This document shows positions 1 to 48,653 of a stretch of 48,653 nucleotides of DNA, one piece after another (the first letter of the stretch is position 1; the number at the start of each line of letters is the position of its first letter). Source of the stretch: Acidobacteriota bacterium. GTDB taxonomy: Bacteria > Acidobacteriota > Terriglobia > Acidiferrales > UBA7541. The DNA lies in assembly GCA_003224055.1 (NCBI GenBank), contig QHYE01000039.1, forward strand, positions 1 to 48,653, given 5' to 3'. Below the pieces are notes generated by a model. That model ran no database searches and was not told the origin of the DNA. It worked only from the letters and a program-made list of their open reading frames with translations. Made by a program: the position numbers and the translations under genes.

Positions 1-53
1 TCTTTCATATCGCCTGCTTCATCATCGTCTTACGGAGGGTTTTGAAATAGCTT

Positions 54-755
54 CTACACATTTGTCTGCTTCGAAAATGTGTGGATTCCGCATTCGAGTT
101 TTGTTCCGCCCCAGCGGCCAGATCTTGGATTGTTCGGATCCGCGGGCAGCGCGGTGCAGGGCTGGCATCCAATGCTGAGATATCCTTCGTCGTATTGAGG
201 CAGGTGGCTAATCCCATTCGAATTTACGTAATTCCAAACCTGCTCCCAACTCCAGTCCGCAAGCAGGTTTACTTTCCACAGACTCTTGCCCGTGGGAAGG
301 CGATGAAGCTCAACCTTCTTCAGGTTTTTGCGGGTCGGTGACTGTTCGCGCCTCAGGCCCGTGAACCAAACATCGAATGGTTCCAGCGCACCTAGAAGGG
401 GTTCAACCTTGCGCAATTGGCAGCAGCGTGTTGGATCGCTCCGATAGAGGATACCGAAAGCTGATTCTTGTTGCGCGACGGTTTCGGCGGGGAGCACGTT
501 GACGAGATTCAGCGACCATTCTCTCGCCAGGCGGTCGCGGTATTCATATGTTTGCGGAAAATGGTAACCGGTGTCCAAGAAAAGCACCGGCACGTCCGGG
601 ATGCGCTTGCGGAGAAAATGGAGTACTGCCATGTCCTCCGCCTGAAAGCTGCTCGTGAAGCAGGGGCGCGCATTCTTGTTGGCGCCCAGCACGGTTTCAA
701 GCGCTGCCTCAGGTGAGAGAATCTCCACTGTTTCGGCGATTTGATCGACGTTCAT
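54..755 (-). CDS. cysH: APS/PAPS reductase, probably [4Fe-4S] APS reductase type
   Basis: A 233-residue reductase of the assimilatory sulfate pathway that reduces activated sulfate to sulfite in the cytoplasm, normally with thioredoxin. The N-terminal half has the PP-loop-like fold (SSFQAED near residue 35, LDTGYHFPQTY near 60). The cysteine pattern is Cys111-Cys112 (RCCQLRKVEPL), Cys197-x2-Cys200 (SIGCQPC) and Cys222 in ECGIH. In this family the CC plus CxxC set binds a [4Fe-4S] cluster and marks enzymes that use APS; PAPS-specific enzymes lack it. The ECGIH cysteine is the catalytic nucleophile. It is the last gene of the sulfur operon, and its ATG follows the TAA of cysN with no gap. APS preference is inferred from the cysteines and fits the damaged APS-kinase-like domain of the CysN next door. 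Confidence 0.93.
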   Translation of the reverse strand: MNVDQIAETVEILSPEAALETVLGANKNARPCFTSSFQAEDMAVLHFLRKRIPDVPVLFLDTGYHFPQTYEYRDRLAREWSLNLVNVLPAETVAQQESAFGILYRSDPTRCCQLRKVEPLLGALEPFDVWFTGLRREQSPTRKNLKKVELHRLPTGKSLWKVNLLADWSWEQVWNYVNSNGISHLPQYDEGYLSIGCQPCTALPADPNNPRSGRWGGTKLECGIHTFSKQTNV

Positions 756-2513
756 TTAGTTCACCTTTTCCTGATTCTTTTCCGCTCGAGGAAGCCGGAG
801 GGCCTGCGCGAATGCAAGCGCCTGCCCTGCGTGCTCTTCTTCAGACAAATGCGAAGTTTTCGATTCGGCCAGGTCGAAGAAGCGGCCTTCCGAATTCGTT
901 GCGATGAGGCGCTTGGTTTCCGCATCAAGGTCGCTACCGGAATAGAGCACCACGATTCCCGCGGCCTGCGTTACGCGGATTGTTTCTGAGAGCGCAACGG
1001 TAGAAACCGCGGAATCCGTGAGATGGAGAACTTCGAAACCTTGCTCGAACAGATGGCGTTCGAGCCTGGTCGCAAGCGCTTGCCGGCCCTCGAGCAGCAG
1101 CACGGCGGGCCAATGCCCGCGCCGGATGCGACGTTCCTGCGCGGACACCGGTGAACCGGCTGGAATCCGCAGATTCGCTGCTGCTTCCGCCGGAGCACTC
1201 CCTCGTTTTGCGGCCGGATCTTCTTGAATCATTCCTGCGCCCACGGTGGCGTTCGAAAGGGCGTCGATCAAGATGAAACTGCCTGTCGTTCGATTGCTGG
1301 CATACGGATCAAAGAAGAGCGGCACGTTGGCTTCGAACTCAACCGAACCAATTTCGTTCATCCGCAGTTGCGTCGCCTGCTCCTGCATGAGCGTATTGAT
1401 GTTGACGCGATGGCGGATGCGCGTGGCGCGGATTTTCGTCTGGCGAACCGTGTGTTTGACGAGATAAGTGCGTCCCAATTCCAGGGGATTGGCGTGAAGC
1501 CACACAACCGTGGCGTGAAAATTCCGAGCGACGCGGGGTACATCAAGGGAGGACACCAGCATATCGCCACGGCTGAGGTCGATCTCCGCTTCAAGCTGCA
1601 ACGTCACCGACATCGGCGAGGAAGCGCGGGGCAGGTCGCCATCGTACGTCACGATCGAGTGCACGCGCGTTTTTTGTCCGGAGGGCAGCGCCACAACGGA
1701 ATCGCCGGGGCGTACAACACCGCTCGCAATGCGCCCGGCAAAGCCGCGAAAATTTGCATCGGGCCGAATGACGCTCTGAATGGGGAACCGAAAGCCCTCC
1801 AAAGAATCACTGTCAGGCAGGGGCACGGTTTCCAAATGCTCGAGCAGCGTTGGCCCGTCGTACCAGCGCATTCGCGCGCTGCGCTCGACTATGTTGTCTC
1901 CTTCAAGCGCGCTGATGGGGATGCACTGGACGTTGGTGATTCCAAGCTGGGCAGCCAGAGTGACGAAGTCGTCTTTCAACTTCAGAAAGAGATCTTCGCG
2001 ATACTCGGCCAGGTCCATCTTGTTCACAGCGGCAAGCACGTGTTTGATTCCCAGAACGGAAGCAATAAATGCGTGGCGCCGCGTTTGCGCAAGAAGTCCT
2101 TTGGTAGCGTCAATCAAAATGACAGCCAAGTCGGCTGTCGAAGCGCCTGTCGCCATGTTTCGGGTGTATTGTTCGTGGCCGGGCGTGTCTGCAATGATGA
2201 ATTTGCGCCGCGAGGTTGCAAAATAGCGGTAAGCCACGTCAATGGTGATGCCCTGCTCGCGTTCGGCACGCAGGCCATCCGTGATCAGCGAAAAATCGAT
2301 GGGGCCTGTGGAACGGTTGATGCGGCTCCGCTTCACCGAGGCCAGCTGATCTTCGTAGACGGCCTTGGAATCGTGCAGTAGCCGCCCGATCAGAGTCGAC
2401 TTGCCGTCGTCGACGCTCCCCGCCGTTGTAAAGCGAAGAAGCTTGGTGCTCAGGTCCTGATCGAGAAAAGCAGCGAATGCATCTGCGGGTGCGTTTTTTG
2501 CGGAAGAGATCAT
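756..2513 (-). CDS. cysN: Sulfate adenylyltransferase subunit 1 (CysN) with a degenerate APS-kinase-like C-terminal domain
   Basis: The 585-residue GTPase subunit of ATP sulfurylase, which couples GTP hydrolysis to formation of APS from sulfate and ATP. The GTPase motifs are intact: GSVDDGKST (32-40), DTPGH (109-113) and NKMD (164-167), followed by two EF-Tu-like beta-barrel domains to about residue 430. Residues about 457-580 align in order with the APS kinase (CysC) part of CysNC fusions, from VSAQERRIRRGHWPAVL onward. The glycine-rich P-loop that should follow is absent (LLLEGRQALATRLER instead) and the usual DGDN segment reads LTDS. The tail is therefore unlikely to phosphorylate APS. The start ATG overlaps the TGA of cysD (ATGA), which indicates translational coupling. 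Confidence 0.93.
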   Translation of the reverse strand: MISSAKNAPADAFAAFLDQDLSTKLLRFTTAGSVDDGKSTLIGRLLHDSKAVYEDQLASVKRSRINRSTGPIDFSLITDGLRAEREQGITIDVAYRYFATSRRKFIIADTPGHEQYTRNMATGASTADLAVILIDATKGLLAQTRRHAFIASVLGIKHVLAAVNKMDLAEYREDLFLKLKDDFVTLAAQLGITNVQCIPISALEGDNIVERSARMRWYDGPTLLEHLETVPLPDSDSLEGFRFPIQSVIRPDANFRGFAGRIASGVVRPGDSVVALPSGQKTRVHSIVTYDGDLPRASSPMSVTLQLEAEIDLSRGDMLVSSLDVPRVARNFHATVVWLHANPLELGRTYLVKHTVRQTKIRATRIRHRVNINTLMQEQATQLRMNEIGSVEFEANVPLFFDPYASNRTTGSFILIDALSNATVGAGMIQEDPAAKRGSAPAEAAANLRIPAGSPVSAQERRIRRGHWPAVLLLEGRQALATRLERHLFEQGFEVLHLTDSAVSTVALSETIRVTQAAGIVVLYSGSDLDAETKRLIATNSEGRFFDLAESKTSHLSEEEHAGQALAFAQALRLPRAEKNQEKVN

Positions 2514-3484
2514 CAGAAGTATCCCTCCCGTTTTTTGAGTTCCATGGAGCCTTCTTCATCGTGGTCAATCGCGCGATTCTCGCGCTCGGAGCGGCGGAAC
2601 GAAACCATCTCTTCAATGATCTTTGGCAGAGTGTCCGCCTCGGAGCGGATGGCTCCCGTGCAGGAAACGCAACCGAGAGACCGCATGCGGCACTTCAGTG
2701 TTTGCGTTTTTTCTCCCGGCAAGAGCTGCGAGGAATTGTTGATGACCACAATGGAGCCGTTTCGCAAAACGACTTCGCGTTCCCGCGAAAAATAGAGCGG
2801 CACAATCGGAATTTGTTCCACGTGAATGTACAGCCAGACATCCAGCTCGGTCCAATTCGAAAGCGGGAAGACGCGGATGCTTTCGCCCTTATCCAGGCGC
2901 GAGTTGAAGATATTCCACAACTCCGGCCTCTGGTTCTTGGGGTCCCACTGGCCGAGAGAATCGCGGAAGGAGTAGATGCGTTCTTTCGCGCGCGATTTTT
3001 CTTCGTCGCGGCGTGCTCCGCCGAAGGCCGCGTCGAAACCACCTTCGGTGAGGGCGTCAAGTAGAGATTTCGTCTTCAGCAGCCCGCAGCACTTTTGGGT
3101 ACCCAGCAAAAATGGGTTGGCGCCTGCGTCCAGAGCATCCTGGTTCTTGTGCACGATCAGTTCGGCGCCGATCTGTTTCGCATAGGAATCGCGAAATTCG
3201 ATCATTTCCGGGAATTTGAAACTTGTGTCGATGTGGAGCAGGGGAAACGGGATCTTCCCAGGGAAGAACGCTTTCTGCGCGAGCCGCAGCATGACCGAAG
3301 AATCTTTTCCGATCGAATAGAGCATGACCGGCCGGGCAAATTCCGCTGCCGCCTCGCGGAGAATATAGATGCTCTCCGACTCCAGCATACGAAGGTGATT
3401 TAGCCTCTTCGATACAAGCAGCTCCGGACTCTCGCTGGCGACCGAAGAGTCCTGCCGTTCGATTGAAATTTCCGATATGCCCAC
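2513..3484 (-). CDS. cysD: Sulfate adenylyltransferase subunit 2 (CysD)
   Basis: Catalytic PP-loop subunit of ATP sulfurylase, about 323 residues with this start, close to the family's usual length of about 300. The ATP pyrophosphatase loop [10 protein letters not shown] lies near residues 57-66, and [11 protein letters not shown] and the [15 protein letters not shown] segment are typical of CysD. I chose the GTG at 3484 because GGAGG sits six bases upstream and because the longer reading frame (from 3526) would run into the ssuC stop. It lies 17 bp after ssuC and overlaps cysN by the ATGA signature, so subunits 2 and 1 are translationally coupled in the normal D-then-N order. Confidence 0.94.
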
Positions 3485-3501
3485 TCTAAACCTCCAAATC
3501 C

Positions 3502-4272
3502 TTATGCCGCCGAGGACAAGCCCCATTTCCTGCGAAGGTTTCTTTCGACGACGCGAAAAACGAGTCCGTCGACGGCAAACCCAATGAGAATGATGACCAC
3601 CATCACTGCTACCACCTGGCTGATGTCATTGAGGTCGCGCCCCATCATCAGAAGCTGACCCAGCCCGAGACTGACAAAAATCATTTCTCCCGCGAGGAGC
3701 GAGCGCCACGCGAAGGCCCAGCCCTGTTTCAGGCCGGAGACCAGATGAGGAAGGCTAGCGGGCAAGAGGACATACAGAAAGAGCCGCGCGCCGCTCGCAC
3801 CGAGATTGCGGCCGGCCATGGCGTAGATTCGCGGAACGTTTCGAAGACCAGCCTCGACATTGATGCTGATGGAGAGCAGCGAGCCCATAACGACGACAAA
3901 AAGAATCGCTTTCTCGCTCAGTCCGAACCAGAGGATCGCCAGGGGCAGCCAGCAAATACTCGGCATGCTTTGCACGCTCACGACCAGGCGGCCAAGGGTC
4001 TCCTCCAGAAAATCGCTGTGCGCAAGAAGCAGCCCCAGCGCGCCGCCAAGGATGACGGATAGGGCGTAGCCCACGAGCATGCGTTTCAAGCTGACACCGA
4101 TGCCGATCCAAAACGTGTGATCCGAAAAACCGATTCGAAGGGCCTCGAAGACGCTGGCGGGAGTTGGAAATACATAAGGAGGCCAGAGCTTCAAGAGGAC
4201 AAGGCTTTGCCAAAGCGCCAGCACAAAGGCGTAGAAGCCGACTTGTCTCGCGATCTTACGCAAATTGTTCAT
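3502..4272 (-). CDS. ssuC: ABC transporter permease, SsuC/TauC family
   Basis: A 256-residue inner-membrane permease of the BPD_transp_1 fold with about six hydrophobic segments. It carries the EAA-type cytoplasmic loop ([20 protein letters not shown], roughly residues 153-172) that contacts the ATPase. It belongs to the nitrate/sulfonate/taurine group of importers, and its place between ssuB and cysD points to a sulfur compound. The ATG at 4272 overlaps the end of ssuB by 17 bp. The exact substrate (sulfonate, sulfate ester or other) cannot be read from sequence, and no SsuD-type desulfonating monooxygenase is present in the window. Confidence 0.88.
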
Positions 4273-5092
4273 GATGAAATTCAGCTCGCACGGATTTGTC
4301 GATTTCTTCGCGAAGATGCCCGAGGACTTTCTTGGACATGGAGGCCACCTCGGGATCTTCGATATGACGAGGCCGCGCCAGAGAGATGGAGAACTTTGTT
4401 TTGATGCGGCCTGGCCGGTAGCTCAAAACGAGGACACGATCGCCGAGGCGGACCGCTTCGCGCACATTGTGGGTGACGAAGATGATGGTTTGCCCGGTCT
4501 CGCGCCAGACGCGTTCGAGCTCGTCGTGGAGGAGGTCGCGGGTTTGCGCATCCAGAGCTGCGAATGGCTCGTCCATCAACAGCACGTCCGGCTGCATGGC
4601 CAGCGCGCGAGCCAGCGCCACGCGTTGCTTCATGCCACCGGAAAGTTGATGCGGATGGTGCTCTTCGAATTGGGAGAGATGAACGAGATCCAAGTAGTAG
4701 CCGGCCTGCTCACGCCGCTCTTTCGTGTTTACGCCTTTTTGCCGCAGGCCAAATTCGACGTTTTCCCGCGCCGTGAGCCAAGGAAAAAGTCCCAGCTCCT
4801 GGAACAGGAGTATGCGGTCGGGGCCGGGTTCTAGCACTTTGCGGCCATCAATCCAGATTTCTCCTGTCGAGGGGCGATCGAGTCCCGCGATGAGATGAAG
4901 CAATGTGGACTTGCCGCACCCGGAGGGACCGACAATGCACAAAAATTCTCCCGGGAGGACTTCGAGATTGATATTTTCGAGAGCCGCCAGCTGGCCGCCA
5001 TGACCTGACGGGAAGTGACGTGACACGCCATCCACACGGATCTTGTTGTTCACGGCACGGAGCGGCAATTGTGCTTCCATGAGTGCAGCCAT
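4256..5092 (-). CDS. ssuB: ABC transporter ATP-binding protein, SsuB/TauB family
   Basis: ATPase of the sulfonate/nitrate-type importer, about 278 residues. Visible motifs are Walker A GPSGCGKST, the Q-loop in LLFQELGLFPWLT, the signature LSGGMKQR, Walker B VLLMDEPFAALD and the switch histidine in FVTHNVREA. I chose the ATG at 5092 because GGGAGG lies five bases upstream; the longer frame from 5149 would begin at a TTG without such a site. It follows ssuA by about 100 bp and overlaps ssuC. GLFPWLTARENVEFGL is typical of the TauB/SsuB branch. Confidence 0.9.
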   Translation of the reverse strand: MAALMEAQLPLRAVNNKIRVDGVSRHFPSGHGGQLAALENINLEVLPGEFLCIVGPSGCGKSTLLHLIAGLDRPSTGEIWIDGRKVLEPGPDRILLFQELGLFPWLTARENVEFGLRQKGVNTKERREQAGYYLDLVHLSQFEEHHPHQLSGGMKQRVALARALAMQPDVLLMDEPFAALDAQTRDLLHDELERVWRETGQTIIFVTHNVREAVRLGDRVLVLSYRPGRIKTKFSISLARPRHIEDPEVASMSKKVLGHLREEIDKSVRAEFHHEQFA

Positions 5093-5191
5093 CTCAGCCT
5101 CCCAACCCTGCTTCCAGAGAATCAGTGCATCAAAAATCATCACGTTCAAGCGGCAACGCTCTGGGCCAGTTTCGTCCCTGCTTTTGCAAGA

Positions 5192-6211
5192 TCATTGGAT
5201 GGGCTTCGCTTTCTTTTCCAGAAGTACCTCGTTCAAGAGAGCCAAATCGTAGAGGCCTGAGAGGTCGGGACGTTCACGGCCCAAAAATCCCGCATCGTAG
5301 GCCTGCTGTGCTGAGGTCAGAAGAGAGCTGCGAATCGGATCGTAGGTGGCTTGCAAGCGCGAGAAGGATTCGTCCAGCACTTTCGGCGGAAGCGCCTTGC
5401 CGGTGTCTTTCTGAAGTTGCGCATTGATGATTTGTTTTGCTTCCGCGGGCTTTGCGTTGATCCATTCCGTCAGCTCGACGTGGGCACGGAGCCAGTTCTT
5501 GACGACGTCCGAGTGCTCGCGAAGGAAGGAGGTCCGCACAATCAAATGTGCGGTGACGAATTGACAATTGGGCCAGAGGTCGCGCTCATCCACGAAGAGG
5601 CGGGCATTGGCCTCCTGGATGAGGCGCGAAGCCCACGGTTCGGGCGCCCAAGCAGCGTCGATTTCCCCCTTGAGAAAAAGCGTGAGTTGGTCAGGGTTGG
5701 CAATCGGGATGACCAGGACATCGCCGCCTTTGTCCCGCGTTTTCAAGCTGTGCGCCTGTAGCCAGGCACGCAGAGCGACGTCCTGCGTGTTGCCTAGCTG
5801 CGGCGTGGCGATTTTCTTGCCATGAAAATCCTCGGGCTTCGCAATGCCAGCAGCGGAACGCACGACCAGGGCTGCTCCGCCGCTGGTGGCGCCTGCAATG
5901 ACGCGCAGAGCCTCGCCTTTGGAACGCACATAGCCGGCAATGGCCGGATTCGGGCCGACGTAAGCTAGATCGAGTGCTCCGGCGAACAGAGCTTCAATCA
6001 CGGATGGTCCAGCGTTGAAGACTTTCCATTCGATGGGCGCACCGGGACCGAGGGCCTGATCAAATCGGCCCTGAGCTCGTCCGACAAGGGCTTGGGAATG
6101 CGTGACGTTTGGAAAATAGCCCGCGCGCACCGCGGCGCGTGCGCTTTGCCCACGCGCCGGACCGGCCGCAAGGAGGAGCATGAAAATCGTAAGTGGGATT
6201 CGTGATTTCAA
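5192..6211 (-). CDS. ssuA: ABC transporter substrate-binding protein, aliphatic sulfonate (SsuA) type
   Basis: Periplasmic binding protein of the NMT1/SsuA group, 339 residues with the start chosen here. The TTG at 6211 has GGAG seven bases upstream and gives a good Sec signal peptide (MKSRIPLTIFMLLLAAGPAR). The frame stays open upstream to 6316, but that part is the arm and T-runs of an intrinsic terminator, so it is not coding. The mature part starts with RAGYFPNVTHSQALVG and contains ALFAGALDLAYVGPNPAIAG, the ligand-cleft region of sulfonate/nitrate binders. First gene of the operon leading to ssuBC-cysDNH. Expression is probably controlled at the upstream terminator. Confidence 0.87.
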   Translation of the reverse strand: MKSRIPLTIFMLLLAAGPARGQSARAAVRAGYFPNVTHSQALVGRAQGRFDQALGPGAPIEWKVFNAGPSVIEALFAGALDLAYVGPNPAIAGYVRSKGEALRVIAGATSGGAALVVRSAAGIAKPEDFHGKKIATPQLGNTQDVALRAWLQAHSLKTRDKGGDVLVIPIANPDQLTLFLKGEIDAAWAPEPWASRLIQEANARLFVDERDLWPNCQFVTAHLIVRTSFLREHSDVVKNWLRAHVELTEWINAKPAEAKQIINAQLQKDTGKALPPKVLDESFSRLQATYDPIRSSLLTSAQQAYDAGFLGRERPDLSGLYDLALLNEVLLEKKAKPIQ

Positions 6212-6298
6212 GCCATTGCTCCGCTCACCCGGTCCGAAAAAGTAGAGCCTCTTTGCTCTGGCCTTCAAAAATTCGCTCCTAGGCAAAAAACAAAAAAC

Positions 6299-6334
6299 AA
6301 AAAACCCACCTGCCAACTATTCCTTGGCGGTGGG
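6299..6334 (-). terminator. Intrinsic terminator in the leader of the sulfur operon (attenuator candidate)
   Basis: Read on the minus strand, CCCACC-GCCAA (6334-6324), a seven-base loop and TTGGC-A-GGTGGG (6316-6305) form an 11-bp stem with one bulged A, followed by TTTTTTG repeated three times. It stands about 90 nt before the ssuA start, and no protein gene lies upstream on that strand. It is therefore placed to stop transcription within the operon's own leader. Confidence 0.75.
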
Positions 6335-6430
6335 TCGGAAACCTTTCAGCTAGAATTTAAGTCTCTAGATACCTAGCCTCCCCGCGCCAAAGCACACACC
6401 CTCGCGACATGGACAGCAGGGACATATCTG
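6335..6430 (-). promoter_or_regulatory. Structured 5' leader upstream of the sulfur-operon terminator
   Basis: On the minus strand the leader before the terminator holds competing inverted repeats. GCTAG (6377-6373) can pair with CTAGC (6353-6349), while an overlapping CTAGA can pair with TCTAG. GGTTTCC follows directly before the terminator arm. I could not match it to a known SAM-family or other riboswitch consensus, and no convincing -35/-10 pair was found. Riboswitch, peptide leader and protein-bound attenuator all remain possible. Confidence 0.4.
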
Positions 6431-6780
6431 GGAGGTCTTTTTGGAGCGAGAGAACATACAAGAGTACTTTACGCGCCGGAGTGCAAATTGCCAAAACCAA
6501 AATTTTGATGCTTTCCAGCTAAATTTTGATTCCTTGATTCGGAGTGCAAATCAGGAGCCTTGCGCAATTAACGTGGTTGCTGACCTAACCGTCGCCCCTC
6601 ATTCTCACTGCCGCGACCCGAATGCGAAACTACATTGTATTTTCATCGGTTGTAACCTAAAACGAATTAATTCACACTATCGCGCTAGCCCGGGCCCGTG
6701 AGTACCAGCACCAACTTGAATCTGACTGCCGGCGAGGCAGCGATGCCAAAGTTCGCTCCAGCGCAACCCAGGAGGAACGC
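6431..6780. other. Non-coding region between the divergent sulfur operon and the rraA-like cluster
   Basis: About 350 bp, more AT-rich than its neighbours, with no credible gene. It holds a 12-bp direct repeat (CGGAGTGCAAAT at 6477-6488 and 6540-6551) and two copies of AAATTTTGAT between 6499 and 6530. These could be regulator sites for either divergent unit. A strong ribosome-binding site (AGGAGG, five bases before ATG 6781) ends the region. Confidence 0.4.
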
Positions 6781-7566
6781 ATGAGCAGTATTCATGGTTT
6801 CGTGGGACCAAACCGATTCAAAGGTTTCTTCGCAATTGTGACACTATCGCTTGCCCTGACGGTTGGCGTCGCCTGGACGCCAACGGCAAAGCCGCGTCAA
6901 GAACACCAACCCGCACAGGAGGATGCGGCACTGCTGGAAGGCTACCGCCACGTCGAAGTGGCTTCGGTGTCGGACGCACTGGAGCAAATCGCAGGACGAA
7001 AAATGTACCTGTCGCATCGCATGCGCTCCATCTTTCCCACGCGCTTCGCCGGATTCGCGGTTACGGTTGCGCTGAAGAAGGAGACAAATCACGATTCCGA
7101 GGCGCTGAAGGGCATGCTTGCGGCGATCGATCAAGGCGCGCCGAATTCCGTGTACGTGATGGTCGTCGAAGACGGAGCCGACATTGCCGGAATGGGCGGC
7201 TTGATGGGAACGGCGATGTCTGCTCGAAATTTCTCCGGAGCCGTCATTGATGGCGGAGTGCGCGATGTTGCTTACTTGCAGAAGATTGGTTTTCCGGTGT
7301 ACGCGCTGGGGATCGTGCCTTCCACTTCAATCGGGCACTACCGTTTCGCAGGATCAAATATCCGTGTCGTTTGTGACGGAGTCGAAGTCCGTCCCGCTGA
7401 CATTGTCGTTGCGGACCCGGATGGCGTCGTCGTGGTGCCGCGCGCGCTTGCTCCAAAAGTGCTTGCGCTCGCCCAGGAGATGGATTTCAAGGAGCACTCC
7501 ATGTACGCGGTGATCGAAAAGCTCAAGTCCATCGAGGAAGCTGTCAAGAAGTTTGGCCGGCTCTAG
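6781..7566 (+). CDS. Exported RraA-like protein (HMG/CHA aldolase family)
   Basis: A 261-residue protein with an N-terminal hydrophobic signal segment (GFFAIVTLSLALTVGVAW), then an RraA/4-hydroxy-4-methyl-2-oxoglutarate aldolase-like domain from about residue 55. Family landmarks include VSDALEQ near the domain start, GGLMGTAMSAR, and GAVIDGGVRD with the Arg-Asp pair that binds substrate and metal in aldolase members, followed by GFPVYALGIVPSTS and ADPDGVVVVP. RraA itself is a cytoplasmic RNase E inhibitor, so an export signal argues for an enzymatic role. It is first in a plus-strand cluster with a RidA-like protein, a SelA-fold PLP enzyme and an MFS permease, which suggests cleavage of a keto acid made by the neighbours. 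The substrate is unknown. Confidence 0.82.
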   Translation: MSSIHGFVGPNRFKGFFAIVTLSLALTVGVAWTPTAKPRQEHQPAQEDAALLEGYRHVEVASVSDALEQIAGRKMYLSHRMRSIFPTRFAGFAVTVALKKETNHDSEALKGMLAAIDQGAPNSVYVMVVEDGADIAGMGGLMGTAMSARNFSGAVIDGGVRDVAYLQKIGFPVYALGIVPSTSIGHYRFAGSNIRVVCDGVEVRPADIVVADPDGVVVVPRALAPKVLALAQEMDFKEHSMYAVIEKLKSIEEAVKKFGRL

Positions 7567-7734
7567 AGAAGCCGGACCATTTCTTGGGCGTTGCTGTCGT
7601 GCGTTGGCACGAATGAAGGACGCGGCGAACGGCAAACGGTTCCCGGCCATCGCTGCGAACAGGGATGTTTTCACTTTTGGATCGCCCTAGGAGATTGAAT
7701 TTCTGCAATCATGCATTTAGAGGAGGTACAAGAG

Positions 7735-8259
7735 ATGATGCTAGGTAGCAGTACTAGAAGAAGTTTCGCAACTCGTTTTGCATCTCTTTTTGCGGGAGCT
7801 GGGATCGCGGGATTGTTCTCCAATGCCGCTGCTTCGGCTGGGCAGGTGCAAGGCGGCGTCCAGAAACTGAACTACGAAGGTAAACCCGCCGGCGGAACCG
7901 GATTCATCACGCCGCTCATCGTTCACAATGGCGTGATCTACATCGCCGGCCAGGGCGCTCATTCCCGCGACAAAGGCGAAACGTTTCCGAAGGATATTGA
8001 GAATCACACACGCCACGTGATGGAAGGCGTCAAGACACTCGTTGAAGCGGGCGGCGGCACGATGGACAGCATCTTGCAGCTCACCGTCTACCTCGCGAGC
8101 ATCGACTACTACGACGGCATGAACCAGGTTTTTAAGACATATTTTCCCCACGGTGGGCCTGCGCGCACTACTGTTGCCGTCGCGGCGCTTCCAGGCGATT
8201 CGCTCGTGGAAATCAATTGCACAGCAGCGGTAGTGGCCGCTGCAAGGAAGGGAGCGTAG
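7735..8259 (+). CDS. Tat-exported RidA (YjgF/YER057c/UK114) family protein
   Basis: A 174-residue RidA-fold protein. The start at 7735 is set by GGAGG eight bases upstream; an in-frame ATG at 7711 lies before that site. The N-terminus (STRRSFATRFASLFAG) is a twin-arginine signal, unusual for a family that mostly hydrolyses enamines and imines in the cytosol. The domain includes GGTGFITPLIVHNGVIYIAG, the MEGVKTLVEAGG helix, LTVYLASIDYYDGMN and a C-terminal GDSLVEINCTAAV. The usual catalytic arginine region reads GGPARTTVAVAALPG, so the Arg is kept. It ends 2 bp before the SelA-like gene, consistent with action on that enzyme's reactive product. Confidence 0.85.
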   Translation: MMLGSSTRRSFATRFASLFAGAGIAGLFSNAAASAGQVQGGVQKLNYEGKPAGGTGFITPLIVHNGVIYIAGQGAHSRDKGETFPKDIENHTRHVMEGVKTLVEAGGGTMDSILQLTVYLASIDYYDGMNQVFKTYFPHGGPARTTVAVAALPGDSLVEINCTAAVVAAARKGA

Positions 8260-8261
8260 CT

Positions 8262-9524
8262 ATGGTGTTCAACGAAAAATGGGAACGCCGCACATTTCTC
8301 GGTAGCCTTGGCGCATTGGCGGGCACTCTGCTCAGTCCGCGAAAACTGTTCGCTAGCCCCGCTGCAACTGCAAAGCCGGCGGGAAAAATCAGCGGGTTTG
8401 GCGCGACCGGAAACGTTTACGAAGAATTGGGCGTAACCACGGTGATCAACGGCCAGGGCACCATGACCGTGCTCGGCGGCTCCCTGATGCGCGCCGAGGT
8501 CGAGGGAGTTATGGCTCTGGCCTCGCTGCATTTTGTGAGCGTTCCCGAGCTCGAGGTCGCGGCAGGGAAGCGCATCGCGGAAATGCTCAAACTGCCCGAG
8601 GGCAACACAGCCCTTGTCACTTCAGGCGCTGCGGCCGCGATGCAGTCAGGATTGGCCGGCATCCTCACGGGGGACAATCCGAGGTTCATCGAACAACTGC
8701 CGGACCTCACTGGAATGAAATCCGAAGTGATCATCCAGAAATCGCACCGCAATCCCTTTGATCACCAACTCCGTTCCACGGGTGTGAAACTGGTCGAAGT
8801 CGAAACCCGGGAGGACGTGCGAAAGGCTGTCAATCCGAAAACCGCCATGATGCACTTCACGAATTTCGCCAACGCCGCGGGCCAAATTAAGGCAGATGAA
8901 TGGGCGAAGCTCGCCAAGGAACTAAATGTACCGTCCTTCATCGATGCTGCCGCGGATACGCCGCCGGTATCGCATCTTTGGGACTACACCGTCATGGGCT
9001 ATGACCTTGCAGCGTTCAGCGGAGGCAAGGCCATTCGCGGCCCGCAGTGCGCCGGACTGCTTATCGGCAGGAAGGACCTCGTCGCCTATGCGCTGCTCAA
9101 CAACAGTCCTCACGAAGACACTCTCGGCCGCAGTCAGAAAGTCGGCAAAGAGGAAATCATCGGGATGGTCAAGGCGCTGGAATCCTATTTGAAGGAGGAC
9201 CACCAGGCCCTCAACAAGGAATGGCAGCGCCGACTGGAGTATGTCTCCGCGCAAATCACGAAGGTTCCCGGCGTCACCACTTCTTACAATGTTCCAGACA
9301 TCGCCAACCACGTCCCGCACATGTACATCAAGTGGGATGCGCAGCGCATTCCCCTGACGCCGCGCGAAGCCGGAAAGGCATTGCGGGCCGGAAAGCCGTC
9401 CATCGTTCTTTCCACTGGCGAGGAAGGCGAAGCGTTGTCCATGAACTCCTTCATGCTGCAGCCCGGCGAGGAGAAAATCATCGCTGAAAATCTAGTCAAG
9501 CTCTTTAAATCGCACTCGGCGTGA
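8262..9524 (+). CDS. Tat-exported SelA/DgaE-fold PLP-dependent enzyme (putative ammonia-lyase)
   Basis: About 420 residues from ATG 8262, chosen because AAGGGAG lies upstream and because it places the twin-arginine signal (WERRTFLGSLGALAGTLLS) at the N-terminus. The body is a type I PLP fold: NVYEELGVTTVINGQGTMT opens it, the phosphate-binding region is VTSGAAAAMQSGLAGIL, DAAADTPP provides the ring aspartate, and FSGGKAIRGPQ supplies the Schiff-base Lys256. This subgroup is annotated as SelA-related, and its characterised relatives include D-glucosaminate-6-phosphate ammonia-lyase (DgaE). The signal peptide and absent N-terminal tRNA-binding part argue against selenocysteine synthase. PLP enzymes fold with cofactor in the cytosol, which suits Tat export. 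The substrate is unproven. Confidence 0.83.
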   Translation: MVFNEKWERRTFLGSLGALAGTLLSPRKLFASPAATAKPAGKISGFGATGNVYEELGVTTVINGQGTMTVLGGSLMRAEVEGVMALASLHFVSVPELEVAAGKRIAEMLKLPEGNTALVTSGAAAAMQSGLAGILTGDNPRFIEQLPDLTGMKSEVIIQKSHRNPFDHQLRSTGVKLVEVETREDVRKAVNPKTAMMHFTNFANAAGQIKADEWAKLAKELNVPSFIDAAADTPPVSHLWDYTVMGYDLAAFSGGKAIRGPQCAGLLIGRKDLVAYALLNNSPHEDTLGRSQKVGKEEIIGMVKALESYLKEDHQALNKEWQRRLEYVSAQITKVPGVTTSYNVPDIANHVPHMYIKWDAQRIPLTPREAGKALRAGKPSIVLSTGEEGEALSMNSFMLQPGEEKIIAENLVKLFKSHSA

Positions 9525-9614
9525 GTGAATTGGCTGCGCGTTTAACCAAACTCCGAAAGGCTGCTTCTCTCATCTCGCGCGGCTTGCTGGATCACGCGAA
9601 TCAGAGGAGTCTCC

Positions 9615-10928
9615 GTGCCTGAAGCCGCCTCAACTCGTGTACGTTGGTTCCTGGTCTTCGGGCTGTTCGTCTTGAGCGCGGTCGCCTACGTCGATCGCAT
9701 CAACATTGCAATCGCCGGCAATTCGATCGCCGCCGAATTCCACCTCACAAACGTTCAGTTAGGATCGCTCACCAGCGCCTTCTTGATGGGTTACGCTCTT
9801 TTCCAGACGCTTGGAGGCTGGCTTGCCGATCGTCTGGGGCCGCGCCGCGTGCTTGCTGTTGGAGTTTTGTGGTGGGGAATTTTCACGGCGCTGACCACCG
9901 CCGTCTCCTCGAAAATCGCATTCGCCATTTTTTACCTGGCCGCGATGCGCTTTCTCCTCGGGGCCGGAGAAGCCGTCATGTTTCCTGCCTCCAATCAATT
10001 CGTATCGCGCTGGATTCCCACGCACGAGCGAGGAATCGCGAACGGGGTGATATTTGCCGGCGTCGGTGTGGGTGCCGGCGTCACCCCGGGCCTGATCTCT
10101 TACATTATGGTTCACTACGGCTGGCGCTGGTCGTTTTGGACGAGTGCTCTCCTCGGCTTGATCGCTGGAACTGCCTGGTATTTTTTTGCGCGAGACACGC
10201 CGGAGCAGCACGCGTACGTTTCCGCTGCAGAACTCAAGCACATTCAGACCGGTCGAACCGTCAAGACTTCCGGCACCTCCAAATCTGGTGACGGCCGAAT
10301 TCCGTGGAGCACCATTCTCGCAAGCAAAGAGGTGTGGGCCGTGACGCTGGGCTATTTTGCGTTCGGTTATGTTGCCTGGATCTTCTTTGCCTGGTTCTTC
10401 ATCTACCTTCGCAATGTCCGCGGATTGGATTTGAAGGCCAGCGCTTCCTACACCACGCTCCTCTTTCTCACGATGGCCGCGTGCAGTCCGCTCGGCGGCG
10501 CAATCAGCGATAAGCTCACCAAGATGTACGGGAAACGCATCGGAAGGTGCGGCATAGCGGTGTTTGCACTCTCGCTGACCGCTATTTTTCTGGCATTTGG
10601 TTCGCAAGTGCACAGCGCGCGCCTGGCCAGCATTGTGCTTGCCGGCGGCGCGGGAGCACTCTACCTATCTCAAAGTTCTTTTTGGTCAGTCACGGCGGAT
10701 ATCGCTTCTGGTTCTTCCGGTTCCGTTTCCGGTTTCATGAACATGGGCAATCAAATTGGCGGGGCACTAACGGCTTCGCTCACTCCCGCGATCGCGTCGC
10801 GTCTAGGTTGGACCGTTCCGTTTTATGTCGCGGCAGGATTGGCCGCGATGGGAGCTGTTGCCTGGTTGTTCGTCGATCCCGAGCGCACCCTGTCACCGGC
10901 GTCGAGTTCATCTCCGTCCACAGAATGA
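9615..10928 (+). CDS. MFS permease, anion:cation symporter (ACS) family
   Basis: A 437-residue major facilitator with 12 predicted hydrophobic segments. The GTG start has GAGGAG six bases upstream. The first helix ends in AYVDRINIAIA, the D-R-x-N pattern of ACS permeases (glucarate, galactonate, hexuronate and similar organic anions). GGWLADRLGPRRVL is the loop 2-3 signature. It lies about 90 bp after the SelA-like gene, on the same strand, and would bring a sugar-acid-like substrate or product of the exported enzymes into the cell. The substrate is inferred from the family only. Confidence 0.88.
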   Translation: MPEAASTRVRWFLVFGLFVLSAVAYVDRINIAIAGNSIAAEFHLTNVQLGSLTSAFLMGYALFQTLGGWLADRLGPRRVLAVGVLWWGIFTALTTAVSSKIAFAIFYLAAMRFLLGAGEAVMFPASNQFVSRWIPTHERGIANGVIFAGVGVGAGVTPGLISYIMVHYGWRWSFWTSALLGLIAGTAWYFFARDTPEQHAYVSAAELKHIQTGRTVKTSGTSKSGDGRIPWSTILASKEVWAVTLGYFAFGYVAWIFFAWFFIYLRNVRGLDLKASASYTTLLFLTMAACSPLGGAISDKLTKMYGKRIGRCGIAVFALSLTAIFLAFGSQVHSARLASIVLAGGAGALYLSQSSFWSVTADIASGSSGSVSGFMNMGNQIGGALTASLTPAIASRLGWTVPFYVAAGLAAMGAVAWLFVDPERTLSPASSSSPSTE

Positions 10929-10953
10929 ATGGAGATGACTGGCAAGATCGGTC

Positions 10954-12042
10954 TCACCGCGCGAGCCGAACCGCGTGGTCATAACCCGTCATTTCCAGAT
11001 AGCCCACACCAGCTGCCGCCTGCCCGTTGCGTTGTCCGGTCAGGATAATCGCACCCTCCCAATAATTCGGCGTGAGTTTTGCCTTGCCCGTCAGTTCCTG
11101 AGATTCCAGAGGCGTTTTCACCTCGAGTTCAAGGCCAAGACGCGGAATTGCCAACTTCCACGCGATCGGATAGACCGCGCCGGTGGAGGGGCTCTTCCAT
11201 GTTTTTCTGAGGGGCATCAAAACAAAATCGCTCGCGCGCAGGTGCGTCGTCTTGCCCTGTGCATCAACGAAGGTCCCTGCGGAGTACGGATCAATCGAAC
11301 CATCCCGGCGCCGGATGTGAAACAGCATCAACTCCGTGTTGTCCTCGAGCTGCAGACTCAGCCAATCCCAGCCCGTTTGGTCCGCGGTCAGCTGATGCGT
11401 GAAGAACTCGTGATCCATCCAACTTGTCCCGGTTACTTCGAATTTCTTTTCACCCAACTCGACGAAGCCGGACGTATGGATGCGCGTGAGAGAAATGTAG
11501 TGCGAAGCATGCCCCGCGCCTGCCGCCTTCTCGCTCACGCCGTCCTCCCCATGGACGACTGGCGGCTTTTCCGAGCGCAGCGCCAAATGCAATTGAAATT
11601 GCTCGTCGATTGCCTGCAACTCTTGCGCCTCGTTTCTCCAAATAATCTGCCAGTTGCCGTTCCAGATGCGTCCACGGGTTTCATCAACTCCCGCAATTCC
11701 CGGTCCGGATCGGTTCGTTCGTTCGGCGTGATAAAACTTGCTGCCATCCAAATCGCTTAACGCCAAATGCGCGAGGTAGATATCTTTCACGTCCCAGGCC
11801 GATGTTTTAGCGGGATCGCGGCTTACGGCTTGCCGAAAAAAGGTCAATTCGAATCCGAAGCGGTGCCCATCGGTCGATTTCAGATTACCCGTGTAGTACC
11901 ACCACTCCGTCTGAAATTCCGGGTGATTGAAGTGGTCGCGCGGGAATTCATAGTGGTAACCGGGCAGGGCCGTGCGGTATTGCGCCGCCGCCGGATGAAG
12001 AGAAAACACCACGGCGACGAAGCACGCCAGCTTATTCTTCAT
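10954..12042 (-). CDS. AttH/CrtC-like secreted lipocalin-type protein
   Basis: About 362 residues with a signal peptide (MKNKLACFVAVVFSLHPAAA). The ATG at 12042 has GAGG six bases upstream and overlaps the end of the permease gene by 11 bp; a TTG at 12054 is the less likely start. Motifs of the AttH/carotenoid-hydratase-like family are clear: HPEFQTEWWYYTGNL near residue 45, FGFELTFFRQ, SWMDHEFFT and WDWLSLQL in the centre, and NYWEGAI near the C-terminus. In other bacteria this family sits beside an ABC ATPase and FtsX-type permeases as AttEFGH, as it does here. Its biochemical function is not settled; it may bind or modify the exported lipid-like cargo. Confidence 0.85.
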   Translation of the reverse strand: MKNKLACFVAVVFSLHPAAAQYRTALPGYHYEFPRDHFNHPEFQTEWWYYTGNLKSTDGHRFGFELTFFRQAVSRDPAKTSAWDVKDIYLAHLALSDLDGSKFYHAERTNRSGPGIAGVDETRGRIWNGNWQIIWRNEAQELQAIDEQFQLHLALRSEKPPVVHGEDGVSEKAAGAGHASHYISLTRIHTSGFVELGEKKFEVTGTSWMDHEFFTHQLTADQTGWDWLSLQLEDNTELMLFHIRRRDGSIDPYSAGTFVDAQGKTTHLRASDFVLMPLRKTWKSPSTGAVYPIAWKLAIPRLGLELEVKTPLESQELTGKAKLTPNYWEGAIILTGQRNGQAAAGVGYLEMTGYDHAVRLAR

Positions 12043-14587
12043 GTATAACCTCAATGGGATTCAGCTGCACCGCCACTTGTGCAGGGTACAAGCCTGCAAG
12101 CACGGTTGCCACATACACGATGGTGATGGCCGCAAGAAGGATCTCCACCGGCCAGTGAAATCGGATCGTCCATCCGAACGACTGCTTGTTGATCACAAAT
12201 ATGAGAACGAGCGACAATGCAAACCCCAGCATCAATCCGGCAGTATTGGCCAGGAGTCCCAGCAATCCCGCCTCCACCAGAATCAGCTTTCGAATCTGGT
12301 TTTTCGCCGCGCCCAGAAAATGCAGCAACCCCAGCTCCCGGCGCCGGTCGATCACCAGTGCGAGAAGCGCACCGGCGATCCCCATGACCGCCACGAGAAC
12401 CGCAACCGCTTCCAGCGCGTATGTGATGGCGAACGTGCGGTCAAAAATGCGAATCGCTTCTCCGCGAAGGTCCCGATTCGAAAACAGCAGCACCCGTTGA
12501 CCGGCAGCAGTCTGTTCGATCTCGTAGCGAACGGCGTCCAGATTTGATTCCGGAGAAACGTAGATCGCCAGATTGGACGGCGCGGCATCCGGTAAATAGC
12601 GAAGCAGCGTCTGGCGGTCCATCAGGATATTGCCACGCTCGCTCGAATAGTCGTAATACACGTCGGCGACGCGGAAGGAATCTCTTCCTCCGCCGAGTGC
12701 CAGCGTGATGGAATTGCCCCTCTTCACGTTGTGCTTGTACGCAAACGGTTCGCTCACGAGGACCACGTTGGAATCGCGCAGTTCCCCCAGCACTTCTTCC
12801 TTCGAGCGGCCGGAGAAGAAATCAGAATTGTGATGCGAGCGCAATACATCCACGTCAACGGAAAGCAGCGTCGCAGGCATATTCTCGTAGCTGATTTCGT
12901 AGGCTCGCAATCGATCGACGGCCATCACTCCGGGAAGCTTTGCAATTTTCTCCGCCAGTCCCAGCGAAATTGTCGGGTGACGATCCGCGGCGGCCGACCC
13001 CGCGGGACGAAGGTAGAGATCCGCCGGCAACTGATCGCTCATCCATACGGCCACCGTCTCGCGAAAACTCCCAACCATGATGCCCACCGCCGTCATCATG
13101 GCGATGGCCGTGGAGAGCGCGCCAACGAGCACCGAAGTCCGTCGCAGCGACCCCGCAAGGCTTCGCGAAGCCAACAGCGCTTCAACCCCGAATATTTTGC
13201 CAAGCATTTTCGATGAAACCGTCAAGAGCGCATCCACCACAGCGGGAGTCGCCAACGCGGAGGCTACCACGAGCAAAATCGCCGCAAGATAGCCGAAGAG
13301 CGGCTTCCCGGCGATCGCATTTCCACGCGAAGCCGCGGCCGCAGCCAGACTGAGCCCCGACGCCAACCACAAGACTCTGCCCTTTTGGACACGCACGTCA
13401 TATTCGCGCCGCCCTTTTCCCATCGCTTCCACGGGAGATACGAGCGAAGCCTCGCGCGCCGGCGAGTAAGCAGACGCAACCGCAACTCCAACGCCGATCC
13501 CCAGCGCCAGAAAGACCGATCCCACTCCCAACTCGATCGGCCCCGGACGGCTGCTCACGTAAAGCGATTCGACCGTGGCAGCCATCAATTTCACGGCCAC
13601 CGTTGCCATGAACCGCCCGAGCGGCAGCGCAATCAATGCACCCGCAATCCCGAAGCAAGCCGCCTCGCCAGCGAAGGCCGAAAGAATCACCCCGCGGCTC
13701 GCGCCAAGTGCGCGCACGATTCCAATCTCCGCCCTGCGCCGTACCACGGAGACGGAAATCGTGTTGTAAATGAGAAAGGCGCCAACCACCAGCGAAACGT
13801 AACTCAAGAGCCGCAAATTCCATCGGAATGCCGCCAGCATGCGGCGATTTTCGTTCGTGCCCGTTCCTTGCGGACGTAGCTCCACCCCGGCGGGAAGCGC
13901 GGAACGCAAACGCTGCTGCCACTCGTCCAGGCTCGCCGTCTTTTGCACTTTCAACAAGATGCGGTCGACTCGGCCATAGCGCGTCAACGCCTGTTGTGCC
14001 GTTGCGATGTCCATCACAATTGCGGATTCGTTCCCGTTCGAATCGGGATACGCGCCGCGAATCACGTAGTCGTGGACTTGGTCGTTGATGAGCAATGGGA
14101 CGCGATCGCCGGCCTTGAACCCAAGGCTCGCGCCCACCCAGATGCCGTCGAAGCCTCCAGAATTCTCGAATCCCTCTTCGAGAGTTTTCGGAAATGGAGT
14201 TTCCGCCGCTGTTCCAGAATCCATTCGGGAAGAGCCGGACCCCTCGGATACCAGGTCCAGTCCGATAAGAGGAAGTGACTTCCTCGTCCCGGCGATAACG
14301 GCGAAGTCCTCGATGCGCGGCGAGATTCGAATTGAGTACGGAAGGGAAGCCAGCGTGCCCACCAAATTCTCCGGCACGCCGCCCGACGTCGCGATCTCCA
14401 GATCATTGTCCCCGGCCAGCGTTTCCATCGAAGAACGAAACGATCCGGTCGCAGCGTCACCCGCGAGATCGATCGCCAGCACTACCGCGACGCCCAAGGC
14501 CACGGCCAGCACCGTCAGCCCCGCTCGCACCGGCTCGCGCAAGAGCGGCCGCGCCATCAATCGGTAAAAAAGCAATAGGCGGGACAT
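12032..14587 (-). CDS. ABC transporter permease, FtsX/MacB superfamily (fused AttF-AttG type)
   Basis: About 851 residues from ATG 14587, one base after the stop of the ATPase gene; the frame is open upstream, but that part overlaps the ATPase gene. An N-terminal membrane anchor (VRAGLTVLAVALGVAVVLAI) is followed by an extracytoplasmic domain. The first FtsX block (VSLVVGAFLIYNTISVSVVRRRAEIG...) lies near residues 265-300, with a second membrane block mid-protein. A second periplasmic domain follows, then a C-terminal FtsX block (MGIAGALLALVIDRRRELGLLHFLGA). Two FtsX halves in one chain is the arrangement of LolC/LolE-like long permeases. With the adjacent ATPase it forms a mechanotransmission-type ABC complex, probably acting on lipoprotein or lipid substrates. 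Confidence 0.88.
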   Translation of the reverse strand: MSRLLLFYRLMARPLLREPVRAGLTVLAVALGVAVVLAIDLAGDAATGSFRSSMETLAGDNDLEIATSGGVPENLVGTLASLPYSIRISPRIEDFAVIAGTRKSLPLIGLDLVSEGSGSSRMDSGTAAETPFPKTLEEGFENSGGFDGIWVGASLGFKAGDRVPLLINDQVHDYVIRGAYPDSNGNESAIVMDIATAQQALTRYGRVDRILLKVQKTASLDEWQQRLRSALPAGVELRPQGTGTNENRRMLAAFRWNLRLLSYVSLVVGAFLIYNTISVSVVRRRAEIGIVRALGASRGVILSAFAGEAACFGIAGALIALPLGRFMATVAVKLMAATVESLYVSSRPGPIELGVGSVFLALGIGVGVAVASAYSPAREASLVSPVEAMGKGRREYDVRVQKGRVLWLASGLSLAAAAASRGNAIAGKPLFGYLAAILLVVASALATPAVVDALLTVSSKMLGKIFGVEALLASRSLAGSLRRTSVLVGALSTAIAMMTAVGIMVGSFRETVAVWMSDQLPADLYLRPAGSAAADRHPTISLGLAEKIAKLPGVMAVDRLRAYEISYENMPATLLSVDVDVLRSHHNSDFFSGRSKEEVLGELRDSNVVLVSEPFAYKHNVKRGNSITLALGGGRDSFRVADVYYDYSSERGNILMDRQTLLRYLPDAAPSNLAIYVSPESNLDAVRYEIEQTAAGQRVLLFSNRDLRGEAIRIFDRTFAITYALEAVAVLVAVMGIAGALLALVIDRRRELGLLHFLGAAKNQIRKLILVEAGLLGLLANTAGLMLGFALSLVLIFVINKQSFGWTIRFHWPVEILLAAITIVYVATVLAGLYPAQVAVQLNPIEVIHEE

Positions 14588-14588
14588 T

Positions 14589-15266
14589 TCAGCGCTCGAC
14601 GATTTCTTCGATTTTCCCGTCGCGCATTCGCGCCACCCGGTCGGCGAGGGCGGCGGCCTCAAGGCTATGCGTGGCCAGGATCGTGGCAGTGTTTTGTTCG
14701 CGCGTGAGGCGCCGGAGCAATTCAAGAATAACGTTCCCCGTAGTCGTGTCCAGATTACCGGTTGGTTCGTCGGCGAGGATCAGGCTCGGCGAATGGATCA
14801 GCGCACGCGCAATGGCCACGCGCTGCATCTGCCCTCCGGAAAGCTGGTGCGGATAACGATCGCCGAGGCCCTTCAGCTCCACCCACTCGAGGCGCTCCCG
14901 TGCAGCCTCGCGCGCGCGTGCTTCTCCCGCAAGGAGCAGCGGCAGTTCCACGTTCTCAAAGACTGTAAGGGTGTGGAGCAATTGAAACGACTGAAAGATG
15001 AAGCCGACTTTTTCGCGCCTCAATCGCGTCAGCGCGGCATCGTTCAAGGACGACGTCGAAATTCCCTCCACCAGCACCTGACCCGAGGTAGGAAAATCCA
15101 TGGCCCCGGCAAGATTCAGCAGCGTGGACTTTCCGCAGCCGCTTCGTCCCACCAGCGCCACAAATGCCCCGCGGTCCGCCTCCAGCGAAAGCCCCTTGAG
15201 CGCCTCGACGCGCTGGCCGTCGCTCAAATAATCTTTCGAGACGTTTTGCAGCGAAAGTATGGACAT
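14589..15266 (-). CDS. ABC transporter ATP-binding protein, LolD/MacB family
   Basis: A 225-residue ATPase (MSILSLQ...). Walker A is GRSGCGKST, the Q-loop is in GFIFQSFQLLHTLTVFENV, the signature is LSGGQMQR, Walker B is LILADEPTGNLD, and the switch histidine is in ATHSLEAA. FQSFxLLxxLTVxENVxLPLL is the hallmark of the LolD/MacB/FtsE group that works with FtsX-type permeases. I chose ATG 15266 over the upstream TTG at 15287. It is first of three genes (ATPase, permease, AttH-like) spaced by one base and then overlapping, so they form an operon. Confidence 0.9.
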   Translation of the reverse strand: MSILSLQNVSKDYLSDGQRVEALKGLSLEADRGAFVALVGRSGCGKSTLLNLAGAMDFPTSGQVLVEGISTSSLNDAALTRLRREKVGFIFQSFQLLHTLTVFENVELPLLLAGEARAREAARERLEWVELKGLGDRYPHQLSGGQMQRVAIARALIHSPSLILADEPTGNLDTTTGNVILELLRRLTREQNTATILATHSLEAAALADRVARMRDGKIEEIVER

Positions 15267-15374
15267 TATTGATTTGTACGCCGGCAACGCTTGCGCAACA
15301 TCATTTTAGCAGTCGCCCGGCCCACAAACGCCGCGTTTAAGGACGGGAGGTTGATCCAGCCCGGGGCACTTCGC

Positions 15375-15929
15375 TCAGGACTTCAGCGAGCTGAGCGCTT
15401 TCTCGATCGCTGACGTCACTTGCGGCGCATCCGGCGTCACTTCCGGTTCGAACCGCGTGATGACGCGCCCGTCCGGGCCAACCAGGAATTTTGTGAAATT
15501 CCATTTGATCTCGCCTCCAGTTTGCGGATGCGCAGCCTTGTCCGTCAGGAATTGATAGAGAGGCGTGGTGTCCTCGCCCTTTACGGACACTTTGGCCATC
15601 ATGGGAAAAGTTACGTTGTACTTCGAACTGCAGAACGTCTTGATCTCCTGGTTTGTACCGGGCTCTTGGCCGCCAAAATTATTTGCGGGAATGCCTAAGA
15701 TTACGAAGCCGCGGTCCTTGTACTTTTCATAAATGGATTCCAGCGCAGTGTATTGCGGTGTGTAACCGCACCGGCTGGCGACATTGACGAGCAGTACGAC
15801 CTTCCCCTTGTACGCCGCGAGCGGCGCGGGCTGGCCATCAATGGAATTCAATGTGAAATCGTACACGGATTTACTCTCAGCCATCACGGCGACCGCACCA
15901 ATCAGCAGGCATAGCAGCAACTTTCTCAT
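15375..15929 (-). CDS. Exported glutathione peroxidase family thiol peroxidase (cysteine type)
   Basis: 184 residues from ATG 15929 with GGAGG four bases upstream, which excludes the longer frame. An N-terminal hydrophobic signal (LLLCLLIGAVAVMAE) suggests export. The catalytic set is complete: Cys54 in NVASRCGYTPQY, Gln88 in GIPANNFGGQEPG, and Trp143-Asn144 in IKWNFTKFLV. A second cysteine, Cys100 in KTFCSSKY, lies where the resolving cysteine of thioredoxin-dependent bacterial members is found. The peroxidatic codon is a normal Cys codon, which contrasts with the UGA of the peroxiredoxin at 33905. Bacterial members of this family generally use thioredoxin despite the name. Confidence 0.92.
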   Translation of the reverse strand: MRKLLLCLLIGAVAVMAESKSVYDFTLNSIDGQPAPLAAYKGKVVLLVNVASRCGYTPQYTALESIYEKYKDRGFVILGIPANNFGGQEPGTNQEIKTFCSSKYNVTFPMMAKVSVKGEDTTPLYQFLTDKAAHPQTGGEIKWNFTKFLVGPDGRVITRFEPEVTPDAPQVTSAIEKALSSLKS

Positions 15930-16249
15930 GTTTCCTCCGACTATCAGTTTTACCTTGTTCTGTCCCGGTCGGCAATCTGCGCCGGTCGCGCAACTGTCCC
16001 ACCCCAAGATCCCTGCTTGCCTGCTGGATTATTCCCAGGCAGCAAGGATTGGCCGATTGCCGCTGTCTCCATTCAACCGGGCCTCCTCGCGAAACGGTCA
16101 TTGAGACTGCGTTTAGCCTGTTATAGACTGCGCACGCACAATTCTTCAGGTCCCATTCGTCCGGGCCATGTCGGGCCAGTAGGGAATATCGTTTAGGCAG
16201 GGGCAGCCACGGAGACGCGCTGCGTGCGGCAGTCCACAAGGAGGTGTCG
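15930..16249. promoter_or_regulatory. Intergenic region between the peroxidase and symporter genes
   Basis: 320 bp with no credible gene. A possible promoter for the symporter is TTGAGA (16101-16106) and TATAGA (16122-16127) with a short 15-bp spacer, which is only a fair match. The symporter's ribosome-binding site AAGGAGG lies five bases before ATG 16250. Confidence 0.3.
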
Positions 16250-17935
16250 ATGCTTTTTGCATCTTCGGTTGCGGTTACTCACCGGACCCTCGGAACCTTG
16301 GATCTCGTCATCATCGGGATCTACTTTGCCCTTGTCTTTGGCATTGGCTATTACTTTTCGAGAAAGGAACGCACCTCCGAGGAATATTTCCTTGCCGGCC
16401 GTAACATCGGCTGGTTCGCCATTGGCGCGTCACTCTTTGTATCGAACATTTCCACGGAACATTTCATCGGCTTGGCGGGTTCCGGCGCCACGTCGGGGTT
16501 GGCCGTAGGCCATTTTGAATGGCTGGCCTGCCTGATGCTGCTCTTGCTCGGCTGGGTTTTCGTGCCGTTCTACCTTCGTTCTAATGTTTTCACCATGCCC
16601 GAGTTCCTGGAACGCCGCTTCAACCGCAATTGCGCCACTTACCTTGCAACGATTTCCGTGATCGCTTACATCTTTACGAAAATCTCCGTGCATCTCTATG
16701 CCGCGGCGATTGTTCTGGAGCGTGTGGTGGGATGGAGCCCATTGACTGCGGCCGTCATTCTGGTTGTGGCGACGGGTATCTATACCATCGCGGGCGGATT
16801 GGCCGCGGTGATTTACACCGATCTGGTGCAGACCTTGATCCTGCTCGCCGGTGCGATTGCGCTGACCATCATCGGTCTGGACAAAGTCGGTGGTTTTGCC
16901 GGGTTGCGTGCCGCGGTACCCGCTGACTATTTCCACATGATGAAGCCGGCGACGGACGGCGAGTTTCCCTGGACCGGTATTTTCTTTGGCGCGCCGATTC
17001 TGGGTATCTGGTACTGGTGTACAGACCAGGTGATCGTGCAGCGCGTCCTTTCCGCGAAGGACGAGGGCCACGCCAAAGCCGGTACGATCTTCGCGGGATT
17101 TCTCAAGATTCTTCCTGTGTTCGTGCTCGTGCTACCGGGACTGATCGCCGTCGCGCTCTACCCCCAACTTTTCCACTATGTGGGCGGAAAAGTCACCAAC
17201 GGCGATATCGCCTATCCCACGATGATTGTGAACTTACTTCCGACGGGACTTGTGGGATTGATGATCGCCGCGCTCCTTGCTGCGCTTATGGGCGCCATGA
17301 GCTCAGTCTTCAATTCCGCCTCGACGATGGTAACGCTCGATTTCTACAAGAAGTACCGGCCTGCCGCCACGGAAAAGCAGCTCGTCTTTTTCGGACGCGG
17401 TGCCACGGCCGCCATGGTCCTTTTGGGCCTATTGTGGGTGCCGTATATTAAATATCTCAGCCCACAGCTTTATATCTATCTGCAGAGCGTGCAGGCGTAC
17501 ATCAGTCCGCCGATTGCTGTGTGTTTTATTTTCGGGATTCTTTGGCCGCGCCTGAACGGGCAAGGAGCCATCAGTTCGCTGCTTGCGGGATTTGTCCTCG
17601 GCGCGGTGCGCTTCATTTTCGAAGTGCTGGATAAGACCCGGCATTACGATTCCGGAGCCATCCGTTGGCTGGTGGACATGAACTTTTTGCACTATGCCAT
17701 ATTAATGTTCGTTGTTTGCACAGCTGTGCTCATCGGCGTCAGCATGATGTACCCGGCGCCCGAGCGGAAAAAAATCGCGGGACTTACCTTTGCCACTGTG
17801 GGCGACAAACTGGACACCACGGATGCGAGCATGCCCCATCTCCAAAGGGAAACGCCAACGGAACGCCTGTTCAACCTCGCGTTCACAGGGGTGCTGATCG
17901 CCACGGTGGTCGGCTTGTGGATCTACTTCCGCTGA
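16250..17935 (+). CDS. Sodium:solute symporter (SSS/SLC5 family), probably sugar
   Basis: A 561-residue membrane protein with about 14 hydrophobic segments. AAGGAGG five bases before ATG 16250 sets the start; a GTG at 16244 overlaps that site. Family features include EEYFLAGRNIGWFAIGASLFVSNI in the first helices, FTMPEFLERRF, the GGLAAVIYTDLVQTLILL helix and the ALMGAMSSVFNSASTMVTLD region that builds the Na2 site. The match is closest to the vSGLT/SglT type. It is followed by an unknown gene and GH31 and GH13 glycosidases, so uptake of glucose or a related sugar from alpha-glucan breakdown is likely. Confidence 0.9.
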   Translation: MLFASSVAVTHRTLGTLDLVIIGIYFALVFGIGYYFSRKERTSEEYFLAGRNIGWFAIGASLFVSNISTEHFIGLAGSGATSGLAVGHFEWLACLMLLLLGWVFVPFYLRSNVFTMPEFLERRFNRNCATYLATISVIAYIFTKISVHLYAAAIVLERVVGWSPLTAAVILVVATGIYTIAGGLAAVIYTDLVQTLILLAGAIALTIIGLDKVGGFAGLRAAVPADYFHMMKPATDGEFPWTGIFFGAPILGIWYWCTDQVIVQRVLSAKDEGHAKAGTIFAGFLKILPVFVLVLPGLIAVALYPQLFHYVGGKVTNGDIAYPTMIVNLLPTGLVGLMIAALLAALMGAMSSVFNSASTMVTLDFYKKYRPAATEKQLVFFGRGATAAMVLLGLLWVPYIKYLSPQLYIYLQSVQAYISPPIAVCFIFGILWPRLNGQGAISSLLAGFVLGAVRFIFEVLDKTRHYDSGAIRWLVDMNFLHYAILMFVVCTAVLIGVSMMYPAPERKKIAGLTFATVGDKLDTTDASMPHLQRETPTERLFNLAFTGVLIATVVGLWIYFR

Positions 17936-17957
17936 AGCGAGCTGCTGGAAATCCATC

Positions 17958-18512
17958 ATGACTACGTCTGCCATTCGAACGCTGAAACCGAACGTCACGG
18001 AGAAGGAAGCGATGCGTACCTTCTCCGCGCACGGCGTTTCGGCGTTCCTTTGGCGCATCCGTAGCGGCCCGCTGCGAAAGATCGCCGCGGCCTATGTGCC
18101 GTTCCGGCTTTACCGCGTTCGTTACGAACTCGGAAGGACCCCCTGCACGCGCTTGTTTGCTCTTGACGTGGTGGATGGCTCGCTCGACCTTTTCGAATTT
18201 CCGCGAGTCCCGGACGATAGCGAGCTCCTGTCTTCCGATTCCCGCAACCGGCTGACGCCGGCGCTCAGCGAAGATCGTTCCGTTGAACTGCTGCGCGAAA
18301 AAATCTTGCGCATTGTTTTTCAGCAAGGCTTTTTCAAGCTTCGCGAGCCCCGCCTCGACATCACCCGTGAGCACTGCGAAATCTATCTGCCGTATTGGCT
18401 CGGTTTTTATGGGGGCGGAGAAACGGCGCGATGCCGCGTGCTGGATGCCGTCAGGCGCCGCATCGAAGGCGCAAAGGCATCTGCATTTTTCGAACAGTGG
18501 CTCGCCGCTTGA
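17958..18512 (+). CDS. Hypothetical protein, 184 residues
   Basis: I do not recognise a family. It is soluble-looking and basic near the N-terminus, with no signal peptide or membrane segment. A hydrophobic-aromatic core (AAAYVPFRLYRVRYELGR) is followed by LFALDVVDGSLDLFEFP and an acidic middle. The C-terminal part contains the pattern EIYLPYWLGFYGGG, then a helix ending FEQWLAA. It lies 22 bp after the symporter and about 80 bp before GH31 on the same strand, so co-expression with sugar use is likely. An antisense frame covers the same bases, but this strand agrees with the operon direction and has normal codon use. Confidence 0.7.
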   Translation: MTTSAIRTLKPNVTEKEAMRTFSAHGVSAFLWRIRSGPLRKIAAAYVPFRLYRVRYELGRTPCTRLFALDVVDGSLDLFEFPRVPDDSELLSSDSRNRLTPALSEDRSVELLREKILRIVFQQGFFKLREPRLDITREHCEIYLPYWLGFYGGGETARCRVLDAVRRRIEGAKASAFFEQWLAA

Positions 18513-18593
18513 CGCCGCGCCGCATCGTAGCTGCACGGGTAGGAAACACCCTTGATCGTTCTTCGTTTTTTCCTCATTCCCGGGAGGGTTGAA

Positions 18594-21059
18594 ATGACAG
18601 GAGTCGCTCGACACATCGGAATTGGCCTGCTCGCTTGTGCTCTCAGCGGGGGGGCGGTGGTTGCACAGGGCTGGCAGCACGTTGGGAAAGTCCAGCGCGT
18701 CGAAAAGCTGAAAGACGGTGTCGAGCTGACCGCCGGAGCCGCCAAAGTCCGCATCACGGCCTTCCGCGATGGCGTCTTCCGCGTGCGTCTCGCTCCCACC
18801 GGCGCATTTCCGAAGGACTCCTCCTGGGCGGTGATCGAATCGCCAGATCCCCCGACCGTAAAAATAGAAGAAACTCCAAAACAGTTGCGAATCATTATGG
18901 GAAACGTGATCGCCACGGTTCAGAGATCACCCCTGCTCATCGGTTTCTCCGACGCCGGCGGAAACCTCTTGCTCGCGGACGAATCCAGTTTGCCGATGGC
19001 CTGGAATGGGCAACGAGTTCACGCCTGGAAAAAAATGCCGCTCGATGAAAATTACTTTGGCCTCGGCGACAAGGGCGGTCCCATGAACCGCCGCAACCGT
19101 TCCTTCACGAACTGGAACACCGATGAGTTCGGCTGGCAGGAGTCCACGGACCCGCTTTACAAAACCATTCCTTTTTTCATCGGGCTGCGCAAAGGCGCGG
19201 CTTATGGACTTTTCTTCGATAACGCCTATCGAAGCGTGTTCGATTTTGGTAAGGAGTCTACGGATTACTTTTCCTTCGGCGCCGAAGGCGGCGAGCTGAA
19301 CTACTACTTCATTGCCGGACCGGAGCCCAAGGAAATCATCTCCAGATACACGGCAATGACTGGACGCTCCCCGCTGCCTCCGCTCTGGTCGCTCGGATAT
19401 CAGCAAAGCCGGTACTCGTATTATCCGGAATCGCGCGCGCGGGAAATCGTCAATACGCTTCGGGAGAAGAAAATACCCGCGGATGTCATCTACTTCGATA
19501 TTGATTTTCAGGATGGCAACGCGCCTTTTACGATTAATCGCGAGTATTTTCCCACGTTCGAAAAAATGATTGCCGATTTTCGCGCGCAAGGCATGCACAC
19601 GATTCTGATCACCGACCTGCACATCAAGAGAAATCCCAACCATGGCTACGCGCCTTACGATTCGGGAATGAAGAACGATGTGTTCGTGAAGAATTCTGAT
19701 GGATCGGTGTATGTCGGCATCGTTTGGCCGGGCGAAAGTGTGTTCCCGGATTTTACTTTGACGAGCGTGCGGGAATGGTGGGGCGGCCTATACAAAGACT
19801 TCGTCGGCATGGGCGCGGCGGGCTTCTGGAATGACATGAATGAACCGGCGCTCTTTCAGCGCGCCGACAAGACCATGCAGCTCGACGTCGTTCATCGCCT
19901 GGATGACGGCACGACTCTCGATCATCGCGCCATCCACAATATCTACGGCATGCAAAATGTGCGCGCGACTTACGATGGATTGCGCAAGCTGCAGCCGGAC
20001 GAACGGCCCTTTGTGCTCACCCGCGCCGCGTATTCCGGCGCCCAACGCTACGCCGCCACGTGGACCGGCGACAACAGCAGCACCTGGAACCATCTCAAAA
20101 TGAGCACCCCGATGCTCCTGAGCATGGGCATCTCGGGATATCCGCTCATCGGTGACGACATCGGCGGCTTCGCCGGCTCTCCGCCGGCTGATTTGTTGAC
20201 GCGCTGGTTCGAGGTGGGAGCACTAAATCCTATTTATCGCGACCACACCGCAAAAGGAACAGCCGACCAGGAGCCCTGGGTGCATGGCCCGGAACACGAG
20301 GCGATTCGCAGAAAATATATCGAGTTGCGCTACCGCCTTCTGCCTTACATCTACACCATTACGGAAGAATCCACGCAAGCCGGCATTCCGCTCATGCGCC
20401 CCATTTTTCTCGAGTACCCGCAAGCCCCGGAATTCTACCGCGACGACCACGATTTTCTTTTTGGTCCCGACCTTTTTGTCTCCCCGGTCGTCTCCGAAAT
20501 GATCGATGCGCAAGGCGTGGCTCTGCCGCCGGGAGAATGGTTTGACTACTGGACTTCCGAGAAACACACTGGCAAGGACCAGATCAATCTCCATCCGCGT
20601 TTGGACGAAATGCCGCTCTATGTGCGCGCCGGAGCTATCGTGCCCATACAGCCCCTCGTGCAATCCACCTCGGAAAAGCCAAGCGGGCCGCTCCAGTTGC
20701 GCGCCTACTTGCCCACGAGCACGTCCGGCCCCGACGCCGCAGTCAACGCGTGCCGCGGCGCGCTTTACGAAGATGACGGGCACACCTTTGCCTACCAGAA
20801 GGGCGAGATCCTGCGAATCAACTATTCCTGCCAGGTCGCGCCCGGCTCCATCAGTCTCACCAGCAATATTGAGAAGAATTCGTATCAGCCCTGGTGGAAC
20901 GCCGCAGAGCTCACTCTCATCGGTGTCTCTTCCGTTCCCAAAGAAGTCCGCATCGGTGATGAACTTTCTCACGAATGGCGCTATGACCCGCAGGCGCACT
21001 CCGTCACTCTCACCGTTCCGGATGCCGTGAAGAATTGGACCGTCCGCCTCACGCCATAG
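18594..21059 (+). CDS. Exported alpha-glucosidase, glycoside hydrolase family 31
   Basis: 821 residues from ATG 18594, with GGGAGGG upstream and a signal peptide (GIGLLACALSGGAVVAQG). The order of parts is N-terminal beta-sandwich, (beta/alpha)8 barrel, then C-terminal beta domains. The catalytic nucleophile is Asp414 in GFWNDMNEPALF and the acid/base is Asp493 in TWTGDNSSTW. The substrate-site strand SLGYQQSRYSYYP and DDIGGFAGSPPADLLTRW also match the family. It releases glucose from alpha-glucans or maltooligosaccharides outside the cytoplasm. The Na+/sugar symporter upstream and the GH13 amylase on the facing strand complete a small alpha-glucan module. Confidence 0.94.
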   Translation: MTGVARHIGIGLLACALSGGAVVAQGWQHVGKVQRVEKLKDGVELTAGAAKVRITAFRDGVFRVRLAPTGAFPKDSSWAVIESPDPPTVKIEETPKQLRIIMGNVIATVQRSPLLIGFSDAGGNLLLADESSLPMAWNGQRVHAWKKMPLDENYFGLGDKGGPMNRRNRSFTNWNTDEFGWQESTDPLYKTIPFFIGLRKGAAYGLFFDNAYRSVFDFGKESTDYFSFGAEGGELNYYFIAGPEPKEIISRYTAMTGRSPLPPLWSLGYQQSRYSYYPESRAREIVNTLREKKIPADVIYFDIDFQDGNAPFTINREYFPTFEKMIADFRAQGMHTILITDLHIKRNPNHGYAPYDSGMKNDVFVKNSDGSVYVGIVWPGESVFPDFTLTSVREWWGGLYKDFVGMGAAGFWNDMNEPALFQRADKTMQLDVVHRLDDGTTLDHRAIHNIYGMQNVRATYDGLRKLQPDERPFVLTRAAYSGAQRYAATWTGDNSSTWNHLKMSTPMLLSMGISGYPLIGDDIGGFAGSPPADLLTRWFEVGALNPIYRDHTAKGTADQEPWVHGPEHEAIRRKYIELRYRLLPYIYTITEESTQAGIPLMRPIFLEYPQAPEFYRDDHDFLFGPDLFVSPVVSEMIDAQGVALPPGEWFDYWTSEKHTGKDQINLHPRLDEMPLYVRAGAIVPIQPLVQSTSEKPSGPLQLRAYLPTSTSGPDAAVNACRGALYEDDGHTFAYQKGEILRINYSCQVAPGSISLTSNIEKNSYQPWWNAAELTLIGVSSVPKEVRIGDELSHEWRYDPQAHSVTLTVPDAVKNWTVRLTP

Positions 21060-21078
21060 CAGCTCTCTCAGAATCCAT

Positions 21079-23043
21079 CTAGTTCAGTGAAAAAATCGAA
21101 AGCGATTGCGCGGGCAGTGTAAGGTGAATCTCATGCCCATTCAGTTCCGCCTTTGCGTCCCCGAACAATAGCGAAATCCCGGCCATCTTTTCCGCCGGCG
21201 TTCCATTCAGTGGAATTCGAAGCCCCCTTGCCTTGTCGGAATTATTGAACGTCACCACAATCTGCTCCTCCTCCGACTCGCGCAAAAAAACATACGACGA
21301 TTCGTCCGACGCCAGGTGCCACATTCTTCCGGCGCGAAGCGCCTCATGCTCGCGCCGAACGCCAAGCAGCGCTTGCACGTAGGAAAAAATCTCCTGTTGT
21401 ATGCGCGTTCGCCCGGACTGCACGAACGCATCGTTCGAATCGCCAATCCAGCCCCCCGGAAAATCACGCCGATTATCCGGATCTCCGCCCCCGGGCATGC
21501 CGATCTCATCCCCATAATAAATTTCTGGAATGCCCCGCAGCGTAATCGTCAGTCCAAACGCCAGCTTTTGCTTTGCTGGAGAACTGCCTTCCTCGCTGGC
21601 GAACCGCGGCACGTCATGATTCGCCAAGAACGTCACCAGCCTCTCGGGATGCACATACAAAGCGTCGTGCCGCAGCACATCGGCGATGCGTCCAACCGGC
21701 GCGTTACGCAGCAGCACGTCACGAATCGTAAAGTACATCGGGAAATCTAAAACCGTCGAAAGTCCGCTATCGATGCCGTCGTAACGCTTCACTCCGCCCG
21801 TAAAAAACGAAGTCACGCTCGGATCGGGATGAAACACCTCGCCGGCCGTCGTCAGGTATGGATACAGCTTCCGCAGTCCCGCGTGCCACTCCGCCCAGAA
21901 CTTTCGCCCCACGTAAGGAAATGTGTCCACGCGGTAGCCGTCGAGTCCGGATGTTTCAGCCCACCAGATGAAGTTTTGCAGCAGATATTGCACAACCGTC
22001 GGATTCTCCGTGTTCAAGTCCGGCAGGATCCCGAAAAACCAGCCTTCCGTGAGATTTCTCTTCATCCACGCCGGCGCATGTGGATCCACGAGCGATTCGA
22101 ACGGATCATTACTTGCTTTCTCTCCCGCTGGTTTGCCGTAAAACGATCCTTTCAGCGGCGAGAATGAGTCAAGGTGCTGCTTGAGTGTGCCGTGAAACCA
22201 GTCCGGCAGCGGCGGATTCGAAACCCATGGATGTTTCGGCCCGACGTGGTTCGGCACCGCATCAAAGAAAATCTTCATGTGTTGCTGGTGTGCCGCGGCG
22301 ACCAGGTTCTGGTAGTCCTTCAGTGTGCCCAGATGCGCATCGACTGCGTACAAATCCACCGCGCCGTACCCGTGATAATCATGCGCCGCGCCATTCTTTA
22401 CGATCGGCGTGAGCCACAAAGTCGTCGCACCCAAGTCCTTCAGATAGGGCAAGTGGCTCTTTACCCCAAGCAGATCGCCCCCGTGATACGCGCGCGGTTT
22501 CGAACGGTCATGCGATCCCGGCGCATCCGCTGGCTCATCATTCGCCGGGTCGCCGTTCGCAAACCGGTCCGGCATGATCAGGTACATCACGTCGTCCTGC
22601 GAGAGCCCCTGAAATTTTCCAAGTGTAGGTGTGCGCGCCGCCAGTGGGAGTTCGAACGACGTCGTTCCCTTCGGCGCGGCAATTCTGCAAACCGCCGTCC
22701 CTGATTTCGCATCCGTCCCGATCATCAGCCAAACAAAAAGATAGTTTCCGCCCGCCGCCGACTGTGTCCGCGATACGCTCAGCGTCGGAAGATTGCAGGA
22801 AACGTGCGTCGCTTCCAGATCGTGGCCGGAAAGCAGCAGCATCACGTCTGGCGTCAGTCCCACCCACCAGCTGGGTGGCTCAACTTTCGTGACTGCAGGA
22901 GCAGCTCCATTGGCTTTCTGCGGCTGGCCCGCGATTGCAGCCGGGGCGCCCCCGGCCACCAGAAGAAAAAATGCAAGCAGAGGTGCGCGCGGCAAGGAGG
23001 ATTCGAAAGCAAACGGGCGGAAATGCAGGAGTGATCTTCCCAC
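21079..23043 (-). CDS. Exported GH13 alpha-amylase / cyclomaltodextrinase-like enzyme
   Basis: 654 residues with a signal segment (APLLAFFLLVAGGAPAAIAG). An N-terminal Ig-like domain of the cyclomaltodextrinase type (PPSWWVGL near residue 57) precedes the GH13 barrel. Conserved sequence regions are DAVPNHVG (region I), LDGYRVDTF with nucleophile Asp373, TAGEVFH with Glu402 as acid/base, and FLANHDVPR with Asp477. MPDRFANGD and YHGGDLLGV match neopullulanase and cyclomaltodextrinase relatives. The start used is a GTG at 23043 without a clear ribosome-binding site, so it is uncertain. It is convergent with the GH31 gene (19-bp gap) and upstream of nothing else on its strand but the CBM9-like gene. 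Confidence 0.92.
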   Translation of the reverse strand: MGRSLLHFRPFAFESSLPRAPLLAFFLLVAGGAPAAIAGQPQKANGAAPAVTKVEPPSWWVGLTPDVMLLLSGHDLEATHVSCNLPTLSVSRTQSAAGGNYLFVWLMIGTDAKSGTAVCRIAAPKGTTSFELPLAARTPTLGKFQGLSQDDVMYLIMPDRFANGDPANDEPADAPGSHDRSKPRAYHGGDLLGVKSHLPYLKDLGATTLWLTPIVKNGAAHDYHGYGAVDLYAVDAHLGTLKDYQNLVAAAHQQHMKIFFDAVPNHVGPKHPWVSNPPLPDWFHGTLKQHLDSFSPLKGSFYGKPAGEKASNDPFESLVDPHAPAWMKRNLTEGWFFGILPDLNTENPTVVQYLLQNFIWWAETSGLDGYRVDTFPYVGRKFWAEWHAGLRKLYPYLTTAGEVFHPDPSVTSFFTGGVKRYDGIDSGLSTVLDFPMYFTIRDVLLRNAPVGRIADVLRHDALYVHPERLVTFLANHDVPRFASEEGSSPAKQKLAFGLTITLRGIPEIYYGDEIGMPGGGDPDNRRDFPGGWIGDSNDAFVQSGRTRIQQEIFSYVQALLGVRREHEALRAGRMWHLASDESSYVFLRESEEEQIVVTFNNSDKARGLRIPLNGTPAEKMAGISLLFGDAKAELNGHEIHLTLPAQSLSIFSLN

Positions 23044-23114
23044 CCGGAAAGCATAAGAAAAAAAGGTCGCCGAAGCCAGCGGCCATCGTCACGAAAACCG
23101 CGCCGCACTGTTTG

Positions 23115-23783
23115 CTATTTCGCTGCCGCGCTCTCTACAAAAATCAATGTTCCGAACGCTTCCGGAACATGGAAATTTGGCGCAGGCGTTCCCGTTGGCT
23201 GCCATGCGGAGTAAAACCGCGGTTCGCTCGCCCCTTCAACCCGAAAAAAATTCACTCTCCAGCTCGCAACTGGATCAAATCGCTCAACCAGCGACTTCAT
23301 CGGCAACGCCAGCTCCGCAATCCACGTCTTGCTGGCTTCATTCAATGTCACCCGCCGCCGCAGCTCGCTTTTCAAATCGTGTTTTTCGCCCGGTGCGATG
23401 TCCAGATCAATCCACATCCCGTTCGGACTGATTTCGAATTCCCTGTAGCGCCTTCGATCCGATTCATTTGACTGAAGAAAAACCTCAGCCACGTCTCGAT
23501 CCCACAGCTGATCACGCCTTCCGTTGGGCTCGGCGTCCGCAAAAACTGTGATCACGCGGTACTTCGCCCGGAATCGCAGATAGAGCGTCTCCCGTGTCCA
23601 CAGCAAATGTACTTCGGTCTCCCGCTCGGGATCCGCATTCTTCCCCTGCCAGTCGGCCTGAAATCGAAGGCTGCCAGCTGCTTCCCACGACGACAGTTCC
23701 GGAAAACCATCTGCGCCGGTCCCTCCACTCATTCGAGCAGCAATGGCGGTCCGTTGATCTGAAGTGAATTTGTGTTCAGCCAT
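23115..23783 (-). CDS. Carbohydrate-binding family 9-like protein
   Basis: About 222 residues from ATG 23783; the frame also opens at a GTG (23840) with no visible ribosome-binding site. The fold signature of CBM9-like proteins is visible: LYLRFRAKYRVI, then RDQLWDRDVAEVFLQ, EFEISPNGMWIDLDI and a C-terminal FYSAWQPTGTPAPNFH ending in FGTLIFVE. No clear signal peptide is present with this start. It precedes the GH13 gene on the same strand by about 70 bp, so co-expression is likely. Whether it binds glycan or only shares the fold is not known. Confidence 0.8.
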   Translation of the reverse strand: MAEHKFTSDQRTAIAARMSGGTGADGFPELSSWEAAGSLRFQADWQGKNADPERETEVHLLWTRETLYLRFRAKYRVITVFADAEPNGRRDQLWDRDVAEVFLQSNESDRRRYREFEISPNGMWIDLDIAPGEKHDLKSELRRRVTLNEASKTWIAELALPMKSLVERFDPVASWRVNFFRVEGASEPRFYSAWQPTGTPAPNFHVPEAFGTLIFVESAAAK

Positions 23784-23990
23784 CGTTGGGATTGCACCTG
23801 GTACGCCGCCTTCCAGAATAGCGATTGCGATGAGATTCACAAGATAAAACAGGACTGCCTCATGCAGACTTTTTGCGCACCACCTTTTTCACTCTCCCCC
23901 GCGCTCTCCAATCGTCGTGCTAGCATTAAGTTGAATCGCTACTGAGAATCTCTTGAACCTATCGCCCCCGCGAGGCGCAGGAGCACGAGC

Positions 23991-24815
23991 ATGATCGAGC
24001 CCGTCAACGCCGAAGAATTCGTAGCCCAACCCGAAAGGCGCAAACCGGAACAATTTCAATTTGTGAAGTTCCGCATTGAAGATGGCGTTGCGAGGATGAC
24101 CCTCAATCGCCCCGAGCACAATCTCCTTAATGAAGCGATGCTCCGCGAAATCGCCGACGGAATCACCACTGCCGGTGAACGCGACGACGTCAAACTGATC
24201 GTGCTCGATTCCGCCTGCAAAGTTTTCTGCGGCGGTATCGACATCGGCGAATACACCTCGCAGCGCGTCTTTCAAATGCTCGACGCGTTTCACGGAGCGT
24301 TCTCGGGCATGCTCGAAGTCGGCAAGCCCGTCGTTTGTGTCGTGAATGGCCCGGCCATCGGCGGCGGCGCGGAACTGGCCGCTTTCGGCGATCTCGTCAT
24401 CGCCACTCCCAAAGCACGCTTTGCCCAGCCGGAGATCAGCATCGGCGTTTTTCCTCCGCTGGCCTCCACCATTCTGCCGTTTCTTGTCGGACCCAAAATC
24501 GCTCTCGAGCTGGTTCTCACCGGCGAGCCGGTGACGGCGGAGCGCGCCCTCGAGCTCGGCATGGTCAATCGCCTCGTCCCCGAAGCCCAGCTCGAAAAAA
24601 CCGTAAGCGATCTCGTGAGCCGCATTAACGGACATTCCGGTCCCGTCCTCACCATGGCAAAAAAAGCCATCCTTGGCGGCATGGGTCTGTCCTTGCGCGA
24701 AGGCCTTAAACATTCCATGAACATTTTCCTCAACGAACTCTATCGTCTCGAGGACTCGCAGGAGGGCCTCCGCGCCCTCGTGGAAAAGCGCAAGCCCAAC
24801 TGGAAAAATCGCTGA
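23991..24815 (+). CDS. Enoyl-CoA hydratase/isomerase family protein
   Basis: A 274-residue crotonase-fold enzyme; ATG 23991 has AGGAG seven bases upstream. The CoA and oxyanion-hole segments are KVFCGGIDIGEY (about residues 77-88) and VNGPAIGGGAELAAFGDLVIA. The downstream FAQPEISIGVFPPLASTILP, with the double proline, resembles cyclohexa-1,5-dienecarbonyl-CoA hydratases of aromatic degradation more than the standard fatty-acid enzyme. The usual catalytic glutamate pair is only partly kept: one acidic position is in QPEISIG. No beta-oxidation genes adjoin it. The exact reaction is uncertain. Confidence 0.85.
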   Translation: MIEPVNAEEFVAQPERRKPEQFQFVKFRIEDGVARMTLNRPEHNLLNEAMLREIADGITTAGERDDVKLIVLDSACKVFCGGIDIGEYTSQRVFQMLDAFHGAFSGMLEVGKPVVCVVNGPAIGGGAELAAFGDLVIATPKARFAQPEISIGVFPPLASTILPFLVGPKIALELVLTGEPVTAERALELGMVNRLVPEAQLEKTVSDLVSRINGHSGPVLTMAKKAILGGMGLSLREGLKHSMNIFLNELYRLEDSQEGLRALVEKRKPNWKNR

Positions 24816-24843
24816 ATCGCCTCGCAAATTTTTCGAGCACGCA

Positions 24844-24872
24844 TTGACACTCTCGCACCCGCGGCATACACT
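24844..24872 (+). promoter_or_regulatory. Sigma-70-type promoter of the cobalamin locus
   Basis: TTGACA (24844-24849) and TACACT (24867-24872) are separated by 17 bp. The expected start of transcription near 24880 falls just before the riboswitch aptamer, which supports the call. Confidence 0.7.
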
Positions 24873-24888
24873 CGAATTTCAATTTGCA

Positions 24889-24980
24889 GGCATGGGTAGC
24901 GGGGAAGGCCGTGCGAATCGGCCGCGGTCCCGCCACTGTAATCGGCTGAAAAGCCGTAAGCCAGGCCACCCTCTCATGCC
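24889..24980 (+). ncRNA. Cobalamin (B12) riboswitch aptamer
   Basis: The core of the cobalamin riboswitch is readable: GGGAAGGCCGTGCGAAT, then GCGGTCCCGCCACTGTAA, a variable hairpin (CGGCTGAAAAGCCG), and the B12-box-like AAGCCAGGCCACC. Closing arms GGCATG (24889-24894) and CATGCC (24975-24980) pair. It lies between a good promoter and an intrinsic terminator, upstream of btuF, so binding of cobalamin should reduce expression of the importer genes. Confidence 0.93.
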
Positions 24981-25018
24981 GCAGAGGCCCGCGCTCTTCG
25001 CGAGAAGGAGCGCTGCCG

Positions 25019-25050
25019 AAAAGCCCCTGGGTGTCTCGTGGGGCTTTTTT
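25019..25050 (+). terminator. Intrinsic terminator, expression platform of the cobalamin riboswitch
   Basis: AAAAGCCCC, a 12-base loop, then GGGGCTTTTTT form a terminator directly downstream of the aptamer and before btuF. A separate hairpin (GCGCTC...GAGCGC, about 24991-25013) lies between aptamer and terminator. Confidence 0.88.
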
Positions 25051-25085
25051 GTTATGCCTCTGAATTTTCGCCGCCGGGGGATTTC

Positions 25086-26171
25086 TTGAAAGTAGTTGCA
25101 CGTCCGCGCTTCCGATCCGCAGCCTGCCTCGTGACCGCTGCCCTGTTGTCCGCGGCCGCGCCGTTGCGCGCACAAACTGCTTTGCCGGCGGCCACCTCCC
25201 CCGCCCCGCTTTTCCGTGAGATCGTTGATGAAGCCGGCCGCACTGTGCGTGTTCCTCAGCCTGTCCGTCGCATCGTTTCACTCGCTCCAAGCTTGACGGA
25301 GACCATCTACGCTCTCGGCCTCCAGGACCGCTTGGTCGGCGACACCGACTATTGCGATTACCCTCCCGATGCCCAGAAAAAAACCAAAGTTGGCGGCGCG
25401 ATCAATCCCAGTCTGGAACAGATCGCCGCTTTGCATCCGGACCTCGTTCTCATGACCAAGAGCTTGAACCGCCTTGAGACCGTTCATTCCCTCGACAATC
25501 TCGGTATTTCTTCGTATGCCACGGACCCCCACACGGTCGCCGAAATTATTTCCTCTTCCAGGAAACTCGCCGAAGTTCTGGGTTTTCCGGAAGCGGGAGA
25601 ACGGATTGCCGCTGATATGCAGCGTCGTCTCGCGGGTTTGCACGAACGGATCGGCGCTTTGCCGCCAAAGCGCGTCCTCTTCGCCGTTTGGACCGAGCCG
25701 CTCATCTCCATCGGCAAGGACACCTTTATCGCCGACGCCATGCGCCGCGCTGGGGCGGTCTCCATTGTCGATTCCTCTCTGAACTGGCCGCAGGTGAGCC
25801 TCGAAGAAGTTGCCCGCCTGCAGCCGGATTTTCTCGTTTTCGCCGCATCTCACTCAGAGACGATCGCGCCTCAGTTCGAATCGCTCGCCGGCCTCCCCGC
25901 GTGGCAAATTCTCGATGCCATTCGGAATCATCGCTTCGCTGTGATTAGCGATGCCGTGAACCGCCCAGCTCCTCGCATCGTTTCTGCGATCGAGGATCTC
26001 GCGCGCCAGCTTCACCCCGAGGCATTCGCCGATAAGCCGGCGGGAGGCAAGGAAATCTTGGAGAAGGAGCATCCGCTTCCTCCGCCGGGTTTTATTTCAG
26101 CTGTATTTCCCATCGCCGATTCGTTCCCGTTAGACACTATCAGCCGCGGAGCTTGCCTATGCGCCCGGTAA
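25086..26171 (+). CDS. btuF: Cobalamin ABC transporter substrate-binding protein
   Basis: A periplasmic binding protein of the TroA/BtuF fold. I chose the TTG at 25086 (361 residues) because it follows a GGGGGA site and the riboswitch terminator, and gives a signal peptide (RSAACLVTAALLSAAAPLRA). The more upstream frame would start inside the terminator. The mature protein has VRRIVSLAPSLTETIYALG, DYCDYPPDAQ and AALHPDLVLM, all typical of BtuF-like proteins, and a glycine-poor linker helix between two lobes. It overlaps btuC by 13 bp. The riboswitch upstream identifies the ligand as a corrinoid. Confidence 0.9.
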   Translation: MKVVARPRFRSAACLVTAALLSAAAPLRAQTALPAATSPAPLFREIVDEAGRTVRVPQPVRRIVSLAPSLTETIYALGLQDRLVGDTDYCDYPPDAQKKTKVGGAINPSLEQIAALHPDLVLMTKSLNRLETVHSLDNLGISSYATDPHTVAEIISSSRKLAEVLGFPEAGERIAADMQRRLAGLHERIGALPPKRVLFAVWTEPLISIGKDTFIADAMRRAGAVSIVDSSLNWPQVSLEEVARLQPDFLVFAASHSETIAPQFESLAGLPAWQILDAIRNHRFAVISDAVNRPAPRIVSAIEDLARQLHPEAFADKPAGGKEILEKEHPLPPPGFISAVFPIADSFPLDTISRGACLCAR

Positions 26172-27199
26172 CACTCCGCCGCATCTTTCTTCAATGCTCC
26201 ATCCTTGTCGTGATCCTGTTCGTAGTCGTCGTCATCGCGCTGAAATTCGGGGCGGTTCCCGTTTCTCTCTATGCGCTGGGACACGATTTGCTCCGCGTCC
26301 TTTTCGGCCAGAGCAGCCAAATTTCCAGCGACTACGGTTTGATCGTCGTGAATATCCGCCTGCCGCGCATTCTCCTCGCCATCCTTGTCGGCGCCTCTCT
26401 CTCCGTGGCGGGCACCAGCTTCCAGGCCCTGCTGCGCAATCCGCTCGCTGATCCGTACGTGCTGGGAGTTTCCAGCGGGGCCGCGCTCGGCGCCATCCTT
26501 GCCCTGATTGCCGAACCGTATCTCGCACTCTCTCCCGCGCTCAGCGCTTTACTCACGCCGCTCGGCGCGTTTCTCGGCGCGGCCGCGACCGTCGCCGCGG
26601 TCTACGTACTTGGCCGCCGCGAAGGCCAAATCGACAGCTCCACGCTGCTTCTCGGCGGCGTCATCACCGCCTCTTTCCTCTCCGCCATCATCACCTTCCT
26701 CATGAGCACCATCACCTCCGGAAATACTCGTGGCATGGCCTTCTGGCTCATGGGCAATCTCTCCACCTCTTTTCAAAAGAGTGTTTACTGGTTTCTTGGA
26801 ATTGGCTTTTTCGTCGCTGCCGGCGCGATTTACACCACCGCCAACGATCTGAATTTGCTTCTCGCTGGTGAAAAGGAAGCTATGCATCTCGGAGTGGACG
26901 TCCCCCGCGTGCGCCTGGTTGTCTATATTGCCGCGTCTTTTCTGACCGGGCTGGCCGTTTCCGTGAGCGGTGCCGTAGGCTACGTCGGACTCATCGTCCC
27001 CCACGTCATGCGCCTCATTTTCGGTTCCGATCACCGGACTTTGTTGCCCACCGCCGCGCTTGGCGGAGCCATCGCCGTGGTATTTGCCGATACCCTCGCG
27101 CGTACCATTGTTGCGCCAACCGAGCTCGCCGTCGGCGCGGTCACTGCCATCGTTGGCGCGCCGCTATTCATTTATCTCCTCCGCCGGAGACTCGCATGA
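26159..27199 (+). CDS. btuC: Cobalamin ABC transporter permease (FecCD family)
   Basis: A 346-residue permease with about ten membrane segments. The ATG at 26159 has GGAG seven bases upstream. Family motifs are NIRLPRILLAILVGASLSVAG, LLRNPLADPYVLGVSSGAALGA and, near the C-terminus, GLIVPHVMRLIFGSDHR. It overlaps btuF upstream and btuD downstream (ATGA), so the three subunits are translated together. FecCD permeases also serve siderophores; the riboswitch argues for cobalamin. Confidence 0.92.
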   Translation: MRPVTLRRIFLQCSILVVILFVVVVIALKFGAVPVSLYALGHDLLRVLFGQSSQISSDYGLIVVNIRLPRILLAILVGASLSVAGTSFQALLRNPLADPYVLGVSSGAALGAILALIAEPYLALSPALSALLTPLGAFLGAAATVAAVYVLGRREGQIDSSTLLLGGVITASFLSAIITFLMSTITSGNTRGMAFWLMGNLSTSFQKSVYWFLGIGFFVAAGAIYTTANDLNLLLAGEKEAMHLGVDVPRVRLVVYIAASFLTGLAVSVSGAVGYVGLIVPHVMRLIFGSDHRTLLPTAALGGAIAVVFADTLARTIVAPTELAVGAVTAIVGAPLFIYLLRRRLA

Positions 27200-28053
27200 G
27201 CGGCGGATCAGTTCTCGCGCGCAATGCAAACGAGGCAACTCGCTCCAGCGCCGACGCCCGTCTCAGCGTCGAACAAGTCAGCTACGCCTATTCCGCGAAT
27301 CCCACACAAGCCCCCCTATTCACGCTGGAGGCCACCAGTTTCCAGGCCAAGCCCGGCGAAGTCGTCGCCATCCTCGGTCCCAACGCCAGCGGCAAATCCA
27401 CGCTCCTGAAATTAATTGCCGGTGCGCTCGCGCCTCTTTCCGGTCGAATTCTTCTCAACGGATTTGTCACCCATTCGCTCACGCCGCGAACGCGCGCGCA
27501 GCGCATCGCTGTTGTTCAGCAGGAAAGTCTTTTGCTCTTCCCCTCGCGCGTCTGGGAATTTGTTCTCCAGGGCCGCCATGCCCATGGCCGCTCGTTGCGG
27601 TTCGAATCGGATGACGACGTCATGATCGCCAAAAATGCTCTCGCCCAGGTCGGGGCCGCCGATTTGAGCGACCGCTCGATGGACCAAATCTCGGGTGGAG
27701 AAAAGCAGCGCGTGATTCTCGCGCGCGCTTTGGCTCAGCAGCCGCTGCTTCTCCTGCTTGATGAGCCGACTCTTCACCTCGACATTGCCGCGCAAGTTGA
27801 TCTTCTGCATACCTTGCGCAGGCTCGCCGCTGAAAATCGCTACACCGTCGTCGTCGTCACCCACGAGCTGAATCTCGCAGCCGAATACACAGATCAGATC
27901 GTCTTGATGCAGCGTGGCCGCTGCTTGCGCGTCGGTCCGCCCTCCAGCATTTACCAGCGCGAATTGCTCGAACAGGTTTTTCAGACTCCGCTCACCGTGG
28001 AGCTCGGCCCTTCCGGCCGGCCGCGCGTGACGGTTTTATCGGACAGGCAGTAG
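27196..28053 (+). CDS. btuD: Cobalamin ABC transporter ATP-binding protein
   Basis: A 285-residue ATPase. Walker A is GPNASGKST, the signature is ISGGEKQR, Walker B is LLLLDEPTLHLD and the switch histidine is in VVTHELNLAA. The EFVLQGRHAHG segment after the Q-loop is typical of FecE/BtuD-type ATPases. The start overlaps the btuC stop (ATGA). It is the last gene of the first B12 unit; a second riboswitch-like element follows about 60 bp later. Confidence 0.92.
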   Translation: MSGGSVLARNANEATRSSADARLSVEQVSYAYSANPTQAPLFTLEATSFQAKPGEVVAILGPNASGKSTLLKLIAGALAPLSGRILLNGFVTHSLTPRTRAQRIAVVQQESLLLFPSRVWEFVLQGRHAHGRSLRFESDDDVMIAKNALAQVGAADLSDRSMDQISGGEKQRVILARALAQQPLLLLLDEPTLHLDIAAQVDLLHTLRRLAAENRYTVVVVTHELNLAAEYTDQIVLMQRGRCLRVGPPSSIYQRELLEQVFQTPLTVELGPSGRPRVTVLSDRQ

Positions 28054-28111
28054 CAGTTTCATCGTCAACCTCAGCCCTGCGGCCCTGCGCCGCGGACCAC
28101 ATTCACCGCAG

Positions 28112-28293
28112 ACTTCGTGCTCGGGAAGACGGTTTGGTGACCCTGCTTCGATCCGGATCACCAAGAGAGCCGTCGCCGCCGCGCGACTGTAAGGCGGAGT
28201 CGGTCGCTTAGCGAACGCAGTTAAATAAACTCGCTTCGCGGCCGCACTTGCAAAGTCAACGAGCGAACCACTGTGGTGCTCCACCCATTTTTT
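28112..28293 (+). ncRNA. Second, divergent cobalamin-riboswitch-like element
   Basis: Upstream of the BtuB-like gene, the pieces of a cobalamin aptamer appear in order: a GGGAAG box (28123-28128), GACGG...CCGTC pairing around an inner GGTGA...TCACC hairpin, then GCGACTGTAAGGCGG, a longer than usual variable arm, and a weakly conserved B12-box-like AAGTCAACGAGCGAACC. A short GTGG-TGCT-CCAC hairpin followed by CCATTTTTTT may be the terminator. The match is weaker than for the first element. Confidence 0.55.
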
Positions 28294-28333
28294 TCGCGGG
28301 TGGCGCTGCGGGAAGGCCGCTCGTCAGTTCCCT

Positions 28334-28359
28334 GTAGGCGCCGGGCTTCAGCCCGGTCC
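28334..28359. repeat. Intergenic palindromic repeat, GTAGG type, copy 1
   Basis: GTAGGC is followed by the palindrome CCGGGCTTCAGCCCGG (28341-28356). Three other intergenic elements in the window start with the same GTAGG lead and continue into a different palindrome. Confidence 0.55.
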
Positions 28360-28481
28360 GCCCGCTCGGAACGCGTACTACCGCCAAGCCAGGAGACCGG
28401 CGAACTCTGCAGCCCGTGCGACCTTCATCCATCGCACAGGACAACCTTCAAGCTCCCGCGCGAGAGGGAGCGGAGGACAAA

Positions 28482-30749
28482 ATGAAACCGACTGTTCTTC
28501 GCAAACTGTTCCAACTTTTGCTGTTCGCGTTTGTGTGCTGCAGTTCTTCCCTCGCCCAAAGTGATATCTCCGACGTTCATCTCCTGGGCACATTGCTCGA
28601 CGCCAGCGGTGCAGGTGTTGGCGGGGCGCGCGTAACCGCGCAATTGGAGCGGGTCCCTAATGCCCGTGTCTGGGCTGCGACTTCATCCGCGGACGGCGCA
28701 TACACCCTTACGTTTCCCGCCGGCCGCTATCACGTTCAGTTTGTGCGCTTGCCGTTTGCGTCACGCGATTTCGTGCTGGACTTCAACGCGAATCAGCAGC
28801 GAATCCTCGATCTCAGACTTCAGCTCGAACGCCTTGCCGCCAGCGTTGTGGTTACTGCTCAAGCCGAGCCGACCCTCGCGCAAGAAACCACGGCATCCGT
28901 CACCGTAATCACGCGCGATGAAATCGAAGCGCGCCAGTCTGTGACGCTGCCGGACTTGCTTCTATTCGTCCCCGGCATGGCCATCGCCCGCACCGGGGCG
29001 GAGGGTGGCTCCGCCTCCGTGTTTCTCAATGGCGGAAACTCAAGCTACACAAAGGTGCTCGTCGACGGGGCTACCGTGAATGAACCGGGGAACGCCGTCG
29101 ATTTCTCCAATTTCACGCTGGACAACATTGACAAGGTGGAAGTCGTGCGCGGCGCCGAAAGCGCGCTTTATGGAACCGACGCGGTCGCAGGCGTCATTCA
29201 GGTTTTCACGCACCGCGGCACCACGCGCACTCCGGAGTGCACTCTCTTCGGAGAAGGCGGCAGTTTCTCCACCCGACGCGGCGGCGGCCAGATCAGCAGC
29301 CTGCTGGGTGCATTCGACTATTCCGCCGCGGCATCCTATTTCCAGACCCAGGGTCAGGGACCGAACAACCGTTTTCTTAACCGCACGCTCTCCGGCAATT
29401 TTGGCTACAGCTTCAGCGATTCGAATCAGGTTCGCCTGACGCTGCGCAATAACGACAGCGATGCCGGCATCCCCGGCCAGACACTGCTCGTGCCTCCCAA
29501 CCTGGATCAGCGCAACGTACTGCACTTCTTCAGCTCCAGTGCTCGCTGGAACTTCACGACCAGCACGCACTGGCACCACGAAATCAGCGGCGGCGAATCC
29601 TACAATCATGAGTTCAACTCTAATGCGCTTGCCGATTTCTTCGACGCGAACGATCCTTTTTGCGCGCCCCGCTCACCTGCCGCGGTCCCCGCGATTACCT
29701 GCGATTTCCCCTTTGTCGGAACCAATCAATACAATCGCAGCAGTTTCCACGCGCAGTCGAGTTACCTGCTTCCGAGGTTTGGCGCGACGGCGGGCTATCA
29801 GTACGAAGTCGAAAACGGTTACGTCAGCGCCCTCAACCTTAGCCACGCGCGGCGCAATAACCAGGGCGGTTTCCTCGATTTTCGCTACCTTCCTCATCCC
29901 CGCGTATCGCTGAATTTCGGTCTGCGCGCAGAGGCCAATGCCAATTTCGGCACGCGCGTTGTGCCCCGTGCAGGAACTTCGTTGGCCTTGAGGCAGGGCA
30001 AGGGTTTCTTCGGGGATACGCGTCTTCGCGCCTTTTACGGACAAGGAATCAAAGAGCCGCGATTCGATCAAACCTTTGGAAGCAACGCCTGCTTTCCTGG
30101 CAACCCGTCGTTGCGGCCTGAGCGAAGCAAAACATGGAGTGTCGGCCTGGAGCAGAAGCTGGCCTCGGATCGCATGATCTTCTCTGCCGATTACTTTTCA
30201 AATCGTTTTTATGACATCGTCAGTTTCGAGTCCACTGCCCCGCCGCCTGGAAGCAGCTGCGGCTTTTTTGGCACCTTCTTCAACACGGATCTTGCTCGAG
30301 CGCGAGGACTCAACCTGACCGCGGTTGCCCGCCCCCTGCGTTGGCTTTCCGTCGGCGGCAATTATACTCATGACGACAGTCGTGTCCTGGTTTCTCCAAG
30401 CGCGTTTGATCCCGCGCTGATTGCGGGTAATCGTCTCATCCGCCGGCCTCCCAATTCCGGATCTCTCACGTTGAACGCTGCGTTTCGGCGCCTCAATGTG
30501 AATCTTGCCGGCTATTTTACCGGCGTGCGCACCGATAGTGACTTTCTTTTTGTCGGACTCAATCTCACACGAAATCCCGGCTACTCCCGTTTCGATCTCG
30601 CCACCAGTTACAACCTCGGACGCGGCGTCTCGATCTATGCCCGGGCCACCAATCTTCTCGATAGGTTGTATCAGGACGCGCTCGGCTATCCCGCACTCGG
30701 CCGCGATGTGCGCGTTGGCATGAACTACCGCTTCAGCGGTAGGAACTAA
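28482..30749 (+). CDS. btuB: BtuB-like TonB-dependent outer-membrane receptor
   Basis: About 755 residues from ATG 28482, with GGAGG five bases upstream. A signal peptide (LFQLLLFAFVCCSSSLAQ) is followed by a carboxypeptidase-regulatory-like beta domain (about 28-100). The plug domain contains TASVTVITRDEIEARQS and LPDLLLFVPGM, then KVEVVRGAESALYGTDAVAGVIQVF, and a 22-strand-type barrel runs to the C-terminal LGRDVRVGMNYRFSGRN. Imports a corrinoid across the outer membrane using TonB energy; the cobalamin assignment rests on the riboswitch-like leader and the btuFCD genes just upstream. The extra N-terminal regulatory domain is absent from E. coli BtuB and common in Acidobacteriota receptors. 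Confidence 0.85.
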   Translation: MKPTVLRKLFQLLLFAFVCCSSSLAQSDISDVHLLGTLLDASGAGVGGARVTAQLERVPNARVWAATSSADGAYTLTFPAGRYHVQFVRLPFASRDFVLDFNANQQRILDLRLQLERLAASVVVTAQAEPTLAQETTASVTVITRDEIEARQSVTLPDLLLFVPGMAIARTGAEGGSASVFLNGGNSSYTKVLVDGATVNEPGNAVDFSNFTLDNIDKVEVVRGAESALYGTDAVAGVIQVFTHRGTTRTPECTLFGEGGSFSTRRGGGQISSLLGAFDYSAAASYFQTQGQGPNNRFLNRTLSGNFGYSFSDSNQVRLTLRNNDSDAGIPGQTLLVPPNLDQRNVLHFFSSSARWNFTTSTHWHHEISGGESYNHEFNSNALADFFDANDPFCAPRSPAAVPAITCDFPFVGTNQYNRSSFHAQSSYLLPRFGATAGYQYEVENGYVSALNLSHARRNNQGGFLDFRYLPHPRVSLNFGLRAEANANFGTRVVPRAGTSLALRQGKGFFGDTRLRAFYGQGIKEPRFDQTFGSNACFPGNPSLRPERSKTWSVGLEQKLASDRMIFSADYFSNRFYDIVSFESTAPPPGSSCGFFGTFFNTDLARARGLNLTAVARPLRWLSVGGNYTHDDSRVLVSPSAFDPALIAGNRLIRRPPNSGSLTLNAAFRRLNVNLAGYFTGVRTDSDFLFVGLNLTRNPGYSRFDLATSYNLGRGVSIYARATNLLDRLYQDALGYPALGRDVRVGMNYRFSGRN

Positions 30750-30820
30750 GCTCTTTCTTCGAAGAGGTGCAGCACTGGCGCGCCCCTTCCAAGCAAGTGC
30801 CATACCATTTGGAGATTCTC

Positions 30821-31510
30821 TTGACGACATCGGAACCCATCCTCTTCTGCTGGAGCGGCGGAAAAGACAGCGCCGTGGCGCTGCACACGCTGCTCCAGCA
30901 GAAGCAATTCCACGTCGCCGCCCTTCTCGCCACCGTCACCGAAGGCTACGACCGCATCGCCATGCACGGCGTTCGCCGCGAACTTCTCCACCGCCAGGCG
31001 GACTCTCTCCACTTGCCGCTTCACGAAGTCTCCATCCCTCCGCAGTGTGTCAACCCCATCTACGAGGCCCGCATGGAGCAAGCCCTCCGCCTCTTCTATG
31101 GCCAGGGCGTTCGAAAAGTCGCCTTCGGCGATGTCTTCCTCGAAGACCTCCGCGCCTACCGCGAAAAAAACCTCGCCCGCATCGGCATGACCGCCCTTTT
31201 TCCCATCTGGAAGCGCAACACCCGCGAACTGATTCGCTATTTCCACGAACAGCATTTCCGAGCCATCGCCGCTTGCGTCGATTCGAAAGTTCTCGATCCC
31301 AGCTTCGCTGGCCGCGAACTGAACGAATCCTTCTTCCGCGATCTCCCGCCGCACGCGGACCCTTGCGGCGAAAACGGTGAATTCCACACCTTCGTTTTTG
31401 ACGGCCCGATTTTTCAATTTCCCATTCCCATTCGAGCAGGGGAAGTCGTGAACCGCGATGGCTTTATCTTTTGTGATCTACTACCCCAACTGGAGGAAGC
31501 AACAAAATGA
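30821..31510 (+). CDS. DUF71/COG2102 PP-loop ATP pyrophosphatase (Dph6-like), putative B12 salvage
   Basis: About 230 residues; the TTG at 30821 has GGAG six bases upstream. The N-terminal PP-loop reads CWSGGKDSAVAL, which places it in the DUF71/COG2102 family whose archaeal and eukaryotic members are diphthine-ammonia ligases. Further family landmarks are HGVRRELLHRQADSLHLPL, KVAFGDVFLEDLRAYRE and a C-terminal ENGEFHTFVFDGP. Bacteria lack diphthamide, and comparative genomics has predicted a B12 salvage role for a bacterial branch. Its place between btuB and the next membrane gene, with an ATGA overlap, agrees with that prediction. An amide-forming step on a corrinoid side chain is one possible reaction, but this is inference. 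Confidence 0.83.
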   Translation: MTTSEPILFCWSGGKDSAVALHTLLQQKQFHVAALLATVTEGYDRIAMHGVRRELLHRQADSLHLPLHEVSIPPQCVNPIYEARMEQALRLFYGQGVRKVAFGDVFLEDLRAYREKNLARIGMTALFPIWKRNTRELIRYFHEQHFRAIAACVDSKVLDPSFAGRELNESFFRDLPPHADPCGENGEFHTFVFDGPIFQFPIPIRAGEVVNRDGFIFCDLLPQLEEATK

Positions 31511-32064
31511 ACGCCCAAATATCTCAGAAAGAAACTCTGCTCTACCGCACGCTGCTCGCTCTCGCCCTGATTGTTCTCGCCGCCGCCTTGCGCATCGCTC
31601 CGCATCCTTGGAACTTCACTCCCGTTGGCGCGATGGCGCTCTTCGCGGGTGCCCTGATCCGCGATCGCCGTCTGGCGTTTCTATTCCCCTTGCTCGCTCT
31701 TTTCGCCGGCGACCTTTTCGTTGGTTTCCACAAACTGATGTTCGTCGTTTACGCCAGCTTCCTCGTCAACGTCGCAATCGGTCTCTGGCTTCGCGATCGC
31801 CGCACCATCGCGCGCATTAGCCTCGCCACGCTCCTCGGCGCCATCCAGTTCTTCCTCGTCACCAATTTCGCCGTCTGGCAATTCCTCAGCGGCTTCCCGC
31901 ACACCGCCTCCGGCCTCCTCGCCTGTTACATCGCCGGCATCCCGCTCTTCTGGAACACTCTAGCCGGTGACGCCTTCTATTCCACGCTCCTCTTCGGCGG
32001 CCACGCCCTCGCCGAGCGTTTCATTCCTTCGCTGCGGCCGTTTGACCGGCGAGCCTCGGCCTAG
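31507..32064 (+). CDS. DUF6580-like integral membrane protein
   Basis: A 185-residue membrane protein with about five hydrophobic helices and a short polar N-terminus. The pattern RIAPHPWNFTPVGAMALFAG and the Asp in LLALFAGDLFVG look like DUF6580. It starts within the stop codon of the DUF71 gene (ATGA), with GGAGG ten bases upstream, so the two are coupled. Its position at the end of the cobalamin locus suggests a role in corrinoid or cobalt movement, perhaps like an S-component of an ECF transporter, but no energising partner is nearby. The family assignment is from memory of the motif only. Confidence 0.72.
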   Translation: MNAQISQKETLLYRTLLALALIVLAAALRIAPHPWNFTPVGAMALFAGALIRDRRLAFLFPLLALFAGDLFVGFHKLMFVVYASFLVNVAIGLWLRDRRTIARISLATLLGAIQFFLVTNFAVWQFLSGFPHTASGLLACYIAGIPLFWNTLAGDAFYSTLLFGGHALAERFIPSLRPFDRRASA

Positions 32065-32083
32065 CTAATTTCCTGTGTAACCT

Positions 32084-32108
32084 GTAGGGGCGCAGCATCG
32101 CTGCACCC
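32084..32108. repeat. Intergenic palindromic repeat, GTAGG type, copy 2
   Basis: GTAGGGGC is followed by GCAGC-ATC-GCTGC (32092-32104) and ACCC. It has the same lead as the elements at 28334, 33730 and 33832. Confidence 0.5.
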
Positions 32109-32141
32109 TCTTCCGTTGAGAACTGGCAACCCTGCCGATGC

Positions 32142-32147
32142 TATAAT
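32142..32147 (+). promoter_or_regulatory. Extended -10 box of gatB
   Basis: TATAAT (32142-32147), preceded by TGC as an extended -10. The start of transcription would fall about 32154, only some six bases before ATG 32160. No Shine-Dalgarno sequence is present, so the transcript may be leaderless. The upstream TTGAGA is 20 bp away, a poor spacing. Confidence 0.6.
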
Positions 32148-32159
32148 CCTCGTTCCCTT

Positions 32160-33683
32160 ATGCCGAAATCCACTCCAGAGGCAGCCTCCCTCGCGCCCGA
32201 TGTCCTCGCCAAATACGAGCCCGTCATCGGCCTGGAAGTCCACGTCCAACTCCTCACCCGCACAAAAATCTTCTGCGGCTGCTCCACGCGCTTCGGCGAT
32301 CCGCCCAACACCAACGTCTGCCCCGTGTGTCTCGGCCTCCCTGGCACTCTCCCCGTCCTCAATAAGCGCGCCGTCGAAATGGCCATGCGTGCCTCGCTCG
32401 CCCTGAATTGCACCGTCCACGACCACTCGCGCTTCGCCCGCAAAAATTATTTCTATCCCGACCTGCCCAAGGGCTACCAAATCTCCCAATACGAATTGCC
32501 CCTCGCCACCAACGGCCATCTCGAGATCGAAGTCGCCGGCCTGCCCGCCGCGGCGGGCGCAAGAAAACGTATCGGCATCACGCGCCTCCATCTCGAGGAA
32601 GACGCCGCGAAAAATCTTCACGAGGGCTTCTCGCAATCCGCCACCAAGGCCTACATTGACTACAACCGCTGCGGCACTCCGCTCAGCGAAATCGTTTCCG
32701 ACCCGGACATGCGCACGCCCGACGAGGCCTACGCCTACCTCACCACCCTCCGCCAAATCCTCCTCTATACCGGCGTCAGCGACGTCAACATGGAGGAAGG
32801 CTCGCTCCGCTGTGACGCCAACGTCAGCGTCCGCCTCCGCGGCGCGAAAGAATTCGGAACCAAAGTCGAAGTAAAAAATCTCAACTCTTTTCGCTATCTC
32901 CAAAAAGCCCTCGAATTCGAAATCGAGCGCCACATCGCCGTCCTCGAATCCGGCGGCCGCATCGCGCAGGAAACCCGCCTCTGGAATCAAGCCGAAGGCC
33001 ACACCGTCTCCATGCGTTCGAAAGAAAAGGCCCACGACTACCGCTATTTCCCCGAGCCGGATCTTCTGCCCGTGCACATCAGCTCCGCCTGGCGCGAAGA
33101 AGCCCGCCGCACCCTCCCCGAATTGCCCGAAGCCAAGCGCGCCCGCTTCGTCACCACCTACGGCATCACGCCCGATATCGCCGAAGTCCTCACAGACACT
33201 CAGAATCTGGCGAATTACTTTGAGGCCTCAGCCGGCTCAGCTGATCCCAAGAGAGTAGCCAATGTCATAGCTAATTGGGTCCTTGCTAGAGTTAAGGATA
33301 AAGACATTACAATCGATAAGTGGGCTGAACTTGTGCCACCATCGCAGATCGCGCGAATAGTTGCACTTCAGTCCACAGAAATATCTACTGGCGGAATAAC
33401 TATTTCAACTTCAACCGCAAGGGAAGTTTTGGGAAAGATGGCAGAGACCGGACGCACGGCAGATGAAATTGTCGCTGCCGAGGGTCTCGCACAAATCGAT
33501 GACGTCTCTGCCATCGAGCAAGCCGCCCGAGAAGTCATCGCAAAAAACCCAGACAATGTCGCCAAGTTCAAATCCGGCAACGAAGGCGTCTTCAAATTCT
33601 TCGTCGGCCAGGTCATGAAAGCCACCCACGGCCAGGCCAACCCCCAGGCCGTCAACGACATCCTGCGCAAACTGCTTTCCTAA
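32160..33683 (+). CDS. gatB: Aspartyl/glutamyl-tRNA(Asn/Gln) amidotransferase subunit B
   Basis: 507 residues, slightly longer than the usual 475-490. GatB forms the kinase/transamidase half of GatCAB and converts Glu-tRNA(Gln) or Asp-tRNA(Asn) to the amide form. Visible signatures are YEPVIGLEVHVQLLT, the zinc-site pair CGC plus CPVCLGLPG, ARKNYFYPDLPKGYQISQ, and the C-terminal YqeY-like tail (FKFFVGQVMKATHGQANPQAV). Subunits A and C are not in the window. Most of the gene uses C/G-ending codons, but codons around 33196-33490 do not (see separate entry). The reading frame is intact throughout. Confidence 0.96.
   Translation: MPKSTPEAASLAPDVLAKYEPVIGLEVHVQLLTRTKIFCGCSTRFGDPPNTNVCPVCLGLPGTLPVLNKRAVEMAMRASLALNCTVHDHSRFARKNYFYPDLPKGYQISQYELPLATNGHLEIEVAGLPAAAGARKRIGITRLHLEEDAAKNLHEGFSQSATKAYIDYNRCGTPLSEIVSDPDMRTPDEAYAYLTTLRQILLYTGVSDVNMEEGSLRCDANVSVRLRGAKEFGTKVEVKNLNSFRYLQKALEFEIERHIAVLESGGRIAQETRLWNQAEGHTVSMRSKEKAHDYRYFPEPDLLPVHISSAWREEARRTLPELPEAKRARFVTTYGITPDIAEVLTDTQNLANYFEASAGSADPKRVANVIANWVLARVKDKDITIDKWAELVPPSQIARIVALQSTEISTGGITISTSTAREVLGKMAETGRTADEIVAAEGLAQIDDVSAIEQAAREVIAKNPDNVAKFKSGNEGVFKFFVGQVMKATHGQANPQAVNDILRKLLS
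33196..33490 (+). other. Compositionally foreign patch inside gatB
   Basis: Within about 295 bp the codons switch to ATA, AGA, AGG, ACT, GCT and CTT, with many A/T third positions. The flanking gatB sequence is strongly C/G-ending. The protein still reads as GatB tail domain (KRVANVIANWVLARVKDKD to TADEIVAAEGLA). Gene conversion from another lineage, or an assembly chimera, would explain it. Confidence 0.6.
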
Positions 33684-33729
33684 TTCTTCATTGCATAATT
33701 CTGTGCTCGCCTAGCGAGCCACTCCAATC

Positions 33730-33773
33730 GTAGGGGCACGATACATCGTGCCCCGCGGGCGCGGCCCGCGCCC
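33730..33773. repeat. Intergenic palindromic repeats, GTAGG type, copy 3
   Basis: GTA is followed by a 9-bp-arm palindrome (GGGGCACGA...TCGTGCCCC, 33733-33754), then directly by a second GC-only palindrome (GGGCGCG...CGCGCCC). The two hairpins are adjacent. Confidence 0.6.
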
Positions 33774-33831
33774 TTACACGCCGGCTTGCCCTGAGTCCTT
33801 CCGACGGGCATCCTTGCCGGTCGGCTCTCCC

Positions 33832-33860
33832 GTAGGGACGGTCTTCCTAGGCCGTCCGCT
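33832..33860. repeat. Intergenic palindromic repeat, GTAGG type, copy 4
   Basis: GTAG is followed by GGACGG...CCGTCC, a 6-bp-arm palindrome, about 45 bp before the peroxiredoxin start. Confidence 0.55.
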
Positions 33861-33904
33861 CTCAAGTTTGATAAGCTTCCAATACCTAACGCGAAGGAAA
33901 CTCC

Positions 33905-34366
33905 ATGCTAAAACCCGGCGCCAAAGCTCCCACCTTCTGCCTCAAATCCGACGACGACACGCTTGTCTCCTTGACTGATTTCAAGGGCCATCGCGTCCTC
34001 CTCTTCTTCTACCCCAAGGCCAACACCTCCGGTTGAACCATCGAAGCGTCCGAGTTTCGCGACGCAAAGAAGGAATTCGACAAACTCAACGTGGCCATCC
34101 TCGGCATGAGCGCCGATCCCGTCAAAGCCCAGGCCGCCTTCAAAGCCAAGTACCGGATCAATTTTCCGTTGCTCTGCGACCCGACTCACAAGACCATCGC
34201 AAAATTCGGCGCCTGGCAGAAAAAACAATTCATGGGCCGCACCTTCATGGGCATCGTCCGCAGCTCCTTCCTCATCGGCAAAACCGGCAAAATCGAAGAA
34301 GTCTGGCCCCTCGTCAAAGCCAAAGGCCATCCCGCCGCCGTCCTCCAGCGCATCTCGCAAATATGA
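33905..34366 (+). CDS. BCP/PrxQ-type peroxiredoxin with UGA-encoded (selenocysteine) active site
   Basis: Reading from ATG 33905 (AAGGA upstream) gives LKPGAKAPTFCLKSDDDT, VLLFFYPKANTSG, then TGA at 34034-34036, and continues in the same frame as TIEASEFRDAKKEFDKL through FPLLCDPTHKTIAKFGAW to a normal stop at 34366. Both halves fit the BCP/PrxQ family, and total length (153 residues) is normal. The TGA is codon 44, exactly where the family has the peroxidatic cysteine (FYPKA-x-T-x-G-C-T). The second cysteine five residues later is Ser here. A hairpin that fits bacterial SECIS rules follows. I therefore read it as a selenoprotein reducing peroxides in the cytoplasm. A nonsense mutation in a pseudogene is the alternative; sel genes are not in this window. 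Confidence 0.75.
34046..34065 (+). promoter_or_regulatory. Bacterial SECIS-like hairpin
   Basis: GCGTC (34046-34050) pairs with GACGC (34061-34065). Inside, CG pairs with CG around an AGTTT apical loop, leaving one bulged C. The loop begins 16 nt after the UGA and has G in its second position, as in bacterial selenocysteine insertion elements. The lower stem is short and no folding calculation was made. Confidence 0.55.
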
Positions 34367-34399
34367 ACCGCTGACTCAGCGGAACAAATTCCTGTTCGC

Positions 34400-37093
34400 T
34401 CACTCGCGCCCGGCATTCGTCAGTCCTTCCAGCAGAACGATGTCCGAATCGCCTTCGGCGACCGCGGCCAGGACAAAGCGCCCATCGGGCGACCAGGATA
34501 CGCGGCGGGCAATGAACGTCGCGCGTTGGCCGAAATCGGTAATCTGACGCCATTCGCCAGTTGTTGTCGAGAGCGCCCAGAGATTCGTGGTAAACCCGTC
34601 GGTCAGTGCTTGCGCGAGTGATTTGCCATCGGGCGACAGCGCGGGATTGACGATCTGCCAGATCGGCGCCCGCGAGGATGGAATGCGTGCGAGCACGCGA
34701 AAGGGTCCGTCCTCGGGAGTCGCAGCCCGGATTTCGAATTCTGGTGTGCCGTCGACAATCGGCCGCTCGAACACGTAGTACAGGATGGCGCCGTGTAGCC
34801 CAATCACGTTGCGCAGCCGCTCGGTCCTCACGGTGACAGCCGAACCTCCGTCAAGAGCCACTTTCTTCAGCACGACATCGGTCGCTGTCACGCCGCTCCA
34901 CGTCGAGTAATAGACCCAGCGGCCGTCCTGCGACCAAGCAGGACCGAGACCAGGGTTCGCTACGTTGCGCAGGGTGCTTCCATCCGAATCCACCAGCCAG
35001 ACTCCAAACTTCAGCCCGGCGTTGCCGCGCGAAGAGACGAACACGATCGTGCGGCCATCGGGCGACCACTGTGGGACGCCCACGGCCACACTCGGATCGC
35101 GCTCATGAGTGATCTGACGCAGCCCGCCACTCTCGTTCACCACCCACAGGTTTGCGTGACCGCCGCTGTCAGATAGAAACGCGACTTCTTTACCGTCGGG
35201 GCTGGCCGTTGGGGTGAGGACCTGCCCGGTCTGTCGCGTCACACGAACGGCGCGGCGCACGTTCTCCGTGGGCGGACCGTCGACCGGGAACTTCCAGATG
35301 TCGGTCTGTAGTTTCATGCGGCTGACCAGTATTGCGCCACTCTTGGAGATGTCCGGATTCGTGTACGACGTCTCGCCCGATGTGACGCGCCGTACCGTTC
35401 CATCGCGCAATGTCACCTGCCAAAGGCCTAATGTTGGCAAATAAGGCATCGTACTGTCGCGGCTTGAACTGTAGACGATGCCCGTGCTGTCGGGCAGCCA
35501 AGCAAAACCGCTCATCATAGTGTTGTCATGCGTTAACTGATGCGGCTCCCCTCCCTTGGCCGGCGCCACGAAAATGTCGAATCTAATCGTGTCTCCGCGC
35601 TGAAAGGCAATCCATCGGCCGTCCGGCGACCAGCGCGGATACAAGTAGTATGTGGTGGGCGCGAACTGGGCGACCAGGTCGAATCTGGAACCGTCTTCGG
35701 ATGCGGTCACCAGCTGGATGCCCTCTTTCGCCAGCCGAAAGAGCGCAAGCCGCCCATCCGCTGGGCTGACGTCGGCACATCCCACGCTGTCGACGACACG
35801 CCGTGGCACGCCACCAAACGTCGGAATCTCCCAGATGCTCCCCTGAACCGCTCCTGATACGGCCGGCGAAAAATACAGGATCGAGCTTGAGTCGGGCGAC
35901 CAGCGAGGGAACTCGTGATCCACTGAATCGCGCGTTATTTGCAGCGGCGCGCCGCCCGCAATAAGCTGCACGAAAATCTGTCGTTTGCCACCCACGCCGG
36001 CGGTGAACGCCACAGACCTACTGTCCGGTGAAATGGCCGGAGACTCCTCGAGGCCTGGAAGATCCGTGAGACGTGTGACGCGAATATCGGGCGGCGATGA
36101 CCTCGCCGCCGACCTTCCGAACCTGTCGCGCGCCACCCAGAGCAAGACGAGGACTGTCGCAATCCCGAGCGACAGCGCCGGGAGTGCCAGGCGGGACCGC
36201 CGTCGCGGCGTCGGCCCTGGGGCCGCTTCTGCAGGCGTGGCCATCGCGTCTTCGAGCTCGATCCGCGCGTCTGCGATGTCGTGAAGCCGCCGCCTGGCAT
36301 CTTTCTGCAGACAACGCGTCAGCAAACGCCGGATGCTGTCCGGCGTATCGGCCGGCAGCGACTTCCAGCTTGGTTCGGCCCCGACAACGGCGACGATGGT
36401 GTCCGTGACAGTCTCGCGTCCGAACGCTGAAGAGCCCGTTAACATGTCGAAGAGCACGCACCCGAAGGCCCAGATGTCGGTGCGTTTATCGACCGGCTGA
36501 CCTCGCGCCTGCTCCGGGCTCATGTACGCGGCGGTGCCGAGAATCGCGCCCATGATCGTCGCGCCCGCCGTTATGGTCGGGGACTTCGACAGATCCGAAC
36601 TGGACCCTTCGGCCGCGAGGGCTTTTGCGAGACCGAAGTCCAGCACCTTGACTACTCCATCGGGCGTGATCTTGATATTGGAGGGTTTGAGATCGCGATG
36701 GATGATCCCGGCCCTATGGGCGGCGTCCAGCGCGTCGGCGATCTGTTGCGCGACGGCCAAAGCCTCCGGGAGTGGCAAGGGGCCCCGGCGCACGCGATCG
36801 TACAAGGTGTCGCCCTCGACCAACTCGAGCACCAGGGCCGGCACGTTGTCGGCATCTTCGAAACCGTAGATTGCTCCGATGTGCGGATGATTGAGCGATG
36901 CGAGCAGTTGTGCTTCGCGTTTGAAGCGCGCCACGCGATCGGCATCCGTCGCGAACAGCGGCGGCAGGAGCTTCAGCGCCACCTCGCGCCCAAGCTTGGA
37001 GTCGCGGGCGCGATACACCTCCCCCATGCCGCCAGCGCCTAGCGGTGCGACGATCTCATACGGCCCGAGTTTCGTTCCAGAGGTTAGGGCCAT
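34400..37093 (-). CDS. Membrane Ser/Thr protein kinase with C-terminal PD40/TolB-like repeats
   Basis: About 897 residues from ATG 37093 (a TTG at 37105 is the alternative). The N-terminal Hanks kinase is complete: PLGAGGMGEVY glycine loop, ATP-site Lys41 in VALKLL, catalytic HRDLKPSN near 132-139, DFGLA near 152-156 and GTAAYMSPEQARG in the activation segment. A single membrane helix (LALPALSLGIATVLVLLWVA) lies near residue 305-325. Beyond it are repeated PD40 blades of the form SPDSRSVAF, SPDGRWIAFQRG, SPDGRTIVF and SPDGRFVLA, which should form an extracytoplasmic beta-propeller. This architecture is common in Acidobacteriota and suggests a sensor kinase whose ligand and targets are unknown. 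It is alone on its strand. Confidence 0.93.
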   Translation of the reverse strand: MALTSGTKLGPYEIVAPLGAGGMGEVYRARDSKLGREVALKLLPPLFATDADRVARFKREAQLLASLNHPHIGAIYGFEDADNVPALVLELVEGDTLYDRVRRGPLPLPEALAVAQQIADALDAAHRAGIIHRDLKPSNIKITPDGVVKVLDFGLAKALAAEGSSSDLSKSPTITAGATIMGAILGTAAYMSPEQARGQPVDKRTDIWAFGCVLFDMLTGSSAFGRETVTDTIVAVVGAEPSWKSLPADTPDSIRRLLTRCLQKDARRRLHDIADARIELEDAMATPAEAAPGPTPRRRSRLALPALSLGIATVLVLLWVARDRFGRSAARSSPPDIRVTRLTDLPGLEESPAISPDSRSVAFTAGVGGKRQIFVQLIAGGAPLQITRDSVDHEFPRWSPDSSSILYFSPAVSGAVQGSIWEIPTFGGVPRRVVDSVGCADVSPADGRLALFRLAKEGIQLVTASEDGSRFDLVAQFAPTTYYLYPRWSPDGRWIAFQRGDTIRFDIFVAPAKGGEPHQLTHDNTMMSGFAWLPDSTGIVYSSSRDSTMPYLPTLGLWQVTLRDGTVRRVTSGETSYTNPDISKSGAILVSRMKLQTDIWKFPVDGPPTENVRRAVRVTRQTGQVLTPTASPDGKEVAFLSDSGGHANLWVVNESGGLRQITHERDPSVAVGVPQWSPDGRTIVFVSSRGNAGLKFGVWLVDSDGSTLRNVANPGLGPAWSQDGRWVYYSTWSGVTATDVVLKKVALDGGSAVTVRTERLRNVIGLHGAILYYVFERPIVDGTPEFEIRAATPEDGPFRVLARIPSSRAPIWQIVNPALSPDGKSLAQALTDGFTTNLWALSTTTGEWRQITDFGQRATFIARRVSWSPDGRFVLAAVAEGDSDIVLLEGLTNAGRE

Positions 37094-37104
37094 CCGTGCG
37101 CGCA

Positions 37105-37110
37105 ATTATA
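37105..37110 (-). promoter_or_regulatory. -10 box close to the kinase start
   Basis: On the minus strand TATAAT lies only 11 bases before ATG 37093, with no good -35 match and no Shine-Dalgarno sequence. As at gatB, this points to a leaderless or nearly leaderless message. Confidence 0.5.
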
Positions 37111-37805
37111 GTCCCAAGAATGCGGCCTTCGCATTGGAGTTTAATGGCCTGCGTGTGTCTTTGATCGAATATTTTCGGCTGCGCTGGTAGAAGAAACAGT
37201 CCGATCGACTCGCTCCTAAAGGAAGCTCCTTTCCAACAAACAGTTAGGCTGAAAGCCCGTGTTCCCAAGACTTTTTCTTGACATTTTATAGCGAAGGAGT
37301 ACAATCATTCCTAGGTTATTCCATCTCCACGAATTCCCAGATTAAGTCTTCCGAACGGTTACTCAATATGCGCCCTGGCCTAATTCGAAGTTTCCTAACT
37401 GTCTTGGAATGAAGCTCTTACAAACTGCCTCCAAAATAAGTCCCGTGGATTCACATCCTTACAAATGCCCGGGGTGTAGAAGGGATGACTCCCACTTCTT
37501 CGCGAAGTGAGACGAAATGCTCACGAAGTGCTATCCGCAAGTATCCTTTGAATCAACGGCTTCCGCACTCTTCCAAGTTCCGTATCCTGTAAGTCCTTTG
37601 CTTGCCGCTCTTACGAAAACTGCCGGGTGTATACCAACTCTTCCCATTTTGGAACTTCCCGATTGCCGGAACACGCGCGGGAGACCGAGAGGTTGCGATG
37701 CGATTCCACCCGTGCCAAACTGGCCCGAGGGGAGCCAGGTCTTGGCGTTCGCGATAGTTCTGCCGGGGCGGAAGCGAACCAATGAGATTGGGAGCCAACA
37801 GCAGA
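37111..37805 (+). promoter_or_regulatory. Long non-coding region with strong promoter upstream of the methyltransferase
   Basis: TTGACA (37278-37283) and TACAAT (37300-37305) with a 16-bp spacer form a good sigma-70-type promoter. The next start codon is about 490 bp away, so the transcript has a long leader or encodes a small RNA. The region is AT-richer than its surroundings. The 110-codon frame at 37517-37849 has no recognisable features and overlaps the methyltransferase, so I do not call it. Confidence 0.5.
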
Positions 37806-38624
37806 ATGCCCCGCTACAACCACAAGGAAAGAATCAGAGATCACTATGACCGTGTAAGTCCCTATTACCACTCCCTATGGGGGGAGCATTTGCATCATGG
37901 CTACTGGATTCGCGGTGACGAGACCAAGGAACAGGCTCAAGTTCAGCTCATCGAGCATCTCGCGCAAGCCGCGGGAATTGCGCCGGGCCGTAGGATTCTT
38001 GATGTTGGTTGCGGTTTTGGAGCCAGCAGTATTTATCTGGCCAGGAATTACAACGCGGAAGCAACCGGAATCACGATTTCTCCCGTTCAGGTGGAAATGG
38101 CCAATAAAACAGCGTCCACGGAGAATGTGAAAGCAAAATTCCTCCTGATGGACGCCCAGGCGATGAACATCGATCAATCCTTCGACGTTGTCTGGTCCGT
38201 CGAATCGATCTCCCACTATCAAAACAGGGAAAGCTTCTTCGCTTCCGCCGCAAGATTATTGAAACCTGGCGGGACGCTCGCCATCATCGATTGGTTCAAG
38301 AAGGAAAATCTCAAGCAAGCCGAGTACGAAAAGTTTATCCACCCGATTGAAAAAGGCATGCTCGTTGAATTGCAGACCATGGAGGAGTACAAGACGGTGC
38401 TTGCGTCAAACCGTTTGCAAATCATGCAAAGCCAGGTCCTGAACAAAAATTGCGCCAAGACCTGGGATCTTTGCCTGGACATCATCAAAAGAAAATCGTT
38501 TTGGGGGCTCGCCGCAAAAATGGGCCCTGCGTTTGTGGATCATCTCAGGGCCTTCCGGGCCATGAGAGCAGGCTTCGCCTCCGGCAATTTCATTTACGGC
38601 CTCCTCGTCGCCCAAAAACTCTAA
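37806..38624 (+). CDS. Class I SAM-dependent methyltransferase
   Basis: About 272 residues from ATG 37806 (an ATG at 37782 is also in frame). The SAM-binding motif I is ILDVGCGFGASS, followed by ATGITISPVQVEMA (motif region with the ribose-binding loop), FDVVWSVESISHY (motif II/post) and LLKPGGTLAIIDWF. The opening IRDHYDRVSPYYHSLWGEHLHHGYW resembles small-molecule C- or O-methyltransferases such as those of the tocopherol, menaquinone and glycine-betaine groups. The substrate cannot be named. It stands alone after a strong promoter and long leader. Confidence 0.87.
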   Translation: MPRYNHKERIRDHYDRVSPYYHSLWGEHLHHGYWIRGDETKEQAQVQLIEHLAQAAGIAPGRRILDVGCGFGASSIYLARNYNAEATGITISPVQVEMANKTASTENVKAKFLLMDAQAMNIDQSFDVVWSVESISHYQNRESFFASAARLLKPGGTLAIIDWFKKENLKQAEYEKFIHPIEKGMLVELQTMEEYKTVLASNRLQIMQSQVLNKNCAKTWDLCLDIIKRKSFWGLAAKMGPAFVDHLRAFRAMRAGFASGNFIYGLLVAQKL

Positions 38625-38689
38625 ACGTGCCGAATCGATAGGGTAGCCCGGCGGCAGTCGATCGCGAATTCCGAGGTTCGCCTCGAGTT

Positions 38690-39913
38690 CTAGGGCGCGG
38701 GGACAGCTACTCGGTTCCCCGGAACCATCTGAGCCTGGTACGAAAAAACCTCGCGGCCGCGCGGATCCACGAACACTTTCACCCAGTGCACGTTGTTGTC
38801 ATCGCTGGCCGGGTCCGCGCTAAACACGTTGTCGCCGAACGTCTCGACGCGCGTGAAGTTCTCGAGCCGCCGGCCCTTCGCATCGAGGAACGGCTTGTCG
38901 ACCCGGAAGTAGTGTGAGTCGCCGTGCACGTAAGCCACGGGCTTCTCAAACGCAATCACTTCCTGGCGCAGCGCAACCAGGAAATCGTGGAAGCCGTCAG
39001 GAGCAGGGCCGGGGGCAGCGGGGTCGCTGGCCGGAAGCTTGTCGGTCTCGACGAGTGTTTTTGGGTCGCGCACCGGGCCGCGCGTGGCGTCTATGCCGTC
39101 GAAGCCCGGATCGGCTTGCGTAATCAACATAACCGCAGCGGAGTTGCGTACCTTGGCCTTGGCAAATGTCTCCTGCAACCAGGCGATGTCGGCCGCGTTA
39201 CGCGCAGCGAACTCCGCCGGGTCAGGAGCGGTATCACAGAGGTTGTTGCACGAGCCCTGGATGTTTATCGTCGCGTAGGTTACGCCGCCCAGCGTCCAGC
39301 GGCGATTCTCGACGCAGGGCACCGGACCGCTAACGCCGAGACACAGCGGAGTCTGCTGCACTTCCTGGTGGATCCGATGTTGCCCGAGCGAGAACGAATC
39401 GCTGAAGAACACCGCGCGCTCGTGGTCGAGGCGCTCGAGCGAGTTGAAGCCGCCGTTCTTGACGCGGTCGCAGTCTGTCCAATCGTTGTCGCCGGGTGTG
39501 AACATGGCCGGCGCCCTCAGCGAGTTGAGATAGGCAAGGCCCTGGAGGTACAAGGCGTCGGCGCAGGTCGTGGGCGTTGTTGAACCGGAGATTCCGTTGC
39601 CCGCTTTGAGGTCGCCGTCGTGCGCGGTGAACGCCAGGTCCTGCGAGTTCATGTCGGCAATCAGGTTTGGTACACCGGTCTGCGCTTGGACATCGGAATA
39701 GGGCAGGTCACCCCAAATCCCGATCGCGTACCTTTCGCGTTCCTGATCGTCATCCCGGTCGTCGTCACCTCGGCCTGGGAATCCTCCGCCAGCCGCCAGG
39801 GCGGTCGTGGCTGCCGCGGCAACCAGCACGGTGACGGTCGCCCAGAACCTTCTCCGCATCACCTGTCGGCCCCTTCCTTGCTCACCCAATCGCGCATTTT
39901 CGGTAAACTTCAT
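38690..39913 (-). CDS. Secreted calcineurin-like metallophosphoesterase
   Basis: About 407 residues; ATG 39913 has GGGAG five bases upstream. A signal region (ATVTVLVAAAATTALAAGGG) is followed by an Asp-rich linker (DDDRDDDQERE). The metallophosphoesterase metal-binding motifs can be followed: GIWGDLPYS for the first block (the usual first Asp-x-His is reduced), AHDGDLKAG, TPGDNDWTDC with GDND, and VHGDSHYFRVD near residue 330 as the GDxH-type block. It is probably a periplasmic or extracellular phosphodiesterase or phosphatase. The substrate is unknown and neighbours give no hint. Confidence 0.75.
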   Translation of the reverse strand: MKFTENARLGEQGRGRQVMRRRFWATVTVLVAAAATTALAAGGGFPGRGDDDRDDDQERERYAIGIWGDLPYSDVQAQTGVPNLIADMNSQDLAFTAHDGDLKAGNGISGSTTPTTCADALYLQGLAYLNSLRAPAMFTPGDNDWTDCDRVKNGGFNSLERLDHERAVFFSDSFSLGQHRIHQEVQQTPLCLGVSGPVPCVENRRWTLGGVTYATINIQGSCNNLCDTAPDPAEFAARNAADIAWLQETFAKAKVRNSAAVMLITQADPGFDGIDATRGPVRDPKTLVETDKLPASDPAAPGPAPDGFHDFLVALRQEVIAFEKPVAYVHGDSHYFRVDKPFLDAKGRRLENFTRVETFGDNVFSADPASDDNNVHWVKVFVDPRGREVFSYQAQMVPGNRVAVPAP

Positions 39914-40082
39914 GATCTCTCCCTTTCCGGTCATCCACCCGGGACACAACGCGGCCTAGTCGCAACGCGCGACAATCTAGCCTAGTCCGTACGCATCCGT
40001 CTTACAGGAATGTGAAAGGACGGTTTAAATCCGGTCGCCATCGTGAGGAATCTTCTGTAGCACCGCTGCGGATTTGGTTTGC

Positions 40083-40171
40083 GACGCAAACTAGTTTGCG
40101 GATGATTGATTTTAGCCTGTGATGCAAACTAGTCTGCTATACAGACTAGACTGCGATACAGACCAAGCTGC
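40083..40171. repeat. 17-bp repeat array upstream of the ACT-domain gene
   Basis: Three head-to-tail 17-mers occupy 40121-40171: GATGCAAACTAGTCTGC, TATACAGACTAGACTGC and GATACAGACCAAGCTGC. A fourth, GACGCAAACTAGTTTGC, stands 21 bp upstream (40083-40099). The first is almost a perfect palindrome (GCAAACTAGTTTGC). The block lies in the 371-bp gap between the phosphoesterase and the ACT gene and could be an operator array. Confidence 0.7.
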
Positions 40172-40284
40172 ACCGAAGTGAGGCGACGGCCTGCCCCGAC
40201 CAGTCGGGGTTACTGGGGACTCTTGCCAACCTTGCCTCCCACTTTCCGAAGGAGCATAATCTCTCGTCAGCAGGAGGTACTGAC

Positions 40285-40674
40285 ATGGCTAAGACCAAAC
40301 AATTTACAATCGCAGTCGATCATCAGCCCGGAGCAGTCGCCCGCATCGCGAAAACGCTGGGGGACGCCAAGGTGAATATTCTGTGTCTCTTGGGAACGTC
40401 CCAGGGCACGGCCGGCACGGTCCAACTCATCGTCGAAGATGCCCGGCGCGCCAAGAAAGCTCTGGACGCAGCCAGGATCTCGTACCAGGAAATCCCGGCG
40501 GAACAATACGAGTTGCCGAATAAAGCCGGTTCGCTGGCTCAGTGCTTGAACCAGCTCGCAGCGAAAGGCGTCAACATGAATTCGATCTGCGCCATGGCTG
40601 CGAAAGGCGGCAAGAAAGCGGTCGTGGTTTGCACCGTGGAAGCTGCCGCAAAAGCAGCCACCGCCACCGCGTAG
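40285..40674 (+). CDS. Small protein with two ACT domains
   Basis: A 129-residue soluble protein; ATG 40285 has AGGAGG seven bases upstream. The first ACT unit is FTIAVDHQPGAVARIAKTLGDA through TVQLIVED, the second NKAGSLAQCLNQLAAKGVNMNSI through AVVVCTVE. ACT domains bind amino acids or similar ligands, and stand-alone tandem ACT proteins act as regulators or sensors. No enzyme is attached, and the neighbouring genes do not show the ligand. It ends in a low-complexity Ala/Lys/Thr tail. The 17-bp repeats upstream may control it. Confidence 0.85.
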   Translation: MAKTKQFTIAVDHQPGAVARIAKTLGDAKVNILCLLGTSQGTAGTVQLIVEDARRAKKALDAARISYQEIPAEQYELPNKAGSLAQCLNQLAAKGVNMNSICAMAAKGGKKAVVVCTVEAAAKAATATA

Positions 40675-40783
40675 CAGTAATTCGCCGGCGAAAGCAACGG
40701 GACGCAGCGAGGCGAGGAATCGTTTCGACCATGGAGGAAAGAGTTTTTTCTTCGCTGCCCACTACTCACGGACTACTTTCTCT

Positions 40784-41851
40784 TCAGTGGTCGTGGGACA
40801 TCGCGGCCATGTCGTGGCTAGGTTTTGCTTTGCGGCGCAGCGCGGCCATCGCTTTGTCGTCCGCAGGAACAAAGTAGCCGACGGCGATGCCCATCGCTCC
40901 GTCGCGCAATAATTTTCCAGTCGGGTTGTCGTACGCGGCAGAAATATTCAAAACATCGTTCGCCGCAAATTTATAACCGCCCTCCTGGAGAAAAAGTTTT
41001 ACAGGCACGGATTCGAGCCGGCCCTCAGCGGTCACCGTGGCGTTCAGCGTCGCAACAGTTTCTTTGCGCGATGCATTTTGCAGCACGACTTGCCGGCCGT
41101 AGTCGTGCAGATGTCCGCCGACGCCGAGCAGCACGCCGTCATATTTCACCGTGACGGTCCCGCTCTTCGTGCTTTTTCCAGCAGGCAAGTCGTAGCTTGA
41201 ATCTCCGCACGACTTCACATCCATCCACGCGGGATAGAAGTTTTGGATCATCTTCCCCACGCTCGGGCCACGCGCATCAACAAACGGAATCTGCACTTCG
41301 AGATAGACCTTGTCGTAAGAAGTTGCGGTGGGGTTGTACACCATCGTCTCGATTCGAATCTTGTCACTCTTCTCCACGTGATAACCGTAGCCGGGCACCT
41401 CGGCCCAATCGGTCATTTCGCTGCCCGCTCCAAAAATATGTTCTTCCTTATTGGGGCAGAGAAAATCGGCGCGGTTCTCGTTCCAGAACGCGGTGTGGTG
41501 CAGCACGGTTCCGGGAACAGCACCGCGGTTCGAATCGACGAGCCTGGGACGATAGGCAAGAAGCCAGCCTTCGAACGGTACCGCCCAAATCAGATCCGGC
41601 GGCTGCGGCATTTTCATGTGATCGGTGTTCGCCGGCAAATTCATCGGGCCCACGCGCAACGTAACGGAGTGCGCATTCGCATCCACATTCGAATCGAGCG
41701 TCACGCCTTTTGCCACAGCGTGGTGCATGCCGCCCTGCATGAATGCGCCATGATGCGCGTGCCCTGCCGGCTTTTCCTGCGCGACGCTGAAAGGAGCAAG
41801 AGCGATTGCCGCCGCCAAAAAGTTTAGCCATAAGATTGTTTTTTTCCGCAT
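40784..41851 (-). CDS. Secreted His/Met-rich protein, SURNod19/PHM-like, putative copper binding
   Basis: 355 residues with a signal peptide (ILWLNFLAAAIALAPFSVAQ). The mature N-terminus is rich in His and Met (HAHHGAFMQGGMHHAV), an internal stretch reads NTDHMKMPQPP, and the C-terminus ends HDMAAMSHDH. The central part has VLHHTAFWN, FGAGSEMTDW and VGGHLHDYGRQVVLQN. The HH and HxH pairs resemble copper sites of the peptidylglycine monooxygenase/SURNod19 group, and GSEM plus GGHLHDYG recall SURNod19. Copper binding and any monooxygenase activity are inference. It is alone on its strand. Confidence 0.65.
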   Translation of the reverse strand: MRKKTILWLNFLAAAIALAPFSVAQEKPAGHAHHGAFMQGGMHHAVAKGVTLDSNVDANAHSVTLRVGPMNLPANTDHMKMPQPPDLIWAVPFEGWLLAYRPRLVDSNRGAVPGTVLHHTAFWNENRADFLCPNKEEHIFGAGSEMTDWAEVPGYGYHVEKSDKIRIETMVYNPTATSYDKVYLEVQIPFVDARGPSVGKMIQNFYPAWMDVKSCGDSSYDLPAGKSTKSGTVTVKYDGVLLGVGGHLHDYGRQVVLQNASRKETVATLNATVTAEGRLESVPVKLFLQEGGYKFAANDVLNISAAYDNPTGKLLRDGAMGIAVGYFVPADDKAMAALRRKAKPSHDMAAMSHDH

Positions 41852-41978
41852 GATAGTGCCCCACGTTTTCTTTCGAACCGGTCACTTCCATCATAGCTCC
41901 ATCGCACCGATTCCGTCGCGCGCTGAAAAATAACGTTCGCCGTGGACTTGCGGCAGAAAGTGGTTACAATCTCGGCGC

Positions 41979-43409
41979 ATGAATCGCTTCCGCCACTTTG
42001 CCATTGTGTTTCCTGTTTTTTCGTTGGCGCTGCTTTTCGCACCGGAACGACTGCCTGCGCAGAAGCCTTCGTCAGATGCCCCGCTGGTCTTAAGCAATGT
42101 GACCGTGGTTGACGTTCGAACCGGCACGCTCCGGCCGGACCAGACCGTAATTATTGAGGGCAATCACATTGCGTTCGCGGGGCCCAACAAATCAGCCGAG
42201 TATTCGCGTCACGCTCACGTGGTCAACTGCCGAAATCTTTTTGCGATCCCCGGCCTCTGGGACATGCACGTCCATCTCGTCTTTGGCGACTGGTTTCCCG
42301 ATGCGTAAGAAATTTCGCTGCCGCTCTTCGTGGCCAACGGCGTCATCGGCGTGCGCGACATGGGCAGCGAACTCGGCGTCGTGCGGGGCTGGCGCAACGA
42401 GATCGAAACGGAGCGCCTCATTGGGCCGCGCATTCGAACGTCCGGGCCGATGCTCGATGGGCCGAAGCCGCGCTTTCCAAGCTCTATCGCGATTGCTAAC
42501 CCGGACGATGCGCGCCGCGCCGTCGCGGATCTCAAACGCAGCGGGGCAGACTTCATCAAGTTGCAATCGCTTATTCCGCGCGACGCGGTGTTTGCGATCG
42601 CCGACGAAGCCAAGAAGCAGGAAATTGCATTCGAAGGGCACGTGCCGGATTCCGTGCGCGCGAGCGAGATGTCCGAAGCGGGGATGAAAAGTTTCGAACA
42701 TCTGATTGGAATTTTCGAAGGCAGTTCGCCCGCCGAAGATGATTTCTTGAAAGGGAATAAGACGGAAGGACGATTTCTCGCCACTTACGATTCCGCGCGC
42801 GCCGCGTCACTGGCCGCGATTCTGGCAAAGAATGAAACGTGGCAATGCCCCACGCTGGTGTGGGAACGCGGTGGCAATCTGATCGACGCCAGTGATTTCA
42901 GCAAAGACACGCGCGTGAAATACGTGCCCGCTTCGTGGAGAACCAAAACGTGGAAGCGGTTCACGGACGAGATCACGCAGGGCTACGGAACCGATGATCT
43001 TGCAACGCGCAGGAAATTTATCGAGAAGGAGCTTGAAGTCGTGAGCATGCTGCACAAGGCCGGGGTACCATTTCTTGCGGGAACTGATACGCCGGCCGGA
43101 GTCCATATTTTCCCAGGCTTCAGCCTGCACGAAGAATTACAGTGCTTTGTTGCCGCCGGATTCACTCCGCTCGAAGCGCTGCAAACCGCCACGTTGAATC
43201 CCGCCCGATTTCTCGGCATGGAAGATCAGCTCGGTACGGTTGAAAAAGGAAAGCTCGCGGATCTGGTGCTTCTCTCCGCCAATCCGCTCGAGGGCATTGC
43301 GAATACGCAGAAGGTCGCAGGGGTCGTTTCGAATGGCCATTACTTCTCTCGCGGGGACCTAGACAAAATGCTCACGCGGGTGGAAGCATCCGCCCGCCGC
43401 CAACCCTGA
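41979..43409 (+). pseudogene. Amidohydrolase (imidazolonepropionase-like) interrupted by an in-frame TAA
   Basis: One continuous frame of about 476 codons broken by TAA at 42306-42308. The first part has a signal peptide (FAIVFPVFSLALLFAPERLPA), the N-terminal beta-sandwich and PGLWDMHVHL, with the first metal-binding His-x-His. After the stop the frame resumes as ISLPLFVANGVIGVRDMG. It keeps the carboxylated-lysine region (GADFIKLQS), EGHVPDS, SFEHLIG and GTDTPAG with the last metal ligand, then HEELQCFVAAGFTPLEAL to the end. Apart from the stop, every catalytic position is present and there is no frameshift, so the damage is recent or a sequence error. AAA to TAA would be enough. A GTG restart at 42330 would lack the first metal ligands. 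Confidence 0.75.
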
Positions 43410-43504
43410 GCGACGCCAGCTCGATCGCGTCCACCACATCACGCGCCCCGTCCACAACGTTGAGCTCTCCCCCGACAAGGCAAACTGCCGGACCGCAACA
43501 CATC

Positions 43505-44545
43505 TCACAGGTGGCAAACAGTCCCTCGGATCACGAATTCCGTGGGAAGGATGCGCTGGCTGAAAGCCATGTGCGGATGATGTAGCCGCTCGAGAAGCAT
43601 CTTCATACAGGTTTCGCCGATCTCTTCTTTGTGCACGCGCACTGTCGAAAGCTGCGGATCCATCAAAAGAGCCTCTTCGCGGTCGTCGAACCCCACCACG
43701 CTGATGTCATCCGGCACCTTGATGGCCTGCTGGCGCAGCGATCGCCAAAGCCCGTAGGCGATTTCGTCGTTCCCGGCTACGACAGCCGTGGGTCGCGGCC
43801 GCCGGGAGAGGATTCGCCCCGCGCTCTTTTGACCGAAATCGACGAAACTCTGAGCATTTCGGGCCAAAATCAAGGCGGGTTTTAATTTGTGTTCGCGCAT
43901 TCCTTGCCGGTAGCCTTCGAATCGGTGATGAAGCCACGGGTAGGAGATGTCTCCGGCGAAAACAATCTGGCGGTGACCCTTGCCGATCAGGTGACGCGTG
44001 GCTTGGAGCGTACCATTGAAGTCATCGAAGCCTACTTGGTCGTATTGCTGCTCTTCGCCCATTCCAACCACATTGTTACTGAAGGCCACGAAGGGCATAC
44101 GGATGGATTCGATCCTGCGGAGCAGATTGGGATAAATCGTCCCGGCCAGAATGAGTCCATCAATCAAGCCATGCTCCTGAAGAACGGGAGGCAGGTCGAT
44201 CCTATCGGGAGGCGTTCTCGGGGAATAATGCAGCGCGGCAAACAGCACGTGCTGTTTCAAGCTGGTGGCATAAGATTCGACGCCTTGCAGGATGCGAGCA
44301 TGAAAAGGATGGAGAAAATCGCGGTTGCTAAGGAGAAAGCAGACCATTTCCGTGCGCCGTTTGAGAATCCGGCGGGCCTGCGCATTGGGGCGGAATCCTA
44401 GACGCCGGATGGCCTCAAGTACGCGCGCACGCGTTTCCCGGCTTACCTGAGAGCTGGAATTTAGTACGCGGGAAATCGTTCCTATGCCAACGGAAGCGGC
44501 CTGGGCAACCTCGCGAATGGTCGTTTTCCTTGGAACTGCTTCCAT
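43505..44545 (-). CDS. LacI-family transcriptional regulator
   Basis: 346 residues from ATG 44545 with AGAGG nine bases upstream. The LacI helix-turn-helix is at the N-terminus (TTIREVAQAASVGIGTISRV, about residues 8-27), followed by the hinge helix (RPNAQARRILKRRTE). The C-terminal sugar-binding periplasmic-like domain contains VCFLLSNRDFLHPFHARILQGVE, GNDEIAYGLWRSL and VVGFDDREEALLMDPQLSTVRV. It is divergent from the TonB-dependent receptor gene at 44843 and probably represses it in the absence of a sugar ligand. Confidence 0.92.
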   Translation of the reverse strand: MEAVPRKTTIREVAQAASVGIGTISRVLNSSSQVSRETRARVLEAIRRLGFRPNAQARRILKRRTEMVCFLLSNRDFLHPFHARILQGVESYATSLKQHVLFAALHYSPRTPPDRIDLPPVLQEHGLIDGLILAGTIYPNLLRRIESIRMPFVAFSNNVVGMGEEQQYDQVGFDDFNGTLQATRHLIGKGHRQIVFAGDISYPWLHHRFEGYRQGMREHKLKPALILARNAQSFVDFGQKSAGRILSRRPRPTAVVAGNDEIAYGLWRSLRQQAIKVPDDISVVGFDDREEALLMDPQLSTVRVHKEEIGETCMKMLLERLHHPHMAFSQRILPTEFVIRGTVCHL

Positions 44546-44737
44546 GGCAATATCGCCTCTTGTCGCTTTGGCAGTCTGGATGGGTTCGGTGAGGAATCGT
44601 CGGACCCTCTTGGCCCGAGCAAGTCTAGCACACCAATAGGACGATGGTGTTGTCAACGGTCAACATGTTGGCGGATCTGCCCGGTGGCAAGAAGTTGGAA
44701 AACCGATGCAAGATATTGGTTTCACGAAGAATCTAAC

Positions 44738-44781
44738 TTGACAGAGGGTTTTCGCTCGGATAGGGTGTGGAACCAGTTCCA
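44738..44781 (+). promoter_or_regulatory. Promoter and LacI-type operator of the TonB receptor gene
   Basis: TTGACA (44738-44743) and TAGGGT (44761-44766) are 17 bp apart. Just after the -10 lies TGGAAC-CA-GTTCCA (44768-44781), with 6-bp arms. A regulator bound there would block initiation. The centre is CA and not the CG usual for LacI-family operators. Confidence 0.5.
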
Positions 44782-44842
44782 AGGGTTATCGCTGGTTTCT
44801 TCGCACCGGGGCTAGTCTTTTCGAAGCGAGTGGGGTGATGTC

Positions 44843-47800
44843 ATGAAAAAACTGTTTGGTTCGTATTTCCCATGGATGCGCAGCATGAATAATTCTCCTG
44901 CGATGAATACCGGAGAATTCGCACTTCGAGTCACAGCTGGTTTGGTCAAACTATGGCGGCTGAGCATGGCCGTGGTGCTCGGGGCAGTACTCCTGGGGTT
45001 TTCTGCACCGGTCATGGGGCAAGCGGTTAATGCAACGCTGCTCGGAGCGGTGACGGATACCAGCGGAGCAGTCGTAGCCGGGGCGAAGGTGACTGCCACG
45101 GAAATGAAGACGGGCGTCAGCCGTAGTACCACGACCAATGATAATGGGAATTATGAATTCGGTAATCTCCCCCCAGGTCAATATGAAGTCGCCACCGAGA
45201 AACAGGGATTCAAGAAAGCCGTTCGTGCGGGAGTAGATGTTGTGGTGAACACTGTCACGCGGGTGAACCTGACTCTCGTACCCGGCGAGGTCACCGAGCA
45301 GGTAGTAGTGACATCGGAAACGCCGATTCTGGAAACGGACCGCGCTGATACAGGGCGTAAAATTGAAGAGAGGCAAGTGGAAGAATTGCCTCTGAGTTTC
45401 AATCGAAACTTTCAGGGACTGCTTAACCTGGTACCCGGCACGACGCGAGGGCACCGCGAGCATTCCTCATTCTTCAACGCGCAAGACAGTCTCCGGACCG
45501 AGGTAAACGGACAATCGGGTCTGGCAAATAACGTACAATTTGAAGGCTTGAATGACAACGAAAGAACTGGTCTGCTGTCGATTTACATCCCCCCTATTGA
45601 AGCGATTCAGACCGTCGATGTTACAACCAGCAATTACGACGCTGAATTGGGAAGAGCCAATGGAGCAGTAACAAATGTCATTCTCAAATCAGGTACGAAT
45701 GCATTGCACGGCGCTGCTTATGAGATCAACCGGATTAGCGCCTTGGCAGCCGTGCCCTTCTTCCAGACGATAGCGAAGAGACCAAGCGTCTACAACTATT
45801 ACGGTGCGAACATTGGCGGGCCCATCGTCAAGAACAAGACTTTCTTCTTTGGCGACTTTTTGCGAATCAATGACCACCAGAGCCAGTTCTTTCAGGGCAC
45901 CGTGCCTCCACAGCCGTTTCGCAACGGGGATTTCAGTCAAGCGACAAATACGAAAGGGCAGTTGATTCCAATCTATGACCCGGCAACCGGCAATCCGGAT
46001 GGAACCGGTCGAACTCAGTTCGCGTTCAATGGCACCCCGAACGTCATCGATCCAACAAGGATCAGTCCCATCGCCAAAGCCATTCTGGCAAAAATTCCGT
46101 TGCCCAATGTGGCCACCGCGGCCTGTCCTCTCAATTCCACAGCTCCTAGCTGTCTCGTTTCCACGAACAACTTCCAGGGGAGCACGAAGTTCATCAAGGA
46201 TACGACCTCCTTTGACGTGAAGATCGACCACAACATAAGCCAGAACAACCGTCTTTCAGGACGCTTCAGTTTTTCGGACCAGAGCCTCAGCCAAGCACCG
46301 ATCTTTGGCGTGGTGGGCGGGCCTTCCAATGGCGCTTTTTCAGGGACTGGTAAGCAACGCTATTGGGACGTAGCGGTCAACTACTATCATGTCTTCTCAC
46401 CGACTCTGATTACGGAGATCCGCGCCGGCGTTGACCACTATCGAAACGTGGCCAACAACACCGACCGTGGCAAATCCGTGACCGACGAAATCGGCGTGGA
46501 CATCCCTGGCGCAAACCTTGGCGACTCCAATACCAGCGGAATGCCATGCATCGTTCTGACCGGCAACAATGGCGATAATTGCCTGGCTGGATATTCTGCA
46601 AGCCTGCCCTGGATCCGCGGGGAAACAAATTTTAACATTGCCAACAACTGGACCAAAACCAGTGGTAATCACACCTTCAAGTGGGGCGTGGATGTGCATC
46701 GTCTACGCGACGATCTGGCGCAATGGCAGGACCAGAATCCACGCGGCGTTTTGCGTTTCACAGTCAATCTCACGAGCATAAACCCCAATGCCAACGTCCT
46801 GACAAGCAGTCAAGCGAATGACGTCGCCAGCTTCTTGCTCGACAAGCCCAATTCCGTCGGCCGCGATGTGCCCATAAACGCTAAGGCGTTTCGCGGGAAC
46901 GAGCTGTTCACCTACGCAGCAGATAGATGGCAGGTGTCCCGGAAACTAACCCTAGACTTGGGTCTCCGCTGGGAGTTCTATCCGCCTTTCACTCCGCGAG
47001 GACCAGGGCGCTTCTCAAACTACGATCCGACTGCTAACAACCTTGTGATTGCTGGAATCGGCGGCAACCCGTCGGATTTGGCCAGAAAAGCACACTACAA
47101 AGACTTTGCACCCAGGGTCGGCATTGCTTATCGCCTGACGGAGACTACGGTCGTGCGCGGGGGATTTGCCATAAGCTACTTCCCATACCCCGACAACGAT
47201 TACGCATTTGACTTTCCCGTGCTGCAAAACAACGCGTTTCCTTCGCTGAATGGTTCTAGTTTTACCCAGTCAGCCGACGCGTCCAACAATCCCATCTCTA
47301 TGGCGAGCGGATTCCCCGCGCCGCTGGTTGCGAACATTCCCGCAAACGGCCTTATTCCTGTCGTGGGCAAAGTCGGCACCACAAGCCTTCTGACTCAAAA
47401 CTACACGGTTGTAAACCTTAATTTCCGCGAGCCATACACCGAATCCTGGAACTTGGCGGTACAACTTGCGCTGCCCGCAAAGTTCGTCTTTGAAGCAGCG
47501 TATGTAGGCAACCACGGCGTAGATGTGCCGACTGTCTATAATCTAAACGCCGCCACGCTTCCGAGTGCCACCGCGACTCAGAGCAACCGGCCTCTGTTCG
47601 CGCTCCATGGATTAACGGGAAACGTCGCCCTTAAATTCATAGGGACAAGCTCGAATTACAATGCCCTGCAAGCCAAGCTGGACCGGAAATCCGGCGGCTT
47701 CCTCATGACCACCGCTTACACTTATGCCAAGGCGCTCGGCTACGTGAATGAGGGATCCAACACGATCAACAGCACTGTCGGCGGGCTCCAAAACTACATC

Positions 47801-48475
47801 GGCAGTATTCGCAGCAACTATGCGCCACTGGCCTTTGACCGGCGGCATACGATTGTGCAGAGTTTGATCTACGAACTGCCCTTCGGAAAATCGAAGCGTC
47901 TCTTGAGCTCCGGGGTTGGCAGCAAACTTCTGGGCGGATGGCAGGTTAGCACGATCCTTACCGTCATGACCGGCTTGCCCTTGAATATTACGGGTGGGTC
48001 CACGCTAAACGCCCCTGGCGATACACAAGTGCCAGATGTGAACGGCTCGTTCCGCATACTACATGGCATTGGTGCCTTTGGCGCCAGCAGCTCTTCGTGG
48101 TTCGATGTAACGCCTAGCAGCATTGTCGTTACTGTAAATGGGAATCCCGTGACCCTGCAGTGTCGGGGGGCATTCTGCCAGTCTCCCCCTATCGGGGGAA
48201 TACCGACTAATGGCGGAGTATTGGGTAATGGCCCCCGCAGGGCCTTCAGCGGACCGGGCTTCTTCAATCTGGACGCCTCGGTATTCCGGCGCTTTCCGAT
48301 TAACGAACGCATGAACATGGAGCTTCGCGCCGAAGCCTTCAGCGTCACGAATACGCCTCAATTCGATAAACCGGGTCAGGGCTTTAGCACAAATACAGCC
48401 AGCACTTTCGGCTATGTGACCAACACGATTGGAGGCAACCGCTCCGTGCAGCTCGGAGCGAAGCTAACGTTTTGA
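44843..48475 (+). CDS. Oar-like TonB-dependent receptor with N-terminal carboxypeptidase-regulatory domain
   Basis: 1210 residues, an outer-membrane protein of the type found in large numbers in Acidobacteriota. A long N-terminus precedes the hydrophobic signal (MAVVLGAVLLGFSAPVMGQ, about residues 42-60), so translation may in fact begin downstream of 44843. The CarboxypepD_reg domain follows (LLGAVTDTSGAVVAGAKVTA, NGNYEFGNLPPGQYEV). The plug is recognised by VTSETPILETDRADTGRKI and LDxx-poor GQSGLANNVQFEGLNDNE, and the barrel by ELGRANGAVTNVILKSGTN and many Y/F-rich strands to the C-terminal RSVQLGAKLTF. It is divergent from a LacI regulator, so uptake of a carbohydrate or glycan fragment is likely. 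Composition is less GC-biased than the genes to its left. Confidence 0.9.
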   Translation: MKKLFGSYFPWMRSMNNSPAMNTGEFALRVTAGLVKLWRLSMAVVLGAVLLGFSAPVMGQAVNATLLGAVTDTSGAVVAGAKVTATEMKTGVSRSTTTNDNGNYEFGNLPPGQYEVATEKQGFKKAVRAGVDVVVNTVTRVNLTLVPGEVTEQVVVTSETPILETDRADTGRKIEERQVEELPLSFNRNFQGLLNLVPGTTRGHREHSSFFNAQDSLRTEVNGQSGLANNVQFEGLNDNERTGLLSIYIPPIEAIQTVDVTTSNYDAELGRANGAVTNVILKSGTNALHGAAYEINRISALAAVPFFQTIAKRPSVYNYYGANIGGPIVKNKTFFFGDFLRINDHQSQFFQGTVPPQPFRNGDFSQATNTKGQLIPIYDPATGNPDGTGRTQFAFNGTPNVIDPTRISPIAKAILAKIPLPNVATAACPLNSTAPSCLVSTNNFQGSTKFIKDTTSFDVKIDHNISQNNRLSGRFSFSDQSLSQAPIFGVVGGPSNGAFSGTGKQRYWDVAVNYYHVFSPTLITEIRAGVDHYRNVANNTDRGKSVTDEIGVDIPGANLGDSNTSGMPCIVLTGNNGDNCLAGYSASLPWIRGETNFNIANNWTKTSGNHTFKWGVDVHRLRDDLAQWQDQNPRGVLRFTVNLTSINPNANVLTSSQANDVASFLLDKPNSVGRDVPINAKAFRGNELFTYAADRWQVSRKLTLDLGLRWEFYPPFTPRGPGRFSNYDPTANNLVIAGIGGNPSDLARKAHYKDFAPRVGIAYRLTETTVVRGGFAISYFPYPDNDYAFDFPVLQNNAFPSLNGSSFTQSADASNNPISMASGFPAPLVANIPANGLIPVVGKVGTTSLLTQNYTVVNLNFREPYTESWNLAVQLALPAKFVFEAAYVGNHGVDVPTVYNLNAATLPSATATQSNRPLFALHGLTGNVALKFIGTSSNYNALQAKLDRKSGGFLMTTAYTYAKALGYVNEGSNTINSTVGGLQNYIGSIRSNYAPLAFDRRHTIVQSLIYELPFGKSKRLLSSGVGSKLLGGWQVSTILTVMTGLPLNITGGSTLNAPGDTQVPDVNGSFRILHGIGAFGASSSSWFDVTPSSIVVTVNGNPVTLQCRGAFCQSPPIGGIPTNGGVLGNGPRRAFSGPGFFNLDASVFRRFPINERMNMELRAEAFSVTNTPQFDKPGQGFSTNTASTFGYVTNTIGGNRSVQLGAKLTF

Positions 48476-48596
48476 CTTAATTCTGCGCACAGGGAAGACC
48501 TTGGTTCGAACATTGAATAGGGTTTCTGTTCGGAACGGGCGGGCGATAACCGGGGTGGAAAGCAGAGATCCTTATTCTTTCGAAGGGGGTGTTTTT

Positions 48597-48653
48597 GTGA
48601 GAACGAAAGTGTCCAGGCCCAATCAAGTTGTCGTGTCTAGTGAGTTTCCTGGA
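48597..48653 (+). CDS. Possible start of a gene cut by the window edge
   Basis: A GTG at 48597 has AAGGGGGTG upstream and opens a frame (RTKVSRPNQVVVSSEFPG) that is still open at the right edge after 19 codons. It follows the TonB receptor by about 120 bp. Too short to name. Confidence 0.35.
   Translation, partial: MRTKVSRPNQVVVSSEFPG

Follow-up and report, generated by a model that had tools for sequence, protein, structure and literature searches.

A probable selenocysteine-containing PrxQ peroxiredoxin at a gatB-prxQ locus of Acidobacteriota

An in-frame UGA at the catalytic codon of a gene raises a simple question: does it end translation, or is it read as selenocysteine (Sec)? We met this question in a PrxQ/BCP peroxiredoxin gene of an acidobacterium, within a stretch of 48,653 nucleotides (contig QHYE01000039.1) that was analysed as a whole and is called the window here. 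A preliminary description of this DNA had proposed a likely selenoprotein. We find that UGA44 is very probably read as Sec at the catalytic site. Sec PrxQ occurs across an entire family of bacteria, in which Sec and Cys have switched at one gene position.

The Sec peroxiredoxin of Bcp type (COG1225, TxxU motif) is a selenoprotein family known at least since 2005. In the accessible parts of the sources, it counts 43 members among the known families of the Sargasso Sea data (PMC1088965) and is listed as COG1225 (Bcp) with TxxU (PMC9312934); the tables accessible in the latter and in PMC13188914 cite Sohling 2001 for the family. The accessible text of PMC1794560 (2006) counts 12 Sec peroxiredoxins, with five events from Cys to Sec and none in the other direction, and assigns four selenoproteins of three families to Acidobacteria; that of PMC12013277 lists three known selenoproteins for a single Acidobacteriota genome. 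The window protein has in common with the family the UGA at the peroxidatic codon of a TxxU motif, here TSGU. It differs by its spread through a family of Acidobacteriota, and the loss of the resolving Cys is a subject that the accessible parts of PMC1088965 and PMC9312934 do not treat. Our literature search, made mostly without subscription papers, returned no description of an acidobacterial Sec/Cys PrxQ series among the matches listed, and the evolutionary series at the gatB-prxQ locus may be new.

An in-frame UGA at the active site of PrxQ

The frame holds 153 codons and a stop, and the TGA at codon 44 is the only stop inside it, just as the preliminary description had read it (Table 1). 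Ordinary gene calling would probably shorten or miss such a gene. Written with C for U, the translation matches AhpC-TSA (E 1.2e-35) and scores 164.3 bits with PRK09437, the NCBIfam equivalog of PrxQ, for a cut-off of 140. Solved PrxQ proteins align on both sides of the UGA and place their peroxidatic Cys at codon 44, which bears out two more of the early claims, i.e. that the TGA sits at the catalytic Cys and that similarity continues beyond it. An AlphaFold model made from a 25-row alignment has a mean pLDDT of 96.7 and a pTM of 0.91. The folds nearest to it are BCP/PrxQ: the BCP of an ACKA-BCP model (9a4d), the Xanthomonas PrxQ and a Burkholderia relative. Xanthomonas campestris PrxQ and the other BCP/PrxQ structures (5iph, whose title names a C84S mutant, 5iow and 9a4d) reach TM values of 0.91-0.95 over the model and share the PxxxTxxC context. 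Yet, their peroxidatic residue is Cys where the window protein would have Sec, and the latter has no Cys at 49 or 80. A search for a sigma-70 promoter found none.

Table 1. Positions of the prxQ gene, its sequence elements and its neighbour in the window
Feature	Position	Strand	Basis
gatB, conserved upstream neighbour of prxQ	32160..33683	+	Pfam
AAGGAA, Shine-Dalgarno-like, 5 nt 5' of the ATG	33894..33899	+	direct sequence reading
PrxQ/BCP peroxiredoxin gene, probably for a Sec protein (153 aa, UGA44 as Sec)	33905..34366	+	profiles, AlphaFold model, folds
UGA codon 44, peroxidatic Cys position (P37xxxT41xxU44)	34034..34036	+	TGA in 65/91 homologues read
SECIS-type hairpin, 8 bp, one bulged C	34046..34065	+	folding, pairing, codon use
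Codon 49 (TCC, Ser), CX4C PrxQ resolving-Cys position; also in the 5' hairpin arm	34049..34051	+	
Apical loop GUU, first loop base G	34054..34056	+	folding
Codon 80 (Lys), aligned with Cys84 of Xanthomonas PrxQ	34142..34144	+	alignment
Codon 119 (Arg)	34259..34261	+	invariant in 91/91 homologues read

All 151 genomes have a match to the family. Codons were read in 91 homologues from 89 genomes, taken from 30 loci and 60 further stretches (the top of the list, two 2-TGA rows and a few others), and 62 of the 151 genomes lie outside this codon-level reading. At codon 44, the homologues have either TGA (65) or TGC/TGT (26), and those with TGA extend down to 44% identity. The recurrence of TGA at the same codon is more than chance would give. 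Around it, P37 is kept in 59 of the 65 Sec forms and in all 26 Cys forms, and T41 and R119 do not vary among the 91 homologues. We take Arg119 to be the active-site Arg of peroxiredoxins.

The part of the gene 3' of the UGA evolves under constraint. There, dN/dS is 0.13-0.29 in comparisons with five of six Sec relatives, the sixth being saturated. In codons 55-152, which follow the hairpin described below, 31-79% of synonymous sites but only 7-14% of amino-acid-changing sites differ from the six relatives. This purifying selection argues against a dead 3' part.

A SECIS-type hairpin and the machinery for selenocysteine

The UGA is followed by a hairpin of 20 nt, GCGUCCGA-GUU-UCG-C-GACGC. The preliminary description had rightly seen a hairpin here with a G in its loop, but it had counted 16 nt of spacing, and the 5' arm in fact begins after a gap of 9 nt. 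Counted from the UGA, the first 40 nt fold at -12.8 kcal/mol (z -2.5), with 3 of 200 shuffles equally good; for longer stretches, z is -2.1 at 50 nt (6 of 200 shuffles) and -1.8 at 60 nt (11 of 200). Standard pairs fill 93.9% of the hairpin pair cells in 59 distinct Sec rows, against 8.9-48.5% when the pairing is slid, and 58.7% of these cells are paired in the 26 Cys rows. Compensatory change is thin: both sides have changed in two of the eight pairs, in three cells. Of 500 column shuffles, 5 had at least as many pairs as observed and 92 at least as many further pair types, so that the latter number is no better than shuffling gives.

Codon use gives a stronger sign of the hairpin than compensatory change does. 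Across the family's 57 Sec genes, one residue is kept at 85% or more in 56 degenerate columns, and exactly five of these columns use one codon only. All five lie within the hairpin: Ala48 (GCG), Ser49 (TCC), Glu50 (GAG), Phe51 (TTT) and Asp53 (GAC). At Arg52, where the third codon base forms the bulge, CGC, CGT and CGG all occur. The family's 20 Cys forms encode Ala48, Glu50, Phe51 and Asp53 with two or three codons each, and their only conserved column with a single codon is 69. Column 49 is not comparable between the two groups because the residues differ; the commonest residue there in Cys forms is Ile, which is ATC in seven of seven cases. The hairpin codons are thus under a constraint at the RNA level that the Cys forms do not show.

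Individual folds vary. Over 50 nt, eight Sec forms with the consensus or nearly so (L030, L043, L141, L155, L167, L171, L185 and L190) have another minimum-energy fold. Among more distant Sec forms, L168 has changed two hairpin pairs on both sides and kept the pairing, L173 and L179 could by eye pair in a shifted register, and L169, L182, L184, L186 and L191 fit the hairpin poorly. A search of the stretch against Rfam matched no family. Our own hairpin model, R1, gives 57.3 bits on a Sec copy (that of L177) and, in the same scan, at most 26.6 bits on Cys forms (L142 of genus g5; L170; E 6.5e-5), with four of the five Cys forms of g5 scoring 17.8-26.6. These scores may reflect shared coding sequence rather than a remnant of a SECIS element, as suggested by L170, which is a Cys-Cys form of another family. 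Elsewhere in the genome, the next best match of R1 begins on a TGA (L197, 20.3 bits, E 0.23). We rejected it as a further gene with a hairpin: a second TGA lies 15 codons upstream in frame, and the region looks non-coding by eye.

The preliminary description had advised a search of the genome for selA, selB, selC and selD, and the machinery is there. In this assembly (4.53 Mb, 136 contigs, 95.6% complete), selA (560 bits), selD (353 bits, without internal stop) and selB (GTPase, domain 2, SelB-wing_2 and wing_3) all score over their curated cut-offs. There is one tRNA-Sec over the Rfam cut-off, called by ARAGORN as tRNA-SeC with anticodon TCA. A second likely selenoprotein gene, for the alpha subunit of a formate dehydrogenase, is present as a fragment (L195, G000:C101:30280-30825) with an in-frame TGA, reading ...VUHGPTVSSLGPTFGRGAMTN. 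It is the N-terminal part, cut by the contig end, and its 116 bits are below the family cut-off. A search of the genome for SelW-like proteins (PF10262) found none.

How else might the UGA be explained? Without Sec decoding it would end translation, and prxQ would be a pseudogene in which a nonsense mutation fell by chance on the catalytic codon. Such a pseudogene is at odds with the same TGA in so many homologues of such distant identity, with the purifying selection downstream and with the full Sec machinery of the genome. Close relatives with a plain Cys codon and further disabling changes in this copy had been named as what would betray a pseudogene. Instead, the 22 best-ranked homologues (L024-L045) all have TGA, and the frame has no further disabling change. 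We give this explanation practically no credence. UGA encodes Trp in some bacterial lineages, and one might suppose that it is read here as Trp or another amino acid, or else that only a purposeful truncated product is made. But prxQ itself terminates in TGA (34364-34366), the tRNA-Sec of the genome carries the anticodon TCA, all 26 homologues lacking TGA have Cys44, and the codons of the hairpin are frozen in the UGA forms, which leaves this idea very improbable. We are highly confident in a functional Sec gene, in which Sec44, directed by SelB and the hairpin, would replace the peroxidatic Cys of a 1-Sec peroxiredoxin resolved by an external thiol.

Resolving cysteines and the proposed mechanism

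Many BCP/PrxQ members, though not all, have a resolving Cys five residues after the peroxidatic one or in helix 3, and it is not required. Cys84 of the Xanthomonas PrxQ is presumably such an alternative resolving Cys. The window protein has Ser at the first position, as had been noticed from the start, and Lys80 at the second. Residue 49 of the 65 Sec forms is S in 54, T in three, N in three, H in two, I in two and R in one, and never C; of the 26 Cys forms, 11 have C here and the other 15 have I, V, N or G. No Sec form among the 65 has a Cys at column 80 either. At the level of sequence, the early assignment to a 1-Sec type therefore stands. With no Cys at either known resolving position, an external thiol is most likely, and the protein is probably a 1-Sec peroxiredoxin reduced in this way.

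The steps might then run as follows. SelB, bound to the hairpin, would bring Sec-tRNA(Sec) to UGA44, so that Sec takes the place of the peroxidatic Cys in a BCP/PrxQ fold. The selenolate would reduce H2O2 or organic hydroperoxides and become a selenenic acid. The external thiol that would resolve it could be of low molecular weight or belong to thioredoxin or a glutaredoxin-like protein. The selenoprotein could also resolve Sec44 internally, by Cys91 or Cys12, both present in the window protein, or in relatives by a Cys at column 68, which 25 of the 65 Sec forms have. Yet, Cys12 occurs in only 4 and Cys91 in only 5 of the 65, the window protein itself has Met68, and in 35 of the 65, codon 44 aside, the aligned part is free of Cys. 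We thus regard internal resolution as unlikely.

Two other peroxiredoxins invite comparison. PrxU of Eubacterium acidaminophilum is likewise a Sec peroxiredoxin, but it belongs to another subfamily by profile: the window protein scores 36 bits with NF040737 (peroxi_PrxU), far from the cut-off of 270. We take NF040737 here to be the profile of the E. acidaminophilum enzyme. AhpE of Mycobacterium tuberculosis, called 1-Cys in the title of 1xxu, is likely similar to the window protein in its use of an external thiol; it differs in having Cys, not Sec, and is 27% identical.

The Cys at column 68 is also found in 14 of the 15 Cys forms without resolving Cys and in fewer than 10% of the 11 Cys-Cys forms. 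It might serve as a replacement thiol, or the pattern may reflect kinship alone. Among the 71 homologues L062-L132, none of them labelled Acidobacteria, two have TGA44: L069, from a Desulfobacterales MAG, has U44 with Q49, and L071, from an Anaeromyxobacter MAG (Myxococcota), has U44 and keeps C49. Because of L071, we rejected a general rule by which the resolving Cys would always be lost from Sec forms.

Sec and Cys forms at the gatB-prxQ locus

A conserved Sec peroxiredoxin in Acidobacteriota is of interest in itself. More surprising is that Sec and Cys forms share one gatB-prxQ locus and that, in genus g5, the Cys forms lack the resolving Cys. In all 38 loci (29 distinct ones and nine duplicate contigs), gatB, sometimes partial, lies upstream of prxQ on the same strand, and it is also upstream in 11 of 11 further stretches, among them Cys forms of g1, g4, g5 and g9. 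This synteny implies that the two forms are orthologues at a shared position. One stretch (L177, G081:C20:55532-56957) has tandem PrxQ genes, one with Cys44 and Asn49, the other with TGA44 and Ser49.

In a tree computed with columns 44 and 49 masked, Cys forms branch off at several points amid the Sec forms. A single clade of all 20 Cys forms of the family is rejected (p 1.1e-7), and so is one of the g5 forms with the g1 Cys-Cys forms (p 0.012), whereas a clade of the five g1 Cys-Cys forms alone is not (p 0.139). Parsimony gives five Sec-to-Cys and six Cys-to-Sec changes, on one tree that is weak in places, and these figures are indicative only. Exact counts of switches are not firm because 40 of the 95 inner branches are without a mark of good support.

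Cys forms and an apparent loss of Sec decoding coincide in one genus. Five of the six g5 genomes (71-97% complete) show neither selA nor tRNA-Sec; only G039, the sixth, has both. Each of the five g5 prxQ genes read, one of them from G039, combines Cys44 with I or N at 49. A Sec form was read in 64 genomes, and 63 of them show selA, tRNA-Sec or both, the exception being G025 (85% complete), which shows neither. Both are missing in 4 of 25 genomes in which only Cys forms were read, compared with 1 of 64 Sec-form genomes (Fisher p 0.02, uncorrected for kinship), and all four belong to g5. The other 21 Cys-form genomes keep selA and tRNA-Sec, so that Cys forms are not generally tied to the loss of Sec decoding.

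One might speculate that Sec arose together with the loss of the resolving Cys and that several reversions to Cys followed later, which in g5, and perhaps in g4 and g9, would have left a 1-Cys PrxQ. We hold the chances of this history to be about even. If it is true, the loss of the resolving Cys was a one-way door and the locus is a natural series of Sec/Cys exchange, contrary to the 2006 tally of five Cys-to-Sec and no Sec-to-Cys events in the accessible text of PMC1794560. Sec and Cys orthologues with and without a resolving Cys at one locus offer a test of what Sec buys a peroxiredoxin.

Between gatB and prxQ lies a near-perfect palindrome, GTAGGGGCACGATACATCGTGCCCC (33730-33754). Its core pattern has no match in a reversed control and five in the genome, at four sites, two of the matches being one site on both strands; the palindrome is a small interspersed repeat.
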